From a virus: a stretch of DNA of 25,043 nucleotides. The notes beneath the pieces are model-generated. The model had not been told where the DNA came from, did not search any database, and saw nothing but the letters and a program-made list of their open reading frames with translations. Both the position numbers and the translations under genes were made by a program. How positions within the stretch are numbered: position 1 is the first letter of the stretch; each line of letters opens with the position of its first letter. Below are positions 1 through 25,043 of this stretch, one piece after another. Where the stretch lies: the IMG/VR virus record IMGVR_UViG_3300032285_002481, positions 1 to 25,043 of that record, one strand, 5' to 3'.

Positions 1-1664
1 ACAGATGCCTTGATCAGATAATAAGACCAGGCTTCCGCATACTGATGAATCTTCTGAAGACCTTCCTGAGCTATATGCTGATAGTTAAGGTCGTTACGAG
101 CAAGCCAGTAAGCAAAATTGACAATACCAACTCCAAGCGGTCTTCTCGACATTGTCGATCTTTTTGCTGCCGCGACCGGATAATCCTGATAATCGAGGAG
201 CTCGTCCAATGCACGGACGATAAGAGAGCAAGGACGTTCAAAATCAATAGGGTCACGAATCTTTCCCCAGTTGATGGCGGCTAGTGTGCATAAAGATATC
301 TCTCCGTTTTCATCATCAAGGTTATTTAGAGGCTTGGTCGGAAGATCGATCTCGCAGCAAAGATTTGACTGCTTGATTGGAGCCTTGAACTTATCAAAAG
401 CACCGTGATCGTTCGCGTGATCAACGTTCATCAGATAGATACGTCCAGTATCCTTTCGCTCTTGAACAAAAGCTGAGAACAGATCAATCGCCGCTACGGT
501 CTTTTTCCTGATATTCGGATTGTTTTCCGCTTCAATATACAGTTCGCGGAAACGATCGTTATCAACAAAGAATGCGTCGTAAAGATCAGGAACATCATTA
601 GGGCTGAACAGAGTGATGTTTCCACCAGTCAGAAGTCGCTCATACATCACCTTGTTGAACTGAATACCATAATCAAGATTACGTATACGGTTTTCTTCAG
701 TTCCCTTGTTGTTCTTCAGAACAAGCAGGTCTTCAACCTCTAGATGCCATACAGGATAATAGAGGGTTGCTGCTCCACCACGTACACCGCCCTGTGAACA
801 TGACTTGACTGCTGCTTGGAAAAGCTTGTAGAAAGGAATGACCCCAGTATGAGAAGCATCGCCGTTCCGAATAGCGCTCCCAATAGCACGAATCCTACCT
901 GCGCCAATACCGATACCGGCTTTCTGCGAGACATACTTGACAATCGAGCTCGTTGTTGCATTGATTGAATCTAACGAATCATCTGTTTCGATTAGTACAC
1001 AAGAAGAAAATTGGCGCTGGGGTGTTCGTAGACCAGCCATGATAGGTGTAGGCAGGGAAATCTCGAACGTAGATACTGCATCGTAAAATTCCTTTACGTA
1101 TTTGAGACGAGTTTCTTTAGGATAGCGACGGAAAAGGGTCATCGCGATAAGCATGATTGCCATCTGTGGAGTTTCATAGAACTCACTAGTGACGCGATTC
1201 TTTACAAGGTACTTACCACGAAATTGCTCCATACCAGCATAGACGATGTGGAAATCGCGATCATGGTTGATTTGCTTATTGAGCCAATGTAGATCATCTA
1301 CTGTGTAGAAGTCCAGGATTTCCTTATCGTAATAGCCTTTATGCATTACATTTTCAACATGTATGCCAAAATGAATTGGATCTGGTTGACCGTACACTTC
1401 CTTGCGGAGATTGTAGTTGATCAAACGAGATGCAACATACTGATAGTTTGGATACTCTTCTGAAATCAATTCAGAAGCTGCCTTGATCAGAGTCTCATGA
1501 ATATCTGTAGATTTGATCTTATCATAGAACTGAACTCGGGACTTCAATTCGATTTCGCTGGCAGAAACGTTATTAAGATCTTCGCAAGCCCAAGCCACCA
1601 CACGGTGGAACTTGTTCAAATCTAGCGGTTCGAGTTTGCCGTCTCTTTTTGTTACTCTGATCAT
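1..1664 (-). CDS. nrdA: Ribonucleoside-diphosphate reductase class Ia, large (alpha) subunit, 3' end outside window
   Basis: This enzyme reduces ribonucleoside diphosphates to deoxy forms, supplying dNTPs for phage replication. The reading frame is open from the ATG at 1664 to the left edge, about 554 residues. The N-terminus (VTKRDGKLEPLDLNKFHRVV) is an ATP-cone domain closely resembling E. coli NrdA. The three active-site cysteine contexts are visible: SSCVLIETDDSLDS (like E. coli C225), SNLCCEIDLPT (like C439) and ISLCTLAAINWG (like C462). The C-terminal radical-transfer tyrosines and shuttle cysteines would lie beyond the window. The start follows the thyX stop with a 6-base gap, so it is probably the last gene of the primase-thyX operon. 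The small subunit NrdB is not in view and would be expected further left. No intein or frame break is seen in the visible part. Confidence 0.97.
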   Translation of the reverse strand, partial: MIRVTKRDGKLEPLDLNKFHRVVAWACEDLNNVSASEIELKSRVQFYDKIKSTDIHETLIKAASELISEEYPNYQYVASRLINYNLRKEVYGQPDPIHFGIHVENVMHKGYYDKEILDFYTVDDLHWLNKQINHDRDFHIVYAGMEQFRGKYLVKNRVTSEFYETPQMAIMLIAMTLFRRYPKETRLKYVKEFYDAVSTFEISLPTPIMAGLRTPQRQFSSCVLIETDDSLDSINATTSSIVKYVSQKAGIGIGAGRIRAIGSAIRNGDASHTGVIPFYKLFQAAVKSCSQGGVRGGAATLYYPVWHLEVEDLLVLKNNKGTEENRIRNLDYGIQFNKVMYERLLTGGNITLFSPNDVPDLYDAFFVDNDRFRELYIEAENNPNIRKKTVAAIDLFSAFVQERKDTGRIYLMNVDHANDHGAFDKFKAPIKQSNLCCEIDLPTKPLNNLDDENGEISLCTLAAINWGKIRDPIDFERPCSLIVRALDELLDYQDYPVAAAKRSTMSRRPLGVGIVNFAYWLARNDLNYQHIAQEGLQKIHQYAEAWSYYLIKAS

Positions 1665-1670
1665 TTATTA

Positions 1671-2321
1671 TTATCTTTCTGTTAGAAACTTGAAAACGAG
1701 AGTCAATTCGTTCCAAGCGGAAGTCGCAACTTCTCTGTGTTCCTTCTGTGTTCCGTTTTCCATACGCAACTCGCAGTAATGAATCCAGGAACGAAGAGTT
1801 CCGTTCATATACATTCTAGATTTAGTCAAACCCTCAGGAAGAACTGCTCGAGCTTGTTCTTTGGCAATACCGTTTTCGATAGCCCAGCAGTAGGCATGTT
1901 CAACTAAAGCAATAATGTCTTCTTGTAAATGATCCCAGTTGTTTTTCAACTCGCTGTTATCAGTTTCAATACTGTTCTGTCGATTCTTCGTATCTTGAAG
2001 TCGAGCTTCTCGAGTTACGAACCCAAGATCCTTTGTAGGATCAGCATACCGTTGTGAAAATTCTTGAAACGAGAATGAACGATGACGTAAAATCTGTCGA
2101 GCAATGTCACGAGTGGTATCTATCTCCATAACTACGTTAACCATCTCGAAAATCGAGAAGTGTTTGTTCTTGATACAATATCTAAGCAGCTTTTCTGATG
2201 TCTCTGTATTCATCTGGTTTGATGGATTAGAGACTCGTGCCGCGTAGGCAATAAACTGATCTGCCGAACCAACGCCATCAATAAGAGGATTGGTAATAGC
2301 AACTATCTTTGCTGTGTTCAT
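1671..2321 (-). CDS. thyX: Flavin-dependent thymidylate synthase ThyX
   Basis: ThyX makes dTMP from dUMP using FAD and methylenetetrahydrofolate, so the phage does not depend on a host ThyA-type enzyme. The signature RHR-xx-S motif is intact at residues 79-92 (RHRSFSFQEFSQRY), followed by the family's R/Y-rich core. The C-terminal region (LPEGLTKSRMYMNGTLRSWIHYCELRM) carries the conserved substrate-binding stretch. Length is 216 residues, normal for the family. The ATG start at 2321 overlaps the stop of the upstream 73-residue gene by 4 bases (ATGA), which suggests translational coupling. nrdA follows, so two dNTP-making enzymes are made from one message. Confidence 0.97.
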   Translation of the reverse strand: MNTAKIVAITNPLIDGVGSADQFIAYAARVSNPSNQMNTETSEKLLRYCIKNKHFSIFEMVNVVMEIDTTRDIARQILRHRSFSFQEFSQRYADPTKDLGFVTREARLQDTKNRQNSIETDNSELKNNWDHLQEDIIALVEHAYCWAIENGIAKEQARAVLPEGLTKSRMYMNGTLRSWIHYCELRMENGTQKEHREVATSAWNELTLVFKFLTER

Positions 2322-2539
2322 TCATCTTCGCCTTCAATACGGAATCCATCTTCATCCCAAAAACCAAAATTACGCATAGACTCCGAGAGTGCTTCGATAC
2401 AATCATCACCTTCAACCAATTGATTAGTGTAATATACCAACGTATCAATTATATTAGCGGCTTCTTCGCATGTATCGTCAATATTGTACCAACCGTCTTT
2501 ATTCTTAGCATACGCTCTAAGGCGTTTTTGAATAGTCAT
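2318..2539 (-). CDS. Small acidic protein of unknown function (73 aa)
   Basis: I do not recognise this protein. The 73 residues begin MTIQKRLRAYAKNKDGWYNI and become strongly acidic (CEEAANIID, GDDCIEALSE, DEDGFRIEGEDE). No membrane segment or known motif is seen. It is accepted as a gene because both ends overlap neighbours by 4 bases (ATGA), the usual packing of this operon, and because a GGAGG lies 11 bases upstream of the ATG, inside the preceding gene. The charge pattern would suit a small binding protein, but nothing shows a partner. Confidence 0.72.
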   Translation of the reverse strand: MTIQKRLRAYAKNKDGWYNIDDTCEEAANIIDTLVYYTNQLVEGDDCIEALSESMRNFGFWDEDGFRIEGEDE

Positions 2540-2748
2540 TTAGGGAATAACCTCCATGCTTTAACCCAAGTGCGATGCATTTCATCTTCCTTTACAATCT
2601 CTTCAGCCAACTCTTTTGAATGTGTCGTACAGACAACACACTTGAAATCTGATTGATCTTGAGCAATCGACCAATATTCTAGGACAACGTACTCAACTGC
2701 CCATTCGAGACCCTCTGGTGGTTTTTTGTAATAAACCAGACGACCCAT
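2536..2748 (-). CDS. Small protein of unknown function (70 aa), start inside the primase stop
   Basis: I do not recognise this protein. Its sequence (MGRLVYYKKPPEGLEWAVEYVVLEYWSIAQ, then a CVVC pair and an acidic helix) looks like a small soluble mixed alpha/beta fold. I chose the ATG at 2748, which shares its A with the primase stop (TAATG) and has GGAG 9 bases upstream. An in-frame ATG at 2763 would add five residues but sits inside the primase gene with that GGAG downstream of it, so it is unlikely. The 3' end overlaps the next gene by ATGA. Translation is probably coupled from primase onward. Confidence 0.7.
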   Translation of the reverse strand: MGRLVYYKKPPEGLEWAVEYVVLEYWSIAQDQSDFKCVVCTTHSKELAEEIVKEDEMHRTWVKAWRLFPK

Positions 2749-3773
2749 TACGCTTTGCTCCACATATTCAATGCCAGCTTGGCTCGCAGGTCATTATACG
2801 TATGAGTGTCAATAATGTATCGAACAAAATCAGTACTGAGACCTGCCAAGATCATGTCATTCACATCCTTATGCTCAAGGTTAGTTGGCCAGATACAAAC
2901 ATTATACCCGTTAATGATAGCCTTGTCAAGCTTTTTCTTTGTCTCGATTGATCTTGGTTCGTTATCGTATACAACTACCAGATTCTTCTTAGGAAGATCT
3001 TTCACTGTTGAAACAAGATCGCCACCAGCAGTAGCAATACTGTTCGGCACAAACATAGAGTCAATCGGACCCTCGAACACGTATGTTTTCTTATTGAAAT
3101 CAACTGAGTCTAGACCATACACCTTGGGTGTTGTTTCATCGTTGACAATAGTTATATAGCGTGTCTTACTTTTACTATCAAGAGCTCGACCCTGAAACGC
3201 ATGCATGTTCTTTTCTGTATCAAAGAACGGAATCAGTAGCCTAGGCTCATCATAGAGCAAAGAAATGTCATCAAACTTACCTGGAATGATCTCGTTCGCC
3301 CAAGTAAAGAACTTGGGGCAAAAGAAAATCTTTGCATGATATGGATTGGGGATTTGGCGATTTGATACAAAAACTTTACAGGGATGATCAGCACTCAGCT
3401 GACTTACCTTCTTCAAACCCTTTAGAGGACCAGACTGTAAGAATACAGGCTTTTTCATCTTCTCGACGAAGTCTTCGAGTTCTTTCTGCTGAGGAGACTT
3501 CTCATCCTTCAGCTTCTCAAGGCTAAACTCAGAATACAGCTGAAAGTCTAGGTTCTTTAGAAAGTTATTGAAATTGTAAGTGATATCGCAATTGTGGCAA
3601 TGAAACATTGTGTTACCTTTCTTGGTATACACATAGCCACGAGCTCTTTTCTTGTCTGACTCTGAGTCGCCACAGAATGGGCAAGAAAAGCAGTAGAGCG
3701 TTGATGATTTGCGCTTATAGTTTCGAAGTCGATTCGATACTAAACCGATGTACTTTGTTTCTAACCAGTGCAT
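2748..3773 (-). CDS. 61: DNA primase, T4 gp61-like
   Basis: The primase synthesises RNA primers for lagging-strand synthesis and works with the gp41 helicase, also present here (18338-19747). An N-terminal zinc-binding domain is visible, with C31-x2-C34 (CPFC) and C59-x2-C62 (CHNC). A TOPRIM domain follows: the Glu motif in YVFEGPIDSM and the Asp motif in VVVYDNEPRS. Length is 341 residues, against 342 in T4 as I recall it. The ATG at 3773 is preceded by GGGAA, and an early-type promoter lies 33 bases upstream. It is the first gene of the operon that continues into two small genes, thyX and nrdA. In T4, primase is not next to nrdA, so this grouping differs from the type phage. Confidence 0.95.
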   Translation of the reverse strand: MHWLETKYIGLVSNRLRNYKRKSSTLYCFSCPFCGDSESDKKRARGYVYTKKGNTMFHCHNCDITYNFNNFLKNLDFQLYSEFSLEKLKDEKSPQQKELEDFVEKMKKPVFLQSGPLKGLKKVSQLSADHPCKVFVSNRQIPNPYHAKIFFCPKFFTWANEIIPGKFDDISLLYDEPRLLIPFFDTEKNMHAFQGRALDSKSKTRYITIVNDETTPKVYGLDSVDFNKKTYVFEGPIDSMFVPNSIATAGGDLVSTVKDLPKKNLVVVYDNEPRSIETKKKLDKAIINGYNVCIWPTNLEHKDVNDMILAGLSTDFVRYIIDTHTYNDLRAKLALNMWSKA

Positions 3774-3805
3774 TTCCCATATCCATTATCATCATCACAT
3801 TACTG

Positions 3806-3833
3806 ATTATACCGGAATTCTGGGAAAAAGCAA
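3806..3833 (-). promoter_or_regulatory. Sigma70-type early promoter for the primase-thyX-nrdA operon
   Basis: On the minus strand a perfect -10 box TATAAT (3806-3811) lies 16 bases from a -35-like TTGCTT (3828-3833). It sits in the 68-base gap before primase, with no other gene start between. Host RNA polymerase should use it without phage factors. Confidence 0.75.
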
Positions 3834-3841
3834 GAACTATT

Positions 3842-4198
3842 TTAGTGTATGAACTTATTCAACAAAATAGGAACTGCCCAACTTACTATTGTAGCAGCGC
3901 CGACAGCCATCCACATTGTTTTTTGAATCGCTTCAATCTTCACATTCTGTTCGTTGTGCTGTCTAGTAGAACTTTCGCGAATCAGCCCGGTTTCGGTTCT
4001 GATTGTGTCATAAACATCTTTCAAAATGTTATCAACTTCAGATCTACGCTTCTCCATTGAAGCAACGATGTTGTCTGCGTTTTTTTCCTGCTGACCAAGT
4101 CTGTGCTCGTGAACAGCAAGCATTTTTGAAAGATCAGAGGCAACTACGGCTAATCTCTGAATCGCATCGTCAATTTTGTCTATACGATCTTCTGACAT
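3842..4198 (-). CDS. Coiled-coil protein with a C-terminal membrane segment, XhlA/holin-associated-like
   Basis: The 118-residue protein has a long N-terminal amphipathic helix (residues 1 to about 95, with repeating I/L/V spacing such as IDKIDDAIQRLAVVASDLSK). One hydrophobic segment follows near the C-terminus (MWMAVGAATIVSWAVPILL, about 95-113), ending in a short NKFIH tail. There is no signal peptide. This layout (cytoplasmic coiled coil plus single C-terminal membrane helix) matches XhlA/hemolysin-type lysis accessory proteins and some small phage spanin- or holin-like proteins, but sequence identity to a named family is not evident to me. Its ATG overlaps the stop of the 56-residue gene upstream (TAATG). 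It lies at the end of the late block, which fits a lysis or virion-assembly role. The GH19 endolysin is encoded far away. Confidence 0.75.
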   Translation of the reverse strand: MSEDRIDKIDDAIQRLAVVASDLSKMLAVHEHRLGQQEKNADNIVASMEKRRSEVDNILKDVYDTIRTETGLIRESSTRQHNEQNVKIEAIQKTMWMAVGAATIVSWAVPILLNKFIH

Positions 4199-4368
4199 TA
4201 TTTGATCGCCTTTCTCTTTAACATAGGAAAAAGCTGACGAAGTTTTTTTTTCTTCGGTTTACCAGGTGGTTCACCTTCTTTACCAACGCCAAGCGCAGCG
4301 TTACTACCACTTCCTACATTATTAAAAGCCGGAACCGATGCCGTATCTTCTTCGATCTTTTTATCCAT
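4198..4368 (-). CDS. Short basic Gly/Pro-rich protein (56 aa)
   Basis: The minus-strand frame from ATG at 4368 to TAA at 4198 encodes 56 residues. An acidic start (MDKKIEEDT) is followed by a Gly/Asn/Ala-rich linker (FNNVGSGSNAALGVGKEGEPP) and a very basic tail (GKPKKKKLRQLF, then KRKAIK). It shares its stop with the next start (TAATG). From memory, 'NNVGSG...G.GVG..GEP..KKK' stretches occur in small proteins of other T4-like phages, but I cannot name a family. It has no predicted fold and could be a flexible tail or a virion peptide. Tight coupling to the membrane coiled-coil gene suggests they are made together. Confidence 0.65.
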   Translation of the reverse strand: MDKKIEEDTASVPAFNNVGSGSNAALGVGKEGEPPGKPKKKKLRQLFPMLKRKAIK

Positions 4369-4756
4369 TATTGATTTTCCGTAATGCTGAAACTATAATG
4401 ATGTCAAGCGGGATTCCATCGGTGTAAACTTTCTTGTGTTCGCCAACGTTATTTATAACTTCAGGTAGTGCATTGATCATAATCAAAAAGGGTTTGATAT
4501 GATGGAACTGTTTCTCGGCTTTTAGAAACAGAATCTTAGCAAGATGAACATTGAAACAATTGTGGAGAGTGATGATATGGTTGAGAATCAACCGCTCCTT
4601 CAACTCTCCAGTTTCTTTGTATCTTGTAATCAACTTCTTGATGTACTTTATTCTGTCAAGATCTTCCATAAACTCGTCTGTAGAAGTCATACCAGGATTG
4701 TCATACACTTTCGCGCAATAAATCAAAAAGTTCTCATCAGTCAAATGTTCATTCAT
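4361..4756 (-). CDS. Conserved T4-like phage protein of unknown function (131 aa, DUF7207-like)
   Basis: The protein starts MNEHLTDENFLIYCAKVYDN and continues with TDEFMEDLDRIKYIKKLITRYKETGELKERLILNHIITLHNCFNV. I recognise this pattern, an all-helical core with 'ERLILNH', from many marine and rhizobial T4-like phages, where it is an unnamed small protein (from memory, DUF7207). The C-terminus (DGIPLDIIIVSALRKI) also fits. It follows the tail-fibre gene by 13 bases and overlaps the 56-residue gene by 8 bases. Its function is unknown. A position directly after tail-fibre genes would suit a fibre assembly or structural helper, but that is inference only. Confidence 0.85.
   Translation of the reverse strand: MNEHLTDENFLIYCAKVYDNPGMTSTDEFMEDLDRIKYIKKLITRYKETGELKERLILNHIITLHNCFNVHLAKILFLKAEKQFHHIKPFLIMINALPEVINNVGEHKKVYTDGIPLDIIIVSALRKINNG
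4450..4457 (-). promoter_or_regulatory. Possible late promoter box inside a gene
   Basis: A perfect TATAAATA on the minus strand lies within the codons for VINN of the 131-residue gene, about 80 bases before the start of the 56-residue gene. It could drive the last two late genes separately. Being inside a coding region, it may also be chance. Confidence 0.35.
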
Positions 4757-4769
4757 TATAACTCAATTC

Positions 4770-7700
4770 TTAAGCCCAAGATCCTATTGTAGCATTAGAG
4801 GATGCATTACCAACTGGCCAAACCTCCATAGCCGCTCCAGCTTGAAGTACAGTTGCTGCTCCAAGAGTTCCATTCGAGTGAGTGAATGCAATCTGCGGAT
4901 TCAGGGTGCCTCCTGTTATAATATCAAGAGTTCCGTCAATAACGAACGAATACCAAGTAGCACCAGTATTTGAGTTTGTGATCGTATATGTTGTAGTGAA
5001 ACCTGTGTTGACACTCTGGCTCACCTGGTATGCTGGCATAACAGTAGGCTGTGAAGTATTTGACGCGCATGGATTCGCGATGTAGTAGCTGCGCCCGATG
5101 TTTGCCGTCGCAGTAGCATTAGTGATGGCAAACTTTAGAGCGCCGGTGCTTGATAATGAAGTATTCGACTTATATACTGTACCATAGATCTTATAACGAT
5201 ATTTTGTATCTGAAGCCAATGTAACGCCAACACCAAACAAAGTTTGTGGAGTGTTAGCTGTTGACAACGATCTGTCTGCTTCATTGCTATAAACCATCAT
5301 CTGAGGAACAGAATTCGACCAATAAGCCGAAGAACCATTTGAAGTTAGGAATTGACCCGCAGTTCCAACAGAACCATTGGCAATAATACCTGCGGTAGAA
5401 CCGATGGTCAGATTAGCATTGTGTGTATGGACACCAGTTAGAGTATAAGCTCCAGCAGTATTGACATATGAGGCTGCAGCAACTCCGCCAAGATAAGAAG
5501 CATTGTTGGCTGATAGAGTCGCAACGTTAGCTGTTAGACCAGCCATAGTTTGATACAATGCTGCAGCATTAGCTACCGCATTACTGTATGCAGTTGCAGA
5601 GTTACCACTGATCCAGGAAACAATATTTGCCAAGGTTCCAGATGAGTTACCATGGTAAGTTGCAGCGTTCGCAGTCAATGTTACTACATTAGCTGATAAA
5701 CCAGCCATAGTTTGATATAGAGCGGCAGAGTTAGCTACTGCATTTGAATATGCAGTTGCAGCATTTCCGCTGATCCATGATGCTATGTTAGCAATAGTAC
5801 CTGAGGAATTACCGAGATAAGTTGTGGAATTCGAAGTCAATACAGCAACGTTTGCTGCCAATCCAGATAATGTTTGATAACTTGAAAGATTTGCAGTGAA
5901 GTTTGCGCCTGTTACGTAGTTAGCAAGATTTGCAATAAGTTGCGCATTTGATACAACATTTGCAGCAGGAAGTGTTCCGATATAACTTGCGGCATTGGCA
6001 GCAAGCAATACTACATTGGCTGATAGACCAGCCGATGTTTGATAGTTGGCTAGGTTTCCACTCAGCTGTGTTGAACTTACGTAGCCGGCAAGATTACCAC
6101 TCAACTGTGCGCTTGTTACAACGTTAGATGCCGGAATCGAACCAATAAAGTTAGCGGAATTCGAAGTCAACACTATAACATTGGCAGCAAGACCAACCAG
6201 TGTTTGGTAAGACACTAGATTTGATTGTAGTTGACCATTTGATACAACGTTTGATGCAGAGATTGAACCAACAAACGAAGTGTTATTTGAAGTCAATGTT
6301 GCTACGTTAGCTGAAAGACCAGCTGTTGTTTGATATGTTCCGGAGAAACTAGATACAGCGTTTGTGTACGCAGTTGCAGAGTTGCCTGTAATCCAAGAAA
6401 CAATATTAGCCAGAGTTCCAGATGAGTTACCAAGATAAGTTGCTGCATTTGCCGTCAACAATACAACATTTGCTGCAAGACCAGAAAGTGATTGATAGTT
6501 TGCAAGATTGGCTTGTAACTGAGCATTCGATACAACATTTGCTGCAGCAATAGAACCAACGAAAGCAACGTTATTTGCAGTTCCAATGATGGTATTTGTT
6601 ACTGTTAGATTATCGATGAACCAACCGGAAGCATTAGCTGAGCCGATTTTATTATTTGCAGTAGTTCCGCCAGCAAAGAACTTGATTTGTTTGGAAACGG
6701 TTTGTGTGCCAATGCCAAGATCACCACCATTGATATACAGATAACCGTCATTTGGACCAGTGATGCTAAAATCATTATTGGCATAGTTACTTGAGTTAAT
6801 ACCGAGGTCGATGTAGTTGTTTGAATCGGTACCAATATCATTTACGGCAACAAAATCTGCAGAAGCTTGAGTTCCGCTATTATGATTTTGTTCAACAATC
6901 TGATTATAGCTATTGATATTGCAATCAGCCTGGATTGTAGCATTTGGATAGTCGTAACCAGCGTACGCAGCACCGGCATGAAGTTGAGCGGTGAAGTTAC
7001 CGTTTGATGCTGAAACTGCATTGGCAGTTATATTCTGAGTAATAAGATTCGTATTACCAGTGGTCCAAGCATTATTCGATAGGTTATACAAGAAGCTTAC
7101 GTAATAAGCAGAAGCTGTATTACCAAGAGTGAAACCACCAGTATCAATTTGAGCGCTATTGGTTGAGTTATAAGCTAACTGGATTACAGCGTTGGAGATT
7201 GAAGCGGAGTTGGCGATTGTTGAGTTGCCAGTAACAACCAGATTCTGAACTGTGATTGTTTTGAACTGAACGTTTGAGGTCGTACCGATACTTTGTGGTA
7301 GACTTAGAGTTACGTTTTGACCGACATTAGCAACAATGACCTGATTAGCAGTACCTGATACTGTAAGAACTGCAGTAGAGTCGATACCAACAATACCAAC
7401 ATTAGCAGACTGAGTTAGACCAGTTCCTACATTGATTTTTGTTACGGCAGAAGTATTGCTGAACGCTGTATTCTGATATGTATTATCGGAGAATCTAATA
7501 CCAGCATTGGATGGTAATGTTATACCATTTGCTGTTACTGACATGGATAGTGTTTTTACACTATTTCCTGATGGCGCGTTATAAAACTTAGTTGTAGAAC
7601 CTTGAGTACCATCAGTGAAGTTATCAAGAGCAACAAACTCAATTGTTGTTGGAACTAGAGCACCAACTGTAGCAAATTGAGTAGTATCGTTTATGTAACC

Positions 7701-8738
7701 AGCGCCTGCAATTCTGAACAATACATCGTTAGCTTGTGATGCAGTTGCTGCATTAGCATTACCACGACCAGAACGACCAATCAATTGAACGGTTGTATTA
7801 CCAGAGCCAAAGTTATCTAACGTGACACGAGTGGTTGTATTCGCGTTACCGGTGATGTGTAACATACCACCAGGATTTCTTACAGGTTTATAACTACCAT
7901 CAGCTGAACCAATAACACTCAATGCACCGATATCATTTGATGGTATTGTTGACGGCGGATTGATTTGAACTCGACCTTCGCGAGTAACCCCAAATATTTG
8001 TGTATTTGTAGTCGGATTGTTCATAACAACCGGTCTATTGATTACCAAGTTACCAGTAGCTAACGTAGAACCAATATAGAAAACGGCATTTGAATCTGTT
8101 AGAGTAATGGCATTATTCTGAAGTAGGAAGTTACCTACACGAAATCCTGCATTAGATTGCGCCGCTGTGTTGGATGATTCAGCGATATAGAATACGCCAT
8201 TACCAACAGTAAGTGTTTGATCTGGGTAAGATGGATTTTGATCGGCAAATACAACAGAGTTACCACCAACCCATAAAGCTTCCCAACGCATCGATGAATT
8301 GCCGAGAGTATAGACATTATTTGATGTTGGGATAATATCACCGGGAGCTCTAAGCTCCCCATTCGCCTGAAAAGTCCAGGCGTAAGAATTGTTACCTGTG
8401 CGAATAGTTACGCTGTTCTGTGAAGAAATGTTAGCGGTTGTAAGCGAAGCAAACGTAACGTTATTCGTACTGTTTAGCTGCTGGTTGTAAACCGAAGCGC
8501 CGGAAATAACGCCATTAGAGATAGTGATAGTAGTGCCATCAACTTTTACCACACCGAGTTGTGTAGTGGTAGCTACCGGAATGATATTCGATGATATCAA
8601 ACTGTTAGCAAAGTTTGCCGCAGTAATGGTTTTTGTATTAGCTGCACTCGATGGATTTGATAAGATCACTACCCTGTCATTCGCAGACAGGGTAGTTGTT
8701 ACCGCTAACTCACTTACTTTTTTAGCGTCATTCGCCAT
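4770..8738 (-). CDS. Tail-fibre-like repetitive virion protein (1322 aa)
   Basis: The N-terminus (MANDAKKVSELAVTTTLSANDRVVILSNP...KTITAANF) matches the attachment end I associate with large fibre or structural proteins of T4-like phages. Residues about 700-1130 are tandem repeats with alternating units such as 'LSANVATLTSN..FVGSI.ASNVVSNGQL' and a longer 'Y.GNSSGT.ANI.SWI.GN.ATAY.NAV...Y' unit, typical of a trimeric shaft. The C-terminal ~170 residues (from PQMMVYSNEADRS to GSWA) form a distinct non-repeated domain, likely the tip or receptor-facing part. Composition is Asn/Ser/Thr/Ala-rich with almost no charged residues. AGGAG lies 8 bases before the ATG, and a late-type box lies upstream. 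No separate chaperone gene follows, so folding may rely on the 131-residue neighbour or on an intrinsic tip. Receptor specificity cannot be read from the sequence. Confidence 0.85.
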   Translation of the reverse strand: MANDAKKVSELAVTTTLSANDRVVILSNPSSAANTKTITAANFANSLISSNIIPVATTTQLGVVKVDGTTITISNGVISGASVYNQQLNSTNNVTFASLTTANISSQNSVTIRTGNNSYAWTFQANGELRAPGDIIPTSNNVYTLGNSSMRWEALWVGGNSVVFADQNPSYPDQTLTVGNGVFYIAESSNTAAQSNAGFRVGNFLLQNNAITLTDSNAVFYIGSTLATGNLVINRPVVMNNPTTNTQIFGVTREGRVQINPPSTIPSNDIGALSVIGSADGSYKPVRNPGGMLHITGNANTTTRVTLDNFGSGNTTVQLIGRSGRGNANAATASQANDVLFRIAGAGYINDTTQFATVGALVPTTIEFVALDNFTDGTQGSTTKFYNAPSGNSVKTLSMSVTANGITLPSNAGIRFSDNTYQNTAFSNTSAVTKINVGTGLTQSANVGIVGIDSTAVLTVSGTANQVIVANVGQNVTLSLPQSIGTTSNVQFKTITVQNLVVTGNSTIANSASISNAVIQLAYNSTNSAQIDTGGFTLGNTASAYYVSFLYNLSNNAWTTGNTNLITQNITANAVSASNGNFTAQLHAGAAYAGYDYPNATIQADCNINSYNQIVEQNHNSGTQASADFVAVNDIGTDSNNYIDLGINSSNYANNDFSITGPNDGYLYINGGDLGIGTQTVSKQIKFFAGGTTANNKIGSANASGWFIDNLTVTNTIIGTANNVAFVGSIAAANVVSNAQLQANLANYQSLSGLAANVVLLTANAATYLGNSSGTLANIVSWITGNSATAYTNAVSSFSGTYQTTAGLSANVATLTSNNTSFVGSISASNVVSNGQLQSNLVSYQTLVGLAANVIVLTSNSANFIGSIPASNVVTSAQLSGNLAGYVSSTQLSGNLANYQTSAGLSANVVLLAANAASYIGTLPAANVVSNAQLIANLANYVTGANFTANLSSYQTLSGLAANVAVLTSNSTTYLGNSSGTIANIASWISGNAATAYSNAVANSAALYQTMAGLSANVVTLTANAATYHGNSSGTLANIVSWISGNSATAYSNAVANAAALYQTMAGLTANVATLSANNASYLGGVAAASYVNTAGAYTLTGVHTHNANLTIGSTAGIIANGSVGTAGQFLTSNGSSAYWSNSVPQMMVYSNEADRSLSTANTPQTLFGVGVTLASDTKYRYKIYGTVYKSNTSLSSTGALKFAITNATATANIGRSYYIANPCASNTSQPTVMPAYQVSQSVNTGFTTTYTITNSNTGATWYSFVIDGTLDIITGGTLNPQIAFTHSNGTLGAATVLQAGAAMEVWPVGNASSNATIGSWA
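5480..6590 (-). repeat. Tandem repeats coding for the tail-fibre shaft
   Basis: Imperfect DNA repeats mirror the protein repeats. A ~150-base unit encoding GNSSGT.ANI.SWI.GN.ATAY.NAV appears around 5520-5680, 5690-5830 and 6310-6450. Shorter ~90-base units encoding LS(A/G)N...SNAQL fill the space between. Copies differ mainly at third codon positions, so they are old duplications kept by protein-level selection. Confidence 0.8.
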
Positions 8739-8763
8739 AAGAAATACTCCTAGTTTTTAGTAG

Positions 8764-8771
8764 TATTTATT
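8764..8771 (-). promoter_or_regulatory. Variant late promoter box before the tail-fibre gene
   Basis: Minus-strand AATAAATA, preceded by AT, lies 26 bases before the tail-fibre ATG and overlaps the stop of the upstream gene. It differs from the perfect TATAAATA boxes of this phage by one base, so strength is uncertain. Confidence 0.5.
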
Positions 8772-9729
8772 ATGATTCGTGGAATACGATATCGTCGTTG
8801 CCGTCAGCAGTTGTTGCCGGAGTACCATAAGAGGCAGTCTGCGCACCAAGTGAACCCATAGCTACAATAGTTTCGTAGTGAACACGACCAGCGCGACCGC
8901 CAGTACCTTCTCTTCTTAGAACCCAACCAGCATGTGCAACACCACCATTCTTTGCTCCGCGCGCGATAACAATACCAGTTGCTGTATCACCGGTCAATGT
9001 ATGGGTTTCGCCAGCTACTGCAACAGTCGTTGCGATATCCACGTTTGCACCACCAAGAGTTGTTGACAGAGCAAGAGCAGTAGTGTTAGCAAACGTTACG
9101 TAGTAAAAAGTATTACCCGTCAGATTAGGAATAGCTGTATTACCAGCTGGTACACCATAATACAGTCTGTCACCAGCCTGGAAGCGAGAGTTGGCTGTCG
9201 CCAGAAGTATAGTGTCTGTCGTATTGCTTACGCCAGTTGTGTTAGCTGTAATATTTAGAGCAGATGGTGCTGAGATAGCAATTGTCGGATCGTTGATATA
9301 TCCAGTACCATTCGCAGTGATATTGATTGCAGTGATCTTACCACCGTAACCGGCAGTTGTATTAGCAAATGCGTTTGCAGCTGCAGATGATCCGCCGTTT
9401 GTTACGGTGAAAGTTACAGTTGCGTTTGCGCTGTAACCAGTTCCGCCATATGTTACTCTAGCAAGACCAATTGGTCCGCTGCTTAATCCCATTTCAGTTG
9501 CGTCAACACCAAATACGCCGACAGCCTGACCTGTCAAGAATGCATTTGGTGTTGTGTTTATATACATCTGAGAGTCGACGTTCGCGCGTGATCCAGAAGT
9601 GTTAGCTAAGTGAGCGTTTGCTCCACCGCCAAGTTTTACAGCTGTGTAGGTGCCGATAGGAGCACCGTTTGATGTTTCAACGTTTGCTGACGCTGAAACG
9701 GATTGGTCGTTTCTACCCCATTGTGGCAT
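8770..9729 (-). CDS. Putative virion structural protein with conserved GGRAGRV tail (319 aa)
   Basis: The protein starts MPQWGRNDQSVSASANVET and ends with GWVLRREGTGGRAGRVHYETIVAMGSLGAQTASYGTPATTADGNDDIVFHES. I recall this N- and C-terminal pair, 'QWG(R/K)ND' and 'GTGGRAGR(V)..ET(L/I)VAM', from structural proteins of cyanophages and other T4-like phages, where the middle varies. The middle here is Gly/Ala/Thr-rich with 'GGTGYSANATVTF' and 'NGTGYINDPTIAIS' beta-repeat motifs typical of surface-exposed fibre or decoration domains. It has its own perfect late promoter (9758-9765) and a strong AAGGAG 7 bases before ATG, as expected for a highly produced virion protein. Whether it sits on the head or the tail cannot be decided here. 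Confidence 0.75.
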   Translation of the reverse strand: MPQWGRNDQSVSASANVETSNGAPIGTYTAVKLGGGANAHLANTSGSRANVDSQMYINTTPNAFLTGQAVGVFGVDATEMGLSSGPIGLARVTYGGTGYSANATVTFTVTNGGSSAAANAFANTTAGYGGKITAINITANGTGYINDPTIAISAPSALNITANTTGVSNTTDTILLATANSRFQAGDRLYYGVPAGNTAIPNLTGNTFYYVTFANTTALALSTTLGGANVDIATTVAVAGETHTLTGDTATGIVIARGAKNGGVAHAGWVLRREGTGGRAGRVHYETIVAMGSLGAQTASYGTPATTADGNDDIVFHES

Positions 9730-9757
9730 TTTTGAACTCCTTGATGTAAGTTTTTTC

Positions 9758-9765
9758 TATTTATA
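9758..9765 (-). promoter_or_regulatory. T4-type late promoter (TATAAATA)
   Basis: A perfect minus-strand TATAAATAG lies in the 47-base gap before the 319-residue structural gene, 28 bases from its ATG. This is the -10 element recognised in T4 by the gp55 late sigma factor. No -35 element is expected. Confidence 0.85.
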
Positions 9766-9776
9766 AGGTTTTGATA

Positions 9777-12700
9777 TTAGAAGTGTTTGCTCATAGCCGA
9801 TCTCATGGAGTCACGATTTGCATGTAGTTTGTTGGCGAAATCATCTTTCTCCTGAGTTGTTTTCATAGAGTTATGAGTCATCACCATGTGTCTGGCTAGA
9901 TGTCTACCGACCTTGGTCTTAGATCCATCTTTGTGCTCGTAATGAGGCTCTCTACCTTCAATAGAGTGAGCGATCTTCTCAAGCTGCTGCATTGGATGCT
10001 TGTGAGTATCATCAACTTCAGCTTCCTGACCTGCTGGTAGAGGATTCTTTCTTGGACGACCGCGACCTTCTTCAATCTCAACTTCTTCCTTGTGAAGTTT
10101 GATCTGTGACTTTGGAAGTGTTACAGAATTGGATCTATTGTTGTAGTCGACAGTATATTTCTTTTCGGACTTTTTGTGAAGACCATGGTCTATTTCGCCT
10201 ACGTTACCAATAACTCCGTGATAATCCTTGCCCGGAGCATGCACCTTTACTCTAGAGCCTATCTTGATAGCCTCCTGGAGATCAACTTCTTCCTTACGAA
10301 GCTTCTTCTCATCAGAGATTGTATAATCAGCTGTTGAGTTTTTTGTATTGAAACCGCTCTGGTCCTGATTAGCTCCGCGAGTTGGAGCTGAAGTAGCAGT
10401 TGTAGGCGCAGATGATTTCTTTACGGCTTCATCGATTTCCGTTTGAAAAGAACTTGCAATATCCGCAATACGAGCTAGCTCTTCTTCAGAGAACTCAACT
10501 TCTTCTTTAGCAAGACGGTCGGCTGCTTTAACAATACCCATTTGACGATTTTGCATTTTATTTAATATTTTATCTCTAGCGTCTGGGTGCGTTTTTGTGA
10601 TTTGACCAAGATGTTCTAAATCTCTAGGAGAACCAGAACTTGTCGCAGCTTTCTTGACATACGAAGCAAGAGTTGACCTCTTCAGCTCATCAAGTTGGTC
10701 AACTTCTTCGCCCATTTCTTTCTTGGACATACCAGCAGCTTTGACTTTTACATCCTTAGAGCCGATAGACTTCTTTAGAGCCAGGTCCATACCTGCTTTG
10801 CGCTGCCCACCCTTTGTTGGGTCCATTCTTTCAGATTTAGCTGAATGCATGTAACGTTGAAGTGTGTCCTTCGAAACTTCTTCAATGCCTTCAACTTCTT
10901 CTTTAATACCATATGGGTGTTCTTTGAATATCTTTTCGGATTTAGCTGCTAATGATTTACCTGCGATAGTGCTACCATTTCTGCTCTGAATGAGTTTATC
11001 TTCAATAGAAGCAGAATGCTGCATATGTGCGTTGTATGCTTTTTTATCGCCAGCTTTACGAGCGTATTCAGCGGCAGATCTATGCTTGTCTTGAAGTTTA
11101 TAAGCGTCTTTTACAGACATTGTATTTTCAATAAGATCCTCAACTTCTTCTTCCTTAACCACACCGCGACCGACTAACACATCCTTGTGCGTGATCTTGT
11201 CCTTTGGTGAAGCTAGAGCAGCAAGCTTCTTTTCTTTTTCAGTTTTGGGTTCAGTTCCGGACTTTGTTTCTTCCTTTACTGCCTTCTTCTTGCCCTTTGC
11301 TGCGGCATCATCATCATTTTGCTTGTCGTCGGTTTCCGGATCAAGATCAACAGCAGTCTTACCGCCTGTCATCTTCTTTGGATCCTTTTCGTCTTCGTCT
11401 TTCTTCTCGACGATTTGACGAACTGCGTCGATAAGGCTCTTAGGAAGCCCAAAGTTTGGTAGTGACATGGTTGGTTTTTCCTCTACGATTTTTGTTTTGA
11501 TTTGACCGGTTTTACTCAAAGTGGATTTTTCTGATGTAGGTTTGGCGCCATCCATACGAGCAACGTTCTCGATCTTTTCGCGCTTCTCTGTATTGGTTTC
11601 TTCTCTCAATTTTACGCCGTGATAATCTTGATCATCGCCTACTCTAGATTGTATGTAAGGACCATTTGATTCCATATGTTTCTTTGCTTTTTGAACCAAG
11701 TCGGGATGTTTCTTTTTTAGTTCTCTATAATGATCTTGGTGCTCTTTTTTCCACTCGGATCCTGCATGAACGTCCTTTGGCATATACACTGGTGATGCTG
11801 GGGAAAACAAATGGTGAGCTTCTTTTGGATTGTGCTTTAATGCATGATTAAGTTTTGCAGTCATCCATTCTTTAGCTTTATTACCTTCCGGATATTTTGG
11901 TAAATCTTTTTGATCGGACTTTTTACCGAAACCAAATATTTCGTTGATGGTTTCTTCGCCCAGAGTGTCAACCTTTTTTCCATCAACGTACAGATTGTGT
12001 CTGATCTTTCTGTTCGGATTCAGTTTTGTGATAGTCTCGTGTTTCTTTCTGGCTTCTTCTTCCGAAGCGTGATAGCTCTTCGCATCGTGCATTCCGCTCT
12101 CGCTTCCGTCTTTCTTGAGAGAAACAAGCACAGCTGATTTTTTTGCGTCCGAAGCAGCAGATCTTTGTTTTCTAATATCGCTGGCAGCATTTTTCCAACC
12201 CTTGATTGCTTCTTCGAGCTTATGTTCAATCACTGCTCTGTGTTTTGGACGTTCGACCTTGATGCCTCTTTTAGCAAGTTCTTTTCTTGCTTTCAATTCG
12301 TTATCAATCTGATCAGCAAAACCTGGGTGACTGTATGTCAGCTTTTTATTATTCGGATTGGTAATACTGGCGTGAGCTCTTTGATGAATACCTCTGATGG
12401 TTTCGGTATCAACATTAGGTCCGATATTAGCTTCAACAACCGTATCTTCGTGTAAACCTTTGTATTCAATAGACTTCACACTATGAACACCGAAGTTTTT
12501 TGCAGCATAACGAGCGGCTTTATCTCTTGCTGTTCTTGTATCATGCGCCGGAACCGTCAACTTGATTTTAGTTCCCTTGGGCTTGGCGCCAATAGGTTCT
12601 ACAGTTTTATCATCAACCATTTTACCAAGTCTCGTATCATCCGCATGTAGATGAACGTGAAACACATGTTTGGATTCGGTCATAGTTTCTTCTTTCAGAG

Positions 12701-13262
12701 AATGTTGATGTTGTTGAACAAAATATTCTGCAGCATCTTTTGAATTGTTATGGTATCTGTTATGCCTATTAAATTGTAGACCGTTCGCATCGCTATGAAT
12801 AGCGTATTTTGTAATATCTTTTCTAGACGCAACGTAACGCTTACCGGGAATTTTAGTGTCTTTATAAGCACTGGAAGGTTCTAGCGTAGCTACTTTTTTG
12901 CCTTTATGATGGATATCGTAAGTCGGCTTACCATCCGGATGAGCGGTAGTTGATTTCTTGCCAGTCTTTACTAGTTTATAATCGGGATGTATTTCTTCCT
13001 GCAATTCTTCAGACATTTTCATCGTTTCATTTCGACGCTGTTTAGCTTCTCTATTACGTTTCTCAACTTCATCTTCGCGTTTCTCTGCACTGTCAGCAAC
13101 AGCTTTTTTAGATGCAAGTTCGTGCGATTGAGCTCTATGCGCTCCGATATTCAATCCGCTTTTATTACTAGAAGATGATGTGTGTCTAAAAACACTTCCA
13201 CCAGAGCCAACTGGTTTACCTTGGCTTACAATGCCTTCTAGGATAGACTTGATGTCTCTCAT
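9777..13262 (-). CDS. Modular basic/acidic head-associated protein, possible polyprotein (1161 aa)
   Basis: The protein is a chain of basic, often His/Lys-rich modules separated by acidic linkers: HSLKEETMTE (188-197), GLHEDTVVEA, KLEEAIKGW, TLGEETINEI, KLREETNTE, GIKEEVEGIEE, MGEEVDQLDE, LAKEEVEFSEEE, RKEEVDLQEA, HKEEVEIEEG (1057-1066). Two modules are related: IEEVSKDTLQRYMHSA (793-808) and LDELKRSTLASYVKKA (857-872), a motif I recall from internal or structural proteins of marine T4-like phages. Residues 998-1056 look like an SH3/KOW-type barrel (IGSRVKVHAPGKDYHGVIG). GRGRPRKN (1066-1073) is an AT-hook. Most linkers hold an (I/L)-x-E site, the T4 prohead-protease consensus, and the N-terminus MRDIKSILE|G has one too. 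It overlaps the Dps stop by ATGA. I infer packaging inside the head and possible processing; no enzymatic domain is visible. Confidence 0.85.
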   Translation of the reverse strand: MRDIKSILEGIVSQGKPVGSGGSVFRHTSSSSNKSGLNIGAHRAQSHELASKKAVADSAEKREDEVEKRNREAKQRRNETMKMSEELQEEIHPDYKLVKTGKKSTTAHPDGKPTYDIHHKGKKVATLEPSSAYKDTKIPGKRYVASRKDITKYAIHSDANGLQFNRHNRYHNNSKDAAEYFVQQHQHSLKEETMTESKHVFHVHLHADDTRLGKMVDDKTVEPIGAKPKGTKIKLTVPAHDTRTARDKAARYAAKNFGVHSVKSIEYKGLHEDTVVEANIGPNVDTETIRGIHQRAHASITNPNNKKLTYSHPGFADQIDNELKARKELAKRGIKVERPKHRAVIEHKLEEAIKGWKNAASDIRKQRSAASDAKKSAVLVSLKKDGSESGMHDAKSYHASEEEARKKHETITKLNPNRKIRHNLYVDGKKVDTLGEETINEIFGFGKKSDQKDLPKYPEGNKAKEWMTAKLNHALKHNPKEAHHLFSPASPVYMPKDVHAGSEWKKEHQDHYRELKKKHPDLVQKAKKHMESNGPYIQSRVGDDQDYHGVKLREETNTEKREKIENVARMDGAKPTSEKSTLSKTGQIKTKIVEEKPTMSLPNFGLPKSLIDAVRQIVEKKDEDEKDPKKMTGGKTAVDLDPETDDKQNDDDAAAKGKKKAVKEETKSGTEPKTEKEKKLAALASPKDKITHKDVLVGRGVVKEEEVEDLIENTMSVKDAYKLQDKHRSAAEYARKAGDKKAYNAHMQHSASIEDKLIQSRNGSTIAGKSLAAKSEKIFKEHPYGIKEEVEGIEEVSKDTLQRYMHSAKSERMDPTKGGQRKAGMDLALKKSIGSKDVKVKAAGMSKKEMGEEVDQLDELKRSTLASYVKKAATSSGSPRDLEHLGQITKTHPDARDKILNKMQNRQMGIVKAADRLAKEEVEFSEEELARIADIASSFQTEIDEAVKKSSAPTTATSAPTRGANQDQSGFNTKNSTADYTISDEKKLRKEEVDLQEAIKIGSRVKVHAPGKDYHGVIGNVGEIDHGLHKKSEKKYTVDYNNRSNSVTLPKSQIKLHKEEVEIEEGRGRPRKNPLPAGQEAEVDDTHKHPMQQLEKIAHSIEGREPHYEHKDGSKTKVGRHLARHMVMTHNSMKTTQEKDDFANKLHANRDSMRSAMSKHF

Positions 13263-13693
13263 TTACCTGTAGCTTTCAGCATCCAGCCATGTTTTGAATG
13301 AATGTCAATACGGTCCTGCATGAAGTTAGAAAGACCTGGTTTATTTTCTTTTTCAGCCAGAACGTATGCCTTTGTCAATTCCGCGATAACCTTCTGATTA
13401 TCTGATTCCAACTCAGAGAACATTGCTCTTGCATTTGGAATATTGATTTGATCATCAACAACCGAAAGCTGGGAAAAACGACCGAGGCTACCAGGAGCGT
13501 AAGCATCAAGTGCTCTAATGTGTTCAGCAATAGCATCTACAGCCTCCCAAACTTCGTTATACAGTCCATCAAGAAAGGAATGATACTGAGGAAAGTTAGG
13601 ACCCTCAATATTCCAATGAAAATTGTGAGCCTTCAGATAAAAAGCGAAAGAGGACGCTAGGACCACTTTCATTTGCTGAACAAGCTGATCCAT
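13259..13693 (-). CDS. dps: Dps/ferritin-like DNA-protection protein
   Basis: Dps proteins form dodecamers that oxidise and store iron and shield DNA. The 144 residues carry the complete Dps ferroxidase pattern: H26 (in HNFHWN), H38, D42, D53 and E57, with spacing equal to E. coli Dps H51, H63, D67, D78 and E82. The family's 'GPNFPQYHSFLDGLYNEVWEAVDAIAEHIRALD' core and the C-terminal helix (HSKHGWMLKATG) are present. The long Lys-rich N-terminal DNA-binding tail of E. coli Dps is missing (start MDQLVQQMK). DNA contact may therefore be weak or supplied by partners. The gene is locked between the membrane coiled-coil gene (TAATG overlap) and the modular 1161-residue gene (ATGA overlap), inside the late block, so it is made when heads are assembled. 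Confidence 0.93.
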   Translation of the reverse strand: MDQLVQQMKVVLASSFAFYLKAHNFHWNIEGPNFPQYHSFLDGLYNEVWEAVDAIAEHIRALDAYAPGSLGRFSQLSVVDDQINIPNARAMFSELESDNQKVIAELTKAYVLAEKENKPGLSNFMQDRIDIHSKHGWMLKATGK

Positions 13694-13989
13694 TACTTCT
13701 TTGCCTTTTTACCGATTATCTTGGTCTTCACAGATTCGATTTCAGCAACTACAGCTTCTTCGATTTTCTTTTCGACTTCAACAACCGCTTCTTCCGCTTT
13801 CTTTTCGACAGTATCAACAACTTCAGCCGCAGCAGCTGCAGCTTTTTCTTCGAAAGCTTGAAGATCTCTTTTTGCAAGATCCCAAACTGCACTATCTTTC
13901 GCGATAATAGCAGCTTCTTTCTTCAGAAACCATCTCTGTCCGAGCCAAACAATGATACCTACGACAACAACAATACCAAGATATTCCAT
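13693..13989 (-). CDS. Membrane-anchored Ala/Glu coiled-coil protein (98 aa)
   Basis: An N-terminal membrane helix (MEYLGIVVVVGIIVWLGQRWFLKKE) is followed by a charged helix rich in Ala, Glu, Val and Lys (EEKAAAAAAEVVDTVEKKAEEAVVEVEKKIEEAVV) and a Lys-rich end (GKKAKK). I chose the ATG at 13989 because GGAGG sits 5 bases before it, overlapping the upstream stop (GGAGGATAAAATG). An upstream in-frame GTG at 14013 has no such site and would put charged residues before the membrane helix. I do not recognise a family. The 11-residue 'AEE/VEKK' periodicity suggests a long single helix or a coiled coil. A membrane protein here is unexpected among capsid-type genes; an inner-membrane assembly or lysis role is possible. 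Confidence 0.75.
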   Translation of the reverse strand: MEYLGIVVVVGIIVWLGQRWFLKKEAAIIAKDSAVWDLAKRDLQAFEEKAAAAAAEVVDTVEKKAEEAVVEVEKKIEEAVVAEIESVKTKIIGKKAKK

Positions 13990-13990
13990 T

Positions 13991-14407
13991 TTATCCTCCA
14001 TTTCCGCCACCACCTGAGCTTCCGCTCTTTCCGGGTGGATGTTTTTCTATTTTACCAGATGCCATTCTAATCGCCACCATTGGCGTAGAAACTTCTTTAC
14101 GTTTACCAGTTGTTCCAGCTGGAACGCTTAGTTCGTTTAGTCTGAATACATGCGTCACATATGATCTGTTCTTACTAGCTCTACTCTTTTGTTCGCGATC
14201 GCGACTACCAGACTGCGAAGCCAGTTTGAAATGACCTTTCTTAACCAAGTTGTGAGCTGCTTCCAACTCTCTGTTTTTTCTTGGGTTGTGACTTATTTCA
14301 TGAGTCACTGATACCATTTTTTGCGGATGACCGTGAGCTCTATCAAACAAATCTTTTTCTGTCTTATTTAACGCGGCTTCTTTTATGTAGTTTTTGTATG
14401 ATTTCAT
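13991..14407 (-). CDS. Basic late protein with a T4 capsid-targeting-like N-terminus (138 aa)
   Basis: The N-terminus MKSYKNYIKEA matches the T4 internal-protein capsid-targeting sequence MKTYQEFIAEA at 6 of 11 positions, and the others are largely conservative. It places the (I/L)-x-E cleavage site at IKE|A. The rest (HGHPQKMVSVTHEISHNPRKNRELEAAHNLVKKGHFKLA) is strongly basic with many His, resembling T4 internal proteins in character though not in sequence. The C-terminus is a Gly/Ser-rich tail (PPGKSGSSGGGGNGG). It sits in the late block, starting 1 base after the DUF6321-like gene's stop. I infer a head-internal, possibly injected protein; its biochemical activity is unknown. Confidence 0.75.
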   Translation of the reverse strand: MKSYKNYIKEAALNKTEKDLFDRAHGHPQKMVSVTHEISHNPRKNRELEAAHNLVKKGHFKLASQSGSRDREQKSRASKNRSYVTHVFRLNELSVPAGTTGKRKEVSTPMVAIRMASGKIEKHPPGKSGSSGGGGNGG

Positions 14408-14408
14408 A

Positions 14409-15164
14409 CTAACAATTCCACTTTCTCAATGCTTTATTGATGCGGGAATCTGGATCGTGCGCAGTTTTGGCGCTAGTCAATCTCTTTTTCATACCACCCA
14501 TGCGAGCACAAAATGATTTACGACGGCTGTGCGCTTTAGTGCCCTTCTTGAGTTTAGAAGGTTTGGTAGTTACTGGCGCTTGAAGATGGCTTCCGGTAGT
14601 TCTGTTGTAATGATCTCTACCTTTCTGACTCAAACCGCCATTCGGGTTTTGATATTCGTTTTCGTCGATGTCTTTTTTCTTACCGCAAGTGCAGACACCA
14701 CCACACTCATAAAGAACTTCCTCGATAACTTTCTTTACGATTCTTTTTGATGACTGACCTGGAGTGTCTTTCTTATAAGTGTCAACCAATTCTTTAGACC
14801 CTTCAAATCTAGAAGATGGCTTCATTTTATTTTTTGAATGAACCTCAGCATCTTCTTTCATATCTTTTGGTTTCTTGCCAGCCTTTTTCATAGAGATAGC
14901 GATTGCCGCTTGCTGCGCTGGAGAAACTGCTTCTGGAACGCAATCAGGAACCATTCTGTTTCCCTTCTTCTTCATACCAACTTTCTTGTATCCGTCCCAG
15001 CATGCCTCGTCGACGCTATCTTCTTTCATTGCAGCCATATTGTCAACAAGATTTGGATATGGGCGACCAGCTGCTCGCGCGCGTGCTTTCGCGCTCTTGA
15101 CTTGAGAGCTTGACATACTTTTCCCTTTAGACGGGACTTCGTGATTCCAAGGTTTGTCTGACAT
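14409..15164 (-). CDS. Lys/Cys-rich late protein with DUF6321-like C-terminus (251 aa)
   Basis: The C-terminal ~85 residues (NPNGGLSQKGRDHYNRTTGSHLQAPV...KKGTKAHSRRKSFCARMGGM...ALRKWNC) match a phage domain I recall as DUF6321, with the invariant 'RRKSFCARM' and terminal 'LRKWNC'. The middle has a 'CWDGYKKVGMKKKGNRMVPDCVPE' module common in marine T4-like phages and a Cys cluster YECGGVCTCGKKKD that could bind metal. The N-terminal part (SSSQVKSAKARARAAGRPYPN) is basic and DNA-binding-like. (I/L)-x-E sites occur at IEE|V and IDE|N. A perfect late promoter (15185-15192) and GGAG 6 bases before ATG precede it. It opens the sub-operon running through the Dps and modular genes. A head-internal or DNA-associated role is inferred; function is unknown. 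Confidence 0.8.
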   Translation of the reverse strand: MSDKPWNHEVPSKGKSMSSSQVKSAKARARAAGRPYPNLVDNMAAMKEDSVDEACWDGYKKVGMKKKGNRMVPDCVPEAVSPAQQAAIAISMKKAGKKPKDMKEDAEVHSKNKMKPSSRFEGSKELVDTYKKDTPGQSSKRIVKKVIEEVLYECGGVCTCGKKKDIDENEYQNPNGGLSQKGRDHYNRTTGSHLQAPVTTKPSKLKKGTKAHSRRKSFCARMGGMKKRLTSAKTAHDPDSRINKALRKWNC

Positions 15165-15184
15165 TGATGGCTCCAGTTTTGATG

Positions 15185-15192
15185 TATTTATA
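15185..15192 (-). promoter_or_regulatory. T4-type late promoter (TATAAATA)
   Basis: A perfect minus-strand TATAAATAC lies in the 55-base gap before the DUF6321-like gene, about 20 bases from its ATG. It would start the transcript carrying the head-associated cassette down to 9777. Confidence 0.85.
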
Positions 15193-15219
15193 AAAAACGA
15201 TTGGCTATAGTTTTGCGCT

Positions 15220-17202
15220 CTAACGAGATTTCAATCTCTGAAACACTCTGCTCAACAAATCGTTGATCTCTTCGGTTACATTGGTTTTTTGTTTGACAGC
15301 TTTCGGTTTTCTAACTGGTTTCTTCATAGCTTTCATACGCTGTCTGCGCTCGACCTCGGCGCGAGCTTTGACGCCGATTGGGTCATTACGTTTAGCGTAT
15401 TTACCAAGTGATATACCGGAAGTCTCAGGACCAATCTGAATGTCCATACCTTTACGAACATCATTGAACATCTCGCGCGCATGCTCGGGATGGACATGAG
15501 GAGGAATACCTTTCTTGAACTCACCGAATCTGTTTGTTATAGCGTGGGCGCGCATTTTTGAGGCTGACATACCTGTAACACCCTCAGCATCTGGATCGCG
15601 TTCGCCAGCCGAAACAACGTCAATTTTTTTGAAATTGAACTCTCCGTTCGGACCGTTATATCTATCTAACAGCTTCTTATATTCATCGACACGGTCAGAA
15701 CCAGCGACCATGGTCGCATGAGTCACACCTTGTTTATGAAGCTTTTTCAGCTGTTCGATGAACGTGGGAGCATCGTCATCTGCCGCAGTGATGTTAGCTC
15801 CTGGAAAAAATCTCTTGGCGTGTTTCAGTTTCTGCTCCGGAGTCAGAGGATTCTTCTCTGGATCCTGTGAGCTAGAGATAACGATAGAATGACCTGCTTT
15901 CTTAGCAGCTGCTAGTTCCCTGACTTTATCAACTAGAGCTCCGTGACCGACGGTCGGAGGATTCATTCTACCAAAGGCGAACACATGTTCCTTATCGCCT
16001 TCTTCTGTCGGAGTGGCGTCCGGTTCGCCTTTACCTCTGTTGTTAGCGAAATTGAGTCTGCTGAACTCGGCTCTATCAACCAGCTTCGTAGGTTTACCGT
16101 CTCTAATTGAAACAAACCCTTCAGGCTTGACCTGTTTACCGCCGACGGTATTTTCAAACTCTGTAGGGTTGCCTAGAGCTTTTACCAGAATGTCTTTCGC
16201 GGCTTGTAAATGATGATGAAGATCGAAAGCTGACTTGTATTTTTCTTCGTTTGTTTTCAGGTCGTCTATGAGTTCGTTGTATGCGCCAGCTTTCTTTTCT
16301 TTGGCTGCTTCTGTCTTCAGTTTCTCTGTTTCTTTGTTTCGTTTGTCTTCAAGAAACTTCATGTAATCTTTTACGTTAGGTGTAGTTCCGTCTCTAACGG
16401 TTTGATTGATGTATGGTTTGATGAATGTATCGTGTTTGCTTAGAGATTCTAGAACGTCAGTACCTGTATTTCTGTATGCTTCATCAGCAGCTTCTCTATG
16501 TTTAGCGTATTCAGCTTGCATAGCTTTGGTGTATTTTGACTTGCTTGTATCGTTGACTTCTGGATTGACTAGGTTTACGTCTGGGTCTTGTTTGAACTTT
16601 GAATGATCAACATCGAATCCTGCCTTCATATCGGCAAGATTCTTTCCTTTGTATTTCGTATGAACAACAAATCCTATCTGAGAAGCTGCTATCTTTCTAC
16701 CTTGCGCACTGTCTTTATCGGCTGAATATGTAATCGTATTAGGAGCAAACTTGTACTTACCACCCTCGTCTTCAATGTCTGGTTTGTCGTAAAGGAAGTC
16801 GCCTTGATACACACCACCTTCTTTTGGCATAATCTTTTGAAGATGCGCAAGAGCCACTTTCAACTTAGCAACAAGACCAGGAGCGTGACCGTGGTTCTGC
16901 TCGATGTCTTTATCGGTGTAGTTGATTTTTGGATTTTTGTTGAATGCTGACTTCGAGGCTACAAAAAACTTACCATTCTCTGGGTTGATACCGAACACAA
17001 TTGAAGGCGAACCATCGTACTTGGTTGTAATCTTCGACTTAGACTTACCACCTGTAAGAAGGCTGTGAAGATCATCTAGGTTGTCGGCAGCATGCGCAAC
17101 ACCAGCATCGCCTCCATGAATGATATGATCCTCGGCATGTTCTAGATGCTTGAGCTTATCGACATCGAGGGATTCGATCAAAAACGTAGAGAATGTTATC
17201 AT
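15220..17202 (-). CDS. Fusion of a KxDG ligase-like domain and an HxGH-type nucleotidylyltransferase domain (DUF6267-like, 660 aa)
   Basis: The N-terminal domain has the hallmarks of covalent nucleotidyltransferases (ATP/NAD ligases, capping enzymes): K61-Y-D63-G64 (motif I nucleophile), GVYQGDF (130-136, motif III region), E361-GFV (motif IV) and K373-LV (motif V). I recall phage proteins of this type as DUF6267. The C-terminal domain (about 405-585) is a nucleotidylyltransferase of the NMNAT/cytidylyltransferase superfamily: FAFGRMNPPTVGH (408-420), VAGSDRVDEY (499-508) and GMSASKMR (544-551, ISSTxxR-like). In the first motif the first His is replaced by Thr417, as in other phage members. 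The N-terminus MITFSTFLIE|S resembles the T4 capsid-targeting peptide with an LIE cleavage site. The ATG lies 2 bases after the upstream stop. Domain assignments are firm; substrates (NAD, RNA or a sugar nucleotide) are unknown. Confidence 0.85.
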   Translation of the reverse strand: MITFSTFLIESLDVDKLKHLEHAEDHIIHGGDAGVAHAADNLDDLHSLLTGGKSKSKITTKYDGSPSIVFGINPENGKFFVASKSAFNKNPKINYTDKDIEQNHGHAPGLVAKLKVALAHLQKIMPKEGGVYQGDFLYDKPDIEDEGGKYKFAPNTITYSADKDSAQGRKIAASQIGFVVHTKYKGKNLADMKAGFDVDHSKFKQDPDVNLVNPEVNDTSKSKYTKAMQAEYAKHREAADEAYRNTGTDVLESLSKHDTFIKPYINQTVRDGTTPNVKDYMKFLEDKRNKETEKLKTEAAKEKKAGAYNELIDDLKTNEEKYKSAFDLHHHLQAAKDILVKALGNPTEFENTVGGKQVKPEGFVSIRDGKPTKLVDRAEFSRLNFANNRGKGEPDATPTEEGDKEHVFAFGRMNPPTVGHGALVDKVRELAAAKKAGHSIVISSSQDPEKNPLTPEQKLKHAKRFFPGANITAADDDAPTFIEQLKKLHKQGVTHATMVAGSDRVDEYKKLLDRYNGPNGEFNFKKIDVVSAGERDPDAEGVTGMSASKMRAHAITNRFGEFKKGIPPHVHPEHAREMFNDVRKGMDIQIGPETSGISLGKYAKRNDPIGVKARAEVERRQRMKAMKKPVRKPKAVKQKTNVTEEINDLLSRVFQRLKSR

Positions 17203-17204
17203 TT

Positions 17205-17936
17205 TTATACCTTTACGATCAACCCACCAGAGGGAACTTTGTCCGTAACGACTATTCTTCCGGCTGAATCTCCTTTTGATGGTGATTTTCCGTAAATTTT
17301 AGGCGTTCCTTTATTGTCCTTAGCAGTCGGATCGAATCTTTGATCTTCTCTTCTCGCTCTAAGGCGGAAAAACAACTTATGTGTTTTAGCGTAATCATTA
17401 CTTTCGTGAAACTCGCCGTTCAACAATTGCAATTTATTATTTTTTTCGTCGTAATTTGAAGATACGTCCATAGCTCCGATATACATATAATCTATTGGAC
17501 CGCCCATGAGTTTGTTTCCGACGACAATTTTGGTTTTTGATTGACTGGCTATTTCGCCGAATACGTCGGGAACTTTGTCTCCCGGTTTTAATTTTTTAAT
17601 ATTCGTCAGAGCGTTGAACGCTTCTTTTAAAAATTTTTCAGTTAAACCTGGAACAGCCAATTCAAGACCTTTAAGACCGCCGCCAGCAAGAGAAGGCGCT
17701 GAAGGACCTTTACAAGAAAGATTAATCTGTTTTTTATCGTAAGTCATCAAAATAACGTCGGTGTAAGGTTCTGAACCTCCAGCTTGTCTTCCTGAAAATT
17801 TTTCAGCGTCTACAACGCCCTCTATTATAATTTTCCCGGCGATCACTGTAACTGGATTATTTTTGTTCTTTTTTACTGCATCTTTGATAGCTTTTATCAA
17901 ACCAGTTTCTTGTCTTTCTGCAGACTCTCCAGCCAT
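17205..17936 (-). CDS. Late protein of unknown function with a faint PD-(D/E)xK-like pattern (243 aa)
   Basis: I do not recognise a named family. Residues (numbered from the start chosen here) about 10-80 read GLIKAIKDAVKKNKNNPVTVIAG...QAGGSEPYTDVILMTYDKKQINLSCKG. A helix, then D-x(n)-(S/E)-x-K between two strands, is the outline of restriction-endonuclease-like cores; this is suggestive only. The middle (GLKGLELAVPGLTEKFLKEAFNALTNIKKL) is helical and the C-terminus is basic. I chose ATG 17936, preceded by GGCGAG, because the late promoter 17972-17979 would start RNA only a few bases before or within the ATG at 17969, and the longer frame begins with an implausible TTG at 17984. It is the first gene of the late block and ends 2 bases before the ligase-like fusion gene, so the two are co-expressed. 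The gene looks more A/T-rich than its neighbours. Confidence 0.7.
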   Translation of the reverse strand: MAGESAERQETGLIKAIKDAVKKNKNNPVTVIAGKIIIEGVVDAEKFSGRQAGGSEPYTDVILMTYDKKQINLSCKGPSAPSLAGGGLKGLELAVPGLTEKFLKEAFNALTNIKKLKPGDKVPDVFGEIASQSKTKIVVGNKLMGGPIDYMYIGAMDVSSNYDEKNNKLQLLNGEFHESNDYAKTHKLFFRLRARREDQRFDPTAKDNKGTPKIYGKSPSKGDSAGRIVVTDKVPSGGLIVKV

Positions 17937-17971
17937 TATTGTCTCGCCTTTTCGTTGATGGTCTTTCATCT

Positions 17972-17979
17972 TATTTATA
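17972..17979 (-). promoter_or_regulatory. T4-type late promoter (TATAAATA)
   Basis: A perfect minus-strand TATAAATAA lies just downstream of the terminator at 17983-18020. It marks the switch from the early replication block to the late block and fixes the start of the 243-residue gene at 17936. Confidence 0.85.
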
Positions 17980-17982
17980 AAC

Positions 17983-18020
17983 AAAAAAAGGGTTGGACCT
18001 TCCGATCCAACCCCTCTTTT
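17983..18020. terminator. Symmetric intrinsic terminator between early and late blocks
   Basis: An 8-bp stem GGGTTGGA (17990-17997) pairs with TCCAACCC (18006-18013) around an 8-base loop. It is flanked by seven A's on one side and a T-rich run on the other, so it can act in both directions. On the minus strand it ends the helicase transcript just before the first late promoter. Confidence 0.9.
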
Positions 18021-18128
18021 TTTCGCAGTAATGTCGAGCGGAACCCCACCGTGCTCCCGACTGTTCCTTCGGTATTACCCTCTGTGCCTCATTGCGTCTA
18101 GATTCGCATAGAACTGCCTTGATTTTAT
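18014..18128 (-). ncRNA. Structured untranslated RNA candidate upstream of the terminator
   Basis: No gene fits in these 115 bases. On the minus strand, GCAGT (18113-18117) can pair with ACTGC (18025-18029), closing a ~93-base unit. Inside are a TGCG/CGCA hairpin (18105-18108 with 18093-18096) and a 7-bp helix with a 2-base bulge (18053-18061 with 18033-18039). The strong terminator follows directly. It has the size of a stable phage RNA but no valid tRNA cloverleaf. It could be a processed small RNA, a decayed tRNA-like element or a 3' UTR structure. Confidence 0.4.
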
Positions 18129-18341
18129 TTAGTCCAAATACGCGACTTTTTTTTTCGGCTCAGAAAAATATTTTTCAAGCATGAATGCTGGAGTCCAACC
18201 ATCAAATCCATACCCACGATTGAAATTGGTCTTAGCAACCTGAGCGTCTTGAGCCGTCTTATATGTCCCAATCACTTGTTCGGTTCGAGTTTCTAGTAGA
18301 TCCCAAGCCTCACCGCTCTTCATAATCTTGTAATTCATCAT
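18129..18341 (-). CDS. Small protein of unknown function (70 aa) after helicase
   Basis: The 70 residues read MMNYKIMKSGEAWDLLETRTEQVIGTYKTAQDAQVAKTNFNRGYGFDGWTPAFMLEKYF and end in a basic tail. The pattern (short strands, 'AWDLLE...V.GTYKTAQDA..AK..FNRGYGFDGWTP.FML') looks like a compact alpha/beta phage protein seen beside replication genes, but I cannot name it. The ATG overlaps the helicase stop by 4 bases (ATGA), implying co-translation. It is the last coding unit before the ncRNA/terminator region. Confidence 0.75.
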   Translation of the reverse strand: MMNYKIMKSGEAWDLLETRTEQVIGTYKTAQDAQVAKTNFNRGYGFDGWTPAFMLEKYFSEPKKKVAYLD

Positions 18342-19747
18342 GCAAATCCTTCAAAATCTTTCTTACCAAACTTAGATTTCTTTTTATAGAAATCGCTATC
18401 TCGTTCGCCGAAGTCAGTTTTGTCCATCACGGGACGATCATCAACCAACCCTTCCTGAGCATCCTGTTCAACGTCGAACAATTTCATCTTAGACCGATCG
18501 ATACCAACAACAAACCTACGATACGATGCAGGATCGTTGTATCGGTTCTTCAGCTGCTTGACCATAATCTGACCGAGACCTTCTAGCTCCTCGGACGTAA
18601 TAAGAGCAAACATGAAGTCAGCTGTCGCTGGCAGACCAAACGACTCAGAAGTATCTTCAAGACCCACGTCGCTGTTACCGAAACCAGAACGAGTGGTCTG
18701 GGTTGCAGAAACGATCGGAACATTGAACTCAACTGCCAAGCCACGAAGCTCCTCAGCAATCGCCTTCACATACATGTAGGAGTTGACGTTGTTGCCGTAC
18801 TTCATCCTAGAAGAAGCGCAGATGTTCAGATAGTCAACGTAGATTATCTCTGGGCTGAAGTTCTTTTTCAGCTTCAACTCATTGATCAGGTGACGGAAGT
18901 TAGCCGAACCAGCCGAAGCTGTAGGATACTCCTTGATGATCAGCTTACCAGTCGTCTTGTTCTTTACGCGTTCAAGCTTCCGGTCATAGGTTTCCTTGTT
19001 CATCTCACAGAGCTCATCCATGCTAACATTCATGAGATTGGCATCAATACGCTCGGCGATGCGTTCCTCAGCCATTTCCATAGTGATATACAGAACGTTC
19101 TTACCGTCAAGCAGATTGCCAGCCGCGCAGTGACACATGAACAAAGACTTACCCACACCCGTGCCCGCGAGCGCGATGTTCAGTGTCTTGTTTGGCAATC
19201 CACCCTTAGTGATACGGTTGAAGTAGTCTAGGTTGAACGGAACCCTAGATTCCTTGCGGTGATAAAACTCATAGCGAGAGTCAGCATCATCAAGGAAGTT
19301 GTGACCGATGTTTGTATCAAAACTGATTCCCAAAGCATCAGAAAGGATCTGGGGGATGCTACCCTTGTCCTTCTTCTGATCCTTGTTATCTAGAATCTGA
19401 ATGGATTGCATGATCGCGTTATAGACTGAACGCTCCTGAACGAACTTCTCGGTCTTATCAACAATCCACTCAAGCTCGGTCTTAGGGTCGTAGTCTAGGC
19501 TCTCAATGTTACCGGCGATGGTCTTGACCTGATCGTCGTTGATCCCGTTCATACTAACGAGATCGATAGCGAGAGCTTCCTTAGTCGGGAAGCGATTATA
19601 CTTCAGTACATAACCTTCAATGAGCTCGAAAAGAACCTTATCATCACGGTCTTGAAAATGCTCCTTCTTTAGGAATGGGATAACCTTTCTACCATAGTCC
19701 TCACGAAAGACTAGGTTACCGAATATGACTTGTTCAAAGCTGCTCAA
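18338..19747 (-). CDS. 41: Replicative DNA helicase, T4 gp41-like
   Basis: This is the DnaB-family hexameric helicase that unwinds the fork and recruits primase. Length is 469 residues. Walker A is GTGVGKS (195-201), with Walker B-type IIYVDYLNI and the sensor region VPIVSATQTTRSG. The N-terminal domain (FEQVIFGNLVFREDYGRKVIPFLKKEHF) aligns with the start of T4 gp41. The start codon appears to be TTG at 19747, sharing bases with the upstream stop (TTGA) and preceded by AGAAGGGA. The homology begins within a few residues of it and no better ATG exists. It follows uvsX and a 72-residue gene in one transcript. Confidence 0.95.
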   Translation of the reverse strand: MSSFEQVIFGNLVFREDYGRKVIPFLKKEHFQDRDDKVLFELIEGYVLKYNRFPTKEALAIDLVSMNGINDDQVKTIAGNIESLDYDPKTELEWIVDKTEKFVQERSVYNAIMQSIQILDNKDQKKDKGSIPQILSDALGISFDTNIGHNFLDDADSRYEFYHRKESRVPFNLDYFNRITKGGLPNKTLNIALAGTGVGKSLFMCHCAAGNLLDGKNVLYITMEMAEERIAERIDANLMNVSMDELCEMNKETYDRKLERVKNKTTGKLIIKEYPTASAGSANFRHLINELKLKKNFSPEIIYVDYLNICASSRMKYGNNVNSYMYVKAIAEELRGLAVEFNVPIVSATQTTRSGFGNSDVGLEDTSESFGLPATADFMFALITSEELEGLGQIMVKQLKNRYNDPASYRRFVVGIDRSKMKLFDVEQDAQEGLVDDRPVMDKTDFGERDSDFYKKKSKFGKKDFEGFA

Positions 19748-19962
19748 TCGTTATTCCCTTCTAGTTTTAGAATACCCAACACGTAATTCTCGGACATATC
19801 CTCTGCGTATCGCAGAGTATGATCAACCACTTCTCTGGTTCCCATCAGAACGTCATTCTCATAGAACTCCACGAGAAAACCGTTGTCATTTCTGTAAATC
19901 GTCGAGTGTCGCACGTCTCCAGTCTCGCTCGAAATCGTGGTTTTGATACATTCATTCGTCAT
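19744..19962 (-). CDS. Small conserved phage protein between uvsX and helicase (72 aa)
   Basis: The sequence MTNECIKTTISSETGDVRHSTIYRNDNGFLVEFYENDVLMGTREVVDHTLRYAEDMSENYVLGILKLE shows a beta-rich first half and a helix with 'RYAEDMSENYVLGI'. I recall similar 'YAED.AENW.LGI' proteins next to uvsX in other T4-like phages, always unnamed. It overlaps the uvsX stop by 11 bases and the helicase start by 4, so all three are co-translated. Constant placement between recombinase and helicase hints at a replication-accessory role. Confidence 0.8.
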   Translation of the reverse strand: MTNECIKTTISSETGDVRHSTIYRNDNGFLVEFYENDVLMGTREVVDHTLRYAEDMSENYVLGILKLEGNND

Positions 19963-20989
19963 CGCGAATCATCTCTCCTTGCCCAAGCGAATACTTTTCC
20001 TTGATCCATTCTGCGAACCTAGTCTCTTCAAGGATTGCCTTCCAGAAATCGCTGTTATCAACGATGTCAGCAGCACGATAGTTCTTACCCATGATCTCAC
20101 CAGTTTCCTGATCAACACGAGCGTACCAGCCTTGCTTTGGCTTGATGATGAACTGACCCTCTAGAGCCAGGTCAAGCATACCAGACCACCTATTGATACC
20201 TGAATCGAAACTCACAGTGATAGGAATCTTAGACTTTTCCTTGAGATAGCGAGACTTTTCAATGTTGATAACAAAGTGATAGCCGAGAAGCTCCTTGTCA
20301 TCCTTGTCCTGCTGACGACCAATGATCCAGATGTTATCAGCCGAATAGTAGATACCGGTACCACCGCTGACGACTGCCTTAGAATACATCTCCTGTGTCA
20401 TATAGACGTGATTGACCACGACCATAGGAATGTCCTTGAGAGTCAGGTGAGGAGTGACCATACGAAACAACGACTTCAGCTGCCTAGCACGAGTCATGTC
20501 AGCAGCAGAGCTCTGCTTCATCGCATCCTCAACTTCCTTCTTAGAAGCCAGGTTACCGACCGAATCAATGACAATCATGACTTTATCGTTACGCTTGATC
20601 TCACCCAACTGATGCATAACGTCAAACTTGAGCTGCTCGATGTCGGTGATTGGCGTATGAACCACAGATTCCAGCGGCACGCCGAATGAGGTAAAGTAAG
20701 ATTCTGGTGTTCCGAACTCTGAGTCGTAGAACAAGATGATACCATCAGGATTCGCCTTCAAAAACGCAGAAGCCAGTAGCAAGCTGAATGCGGTCTTGAA
20801 GTGTTTCGACGGCGCAGCAAGAACCGTGAGCCCAGGAGTCAATCCGCCGTCAATCCTACCGGAAAGAGCGACGTTGATCATAGGAACTCGAGTAGGGATC
20901 ATATCCTTCTTGCCGAAAATCTTTGAATCGGTCAAAGTTGCAGTAAAATCAATGGTGCTGTTTTTGATCAAACGATCTCGTAGTGACAT
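19952..20989 (-). CDS. uvsX: RecA-like recombinase UvsX
   Basis: UvsX forms filaments on single-stranded DNA and drives strand exchange and recombination-dependent replication. The Walker A has the UvsX-type variant APSKHFKT (59-66), lacking the usual GK glycine, as in T4 (GPSKSFKS). Walker B is MIVIDSVGNL. The loop region with GGTGIYYSADNIWIIGRQQ and the acidic C-terminus (GEMIRDDE) are also family-like. Length is 345 residues, below T4's 391 as I recall it. AAGGAG precedes the ATG by 6 bases, with a strong sigma70 promoter upstream, so it starts an early transcript: uvsX, 72-aa gene, helicase, 70-aa gene. Confidence 0.96.
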   Translation of the reverse strand: MSLRDRLIKNSTIDFTATLTDSKIFGKKDMIPTRVPMINVALSGRIDGGLTPGLTVLAAPSKHFKTAFSLLLASAFLKANPDGIILFYDSEFGTPESYFTSFGVPLESVVHTPITDIEQLKFDVMHQLGEIKRNDKVMIVIDSVGNLASKKEVEDAMKQSSAADMTRARQLKSLFRMVTPHLTLKDIPMVVVNHVYMTQEMYSKAVVSGGTGIYYSADNIWIIGRQQDKDDKELLGYHFVINIEKSRYLKEKSKIPITVSFDSGINRWSGMLDLALEGQFIIKPKQGWYARVDQETGEIMGKNYRAADIVDNSDFWKAILEETRFAEWIKEKYSLGQGEMIRDDE

Positions 20990-21012
20990 ATGTTTCTCCT
21001 TATTGGAACTTC

Positions 21013-21041
21013 ATTATACCGTCAAAAGCAAGATTAGTCAA
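21013..21041 (-). promoter_or_regulatory. Sigma70-type early promoter for uvsX-helicase
   Basis: Minus-strand TTGACT (21036-21041), a 17-base spacer and TATAAT (21013-21018) match the consensus closely. The -35 box contains the stop codon of the upstream 75-residue gene. The -10 box lies about 24 bases before the uvsX ATG. Confidence 0.85.
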
Positions 21042-21261
21042 GTAGTAACTTATCCATCTTCTTGATGAATGCGTCAACGCTCTTAATACGATCCTTACCT
21101 GGCCACTGAATGATGTCCTTTTCGGGATTCTTCTTCAGATTCAAAAGCAGAGGCATAATCATATCTCGAAGCTGTTTGAGCTTCTCTTGATCAACAACCT
21201 TTTCAACCTTAGTGAAATCTTCTTCGTTCGCAAATGTGAAGCCGAAATCGTGTTCTTGCAT
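21034..21261 (-). CDS. Small conserved T4-like protein between polymerase and uvsX (75 aa)
   Basis: The sequence MQEHDFGFTFANEEDF...LKQLRDMIMPLLLNLKKNPEKDIIQWPGKDRIKSVDAFIKKMDKLL matches a small protein I recall from many T4-like phages, with 'FDFGF', a helix 'PLL.NLK.NP....I.WP.R...I..F...' and nothing else. It follows the polymerase by 18 bases and precedes uvsX. No enzymatic motif is present. The conserved genome position suggests a replisome helper; its role is unknown. Confidence 0.85.
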   Translation of the reverse strand: MQEHDFGFTFANEEDFTKVEKVVDQEKLKQLRDMIMPLLLNLKKNPEKDIIQWPGKDRIKSVDAFIKKMDKLLLD

Positions 21262-21279
21262 CTTTATTTCCTTATGTTC

Positions 21280-23778
21280 TTAACTAAAGAATGACTCTAG
21301 GCTGCTACGCTGTTCCGTATCCCAGCCGATGATCTCTAGGATCGACTTGATGGGATCGAGGAATGCCTTTTCGAATTGCATATTATAATCGACATACCGA
21401 TGGAGATCTAGTTCCTTGGGTAGGTCTTCGGCGACCGAGATCACCGTGTCGCCTAGAATGTTGGGCGTCTTGAGATAGGCGAACTTGATCTTATCGCCGT
21501 CGCCAATCAGAGGATATTTACGGGTCAAACCCTTACGGTTCAACAGATCGTTATACAGCAGAGCTCCCTTCACGTGAATGGGAGTCCCTTTGATGTAGAT
21601 CGTCGAACGATCCTTATACTTATTGAGACCCTTCATACCACGCGGGAAAGCCACGTCTTCAAAAGGCAGCTGCATGAACCTTTCCTTGAAGTCAGCGATA
21701 TATTTTTGAACCATCGCCTCATCGCCGTTCATGATGAGCTTGATGGCTTCCTTGATGCTAGACCTACAAGCTTTCGGAGTTGAAGACCTAACAGCCTCGA
21801 TGCCTTGAATCTTCAGCTGAGGTTCGTTGTACTGCACGCCTTCAATGTTCCAGGCATTGAGAATATACATCTTCTTACCGCGCCAGATGCCCTTGTCCGC
21901 GATGGTCTCTCGCTTCATAAACATCTTTTGCTGGTACGCATTCATATAATCCGCAAGCTCTTCGTAGGACTTGTTGATAACTTTCTGAATCTTTTGCTCG
22001 CAGAAAGCGTCAATTGCCTTTACAATCTCAATAGTGTCGTCTGATTCAACCAGACGCGAGAGAGGCTCCATGTTGACGTAAATCGAATCAGTATCGGAAG
22101 CGATGACGTAGTCAACCTTATCCGTCTTGAGAACTCGGTTGAGATACTCGTTCATCTTGCGCTCGATCCAGCGGATAGAAAGCTGACCCGACATAGTGAT
22201 CGCCTCAGCCATATCAAAGCTGAACCACCTGAAATATTCGTTACCCAGAGCGCCGTAGGCTGAGTTTAGCTGAATCTTTTTAGCAAGCTGCAGATTGTGA
22301 TACCTAGAGATATCGTTACCGATCAGCCTACGCTCCTCGATCTTTTCCTTCGGCGTGTTCTCAAGCAGCTGCTTGGCTTCAAGCATCTTCTTCTTATATT
22401 CAACACGATCGTTATACATCTTTTCCATAAGCGCAGGCAGGAAACCCTGCTTGTCTTTCCGGAACTTTACGCCATTCGCTGCCACTGCGTGCGGACCTTC
22501 AATGACCGCATAACCTTCAACCAGAGACTCAACGACAGGAAAGAAAGGTTCCTTCTCGACGATCATCTCGGGGCTGATATTGTACTGCATGATGAGGTGA
22601 GGATAAAGGCTGTTCAGGTCGAAGGAAACGACCCACTTGCTCATACCGATCTTTGGTTCCTTGACGTAACCACCGACCAGATTATCGTAGTTCGCTGTCT
22701 TTTTGAACTGATGGATCACGATGTTACGATCAAGAAGATAGTTGTGAATGATCACATCCCATGGGCGAACGGTCGTCATCGTATCAGCGTAGTTGACTTT
22801 GGCATCATACGCGAAGGCAATCACCTGTTCGATGAACTTGAGCTTCTCCTCGAGCATATCGATCAGCGTAACGTCGTGCACGTTATAATCATAGAACTTC
22901 TGGGGATTTTGAACGTACAGCTCATTCAGAGAACCGTACTCGGAATAGTCGAGCTTCTTAGACCCGAGCTCTTTTTCTGCAATGTTATCGAGCCTATAGC
23001 TCTCCTGCATCTCAAATTTGAACTTTCTATAAAGATTCAGGTAGTCAAGAACGTTGACACCAGCAGGAGTGTACGTTTGGTTCTCTCGCCCGCGAACCTC
23101 AATCTTACGTTCCTCAAGGATACCCCAAGGCGAAAGCTTCTTGGCTTCGTTCTGACCCAAGACAACGTTGATTCGGTTGACCAGATAGGGAATGTCGAAG
23201 AACTCGATGTTCCAACCCGTCACGATATCCGGAAGGTAACGACCAGACTGCCAGATCTTCAGGAAGTTGCTAAGAAGGTGCCACTCATCCTTGCACTTGA
23301 TGTAGTGAACGCCATCGGCTGGCGTGTAATCCTTCATACCAAACAACACCTTCTCACCCTTACGACTGAGAGTGATAGCGGTTACTTCCTTGTCTGCCTT
23401 TTCGATGTCGGGAAATCCGTCCGACGAATCAGTTTCGATGTCGATACCGATGATGTTGATCTGCGATGTGTCATACTTCATATCGCCATGAAACTTATCA
23501 TGAATGAAGAGGTACTGGAAGTTCGTCAACCCGTAGATGTCGTAGTTCGAAACTTCCTCATACCTCTTGATGAAATCCCTCGCATCGGAAATCGATTCAA
23601 AATCCATCCTGTTGACAGGCTTGCCGGCGAGGGTCTTGTATTTTGTGTTGGTCTTTCCGTCCGAGGGAACGAACATGTATGGCTTGTAGTTGATTACGTC
23701 GGCGATCCGACGACCATCCTTGTAGCCACGGAGATAGACTTTATCCCCTCGCGAAAAAACATTGGTGTAGAAAAACAT
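21280..23778 (-). CDS. 43: DNA polymerase, family B, T4 gp43-like
   Basis: This is the replicative polymerase with 3'-5' proofreading. The exonuclease motifs are intact: ExoI D113-I-E115 (GIDIETDS), ExoII WNIEFFDIPYL and ExoIII YNVHDVTLI. The polymerase motifs are motif A DLNSLYPHLIM, motif B KKIQLNSAYGALGN and motif C ASDTDSIYVN. The C-terminus (SLESFFS) resembles the gp43 clamp-binding tail (SLDFLF-type). Length is 832 residues, shorter than T4's ~898. It is uninterrupted, with no intron, intein or split as known in some relatives. GAGG precedes the ATG by 6 bases, with a strong sigma70 promoter upstream. Confidence 0.97.
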   Translation of the reverse strand: MFFYTNVFSRGDKVYLRGYKDGRRIADVINYKPYMFVPSDGKTNTKYKTLAGKPVNRMDFESISDARDFIKRYEEVSNYDIYGLTNFQYLFIHDKFHGDMKYDTSQINIIGIDIETDSSDGFPDIEKADKEVTAITLSRKGEKVLFGMKDYTPADGVHYIKCKDEWHLLSNFLKIWQSGRYLPDIVTGWNIEFFDIPYLVNRINVVLGQNEAKKLSPWGILEERKIEVRGRENQTYTPAGVNVLDYLNLYRKFKFEMQESYRLDNIAEKELGSKKLDYSEYGSLNELYVQNPQKFYDYNVHDVTLIDMLEEKLKFIEQVIAFAYDAKVNYADTMTTVRPWDVIIHNYLLDRNIVIHQFKKTANYDNLVGGYVKEPKIGMSKWVVSFDLNSLYPHLIMQYNISPEMIVEKEPFFPVVESLVEGYAVIEGPHAVAANGVKFRKDKQGFLPALMEKMYNDRVEYKKKMLEAKQLLENTPKEKIEERRLIGNDISRYHNLQLAKKIQLNSAYGALGNEYFRWFSFDMAEAITMSGQLSIRWIERKMNEYLNRVLKTDKVDYVIASDTDSIYVNMEPLSRLVESDDTIEIVKAIDAFCEQKIQKVINKSYEELADYMNAYQQKMFMKRETIADKGIWRGKKMYILNAWNIEGVQYNEPQLKIQGIEAVRSSTPKACRSSIKEAIKLIMNGDEAMVQKYIADFKERFMQLPFEDVAFPRGMKGLNKYKDRSTIYIKGTPIHVKGALLYNDLLNRKGLTRKYPLIGDGDKIKFAYLKTPNILGDTVISVAEDLPKELDLHRYVDYNMQFEKAFLDPIKSILEIIGWDTEQRSSLESFFS

Positions 23779-23804
23779 GCGCCACCTCTTTCATTCATCA
23801 TATC

Positions 23805-23833
23805 AGTATAACCCGGATGGCGCGAAAAGTCAA
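23805..23833 (-). promoter_or_regulatory. Sigma70-type early promoter for DNA polymerase
   Basis: Minus-strand TTGACT (23828-23833), a 17-base spacer and TATACT (23805-23810) lie 27 bases before the polymerase ATG. The -35 box overlaps the endolysin stop codon, the same layout as the uvsX promoter. Confidence 0.83.
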
Positions 23834-24444
23834 ACGAATATATGCAGTGCCTCGCTATAATGAGCCTGACGATCCGCAAGACCAATTGTGCCTCCGTTGA
23901 TTTTCTTTGTGGCTGCTACCACGTCTCCTCTGTCGGCAATCTCATTCAATCCGTTCTTAGACCAGAACCAAGCAGCCGACATAGCGGCACCTTCTGGTGT
24001 TGAAAGATATTCGACAGCTTCTTCAACACTCATGCCCATATCGTTGGCAAAACGAGCGTAGTTGTCGTGTCCGGTTAGCTGAATCAAACCACGACCACGA
24101 TAACGATACCCGTCACCACTTGACTCCGGACCGTTACCCATTCTGTTGGCGTAAACCCTGTTAGCGATCTTTTCAGGGTTTCTAGCATACGCATTCGGAT
24201 CAACGTCCCTGAAATAGCGAGGGAACACTACCGGAAGACGTTCTGCTCTGTAGTTTAGATTCTCTTGAATCTGCGTAAGACCGCCAGACTCGTGACCCAC
24301 CTGAGCCATAAACATGGCAATTCTGTCAGGAGTGTTAATCTGGAAATGTTGCAACGCATTGTTGAGCGGTTCGACGTAACGATCGATAACGTTCGCTGGC
24401 GTATGGTCAAAAAACTTGGCTAGTTGTTCTCTTGAAACAAGCAT
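23830..24444 (-). CDS. Endolysin, glycoside hydrolase family 19 (chitinase/lysozyme-like)
   Basis: It hydrolyses the glycan backbone of peptidoglycan for lysis. The 204 residues carry the GH19 pattern: GHESGG with catalytic E52, a second acid at E61 (QENLNYRAERL), and YRGRGLIQLTGHDNYARF near residue 115-130. The end (KKINGGTIGLADRQAHYSEAL) is also typical. No signal peptide or membrane segment is seen, so a holin is needed; none lies next to it. The candidate membrane proteins at 3842-4198 and 13693-13989 are far off. It is unusual for a lysis gene to sit directly before the polymerase promoter. An AGGAG 8 bases before ATG supports the start. Confidence 0.93.
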   Translation of the reverse strand: MLVSREQLAKFFDHTPANVIDRYVEPLNNALQHFQINTPDRIAMFMAQVGHESGGLTQIQENLNYRAERLPVVFPRYFRDVDPNAYARNPEKIANRVYANRMGNGPESSGDGYRYRGRGLIQLTGHDNYARFANDMGMSVEEAVEYLSTPEGAAMSAAWFWSKNGLNEIADRGDVVAATKKINGGTIGLADRQAHYSEALHIFV

Positions 24445-24464
24445 GATGTTCTCCTAACAAATAA

Positions 24465-24482
24465 GGGGAGCCGAAGCTCCCC
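24465..24482 (-). terminator. UUCG hairpin before the endolysin gene
   Basis: On the minus strand a 7-bp stem GGGGAGC/GCTCCCC closes a TTCG tetraloop, followed by TTATTTGTT. Such C(UUCG)G hairpins are frequent intergenic terminators or RNA-stability elements in T4. The T-run is weak, so read-through into endolysin is likely. Confidence 0.65.
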
Positions 24483-24491
24483 ATACTTATA

Positions 24492-24680
24492 TTAGCGACA
24501 CACGCGATGGTCTCTCATATTTTTAGCCAACGCTATAACGTCGGTTCTAGAGATACCCATGTCTCTCAACTCCAACTCAGACATTCGGTTGAGATCGTTC
24601 ATTTCCTTGTTGAAGGAAATGGTGTTTCTAACCCACTCAACTGATCTACCAGCCAAACGAGTTATAAGGTTTGAAAACAT
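24492..24680 (-). CDS. DUF1127 family small protein (62 aa)
   Basis: The C-terminal half (NDLNRMSELELRDMGISRTDVIALAKNM) is the DUF1127 signature 'L..LSD.EL.DIG(L/I)(S/T)R.D(I/V)'. The N-terminal half (MFSNLITRLAGRSVEWVRNTI) is the usual amphipathic helix. DUF1127 proteins are bacterial, abundant in Alphaproteobacteria and Rhizobiales; some are reported to affect RNA turnover and metabolic adaptation. The protein is normal in length. The ATG follows the heat-shock gene by 5 bases with GGAG just upstream, so it is co-transcribed with it. It is probably a host-derived gene used to alter host physiology. Confidence 0.85.
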   Translation of the reverse strand: MFSNLITRLAGRSVEWVRNTISFNKEMNDLNRMSELELRDMGISRTDVIALAKNMRDHRVCR

Positions 24681-24685
24681 TTTAT

Positions 24686-25043
24686 TTACTCCGAAAGGAA
24701 TTGCTTCTTTGTCTCTGCGGCTGAATCAACAGCATCAACGATATCGATCTTCTTTGGCTTCTTTGATTCAGGAATCACATGCTCCAGCCAAACTTTGAGC
24801 ATACCATTGACGAGATTAGCGTTGTTGATCTCAATGTTATCTGCCAGAGTGAACTGGCGAGTAAATCCGCGATCAGCAATACCCTTGTGGAGATATGAAG
24901 TCGCGTAATCTCCGTTGGGGTCGCCAGAAATCTTACCCTTGATAAGAAGCTTGTTGTTTTCAAGAGTCAGCTCGATATCCTGCTTGGCGAAACCAGCAAC
25001 AGCCATTTCGATGACGTACTTGTTTTCGTCAGTCTTCTTCAGG
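24686..25043 (-). CDS. Small heat-shock protein, Hsp20/IbpA family, 5' end outside window
   Basis: The open frame continues to the right edge (LKKTDENKYVIEMAVAGFAKQDIELTLENNKLLIKG), giving about 119 visible residues. This is the alpha-crystallin domain of IbpA-type chaperones. The A-G-F motif, the beta-strands ending in FTRQFTLADNIEI and the 'NANLVNGMLKVWLEHVIPE' strand with conserved G-x-L are all seen. The C-terminus has the I-x-I-type anchor in KPKKIDIVD. The N-terminal arm lies beyond the window. Such chaperones hold unfolding proteins; sHSPs are reported in cyanophages and other T4-like phages, where they may assist virion protein folding. Confidence 0.95.
   Translation of the reverse strand, partial: LKKTDENKYVIEMAVAGFAKQDIELTLENNKLLIKGKISGDPNGDYATSYLHKGIADRGFTRQFTLADNIEINNANLVNGMLKVWLEHVIPESKKPKKIDIVDAVDSAAETKKQFLSE

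Follow-up and report, generated by a model that had tools for sequence, protein, structure and literature searches.

The window, a 25,043-nucleotide fragment (25 kb) of a T4-like phage, carries the DNA polymerase gp43, which across its full length shares about 51% identity with cyanophage homologues. By eye, the translations also show a recombinase of UvsX type and a helicase of gp41 type. The minus-strand ORF at 9777-13262 encodes a protein of 1161 aa, hereafter the window chain, in which a short N-terminal signal is followed by about 12 mostly basic modules with acidic linkers between them. Upstream of this ORF lie a small gene headed by a capsid targeting sequence (CTS), a DUF6321 gene, a DUF6267/cytidylyltransferase-like gene and a ferritin/Dps-like gene. 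The window does not contain the prohead protease gp21, and is too short for this to bear on whether the phage encodes it. The features are listed below; arrows mark predicted cleavage positions, and breakpoints are ends of homology to close relatives, in residues of the window chain.

9777..13262, minus: candidate polyprotein ORF, 1161 aa; 5 close relatives with different module sets
13236..13262, minus: residues 1-9, predicted CTS MRDIKSILE↓G, from its position, (I/L)xE and the CTS consensus of stand-alone genes; kept in all relatives
12996..13235, minus: segment 10-89, ending LQE↓; break at residue 84/85 in relatives
12690..12995, minus: module 90-191 (EIHPDY...); among relatives only in L002; homologue within a CTS-headed gene of phage L116
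12675..12698, minus: linker LKE↓ETMTE↓; breakpoint 190-192 in four relatives
12447..12674, minus: module 197-272 (SKHVFHV...)
12432..12455, minus: linker LHE↓DTVVE↓, identified from sequence
12210..12431, minus: module 278-351 (ANIGPN...HKLEE↓)
11955..12209, minus: module 352-436 (AIKGWK...); also as stand-alone genes with a CTS in L116 and Xanthomonas phage X1
11940..11963, minus: linker LGE↓ETINE↓; breakpoint 438 in 5/5 relatives
11601..11939, minus: module 442-554 (IFGFGK...); missing in 5/5 relatives, whose shared blocks skip from 438 to 554
11586..11609, minus: linker LRE↓ETNTE↓; breakpoint 554
11142..11585, minus: segment 560-707, low-complexity and charged, with 2 further IVE sites
11127..11153, minus: linker EEEVEDLIE↓; breakpoint 705-710
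10899..11126, minus: module 713-788 (NTMSVK...); missing in relatives; helical, the sole high-confidence part of the full model
10878..10901, minus: linker EEVEGIEE↓; breakpoint 788
10710..10877, minus: module 796-851 (VSKDTLQRYMHSA...)
10686..10709, minus: linker EEVDQLDE↓; breakpoint 852-854
10506..10685, minus: module 860-919 (LKRSTLASYVKKA..., SKxTLGSYVKKA type), the most frequent module (172 hits in 103 proteins), with linker statistics and a three-helix model
10482..10505, minus: linker EEVEFSEE, without (I/L)xE; breakpoint 922
10293..10481, minus: segment 928-990; contains IDE↓A (943-945)
10272..10292, minus: linker EEVDLQE↓; breakpoint 991-994
10089..10271, minus: module 998-1058 (AIKIGSRVKVHAPG..., KOW/SH3-like by eye)
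10068..10088, minus: linker EEVEIEE↓, where L005 has an additional inserted module (AFVVYHK...)
9780..10067, minus: C-terminal module 1066-1161 (AT-hook-like GRGRPRK); in all relatives
13991..14407, minus: stand-alone small protein with the canonical CTS MKSYKNYIKE↓A, in line with the CTS consensus; a homologue heads a gene in L116
14409..15164, minus: another modular protein, with a CWDGY module and with DUF6321 (PF19846, 5.5e-21), border VDE↓ACWDGY, no CTS seen
15220..17202, minus: DUF6267 and cytidylyltransferase-like protein (PF19782, 1.9e-100; PHROG cytidyltransferase, 9.8e-64) with the CTS MITFSTFLIE↓S

A preliminary description of this DNA had read the ORF as basic modules joined by acidic linkers, possibly a capsid polyprotein. 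All six linkers that it named (KEETMTE, HEDTVVEA, LGEETINE, LREETNTE, KEEVEGIEE and EEVDQLDE) were found, together with EEVEDLIE, EEVDLQE and EEVEIEE. The acidic linker motif EE[VTA]x(2-4)E occurs 11 times in the chain against 0.5 ± 0.7 by chance, and a chance origin of the motif was thereby ruled out. Over the whole chain, the (I/L)xE tripeptide is only mildly enriched (17 observed, 10.4 ± 2.9 after shuffling, p=0.023), and the earlier rough estimate of about ten such sites by chance was accurate. Inside modules, (I/L)xE showed no depletion (54 observed vs 48.5 expected, with a mask that missed some real linkers); selection against interior sites is not a strict requirement for a gp21-processed polyprotein.

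The module-wise alignment of relatives proposed in that description was carried out with five close IMG/VR relatives, whose chains are 843-955 aa long and differ in their module sets. Shared blocks have 77-100% amino-acid identity, mostly 94-99%, and 79-99% identity at the DNA level. Entire modules are gained, lost or swapped, and these changes fall at the linkers. The homology breakpoints, taken solely from these five relatives and hence independent of the motif, coincide with the sites: of the 17 (I/L)xE sites, 11 are no more than 6-10 residues away from a breakpoint (binomial p from 2.6e-6 to 1.7e-4, varying with the width allowed), and (I/L)xE is present at 9 of the 11 breakpoints. The regular placement of sites at module borders claimed earlier is thus borne out. 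The further claim, that most modules start at such a site, holds by inspection for 12 of 13 starts, the N-terminus included, and fails at residue 920, where the linker is EEVEFSEE. The T/M/VxE linker ends (MTE↓S, VVE↓A and NTE↓K) each have LKE, LHE or LRE five residues upstream.

The modules are basic, as described: the net charge of the chain is +37, with 12 of 13 segments at +3 to +8 and one at 0. Across 23 proteins, the linkers carry -19 and the modules +8 charges per 100 aa. The AT-hook and SH3/KOW modules suggested earlier can be recognised in the sequence, as GRGRPRK in the module at 1066 and as the KOW/SH3-like AIKIGSRVKVHAPGKDYHGVIGNVG in the module at 998, but Pfam models match neither of them. 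DNA binding by the modules is a possibility suggested by their charge and these short motifs.

When the whole ORF was scanned, no PHROG matched at E<=0.01 and no Pfam model above the cut-off. PHROG and Pfam profile searches found no homology to the T4 core proteins gp22 and gp67, and no homology of the modules to T4 proteins was found in profile searches. For the SKxTLGSYVKKA module, 6 of 28 members match one unknown PHROG. AlphaFold modelled the full chain with low confidence (pLDDT 38.6), unusable overall; module 860-919, of the SKxTLGSYVKKA type, gave a three-helix model of moderate confidence (pLDDT 77) that had no significant match in the PDB. Single-linkage clustering of the modules yielded one big cluster and was therefore not used.

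Some modules of the window chain also exist as separate genes behind a CTS. One of them is a 92-aa gene of Xanthomonas phage X1, MTFEEFLGE↓AIKGWK..., whose homology to the window chain covers residues 344-434 (51% identity, E=4e-25). The same border in the window chain reads HKLEE↓AIKGWK, and the homology starts exactly after (I/L)xE. Consecutive genes of L116 start with MTTFKQYLSE↓, (MAE)MISFKEYITE↓, MRSFKDYITE↓, MISFKEYLEE↓, MISFKQYLQE↓AIKGWK and MISFKEYLEE↓. Two of the CTS genes of this phage contain homologues of residues 349-428 (69% identity, E=5e-34) and 95-180 (31%), and one starts like the CTS gene at 13991-14407 of the window; the separate CTS genes of one phage thus correspond to the single chain of another. 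Caulobacter phage Cr30, which encodes a protein of this type at 29635-31683 of KF301602, has the SKxTLGSYVKKA module both N-terminally, after MRSKILAE↓, and internally, after LDE↓ or LEE↓. When all pairs of an N-terminal and an internal copy were compared, [ILVMF]xE lay at the mapped position in 33.9% of the distinct contexts, compared with about 2-3% at most other offsets, a value diluted because some of the 24 query clusters are ordinary proteins. The comparison accepted only homology that began no more than 3 residues from the site, a rule tightened after an initial pooled border test had given 19%, diluted by non-CTS proteins and extrapolated starts.

In the CTS of T4 IPIII, residues 4 and 7 serve targeting and residues 8 and 10 serve processing (PMC9026906, a review). 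Among collected ORFs with F/Y at position 4 and F/Y/L at position 7, 67 of 105 have [ILVM] at position 8 and E at position 10 (p=2e-52), and the same test at other positions gave 0-10. The stand-alone genes conserve residues 4, 7, 8 and 10, whereas the internal linkers conserve only the processing residues. Internal copies of the SKxTLGSYVKKA module with dissimilar upstream sequences have [IL]xE in 106 of 114 linkers, against a background of 1.4% per residue; P1 is E in 113 and P3 is I/L/V/M in 113, and where the targeting residues would stand there is mostly Q/E and E rather than an aromatic residue. In T4 IPIII, an Asp at P1 prevents processing. The pattern at the internal linkers is the one expected for one targeting signal and many processing sites. 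The window chain itself begins with a predicted 9-residue CTS variant, MRDIKSILE↓G, which resembles MKSFKKILE↓T in L038, in place of the canonical CTS of the stand-alone module copies. Under a loose pattern, a CTS-like N-terminus was seen in only 65 of 150 complete polyproteins, and in 210 of 1127 other ORFs.

Both gp21 (Peptidase_S77) and gp23 are encoded in all 8 examined genomes longer than 100 kb with such proteins, namely four IMG/VR contigs, X1, S-SKS1, P-TIM68 and Cr30. The gp23 propeptide ends directly before the conserved shell domain, at LLE↓A, LNE↓T, LNE↓A, LME↓A or LTE↓T, and by analogy with T4 gp23 would be cleaved at these LxE-type ends. An uncut protein has also to be considered: the window chain could be an internal or scaffold protein arranged as beads on a string, with the linkers serving as acidic spacers or multivalent core-docking motifs and at most the N-terminal CTS removed. 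At SKxTLGSYVKKA linkers, EEV is conserved at P8-P6, more than a T4-type protease site needs, so the linker may serve another role too; interior sites are not purged, and cleavage at the linkers is deduced rather than observed. We nevertheless regard an uncut chain as unlikely, since no linker residues are more constant than P3 and P1, which match exactly the CTS processing site of the stand-alone copies, and since gp21 is present and cuts T4 core proteins at such sites (PMC9026906).

Homologues have been detected in virions. S-CREM2 gp160, whose CWPGY and KDACYHK modules are preceded by NLEE↓ and EISE↓, was found in the virion proteome by mass spectrometry with 7 unique peptides and 13.1% coverage (PMC10665884, Table 3). 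S-SCSM1 ORF29 has the same modules and also one of DUF6321 type; its record, for which virion proteins were determined by mass spectrometry, marks it as a virion protein (PMC9602691). These cyanophage homologues have the architecture and some modules in common with the proteins of the window, not the entire chain. Moreover, S-CREM2 gp154 begins with a CTS, MKNFSSFLTE↓A. For Cr30, an open-access literature search found no virion proteomics. In T4, each core protein is cleaved to several pieces, most of which exit the head (PMC9026906), and the window chain could likewise be a giant functional counterpart of gp22/gp67 that gp21 shreds, its pieces exiting before packaging and its modules not being cargo. 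Such a degraded scaffold is improbable, because homologues are still detectable in purified virions, S-CREM2 has a separate scaffold gene adjoining gp21, and close relatives differ too much in module content for the chain to act as a size-determining core.

The linkers are also repeated at the DNA level. Within a gene, two linkers use identical EEV codons in 88.8% of pairs, compared with 56.5% expected from codon usage, and at junctions the shared blocks of DNA have overlaps of about 10-13 bp. At the junction of module 442-554, which is flanked on both sides by GAAGAAACC in the window, the blocks shared with the relatives overlap by about 10 bp. Codon identity and junction overlaps together mark the linkers as DNA-level repeats and plausible recombination joints, which suggests that recombination at repeat-like linker DNA may drive the shuffling of modules; recent duplication of linker-module units would be expected to leave a similar DNA signature. 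That the linkers are mere joints of this kind, short repeated DNA spread with the modules and carrying (I/L)xE as a passenger, would agree with both observations but is very unlikely, because P3 (I/L/V/M) and P1 (E) persist where an unrelated N-terminal CTS replaces the linker, which DNA homology alone leaves unexplained.

Linker shuffling, CTS-headed module genes, the presence of gp21 and gp23 with LxE ends, and virion homologues support the capsid-polyprotein reading of the preliminary description. We consider it probable that the window chain is a capsid-targeted polyprotein of a T4-like phage, which gp21 would cut into small internal proteins; its cleavage, retention in the head and ejection, like the function of any single module, we infer. 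The single N-terminal CTS, MRDIKSILE↓, would bring the chain to the prohead core, where gp21 would cut after (I/L)xE at the N-terminus and in the acidic linkers and free about 12 small, mostly basic internal proteins. The freed proteins would remain with the packaged DNA. T4 internal proteins are ejected into the host, and by analogy ejection is probable here. Each module would represent a T4-style internal-protein gene that has lost its own targeting residues and kept the processing residues. Recombination between repeated linker DNA (AARGAAGAAGTTGA-like) would add, remove and exchange modules in frame, and we propose that the differing module sets of close relatives arose in this way.

The T4 proteins IPI, IPII, IPIII and Alt, which have a CTS cut by gp21, resemble the window chain in their short N-terminal signal, predicted in the chain as a 9-residue variant and with key positions 4, 7, 8 and 10 kept in the stand-alone copies, the expected cut after (I/L)xE, the small basic cargo and the occurrence of gp21 and gp23 in such phages. 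Unlike them, the window chain fuses many cargo modules behind one signal, with internal (I/L)xE linkers between them. T4 gp22 and gp67 are single chains that gp21 cuts at several sites in the head into internal peptides, as proposed for the window chain; however, they are essential, conserved scaffold proteins whose fragments mostly leave the head, whereas the window chain consists of variable modules that also exist as separate genes. SPN3US gp47, gp53 and gp54, phiKZ-like inner-body or ejection proteins, are head cargo cut after xxE by a gp21-like protease, and some of their propeptides have several sites (PMC5694885); their cleavage removes long propeptides, and an exchangeable-module chain is not reported in that paper.

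The same kind of architecture is found in the cyanophage T4-GC 119/gp114 group (S-SM1 115, S-SM2 109, Bellamy gp123 and S-CAM9 gp114), in S-SCSM1 ORF29 and in S-CREM2 gp160. Module order and content vary among Bellamy gp123, S-SM2 109, S-CAM9 gp114, S-SSM7 gp114, S-H25 and S-SM1 115, and (I/L)xE again stands at module starts (IDIEE↓GKKDACYHK, FELDE↓KCWKGY and VIDE↓KSAAWTRK). S-SM2 109 is matched by 502 phage records. This group differs from the window chain in its module set, and its members are annotated as hypothetical or virion proteins. An open-access literature search found no paper naming the linker motif, DUF6267 or DUF6321, and no description of a polyprotein in this group or of the fused, shuffled form elsewhere. 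The predicted targeting and processing obey T4 rules, and it is the fused, shuffled form for which that search gave no precedent.

A broader picture is possible, and we offer it tentatively: the locus may be a recombining cassette array of fresh- and sea-water T4-like phages, encoding a CTS-led polyprotein whose linker DNA doubles as the protease site and whose modules are early-infection effectors or anti-defence peptides, such that one signal would deliver a changing mix of peptides to the host. Through the capsid-polyprotein reading, a very widespread and unannotated group of phage proteins acquires a function that can be tested, with at least 600 matching IMG/VR stretches and hundreds of cyanophage records. 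The CTS on S-CREM2 gp154 may account for the cytidylyltransferase/NMNAT proteins in cyanophage virions. By placing many cargo domains after a single targeting signal and using the protease site as the recombination joint, a phage could quickly diversify the proteins that it injects.

The protein encoded at 15220-17202 begins with a canonical capsid targeting sequence (CTS) of the T4 type, judged from its sequence. The following features are considered here (slash, predicted cut by the prohead protease gp21).

15220-17202 (-): DUF6267 and cytidylyltransferase-like protein, N-terminus MITFSTFLIE/S
14409-15164 (-): second modular protein, CWDGY module and DUF6321
13259-13693 (-): ferritin/Dps-like gene (PF00210, 2.3e-25; PHROG DNA-binding protein)
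4770-8738 (-): 1322-aa protein with GLSANVxxLxxNxxxxxG repeat units
L065:3808-4593 and other loci: short module GNQHKIDKNKNNKIDAEDF
L116:413-3677 (phage locus): six small consecutive genes with nearly identical CTS

The cyanophage counterpart of the 15220-17202 protein, S-CREM2 gp154, starts with MKNFSSFLTE/A and has been detected in virions. Because this CTS-bearing counterpart is found there, the CTS may account for reports of NMNAT-like proteins from the virions of cyanophages.

The L006 counterpart of the second modular protein gene carries an additional AEYQGRQV module, preceded by ITE/. The ferritin/Dps-like gene adjoins the polyprotein gene on its upstream side, and its stop codon overlaps the polyprotein start. 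Module GNQHKIDKNKNNKIDAEDF recurs in many polyproteins and appears by eye to be EF-hand/dockerin-like (calcium binding). The 1322-aa protein looks tail-fibre-like by eye; the DNA of its gene is absent or diverged in several relatives.

gp21 of loci L091-L100 has several [ILV]xE sites close to its N-terminus, e.g. MKLIRELTESVQYLTEE, as noted for T4 gp21 (review, PMC9026906). The six-gene run, with the CTS consensus M-x-[ST]-F-K-[EQD]-Y-[LI]-x-E, is an ideal site for testing CTS function.

Follow-up and report, generated by a model that had tools for sequence, protein, structure and literature searches.

In phage T4, the internal proteins IPI, IPII and IPIII begin with a 10-residue propeptide that has aromatic residues at positions 4 and 7, I or L at position 8 and E at position 10, followed by A in ipII and ipIII. 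Residues 4 and 7 of this capsid-targeting peptide serve targeting, and residues 8 and 10 are required for processing (PMC9026906). The window considered here, a stretch of 25,043 nucleotides of viral DNA, encodes proteins that resemble the T4 internal proteins in this N-terminal layout, in their putatively late genes and in the diversity of the presumed cargo. The T4 proteins are small and inhibit GmrSD restriction, whereas the cargo here would include a 660-aa ligase-NMNAT fusion, and the cassette lies between a gp41-like helicase and a gp61-like primase. T4 Alt, a packaged and injected ADP-ribosyltransferase that travels in the head and is a substrate of gp21, is also a NAD-linked enzyme, but of a different class, as it transfers ADP-ribose instead of making or ligating. 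The NMNAT-like virion proteins of S-SCSM1, S-SZBM1 and S-CREM2 are homologous to the C-terminal domain of the 660-aa protein and have a tagged N-terminus, but they are encoded by separate genes; the consulted parts of the reports on these phages name no packaging signal for them. The ejection proteins of phiKZ and SPN3US, likened here by description, are head proteins cut at multiple places after Glu by a gp21-related protease, but the phage group, the propeptides and the cargo are different. Finally, the polyvalent proteins of phages (Aravind group) consist of several modules and are believed to be packaged into the head and injected; they join large enzyme domains, whereas the modules here are small, have prohead-protease-like sites between them and swap with tagged single genes.

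The resemblance of three N-termini of the window to the T4 peptide had been pointed out in an earlier note. All three are located at the starts given there, on the minus strand (Table 1), and the observation is better supported than was first claimed. MKSYKNYIKEA of the 138-aa protein shares 6 of 11 residues with MKTYQEFIAEA of ipII, as read from the T4 record. A strict motif set from T4 genetics, [FY]xx[FYW][ILMVF]xE near the start Met, is present in both ipII and ipIII of the T4 record and in 2 of the 24 genes of the window, those of the 660-aa and 138-aa proteins, which fit residues 4, 7, 8 and 10. Shuffled N-termini gave a mean of 0.0175 matches, and at least two matches in 0 of 2000 shuffles. 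The 1161-aa protein holds up less well: MRDIKSILEG fails the strict motif, is devoid of aromatic residues, has its E at position 9 and offers a generic IxE/G site only (a slash marks a predicted cut). Sites are found in several relatives, as MKNFKSIFE/G (L149), IRDLMQE/S (L011), RDLWIAE/A (L015), VIAE/A (L126) and SVLE/A (L147), and an (I/L/V)xE-type N-terminal site is absent from four others (L128, L138, L140, L148). Because the strict motif fails and some relatives are without any site, this N-terminus is only a plausible variant of the tag. The new N-termini proposed earlier are right for S11 and G10; A12 has to be corrected to A11, the predicted cut falling after E10.

Table 1. Features of the window, with their positions (a slash marks a predicted cut).
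Feature	Position	Strand	Remarks
660-aa gene	15220-17202	-	
Tag MITFSTFLIE of 660-aa protein	17173..17202	-	fits T4 positions 4, 7, 8, 10; predicted cut before S11
DUF6267 domain, residues 18-388	16039..17151	-	RNA/DNA-ligase-type nucleotidyltransferase fold (predicted), KYDG motif; PF19782 E 1.9e-100
NMNAT/cytidylyltransferase-like domain, residues ~404-595	15418..15993	-	motifs GRMNPPTVGH, MSASKMR; PHROG cytidyltransferase 9.8e-64
251-aa untagged protein	14409..15164	-	C-terminal DUF6321, PF19846 E 5.5e-21
Internal site VDE/ACW of 251-aa protein	ends 15006	-	
Internal site LYE/CGG of 251-aa protein	ends 14706	-	
138-aa gene	13991-14407	-	
Tag MKSYKNYIKE of 138-aa protein	14378..14407	-	strict motif; predicted cut before A11
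Module 1 of 138-aa protein, residues 11-92	14132..14377	-	ends in LNE; missing from close relative L005
Module 2 of 138-aa protein, residues 93-138, LSVPAGTTGKRK...	13994..14131	-	begins after LNE/L
1161-aa gene, modular string protein	9777..13262	-	(K/R)EEVE linkers
Variant tag MRDIKSILE of 1161-aa protein	13236..13262	-	strict motif failed; predicted cut before G10
Module AIKGWK..., residues 352-436 of 1161-aa protein	11955..12209	-	starts after KLEE
Module AVKKSS..., residues 946-990 of 1161-aa protein	10293..10427	-	starts after EIDE
TATAAATA, T4-type late promoter match	17972-17979	-	upstream of 254-aa and 660-aa genes
TATAAATA, T4-type late promoter match	15185-15192	-	upstream of 251-aa, 138-aa, 102-aa, Dps-like and 1161-aa genes
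TATAAATA, late promoter match	9758-9765	-	upstream of 319-aa gene

A lack of N-terminal conservation in homologues, which by the earlier note would refute the reading, is excluded. In the 660-aa family F4, F/Y7, L8, E10 and S11 are kept while positions 2, 3, 5, 6 and 9 vary freely, F4, L8, E10 and S11 being invariant among 11 relatives, and the tag is found on 100 of 110 cytidylyltransferase genes. Relatives of the 138-aa protein start with MLSFKQYLNE/A and have a conserved body. That the proteins are late, as also claimed, is supported at the level of promoter sequence by exact TATAAATA matches at the heads of three operons, each lying on the coding strand. The gene of the prohead protease gp21 is absent from this 25-kb fragment, and neither gp21 nor gp23 was found in the ten closest contigs; larger relatives do have a gp21-family protease (Peptidase_S77), and their major capsid protein carries LxE/A or LxE/T in the N-terminal region, where T4 gp23 has LTE/A.

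The tag recurs in related loci. Among 139 of them, collected using the tagged families as queries, 46 of 756 distinct genes have the strict tag behind the start Met, and it stands behind an internal Met in 2 cases out of 3241 (p 1e-31); the signal persists once the query families are removed (21/716 against 1/2868). Its E is essential, replacement by D, K or Q giving 0, 1 and 0 cases; it is residue 10 in 43 of the 46 tagged genes, and Ala directly follows it in 23 (3.4 expected). The tag is shared by unrelated proteins (HAD-like, DUF6321, DUF6267, cytidylyltransferase, SAM lyase, kinase and families without known function) and is not found on replication genes (helicase 0/58, UvsX 0/8, polymerase 0/6). 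DUF6267 and the cytidylyltransferase also occur as split genes with one tag each (L147, L020-L022), and tagged genes form consecutive runs in L171, L173 and L174. Accepting any IxE close to the N-terminus discriminated too little, such sites being common (p 0.08), and the T4-based motif was used in place of this loose one. Among phage isolates, neither the cassette, searched at the DNA level, nor the 138-aa protein had a match.

Three cultured T4-like cyanophages have tagged homologues of the cytidylyltransferase/NMNAT among the proteins detected in their purified virions. In the published virion proteome of S-CREM2, the motif is on all four non-structural enzymes (Fisher 7e-4 and 3e-4; 3e-4 for all four): the SAM hydrolase (MKDFDSFLEE), the kinase (MKRFDAFLTE), the cytidylyltransferase (MKNFSSFLTE) and a Cas9-annotated protein, with RFASFMAE at 18-25. 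In S-SZBM1 virions the tagged cytidylyltransferase was detected, and the adjacent untagged DUF6267 protein is unlisted. The NMNAT of S-SCSM1 (MKSFLQFLKE/A) is annotated as a virion protein; in this phage alone the association of tag and virion is not significant (1/17, p 0.12), and the product of a tagged gene, MKTFKQFMSES, was undetected in virions. The NMNAT of S-CBWM1, which is without tag, was left out of the count because this phage is described as non-T4. The authors of the three proteomes concede, in the consulted parts of their reports, that the enzymes could be contaminants, and no new N-termini are given in those parts. The untagged "other" virion proteins of S-CREM2 are mostly probable tail parts, so that the tag explains only part of the list. 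In the literature searched, "capsid targeting" and "cyanophage" occur together only in a T4 review.

The two-domain enzyme announced in the earlier note is the 660-aa protein, made of a DUF6267 domain with an RNA-ligase fold and an NMNAT-like domain. K61, D63, G64, E361, G362 and K373 are invariant in 26 DUF6267 sequences, and KxDG and downstream ligase motifs are present. The AF2 model of this region has a pLDDT of 87, superseding one built on 11 sequences (pLDDT 62). All 50 matches listed by a VIA structure comparison are RNA/DNA ligases, with a best Z of 8.9 at an rmsd of 4.0 across 188 residues; the Foldseek E is just 0.015, and the A1 profile sequence search of the PDB returned chance matches only. 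Judged by its motifs and modelled fold, the domain is a member of the RNA/DNA ligase nucleotidyltransferase superfamily; DUF6267 is not mentioned in the literature searched. The C-terminal domain scores 18.9 bits with Pfam CTP_transf_like, under the cut-off of 21, and the (H/T)xGH and SxSxxR motifs of NMNAT/HIGH nucleotidyltransferases are seen in it by eye.

The 1161-, 251- and 138-aa proteins look modular by sequence comparison, modules lying here behind an internal (I/L/V)xE being tagged single genes elsewhere that start at the same residue. In L005 the tag is joined straight to module 2 of the 138-aa homologue (MKSYKDYIKE/LSVPAG); module 2 also stands behind a tag in L148 and L149 (KFKEYIKE/LSVPQG) and behind an internal linker in L126 (INE/LSVPLG). 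The CGG module of the 251-aa protein sits behind a tag in L011 (MTVSFRQYIAE/CGG), and DUF6321 is a single tagged gene in L013 and L152. The AIKGWK module stands alone in Xanthomonas phage X1 (MTFEEFLGE/AIKGWK), L170, L171, L173 and L174, and the AVKKSS module has stand-alone tagged relatives in L015 (MKNFRNWLEE/AKKKS), L016, L139, L011 and L017. [ILVM]xE is found after 32 of 38 (K/R)EEVE linkers against 12.8% at random positions, and 27 of 32 indel boundaries fall at EE[VTI] against a background of 9.6%. A permissive test of module boundaries was swamped by low-complexity linkers and rerun with filters; 19 of 49 boundaries then fell at a site, against an exact-position background of 2.0%, with a p-value that is not conservative because the linkers are Glu-rich.

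Other roles of the tag have to be weighed. It could be a docking helix for another partner of phage or host (membrane, scaffold, microcompartment-like encapsulation) and no packaging or cleavage signal, since in the AF2 model of the 660-aa protein, where residues 1-17 are disordered, residues 5-11 form a short amphipathic helix like many docking peptides. This is very improbable, as a near-absolute Glu at residue 10, followed by Ala, is the signature of a protease and not of a helix, the tag positions agree exactly with the T4 sequence, and tagged proteins were detected in virions. The tagged proteins could otherwise be core or scaffold filler, cut up in the prohead and lost, with no injected effectors among them. 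There is a precedent in T4, where gp22, gp67 and gp68 are cut up and most of the resulting pieces exit the head (PMC9026906), and the 1161-aa string, rich in cut-like sites, looks like a protein of that sort. Mere filler is nevertheless an improbable role, given the invariant ligase motif residues of the ligase-NMNAT protein, the persistence of cytidylyltransferases in mature virions of three phages and the accessory, variable nature of the modules.

For the strings, the same-residue starts of modules behind an internal site and behind a tag suggest that the prohead protease cuts them into separate cargoes. We lean, with moderate confidence, towards modular cargo in aquatic T4-like phages, in which "stop + start + targeting tag" would be interchangeable with "linker + prohead-protease site": small modules would be encoded either singly, each by its own tagged gene, or in strings led by one tag, and ahead of injection the protease would release each with an identical mature N-terminus. 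Boundaries could also coincide with (I/L/V)xE without any cutting, if recombination uses the Glu-rich DNA of the linkers; KEEVE-rich linkers do raise the local frequency of [ILVMF]xE (12.5% of random positions in the target proteins have one within 3 residues, against 2% at the exact position). We hold this to be rather unlikely, as the boundary residue of the AIKGWK, LSVP and CGG modules is unchanged where an N-terminal tag, and not a KEEVE linker, precedes it.

Several late proteins of a lake phage related to T4, one of them a two-part enzyme, thus appear to bear a head-loading tag that is cut off. Very probably, the 660-aa and 138-aa proteins start with a T4-type capsid-targeting sequence and are made late, packed in the prohead, cut and delivered at infection. 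For this phage we infer that the first ten residues, through the aromatics at 4 and 7, would bind the prohead core, that the prohead protease would cut after (I/L)xE, and that the cut proteins would stay in the head with the DNA until delivered; the 1161-aa protein would probably enter through its variant tag. In the host, a likely purpose of the 660-aa cargo would be to repair RNA early on and/or to supply NAD in the face of host defence.

The tag is of a known kind; the cargo and the interchangeable strings look new. The tag would give a simple sequence rule to predict host-delivered proteins of T4-like phages of cyanobacteria, SAR11, methylotrophs and lake bacteria, and the predicted N-termini can be searched for in existing mass-spectrometry data sets. 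It may explain the virion-borne NMNAT, SAM hydrolase, kinase and Cas9-annotated protein, which are uncertain in published proteomes, and the ligase-NMNAT cargo and the modular strings are candidates for injected counter-defence.

The 138-aa and 660-aa proteins of the cassette bear an N-terminal T4-type capsid-targeting tag, and this conclusion, already advanced in the earlier note, is well supported. In the ten-residue T4 sequence, residues 4 and 7 serve targeting and residues 8 and 10 processing (genetics reviewed in PMC9026906). A single search motif, [FY]xx[FYW][ILMVF]xE near the start Met, was built from these roles and then checked on T4 proteins: ipII and ipIII fit it, and ipI, which has a longer propeptide, does not. 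The three N-termini named in the earlier note are present in the window as described, except that cleavage of the 138-aa protein would expose A11 and not A12. The motif occurs in 2 of 24 window genes, against 0.0175 expected from shuffling. Across 139 related IMG/VR loci, 46 of 756 distinct genes have the motif after their start Met, as compared with 2 of 3241 internal Met; when the query families are left out, the counts are 21/716 and 1/2868. Swapping Glu for another residue in the search abolishes the signal (D, 0; K, 1; Q, 0). Glu is residue 10 in 43 of the 46 tagged genes, and Ala directly follows it in 23 (3.4 expected). The helicase, UvsX and polymerase genes of related loci all lack the tag.

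Alignment of N-termini across related phages, proposed as a check, also favours the tag: all of 11 sequences from the 660-aa family have F4, L8, E10 and S11, with F or Y at residue 7 and variation at residues 2, 3, 5, 6 and 9. In the 138-aa family, MKSYKNYIKE/A (slashes mark predicted cuts) is replaced by MLSFKQYLNE/A, the body still being ~94% identical. Loci such as L147 and L020-L022 encode the 660-aa protein as two separate genes, each of them tagged; in L020-L022 the first starts at GTG and is overlooked by a first-ATG gene call. The tag is already known from T-even phages, and no report of it in this phage group was found in the literature searched. As for the 1161-aa protein, the third proposed bearer, its N-terminus fails the strict motif; homologous N-termini often, if not in every case, show (I/L/V)xE at their end with A, S or G as the next residue, and a tag is here plausible.

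Published virion proteomes of three relatives, S-CREM2, S-SZBM1 and S-SCSM1, provide an outside test. Four enzymes in S-CREM2 virions belong to neither the structural nor the lysis group (PMC10665884 Table 3), and 4/4 carry the motif, the Cas9/Csn1-annotated one, without Pfam match, at residues 18-25 and not at the very start. Non-structural virion proteins of S-CREM2 are associated with the motif (p 7e-4 for positions near the start and 3e-4 for the first 30 residues). In S-SZBM1, the tagged cytidylyltransferase gp140 is detected in the virion, and its untagged neighbour gp141, a DUF6267 protein, is absent from the virion list (PMC9146016 Table 1). In S-SCSM1, an NMNAT of the syntenic cassette (MKSFLQFLKE/A) is annotated as a virion protein; the genome-wide tag/virion association in this phage is not significant. 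The authors of these proteomes left contamination possible for such enzymes. S-SCSM1 gp30 (MKTFKQFMSES, 106 aa), tagged and located in the structural block, was not detected by MS.

Features of the window and of related phages
Feature	Genome	Position	Strand	Basis or sequence
UvsX-like recombinase	window	19952-20989	-	sequence + shared synteny
gp41-like helicase	window	18338-19747	-	sequence + shared synteny
Variable slot gene	window	17205-17984	-	no Pfam family
Late-promoter match	window	17972-17979	coding	TATAAATA, exact
660-aa protein	window	15220-17202	-	MITFSTFLIE/S
Late-promoter match	window	15185-15192	coding	TATAAATA, exact
251-aa protein	window	14409-15164	-	untagged
138-aa protein	window	13991-14407	-	MKSYKNYIKE/A
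Dps/ferritin-like protein	window	13259-13693	-	PF00210 2.3e-25; PHROG DNA binding protein
1161-aa protein	window	9777-13262	-	MRDIKSILE/G
Late-promoter match	window	9758-9765	coding	TATAAATA, exact
Primase	window	2748-3773	-	PHROG 3.8e-71
ThyX-like gene	window	1671-2321	-	by eye
Small heat-shock protein-like fragment	window	24686-25006	-	by eye
SAM hydrolase, virion	S-CREM2			MKDFDSFLEE
Kinase, virion	S-CREM2			MKRFDAFLTE
Cytidylyltransferase, virion	S-CREM2			MKNFSSFLTE
Cas9/Csn1-annotated, virion	S-CREM2	L033:7704-10313		RFASFMAE/A
gp30	S-SCSM1	L037:34215-34535 (MK867354 44215-44535)		MKTFKQFMSES
AIKGWK stand-alone	Xanthomonas phage X1			MTFEEFLGE/AIKGWK
AIKGWK stand-alone	L170			MKTFKELTE/AIKGWK
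AIKGWK stand-alone	L173			TFKDYLEE/AIKGWK
Fused DUF6267-NMNAT	L126	98-2227		LLE/A
Tagged 86-aa protein	L142	2337-2597		MLSFKDFFKE/ETISGDVRGLGYVTGDP

The window, a 25-kb IMG/VR virus record, belongs to a T4-like myovirus, and its accessory cassette sits on the minus strand between the helicase and primase genes. As it lies among replication genes, outside the structural block, its designation as late rests on the promoter matches. In many relatives the slot between the helicase and 660-aa genes has a different occupant (MAAQKGF..., MTQNTIL..., MTEFATS...), itself tagged in some (L147, L149, Melnitz gp15). The Dps/ferritin-like gene immediately precedes the 1161-aa gene and is without tag in 26/26 copies seen. 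Elsewhere in the window, one gene looks by eye like a thymidylate synthase of the ThyX type and another like a fragment of a small heat-shock protein.

Proteases of the gp21 family are found in larger relatives, and capsid proteins of these and of cyanophages have QTLTE/TSS, LLTE/APT or FLAE/APT at the place of T4 gp23 FLTE/AEI. The 1161-aa protein is a chain of modules, and whole modules differ between near-identical phages. Indel boundaries fall at EE[VTI] linkers in 27 of 32 cases (background, 9.6%), and [ILVM]xE follows the linker in 32/38. The module AIKGWK..., found after KLEE in the window protein, is elsewhere a stand-alone gene. The 138-aa gene of L005, a close relative, lacks its first module and reads MKSYKDYIKE/LSVPAG, where the window has LNE/LSVPAG; LYE/CGG of the 251-aa protein has as its counterpart in L011 a tag, MTVSFRQYIAE/CGG. 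A filtered test took 49 internal sequences homologous to mature N-termini and found [ILVMF]xE exactly at the matching site in 19 (background, 2.0%), a result whose p-value is optimistic because the linkers are Glu-rich. The simplest reading of these sequences is that the prohead protease would cut in both tag and internal-linker contexts, and cleavage of such multi-module strings by this protease is a good hypothesis.

Further tagged genes in relatives encode HAD-type hydrolases and DUF6321 proteins, and a SAM lyase in S-CREM2. In the 660-aa protein, residues 18-388 are DUF6267, with K61, D63, G64, E361, G362 and K373 invariant, and the C-terminal part is NMNAT/cytidylyltransferase-like. In a model predicted from 26 sequences (pLDDT 87), the tag is disordered; the 50 structural matches listed are exclusively RNA and DNA ligases, the best among them being Naegleria RNA ligase (Z 8.9), with TbREL1 and T4 Rnl2 also present. 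In the fused L126 homologue, LLE/A lies at the domain junction, near the start of the stand-alone tagged NMNAT of L147; the 86-aa L142 protein matches an extension at the C-terminus of longer homologues of the 660-aa protein, and this extension likewise follows (I/V)KE. One may reasonably guess that the 660-aa cargo repairs RNA or supplies NAD early in infection; this is conjecture and not a finding.

What the first reader, a model, noticed from the sequence alone, without database searches (positions are those of the whole stretch)
15220..17202. Uncharacterised ligase-like plus NMNAT-like fusion enzyme
One protein joins a KxDG covalent nucleotidyltransferase domain (K61, E361 and K373 motifs in order) to an HxGH-superfamily nucleotidylyltransferase domain (GRMNPPTVGH, GMSASKMR). 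The second could make a dinucleotide cofactor such as NAD that the first uses, or the pair could repair, cap or modify RNA or DNA ends. Expression from a late promoter and a targeting-like N-terminus suggest it acts in or from the virion rather than during early replication.
Basis: partly seen in the sequence, partly recalled or inferred. Interest (0 to 1): 0.8.

Follow-up and report, generated by a model that had tools for sequence, protein, structure and literature searches.

The report
Head-packaged RNA-ligase-like/NMNAT-like phage enzyme
A T4-like virus of bacteria makes one protein that joins a predicted RNA-ligase-type enzyme to a predicted NAD-synthesis-type enzyme, and its first ten residues match the address tag that T4-like phages use to load proteins into the virus head for injection; this gives a widespread family of unknown function (DUF6267) a testable role.

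Summary
ORF 15220-17202(-), 660 aa, is a fusion of DUF6267 (PF19782, E 1.9e-100) and a HIGH-superfamily nucleotidylyltransferase. K61, E361 and K373 are invariant in 43 DUF6267 sequences. A DUF6267-only AlphaFold model (pLDDT 93) matches RNA ligases best (Z 9.4), and the rest of its top 50 matches are RNA or DNA ligases. So the covalent-nucleotidyltransferase reading is supported by fold plus motifs, although sequence profiles alone do not detect it. The C-terminal half has the PPAT/NadD/NMNAT fold, and HMM hits favour NMN/NaMN adenylyltransferase over cytidylyltransferase. The N-terminus MITFSTFLIE|S matches the T4 capsid-targeting sequence (IPIII MKTYQEFIAE|A) in length, register and key residues, and a T4 late promoter precedes the two-gene unit. 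Cyanophages carry the halves as neighbouring genes (T4-GC71, T4-GC190). All three mass-spectrometry-detected virion cytidylyltransferases that I checked carry the tag. Best explanation: a head-packaged, injected, two-module nucleotidyl-transfer enzyme acting at the start of infection, most likely on RNA ends and/or NAD+. Both halves have family names, and virion NMNAT-like proteins are known. New here are the ligase assignment of DUF6267 and the tag on this family. Substrates remain unknown.

The parts
15220..17202 (-). DUF6267 - nucleotidylyltransferase fusion protein, 660 aa
   Evidence: ORF;-5 families; 27 related loci in viral contigs
17173..17202 (-). Predicted capsid-targeting sequence MITFSTFLIE (residues 1-10), predicted cut by the prohead protease after E10
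   Evidence: same length and register as T4 IPII/IPIII MKTYQEFIAE, and like T4 gp24 LLRE|S and gp23 FLTE|A; residues 4 and 7 direct targeting, 8 and 10 processing in T4 (PMC9026906); regex in 86/259 family ORFs vs 34/1797 others
16039..17151 (-). DUF6267 domain (residues 18-388), predicted ligase/capping-superfamily covalent nucleotidyltransferase
17005..17022 (-). Motif I KYDGSP (61-66), predicted nucleotide-accepting lysine K61
   Evidence: K61, D63, G64, P66 invariant 43/43
16798..16806 (-). Motif III-like QGD (133-135)
   Evidence: Q133, D135 invariant 43/43; assignment as motif III inferred
16651..16671 (-). Motif IIIa-like stretch (178-184) with H181
   Evidence: H181 43/43, Y184 41/43; assignment inferred
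16174..16527 (-). Helical insertion between motifs IIIa and IV (about residues 226-343)
   Evidence: secondary structure of both models; much shorter in about 300-aa cyanophage members
16111..16122 (-). Motif IV EGFV (361-364)
   Evidence: E361, G362, V364 invariant 43/43; aligns to T4 RNA ligase 1 EGYV in the best, non-significant, profile comparison
16072..16086 (-). Motif V KLVDR (373-377)
   Evidence: K373, R377 invariant 43/43
15433..15996 (-). HIGH-superfamily nucleotidylyltransferase domain (403-590), NMNAT-like
   Evidence: Foldseek NadD 1.7e-4; VIA Z 12.6-14.4 to PPAT/NadD/NMNAT; TIGR00482 in 24/31 members, best 1.2e-8
15943..15972 (-). TxGH nucleotide-binding motif GRMNPPTVGH (411-420)
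   Evidence: G411, G419, H420 35/35, T417 34/35
15550..15573 (-). SxxxxR phosphate-binding motif GMSASKMR (544-551)
   Evidence: S546 34/34, R551 33/34; ISGTKMR/MSGTKMR in relatives
17205..17936 (-). Upstream gene of the same late unit, 244 aa, function unknown
   Evidence: ORF listed from an alternative TTG at 17984; relatives in PA5oct-like Pseudomonas jumbo phages and Synechococcus phage Sf-FS3
17972..17979 (-). T4-type late promoter TATAAATA

Best explanation
A late-expressed enzyme with two nucleotidyl-transfer modules, loaded into the prohead by a T4-type capsid-targeting sequence, trimmed after E10 by the gp21-type prohead protease, packaged with the genome and injected at infection. 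The N-terminal DUF6267 module is predicted to take a nucleotide, most likely AMP from ATP, onto K61 and pass it to a nucleic-acid end as RNA ligases do. The C-terminal module is predicted to transfer AMP from ATP to a small mononucleotide, most likely NMN or NaMN, giving NAD+ or NaAD. Together they would counter, from the first minute, host damage to RNA (such as cut tRNAs) and/or depletion of NAD+. Shown by computation: the fusion, both predicted folds, the invariant active-site residues, the tag and the late promoter. Shown by published proteomics in relatives: the tagged nucleotidylyltransferase is in virions. Inferred: packaging of this protein, trimming, injection, catalysis, the nucleotide used, and the targets.
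For: AlphaFold model of the DUF6267 domain, pLDDT 93; the 50 best VIA-align rows are all RNA or DNA ligases, led by Naegleria RNA ligase (Z 9.4, 3.6-3.9 A over about 185 residues), then T. brucei editing ligase, T4 Rnl2 and T4 Rnl1 (Z 7.6-7.8); Foldseek's leading rows are ligases and capping enzymes, though weak. Ligase-order residues K61-D63-G64, D135, E361-G362-V364, K373 invariant in 43 sequences. C-terminal domain matches NadD/PPAT/NMNAT folds and NMN/NaMN adenylyltransferase HMMs in 24/31 members. Tag identical in length and register to T4 IPII/IPIII; present in 38 of 40 fusions, one exception being 5'-truncated; it also occurs on DUF6267 alone, on the nucleotidylyltransferase alone, or on both. 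Virion cytidylyltransferases of S-SM1, S-SCSM1 and S-CREM2, found by mass spectrometry (PMC3037559; PMC9602691; PMC10665884), all carry it. The two domains are fused in 40 loci, adjacent or overlapping in about 174, and without the partner in the held stretch in 7. Strong purifying selection.
Against: Profile-profile comparison with T4 Rnl1 and Rnl2 families is not significant, Pfam RNA_lig_T4_1 appears in only 4/43 members with best E 0.0035, and Foldseek E-values for ligases are weak (best 0.017); only the structural second look is clear. Residue-by-residue correspondence to ligase active sites was not printed by the tools. No RNA-ligase C-terminal domain was recognised. Many cyanophage pairs (83 loci by a loose rule) have no recognisable tag on either gene, and the S-CREM2 DUF6267 is not in its virion list. 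One fusion, L222, lacks the tag. No activity measurement was found for any member.
Confidence: 0.6

Rival explanations
1. NAD+ restorer: the nucleotidylyltransferase is the working part (NMN + ATP -> NAD+), injected to offset host NADase defences or raise NAD+ for replication; the ligase-like module only modulates it or binds nucleic acid.
For: TIGR00482 hits in 24/31 members; cyanophage authors propose NAD+ synthesis for virion NMNAT-like proteins (PMC9602691; PMC10665884); phage NAD+ salvage by NadV/NadM/NadR is documented (PMC9503650).
Against: K61, E361 and K373 are as invariant as the HIGH motifs, so the first module looks catalytic; no NadV or other salvage gene was identified in the window; scores are far below the equivalog cut-off (12.6 vs 112.45 bits).
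Confidence: 0.3
2. RNA or tRNA repair enzyme: the ligase-like module seals broken RNA delivered at time zero; the second module supplies or recycles an adenylylated cofactor.
For: Nearest folds are RNA rather than DNA ligases; T4 Rnl1 repairs tRNA in restrictive prr hosts (T4 annotation).
Against: No kinase/phosphatase end-healing partner was identified next to it; no RNA-ligase C-terminal domain recognised; no substrate evidence.
Confidence: 0.3
3. Assembly-time role: the protein works during late infection or capsid assembly (modifying a head protein or DNA end) and is trapped in heads rather than injected to act.
For: Late promoter; T4 IPIII affects head assembly (PMC9026906).
Against: Two conserved enzyme modules plus a cleavable targeting tag parallel T4 Alt, an injected enzyme.
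Confidence: 0.15
4. Protein or small-molecule nucleotidyltransferase: K61 passes AMP or GMP to a host protein or metabolite rather than to nucleic acid.
For: No ligase C-terminal domain was recognised; a helical insertion and the second enzyme are present instead.
Against: All listed structural neighbours act on nucleic acid ends.
Confidence: 0.15

Closest known systems
DUF6267 (PF19782, phrog_455; T4-GC71 of T4-like cyanophages)
   Same: The N-terminal half is a clear member (E 1.9e-100); about 468 phage records hold it, nearly all cyanophages
   Different: Usually a separate gene without the tag in cyanophages; here fused and tagged; family function was unassigned and the name was found in no paper of the library
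Cyanophage 'cytitidyltransferase' T4-GC190 / virion NMNAT-like protein (phrog_3041, phrog_395)
   Same: Same domain; tagged in S-SM1, S-SCSM1 and S-CREM2, where it was found in virions
   Different: There a separate protein of about 190-430 aa; here the C-terminal half of a fusion
RNA ligases (Naegleria RNA ligase, T4 Rnl1, T4 Rnl2, T. brucei editing ligase)
   Same: Predicted nucleotidyltransferase fold; KxDG, EGxV and motif V lysine in order
   Different: No significant sequence similarity, no recognised RNA-ligase C-terminal domain, helical insertion between motifs IIIa and IV, D rather than E at the presumed motif III position, one lysine in motif V
T4 Alt and internal proteins IPI-IPIII
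   Same: N-terminal capsid-targeting sequence with gp21-type cleavage site; Alt is a packaged, injected enzyme
   Different: Unrelated enzyme: Alt is an ADP-ribosyltransferase, IPI a restriction inhibitor
Phage NadM (NMNAT-Nudix) and NadR (NMNAT-kinase)
   Same: HIGH-superfamily adenylyltransferase joined to a second enzyme
   Different: Partner there is Nudix or a kinase; here a ligase-like module plus a capsid tag

Membership tests
DUF6267 (PF19782) | Pfam gathering score (27 bits) | tested here: met
   337 bits, residues 18-388, nearly full-length model
Polynucleotide ligase / capping enzyme superfamily | Motif I KxDG with invariant lysine | tested here: met
   K61, D63, G64 in 43/43
Polynucleotide ligase / capping enzyme superfamily | Motifs IV (EGxV) and V (lysine) in order after motif I | tested here: met
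   E361, G362, V364, K373 in 43/43; V has a single lysine
Polynucleotide ligase / capping enzyme superfamily | Acidic residue in motif III, aromatic in IIIa | tested here: inconclusive
   Q133-x-D135 and H181..Y184 conserved; positions inferred, not superposed residue by residue
Polynucleotide ligase / capping enzyme superfamily | Nucleotidyltransferase fold | tested here: met
   All 50 best VIA-align rows are ligases, Z up to 9.4; Foldseek E 0.017 for the best ligase; predicted, not solved
Polynucleotide ligase / capping enzyme superfamily | Significant sequence-profile similarity (supporting, not defining) | tested here: inconclusive
   hhalign against Rnl1 and Rnl2 families not significant; PF09511 in 4/43 with best E 0.0035; members of this superfamily are often too diverged for sequence methods
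Polynucleotide ligase / capping enzyme superfamily | Lysyl-nucleotidate formation and end sealing | not testable with these tools
   needs assay
T4 RNA ligase families (Rnl1/Rnl2) | Family-specific C-terminal domain | tested here: inconclusive
   DUF6267 ends after motif V and the nucleotidylyltransferase follows; a cryptic equivalent cannot be excluded
HIGH-superfamily nucleotidylyltransferase | (H/T)xGH and SxxxxR-type motifs on the nucleotidylyltransferase Rossmann-like fold | tested here: met
   TVGH and MSASKMR conserved; fold matches Z 12.6-14.4
NMN/NaMN adenylyltransferase | Curated equivalog score (TIGR00482, 112.45 bits) | tested here: not met
   12.6 bits for the window; best E 1.2e-8 among relatives; hence NMNAT-like only
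NMN/NaMN adenylyltransferase | Synthesis of NAD+ or NaAD | not testable with these tools
   needs assay
T4-type capsid-targeted proteins | 10-residue N-terminus with aromatic 4 and 7, I/L at 8, E at 10 | tested here: met
   MITFSTFLIE vs T4 MKTYQEFIAE
T4-type capsid-targeted proteins | Presence in the virion with N-terminal trimming | not testable with these tools
   Virion presence known only for tagged relatives; I found no report of trimming

The most novel reading that the evidence does not exclude
An injected bifunctional machine in which the two AMP-transfer centres are chemically coupled through NAD+/NMN/AMP, for example the NMNAT-like module making the adenylylated donor that the K61 module uses to cap, adenylylate or seal RNA ends in the first minutes of infection. 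This would be a new class of phage-delivered RNA-end or NAD+ enzyme in abundant aquatic viruses.
Probability: 0.15. Interest if true: 0.9.

Novelty: new variant of a known kind. Interest (0 to 1): 0.62.

Why it matters
DUF6267 and its partner are carried by hundreds of sequenced T4-like cyanophages and by uncultured relatives, and the function of DUF6267 was unassigned. Placing it in the ligase/capping superfamily, and showing that this family shares T4's head-loading tag, turns a 'hypothetical protein' into a specific hypothesis about what marine and freshwater phages inject with their DNA. The tag also gives a simple sequence rule for finding other head-packaged enzymes.

Tried and rejected
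Phosphopantetheine adenylyltransferase as the second activity: PPAT tops the structural list (Z 14.4), but coaD HMMs match only 5/31 members weakly, against 24/31 for NMN/NaMN adenylyltransferase. True cytidylyltransferase: only the generic superfamily models (CTP_transf_like, cyt_tran_rel) match; no specific cytidylyltransferase model appeared. Sequence routes to a ligase assignment failed: PDB sequence profiles found no ligase, a single T4 Rnl2 gave nothing, and the Rnl1 profile only recovered motif IV-V without significance. Aspartate-semialdehyde dehydrogenase and VapB matches in NCBIfam are weak chance hits. The first full-length fold search was filled by the second domain, so DUF6267 was folded alone. 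'DUF6267' occurs in no paper of the library; 'capsid targeting' and 'cyanophage' occur together in one review only.

Full report
WHAT WAS CLAIMED AND WHAT IS THERE. The ORF at 15220-17202 on the minus strand is intact, 660 aa, with an ATG start. Pfam puts DUF6267 on residues 18-388 (E 1.9e-100) and a Cytidylyltransferase-like domain on 409-504, just below cut-off in this member; PHROGs gives phrog_455 (unknown) and phrog_3041/395 ('cytidyltransferase'). Other members reach E 2.8e-10 for CTP_transf_like. In the second domain G411, G419, H420, G501 and R535 are invariant and T417, S546 and R551 nearly so. Both halves are under strong purifying selection where dS can be measured (dN/dS 0.02-0.11).

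WHERE IT SITS. The window is a 25-kb uncultured virus record with T4-like replication genes: gp43 polymerase (about 51% identical to cyanophage gp43), UvsX, DnaB-like gp41 helicase and primase. Four exact TATAAATA sites occur, all on the coding strand, against 0.9 expected; only 1 of 100 shuffles reached four. The one at 17972-17979 precedes the 244-aa gene 17205-17936 (the ORF list gives it a TTG start at 17984; the ATG at 17936 lies behind an AAAGGAG-type ribosome site, read from the sequence), which is followed within 3 bases by this gene. So late expression as a two-gene unit is the simplest reading.

RELATIVES. 27 loci were found in viral contigs with the protein, and further scans gave more. 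The halves are one protein in 40 loci, adjacent or overlapping genes in about 174, on one locus but apart in about 8, and without a partner in the held stretch in 7 (I counted short overlaps as adjacent, and these loci were chosen by similarity, so they are not an unbiased sample). In cyanophages they are T4-GC71 and T4-GC190, downstream of gp41 and MazG. 468 phage records hold DUF6267, nearly all cyanophages, with a few Methylophilales, Pelagibacter, Vibrio, Pseudoalteromonas and Stenotrophomonas phages. On a DUF6267 tree the tagged fusions form one well-supported group; one untagged fusion (L222) is placed unsurely.

STRUCTURE. Full-length AlphaFold model: pLDDT 89. Its second domain matches NadD (Foldseek E 1.7e-4) and PPAT/NadD/NMNAT (VIA Z 12.6-14.4). 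Scanned one by one, 24 of 31 such domains hit TIGR00482 nicotinate (nicotinamide) nucleotide adenylyltransferase (best 1.2e-8), while coaD hits are few and weak. The window's own score is far below the equivalog cut-off, so the domain is NMNAT-like, not a proven NMNAT. DUF6267 was folded alone (pLDDT 93, pTM 0.90). The 50 best VIA-align rows are all RNA or DNA ligases: Naegleria RNA ligase Z 9.4 (about 185 residues, 3.6-3.9 A), T. brucei editing ligase 7.8, T4 Rnl2 7.7, T4 Rnl1 7.6, fungal Trl1 7.3. These Z values are middling, but the list is uniform in kind. Foldseek agrees in kind with weak E-values (best ligase 0.017). Sequence methods do not reach significance, though the best profile alignment to T4 Rnl1 pairs EGFVSIRDGKPTKL with EGYVAVMKDGSHFKI, that is motif IV with IV and V with V. 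Fold, motif order and invariance together make the superfamily assignment likely. Unlike the RNA ligases it has a helical insertion (about 226-343) between motifs IIIa and IV and no recognised C-terminal ligase domain.

THE N-TERMINAL TAG. T4 IPII and IPIII begin MKTYQEFIAE|A; T4 gp24 has LLRE|S and gp23 FGSFLTE|A (from NC_000866). In IPIII the first ten residues suffice for packaging, positions 4 and 7 matter for targeting and 8 and 10 for processing (PMC9026906). The window protein begins MITFSTFLIE|S: F4, F7, L8, E10, in exact register. A strict regex (M, 1-4 residues, F/Y, 2, F/Y, hydrophobic, any, E) matches 86 of 259 family ORFs and 34 of 1797 other ORFs in the same loci; those 34 include T4 IPII and IPIII themselves and a gene of S-CRM01 annotated as a kinase, a phage in whose virions a protein kinase was reported (PMC10665884). 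The tag is modular: on the fusion (38/40; one of the two exceptions is truncated), on both separate genes (L020), on DUF6267 only, on the nucleotidylyltransferase only (P-SSM4 group), or on neither. Independent check: the virion cytidylyltransferases of S-SM1 (PMC3037559), S-SCSM1 (PMC9602691) and S-CREM2 (PMC10665884) were found by mass spectrometry, and all three carry the strict tag. S-CREM2 DUF6267 (58911-59756) is absent from its virion list, which would fit an untagged protein staying out, although I did not read its N-terminus. The S-SCSM1 major capsid protein keeps an FLAE|A site. Some virion proteins without the tag lie in the same cyanophage blocks, so the tag is not the only way in, and the authors of PMC10665884 caution that co-purification is possible.

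HOW IT PROBABLY WORKS. Shown by computation: the fusion, two predicted folds, intact active-site residues, tag, late promoter. Shown elsewhere: tagged relatives are in virions. Inferred: this protein is loaded into proheads, trimmed after E10, packed with the DNA and injected like T4 Alt; K61 accepts a nucleotide; the second module adenylylates a mononucleotide. The most economical purpose is protection of RNA and/or NAD+ at the onset of infection. Which one, and whether the two modules share substrates, cannot be decided here. Rivals are listed with refuting results.

NOVELTY. Virion-borne NMNAT-like proteins in cyanophages and T4 capsid-targeting sequences are known. I found no earlier statement that DUF6267 is ligase-like or that this family bears the capsid-targeting sequence; the library holds only open-licence papers, so this is not proof of absence. 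I therefore call it a new variant of a known kind.

Noticed in passing
13991-14407 (-): 138-aa ORF beginning MKSYKNYIKE|A, a second capsid-targeting-like N-terminus much like T4 MKTYQEFIAE|A; likely another head-packaged protein.
   Followed up: partly
9777-13262 (-): 1161-aa protein with no PHROG hit, N-terminus MRDIKSILE|G and many recurring KEEV/LxE segments, as if a polyprotein cut by the prohead protease.
   Followed up: no
14409-15164 (-): Protein ending in DUF6321 (tail CARMGGMKKRLTSAKTAHDPDSRINKALRKWNC), directly behind its own late promoter at 15185-15192.
   Followed up: no
17205-17936 (-): Upstream partner gene is shared with PA5oct-like Pseudomonas jumbo phages and Synechococcus phage Sf-FS3; one of the former, Cassandra, also has a free-standing NMNAT-like gene.
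   Followed up: partly
residues 19-25 of the protein, 17128-17148 (-): HLEHxED ahead of motif I: H19, H22, E24 and D25 invariant in 43/43 sequences; role unexplained, possibly metal or triphosphate binding.
   Followed up: no
13259-13693 (-): Ferritin/Dps-like protein (PF00210, E 2e-25) among the late genes.
   Followed up: no
L033 6526-8991 (S-CRM01): Protein annotated as serine/threonine kinase carries the strict tag MISFDQFLSE; a kinase was reported in S-CRM01 virions, so the tag may predict virion enzymes generally.
   Followed up: partly
KF156340 and BFVD H8ZNG8: Members of this family appear under the name 'ribonucleotide reductase A' in some cyanophage records.
   Followed up: no
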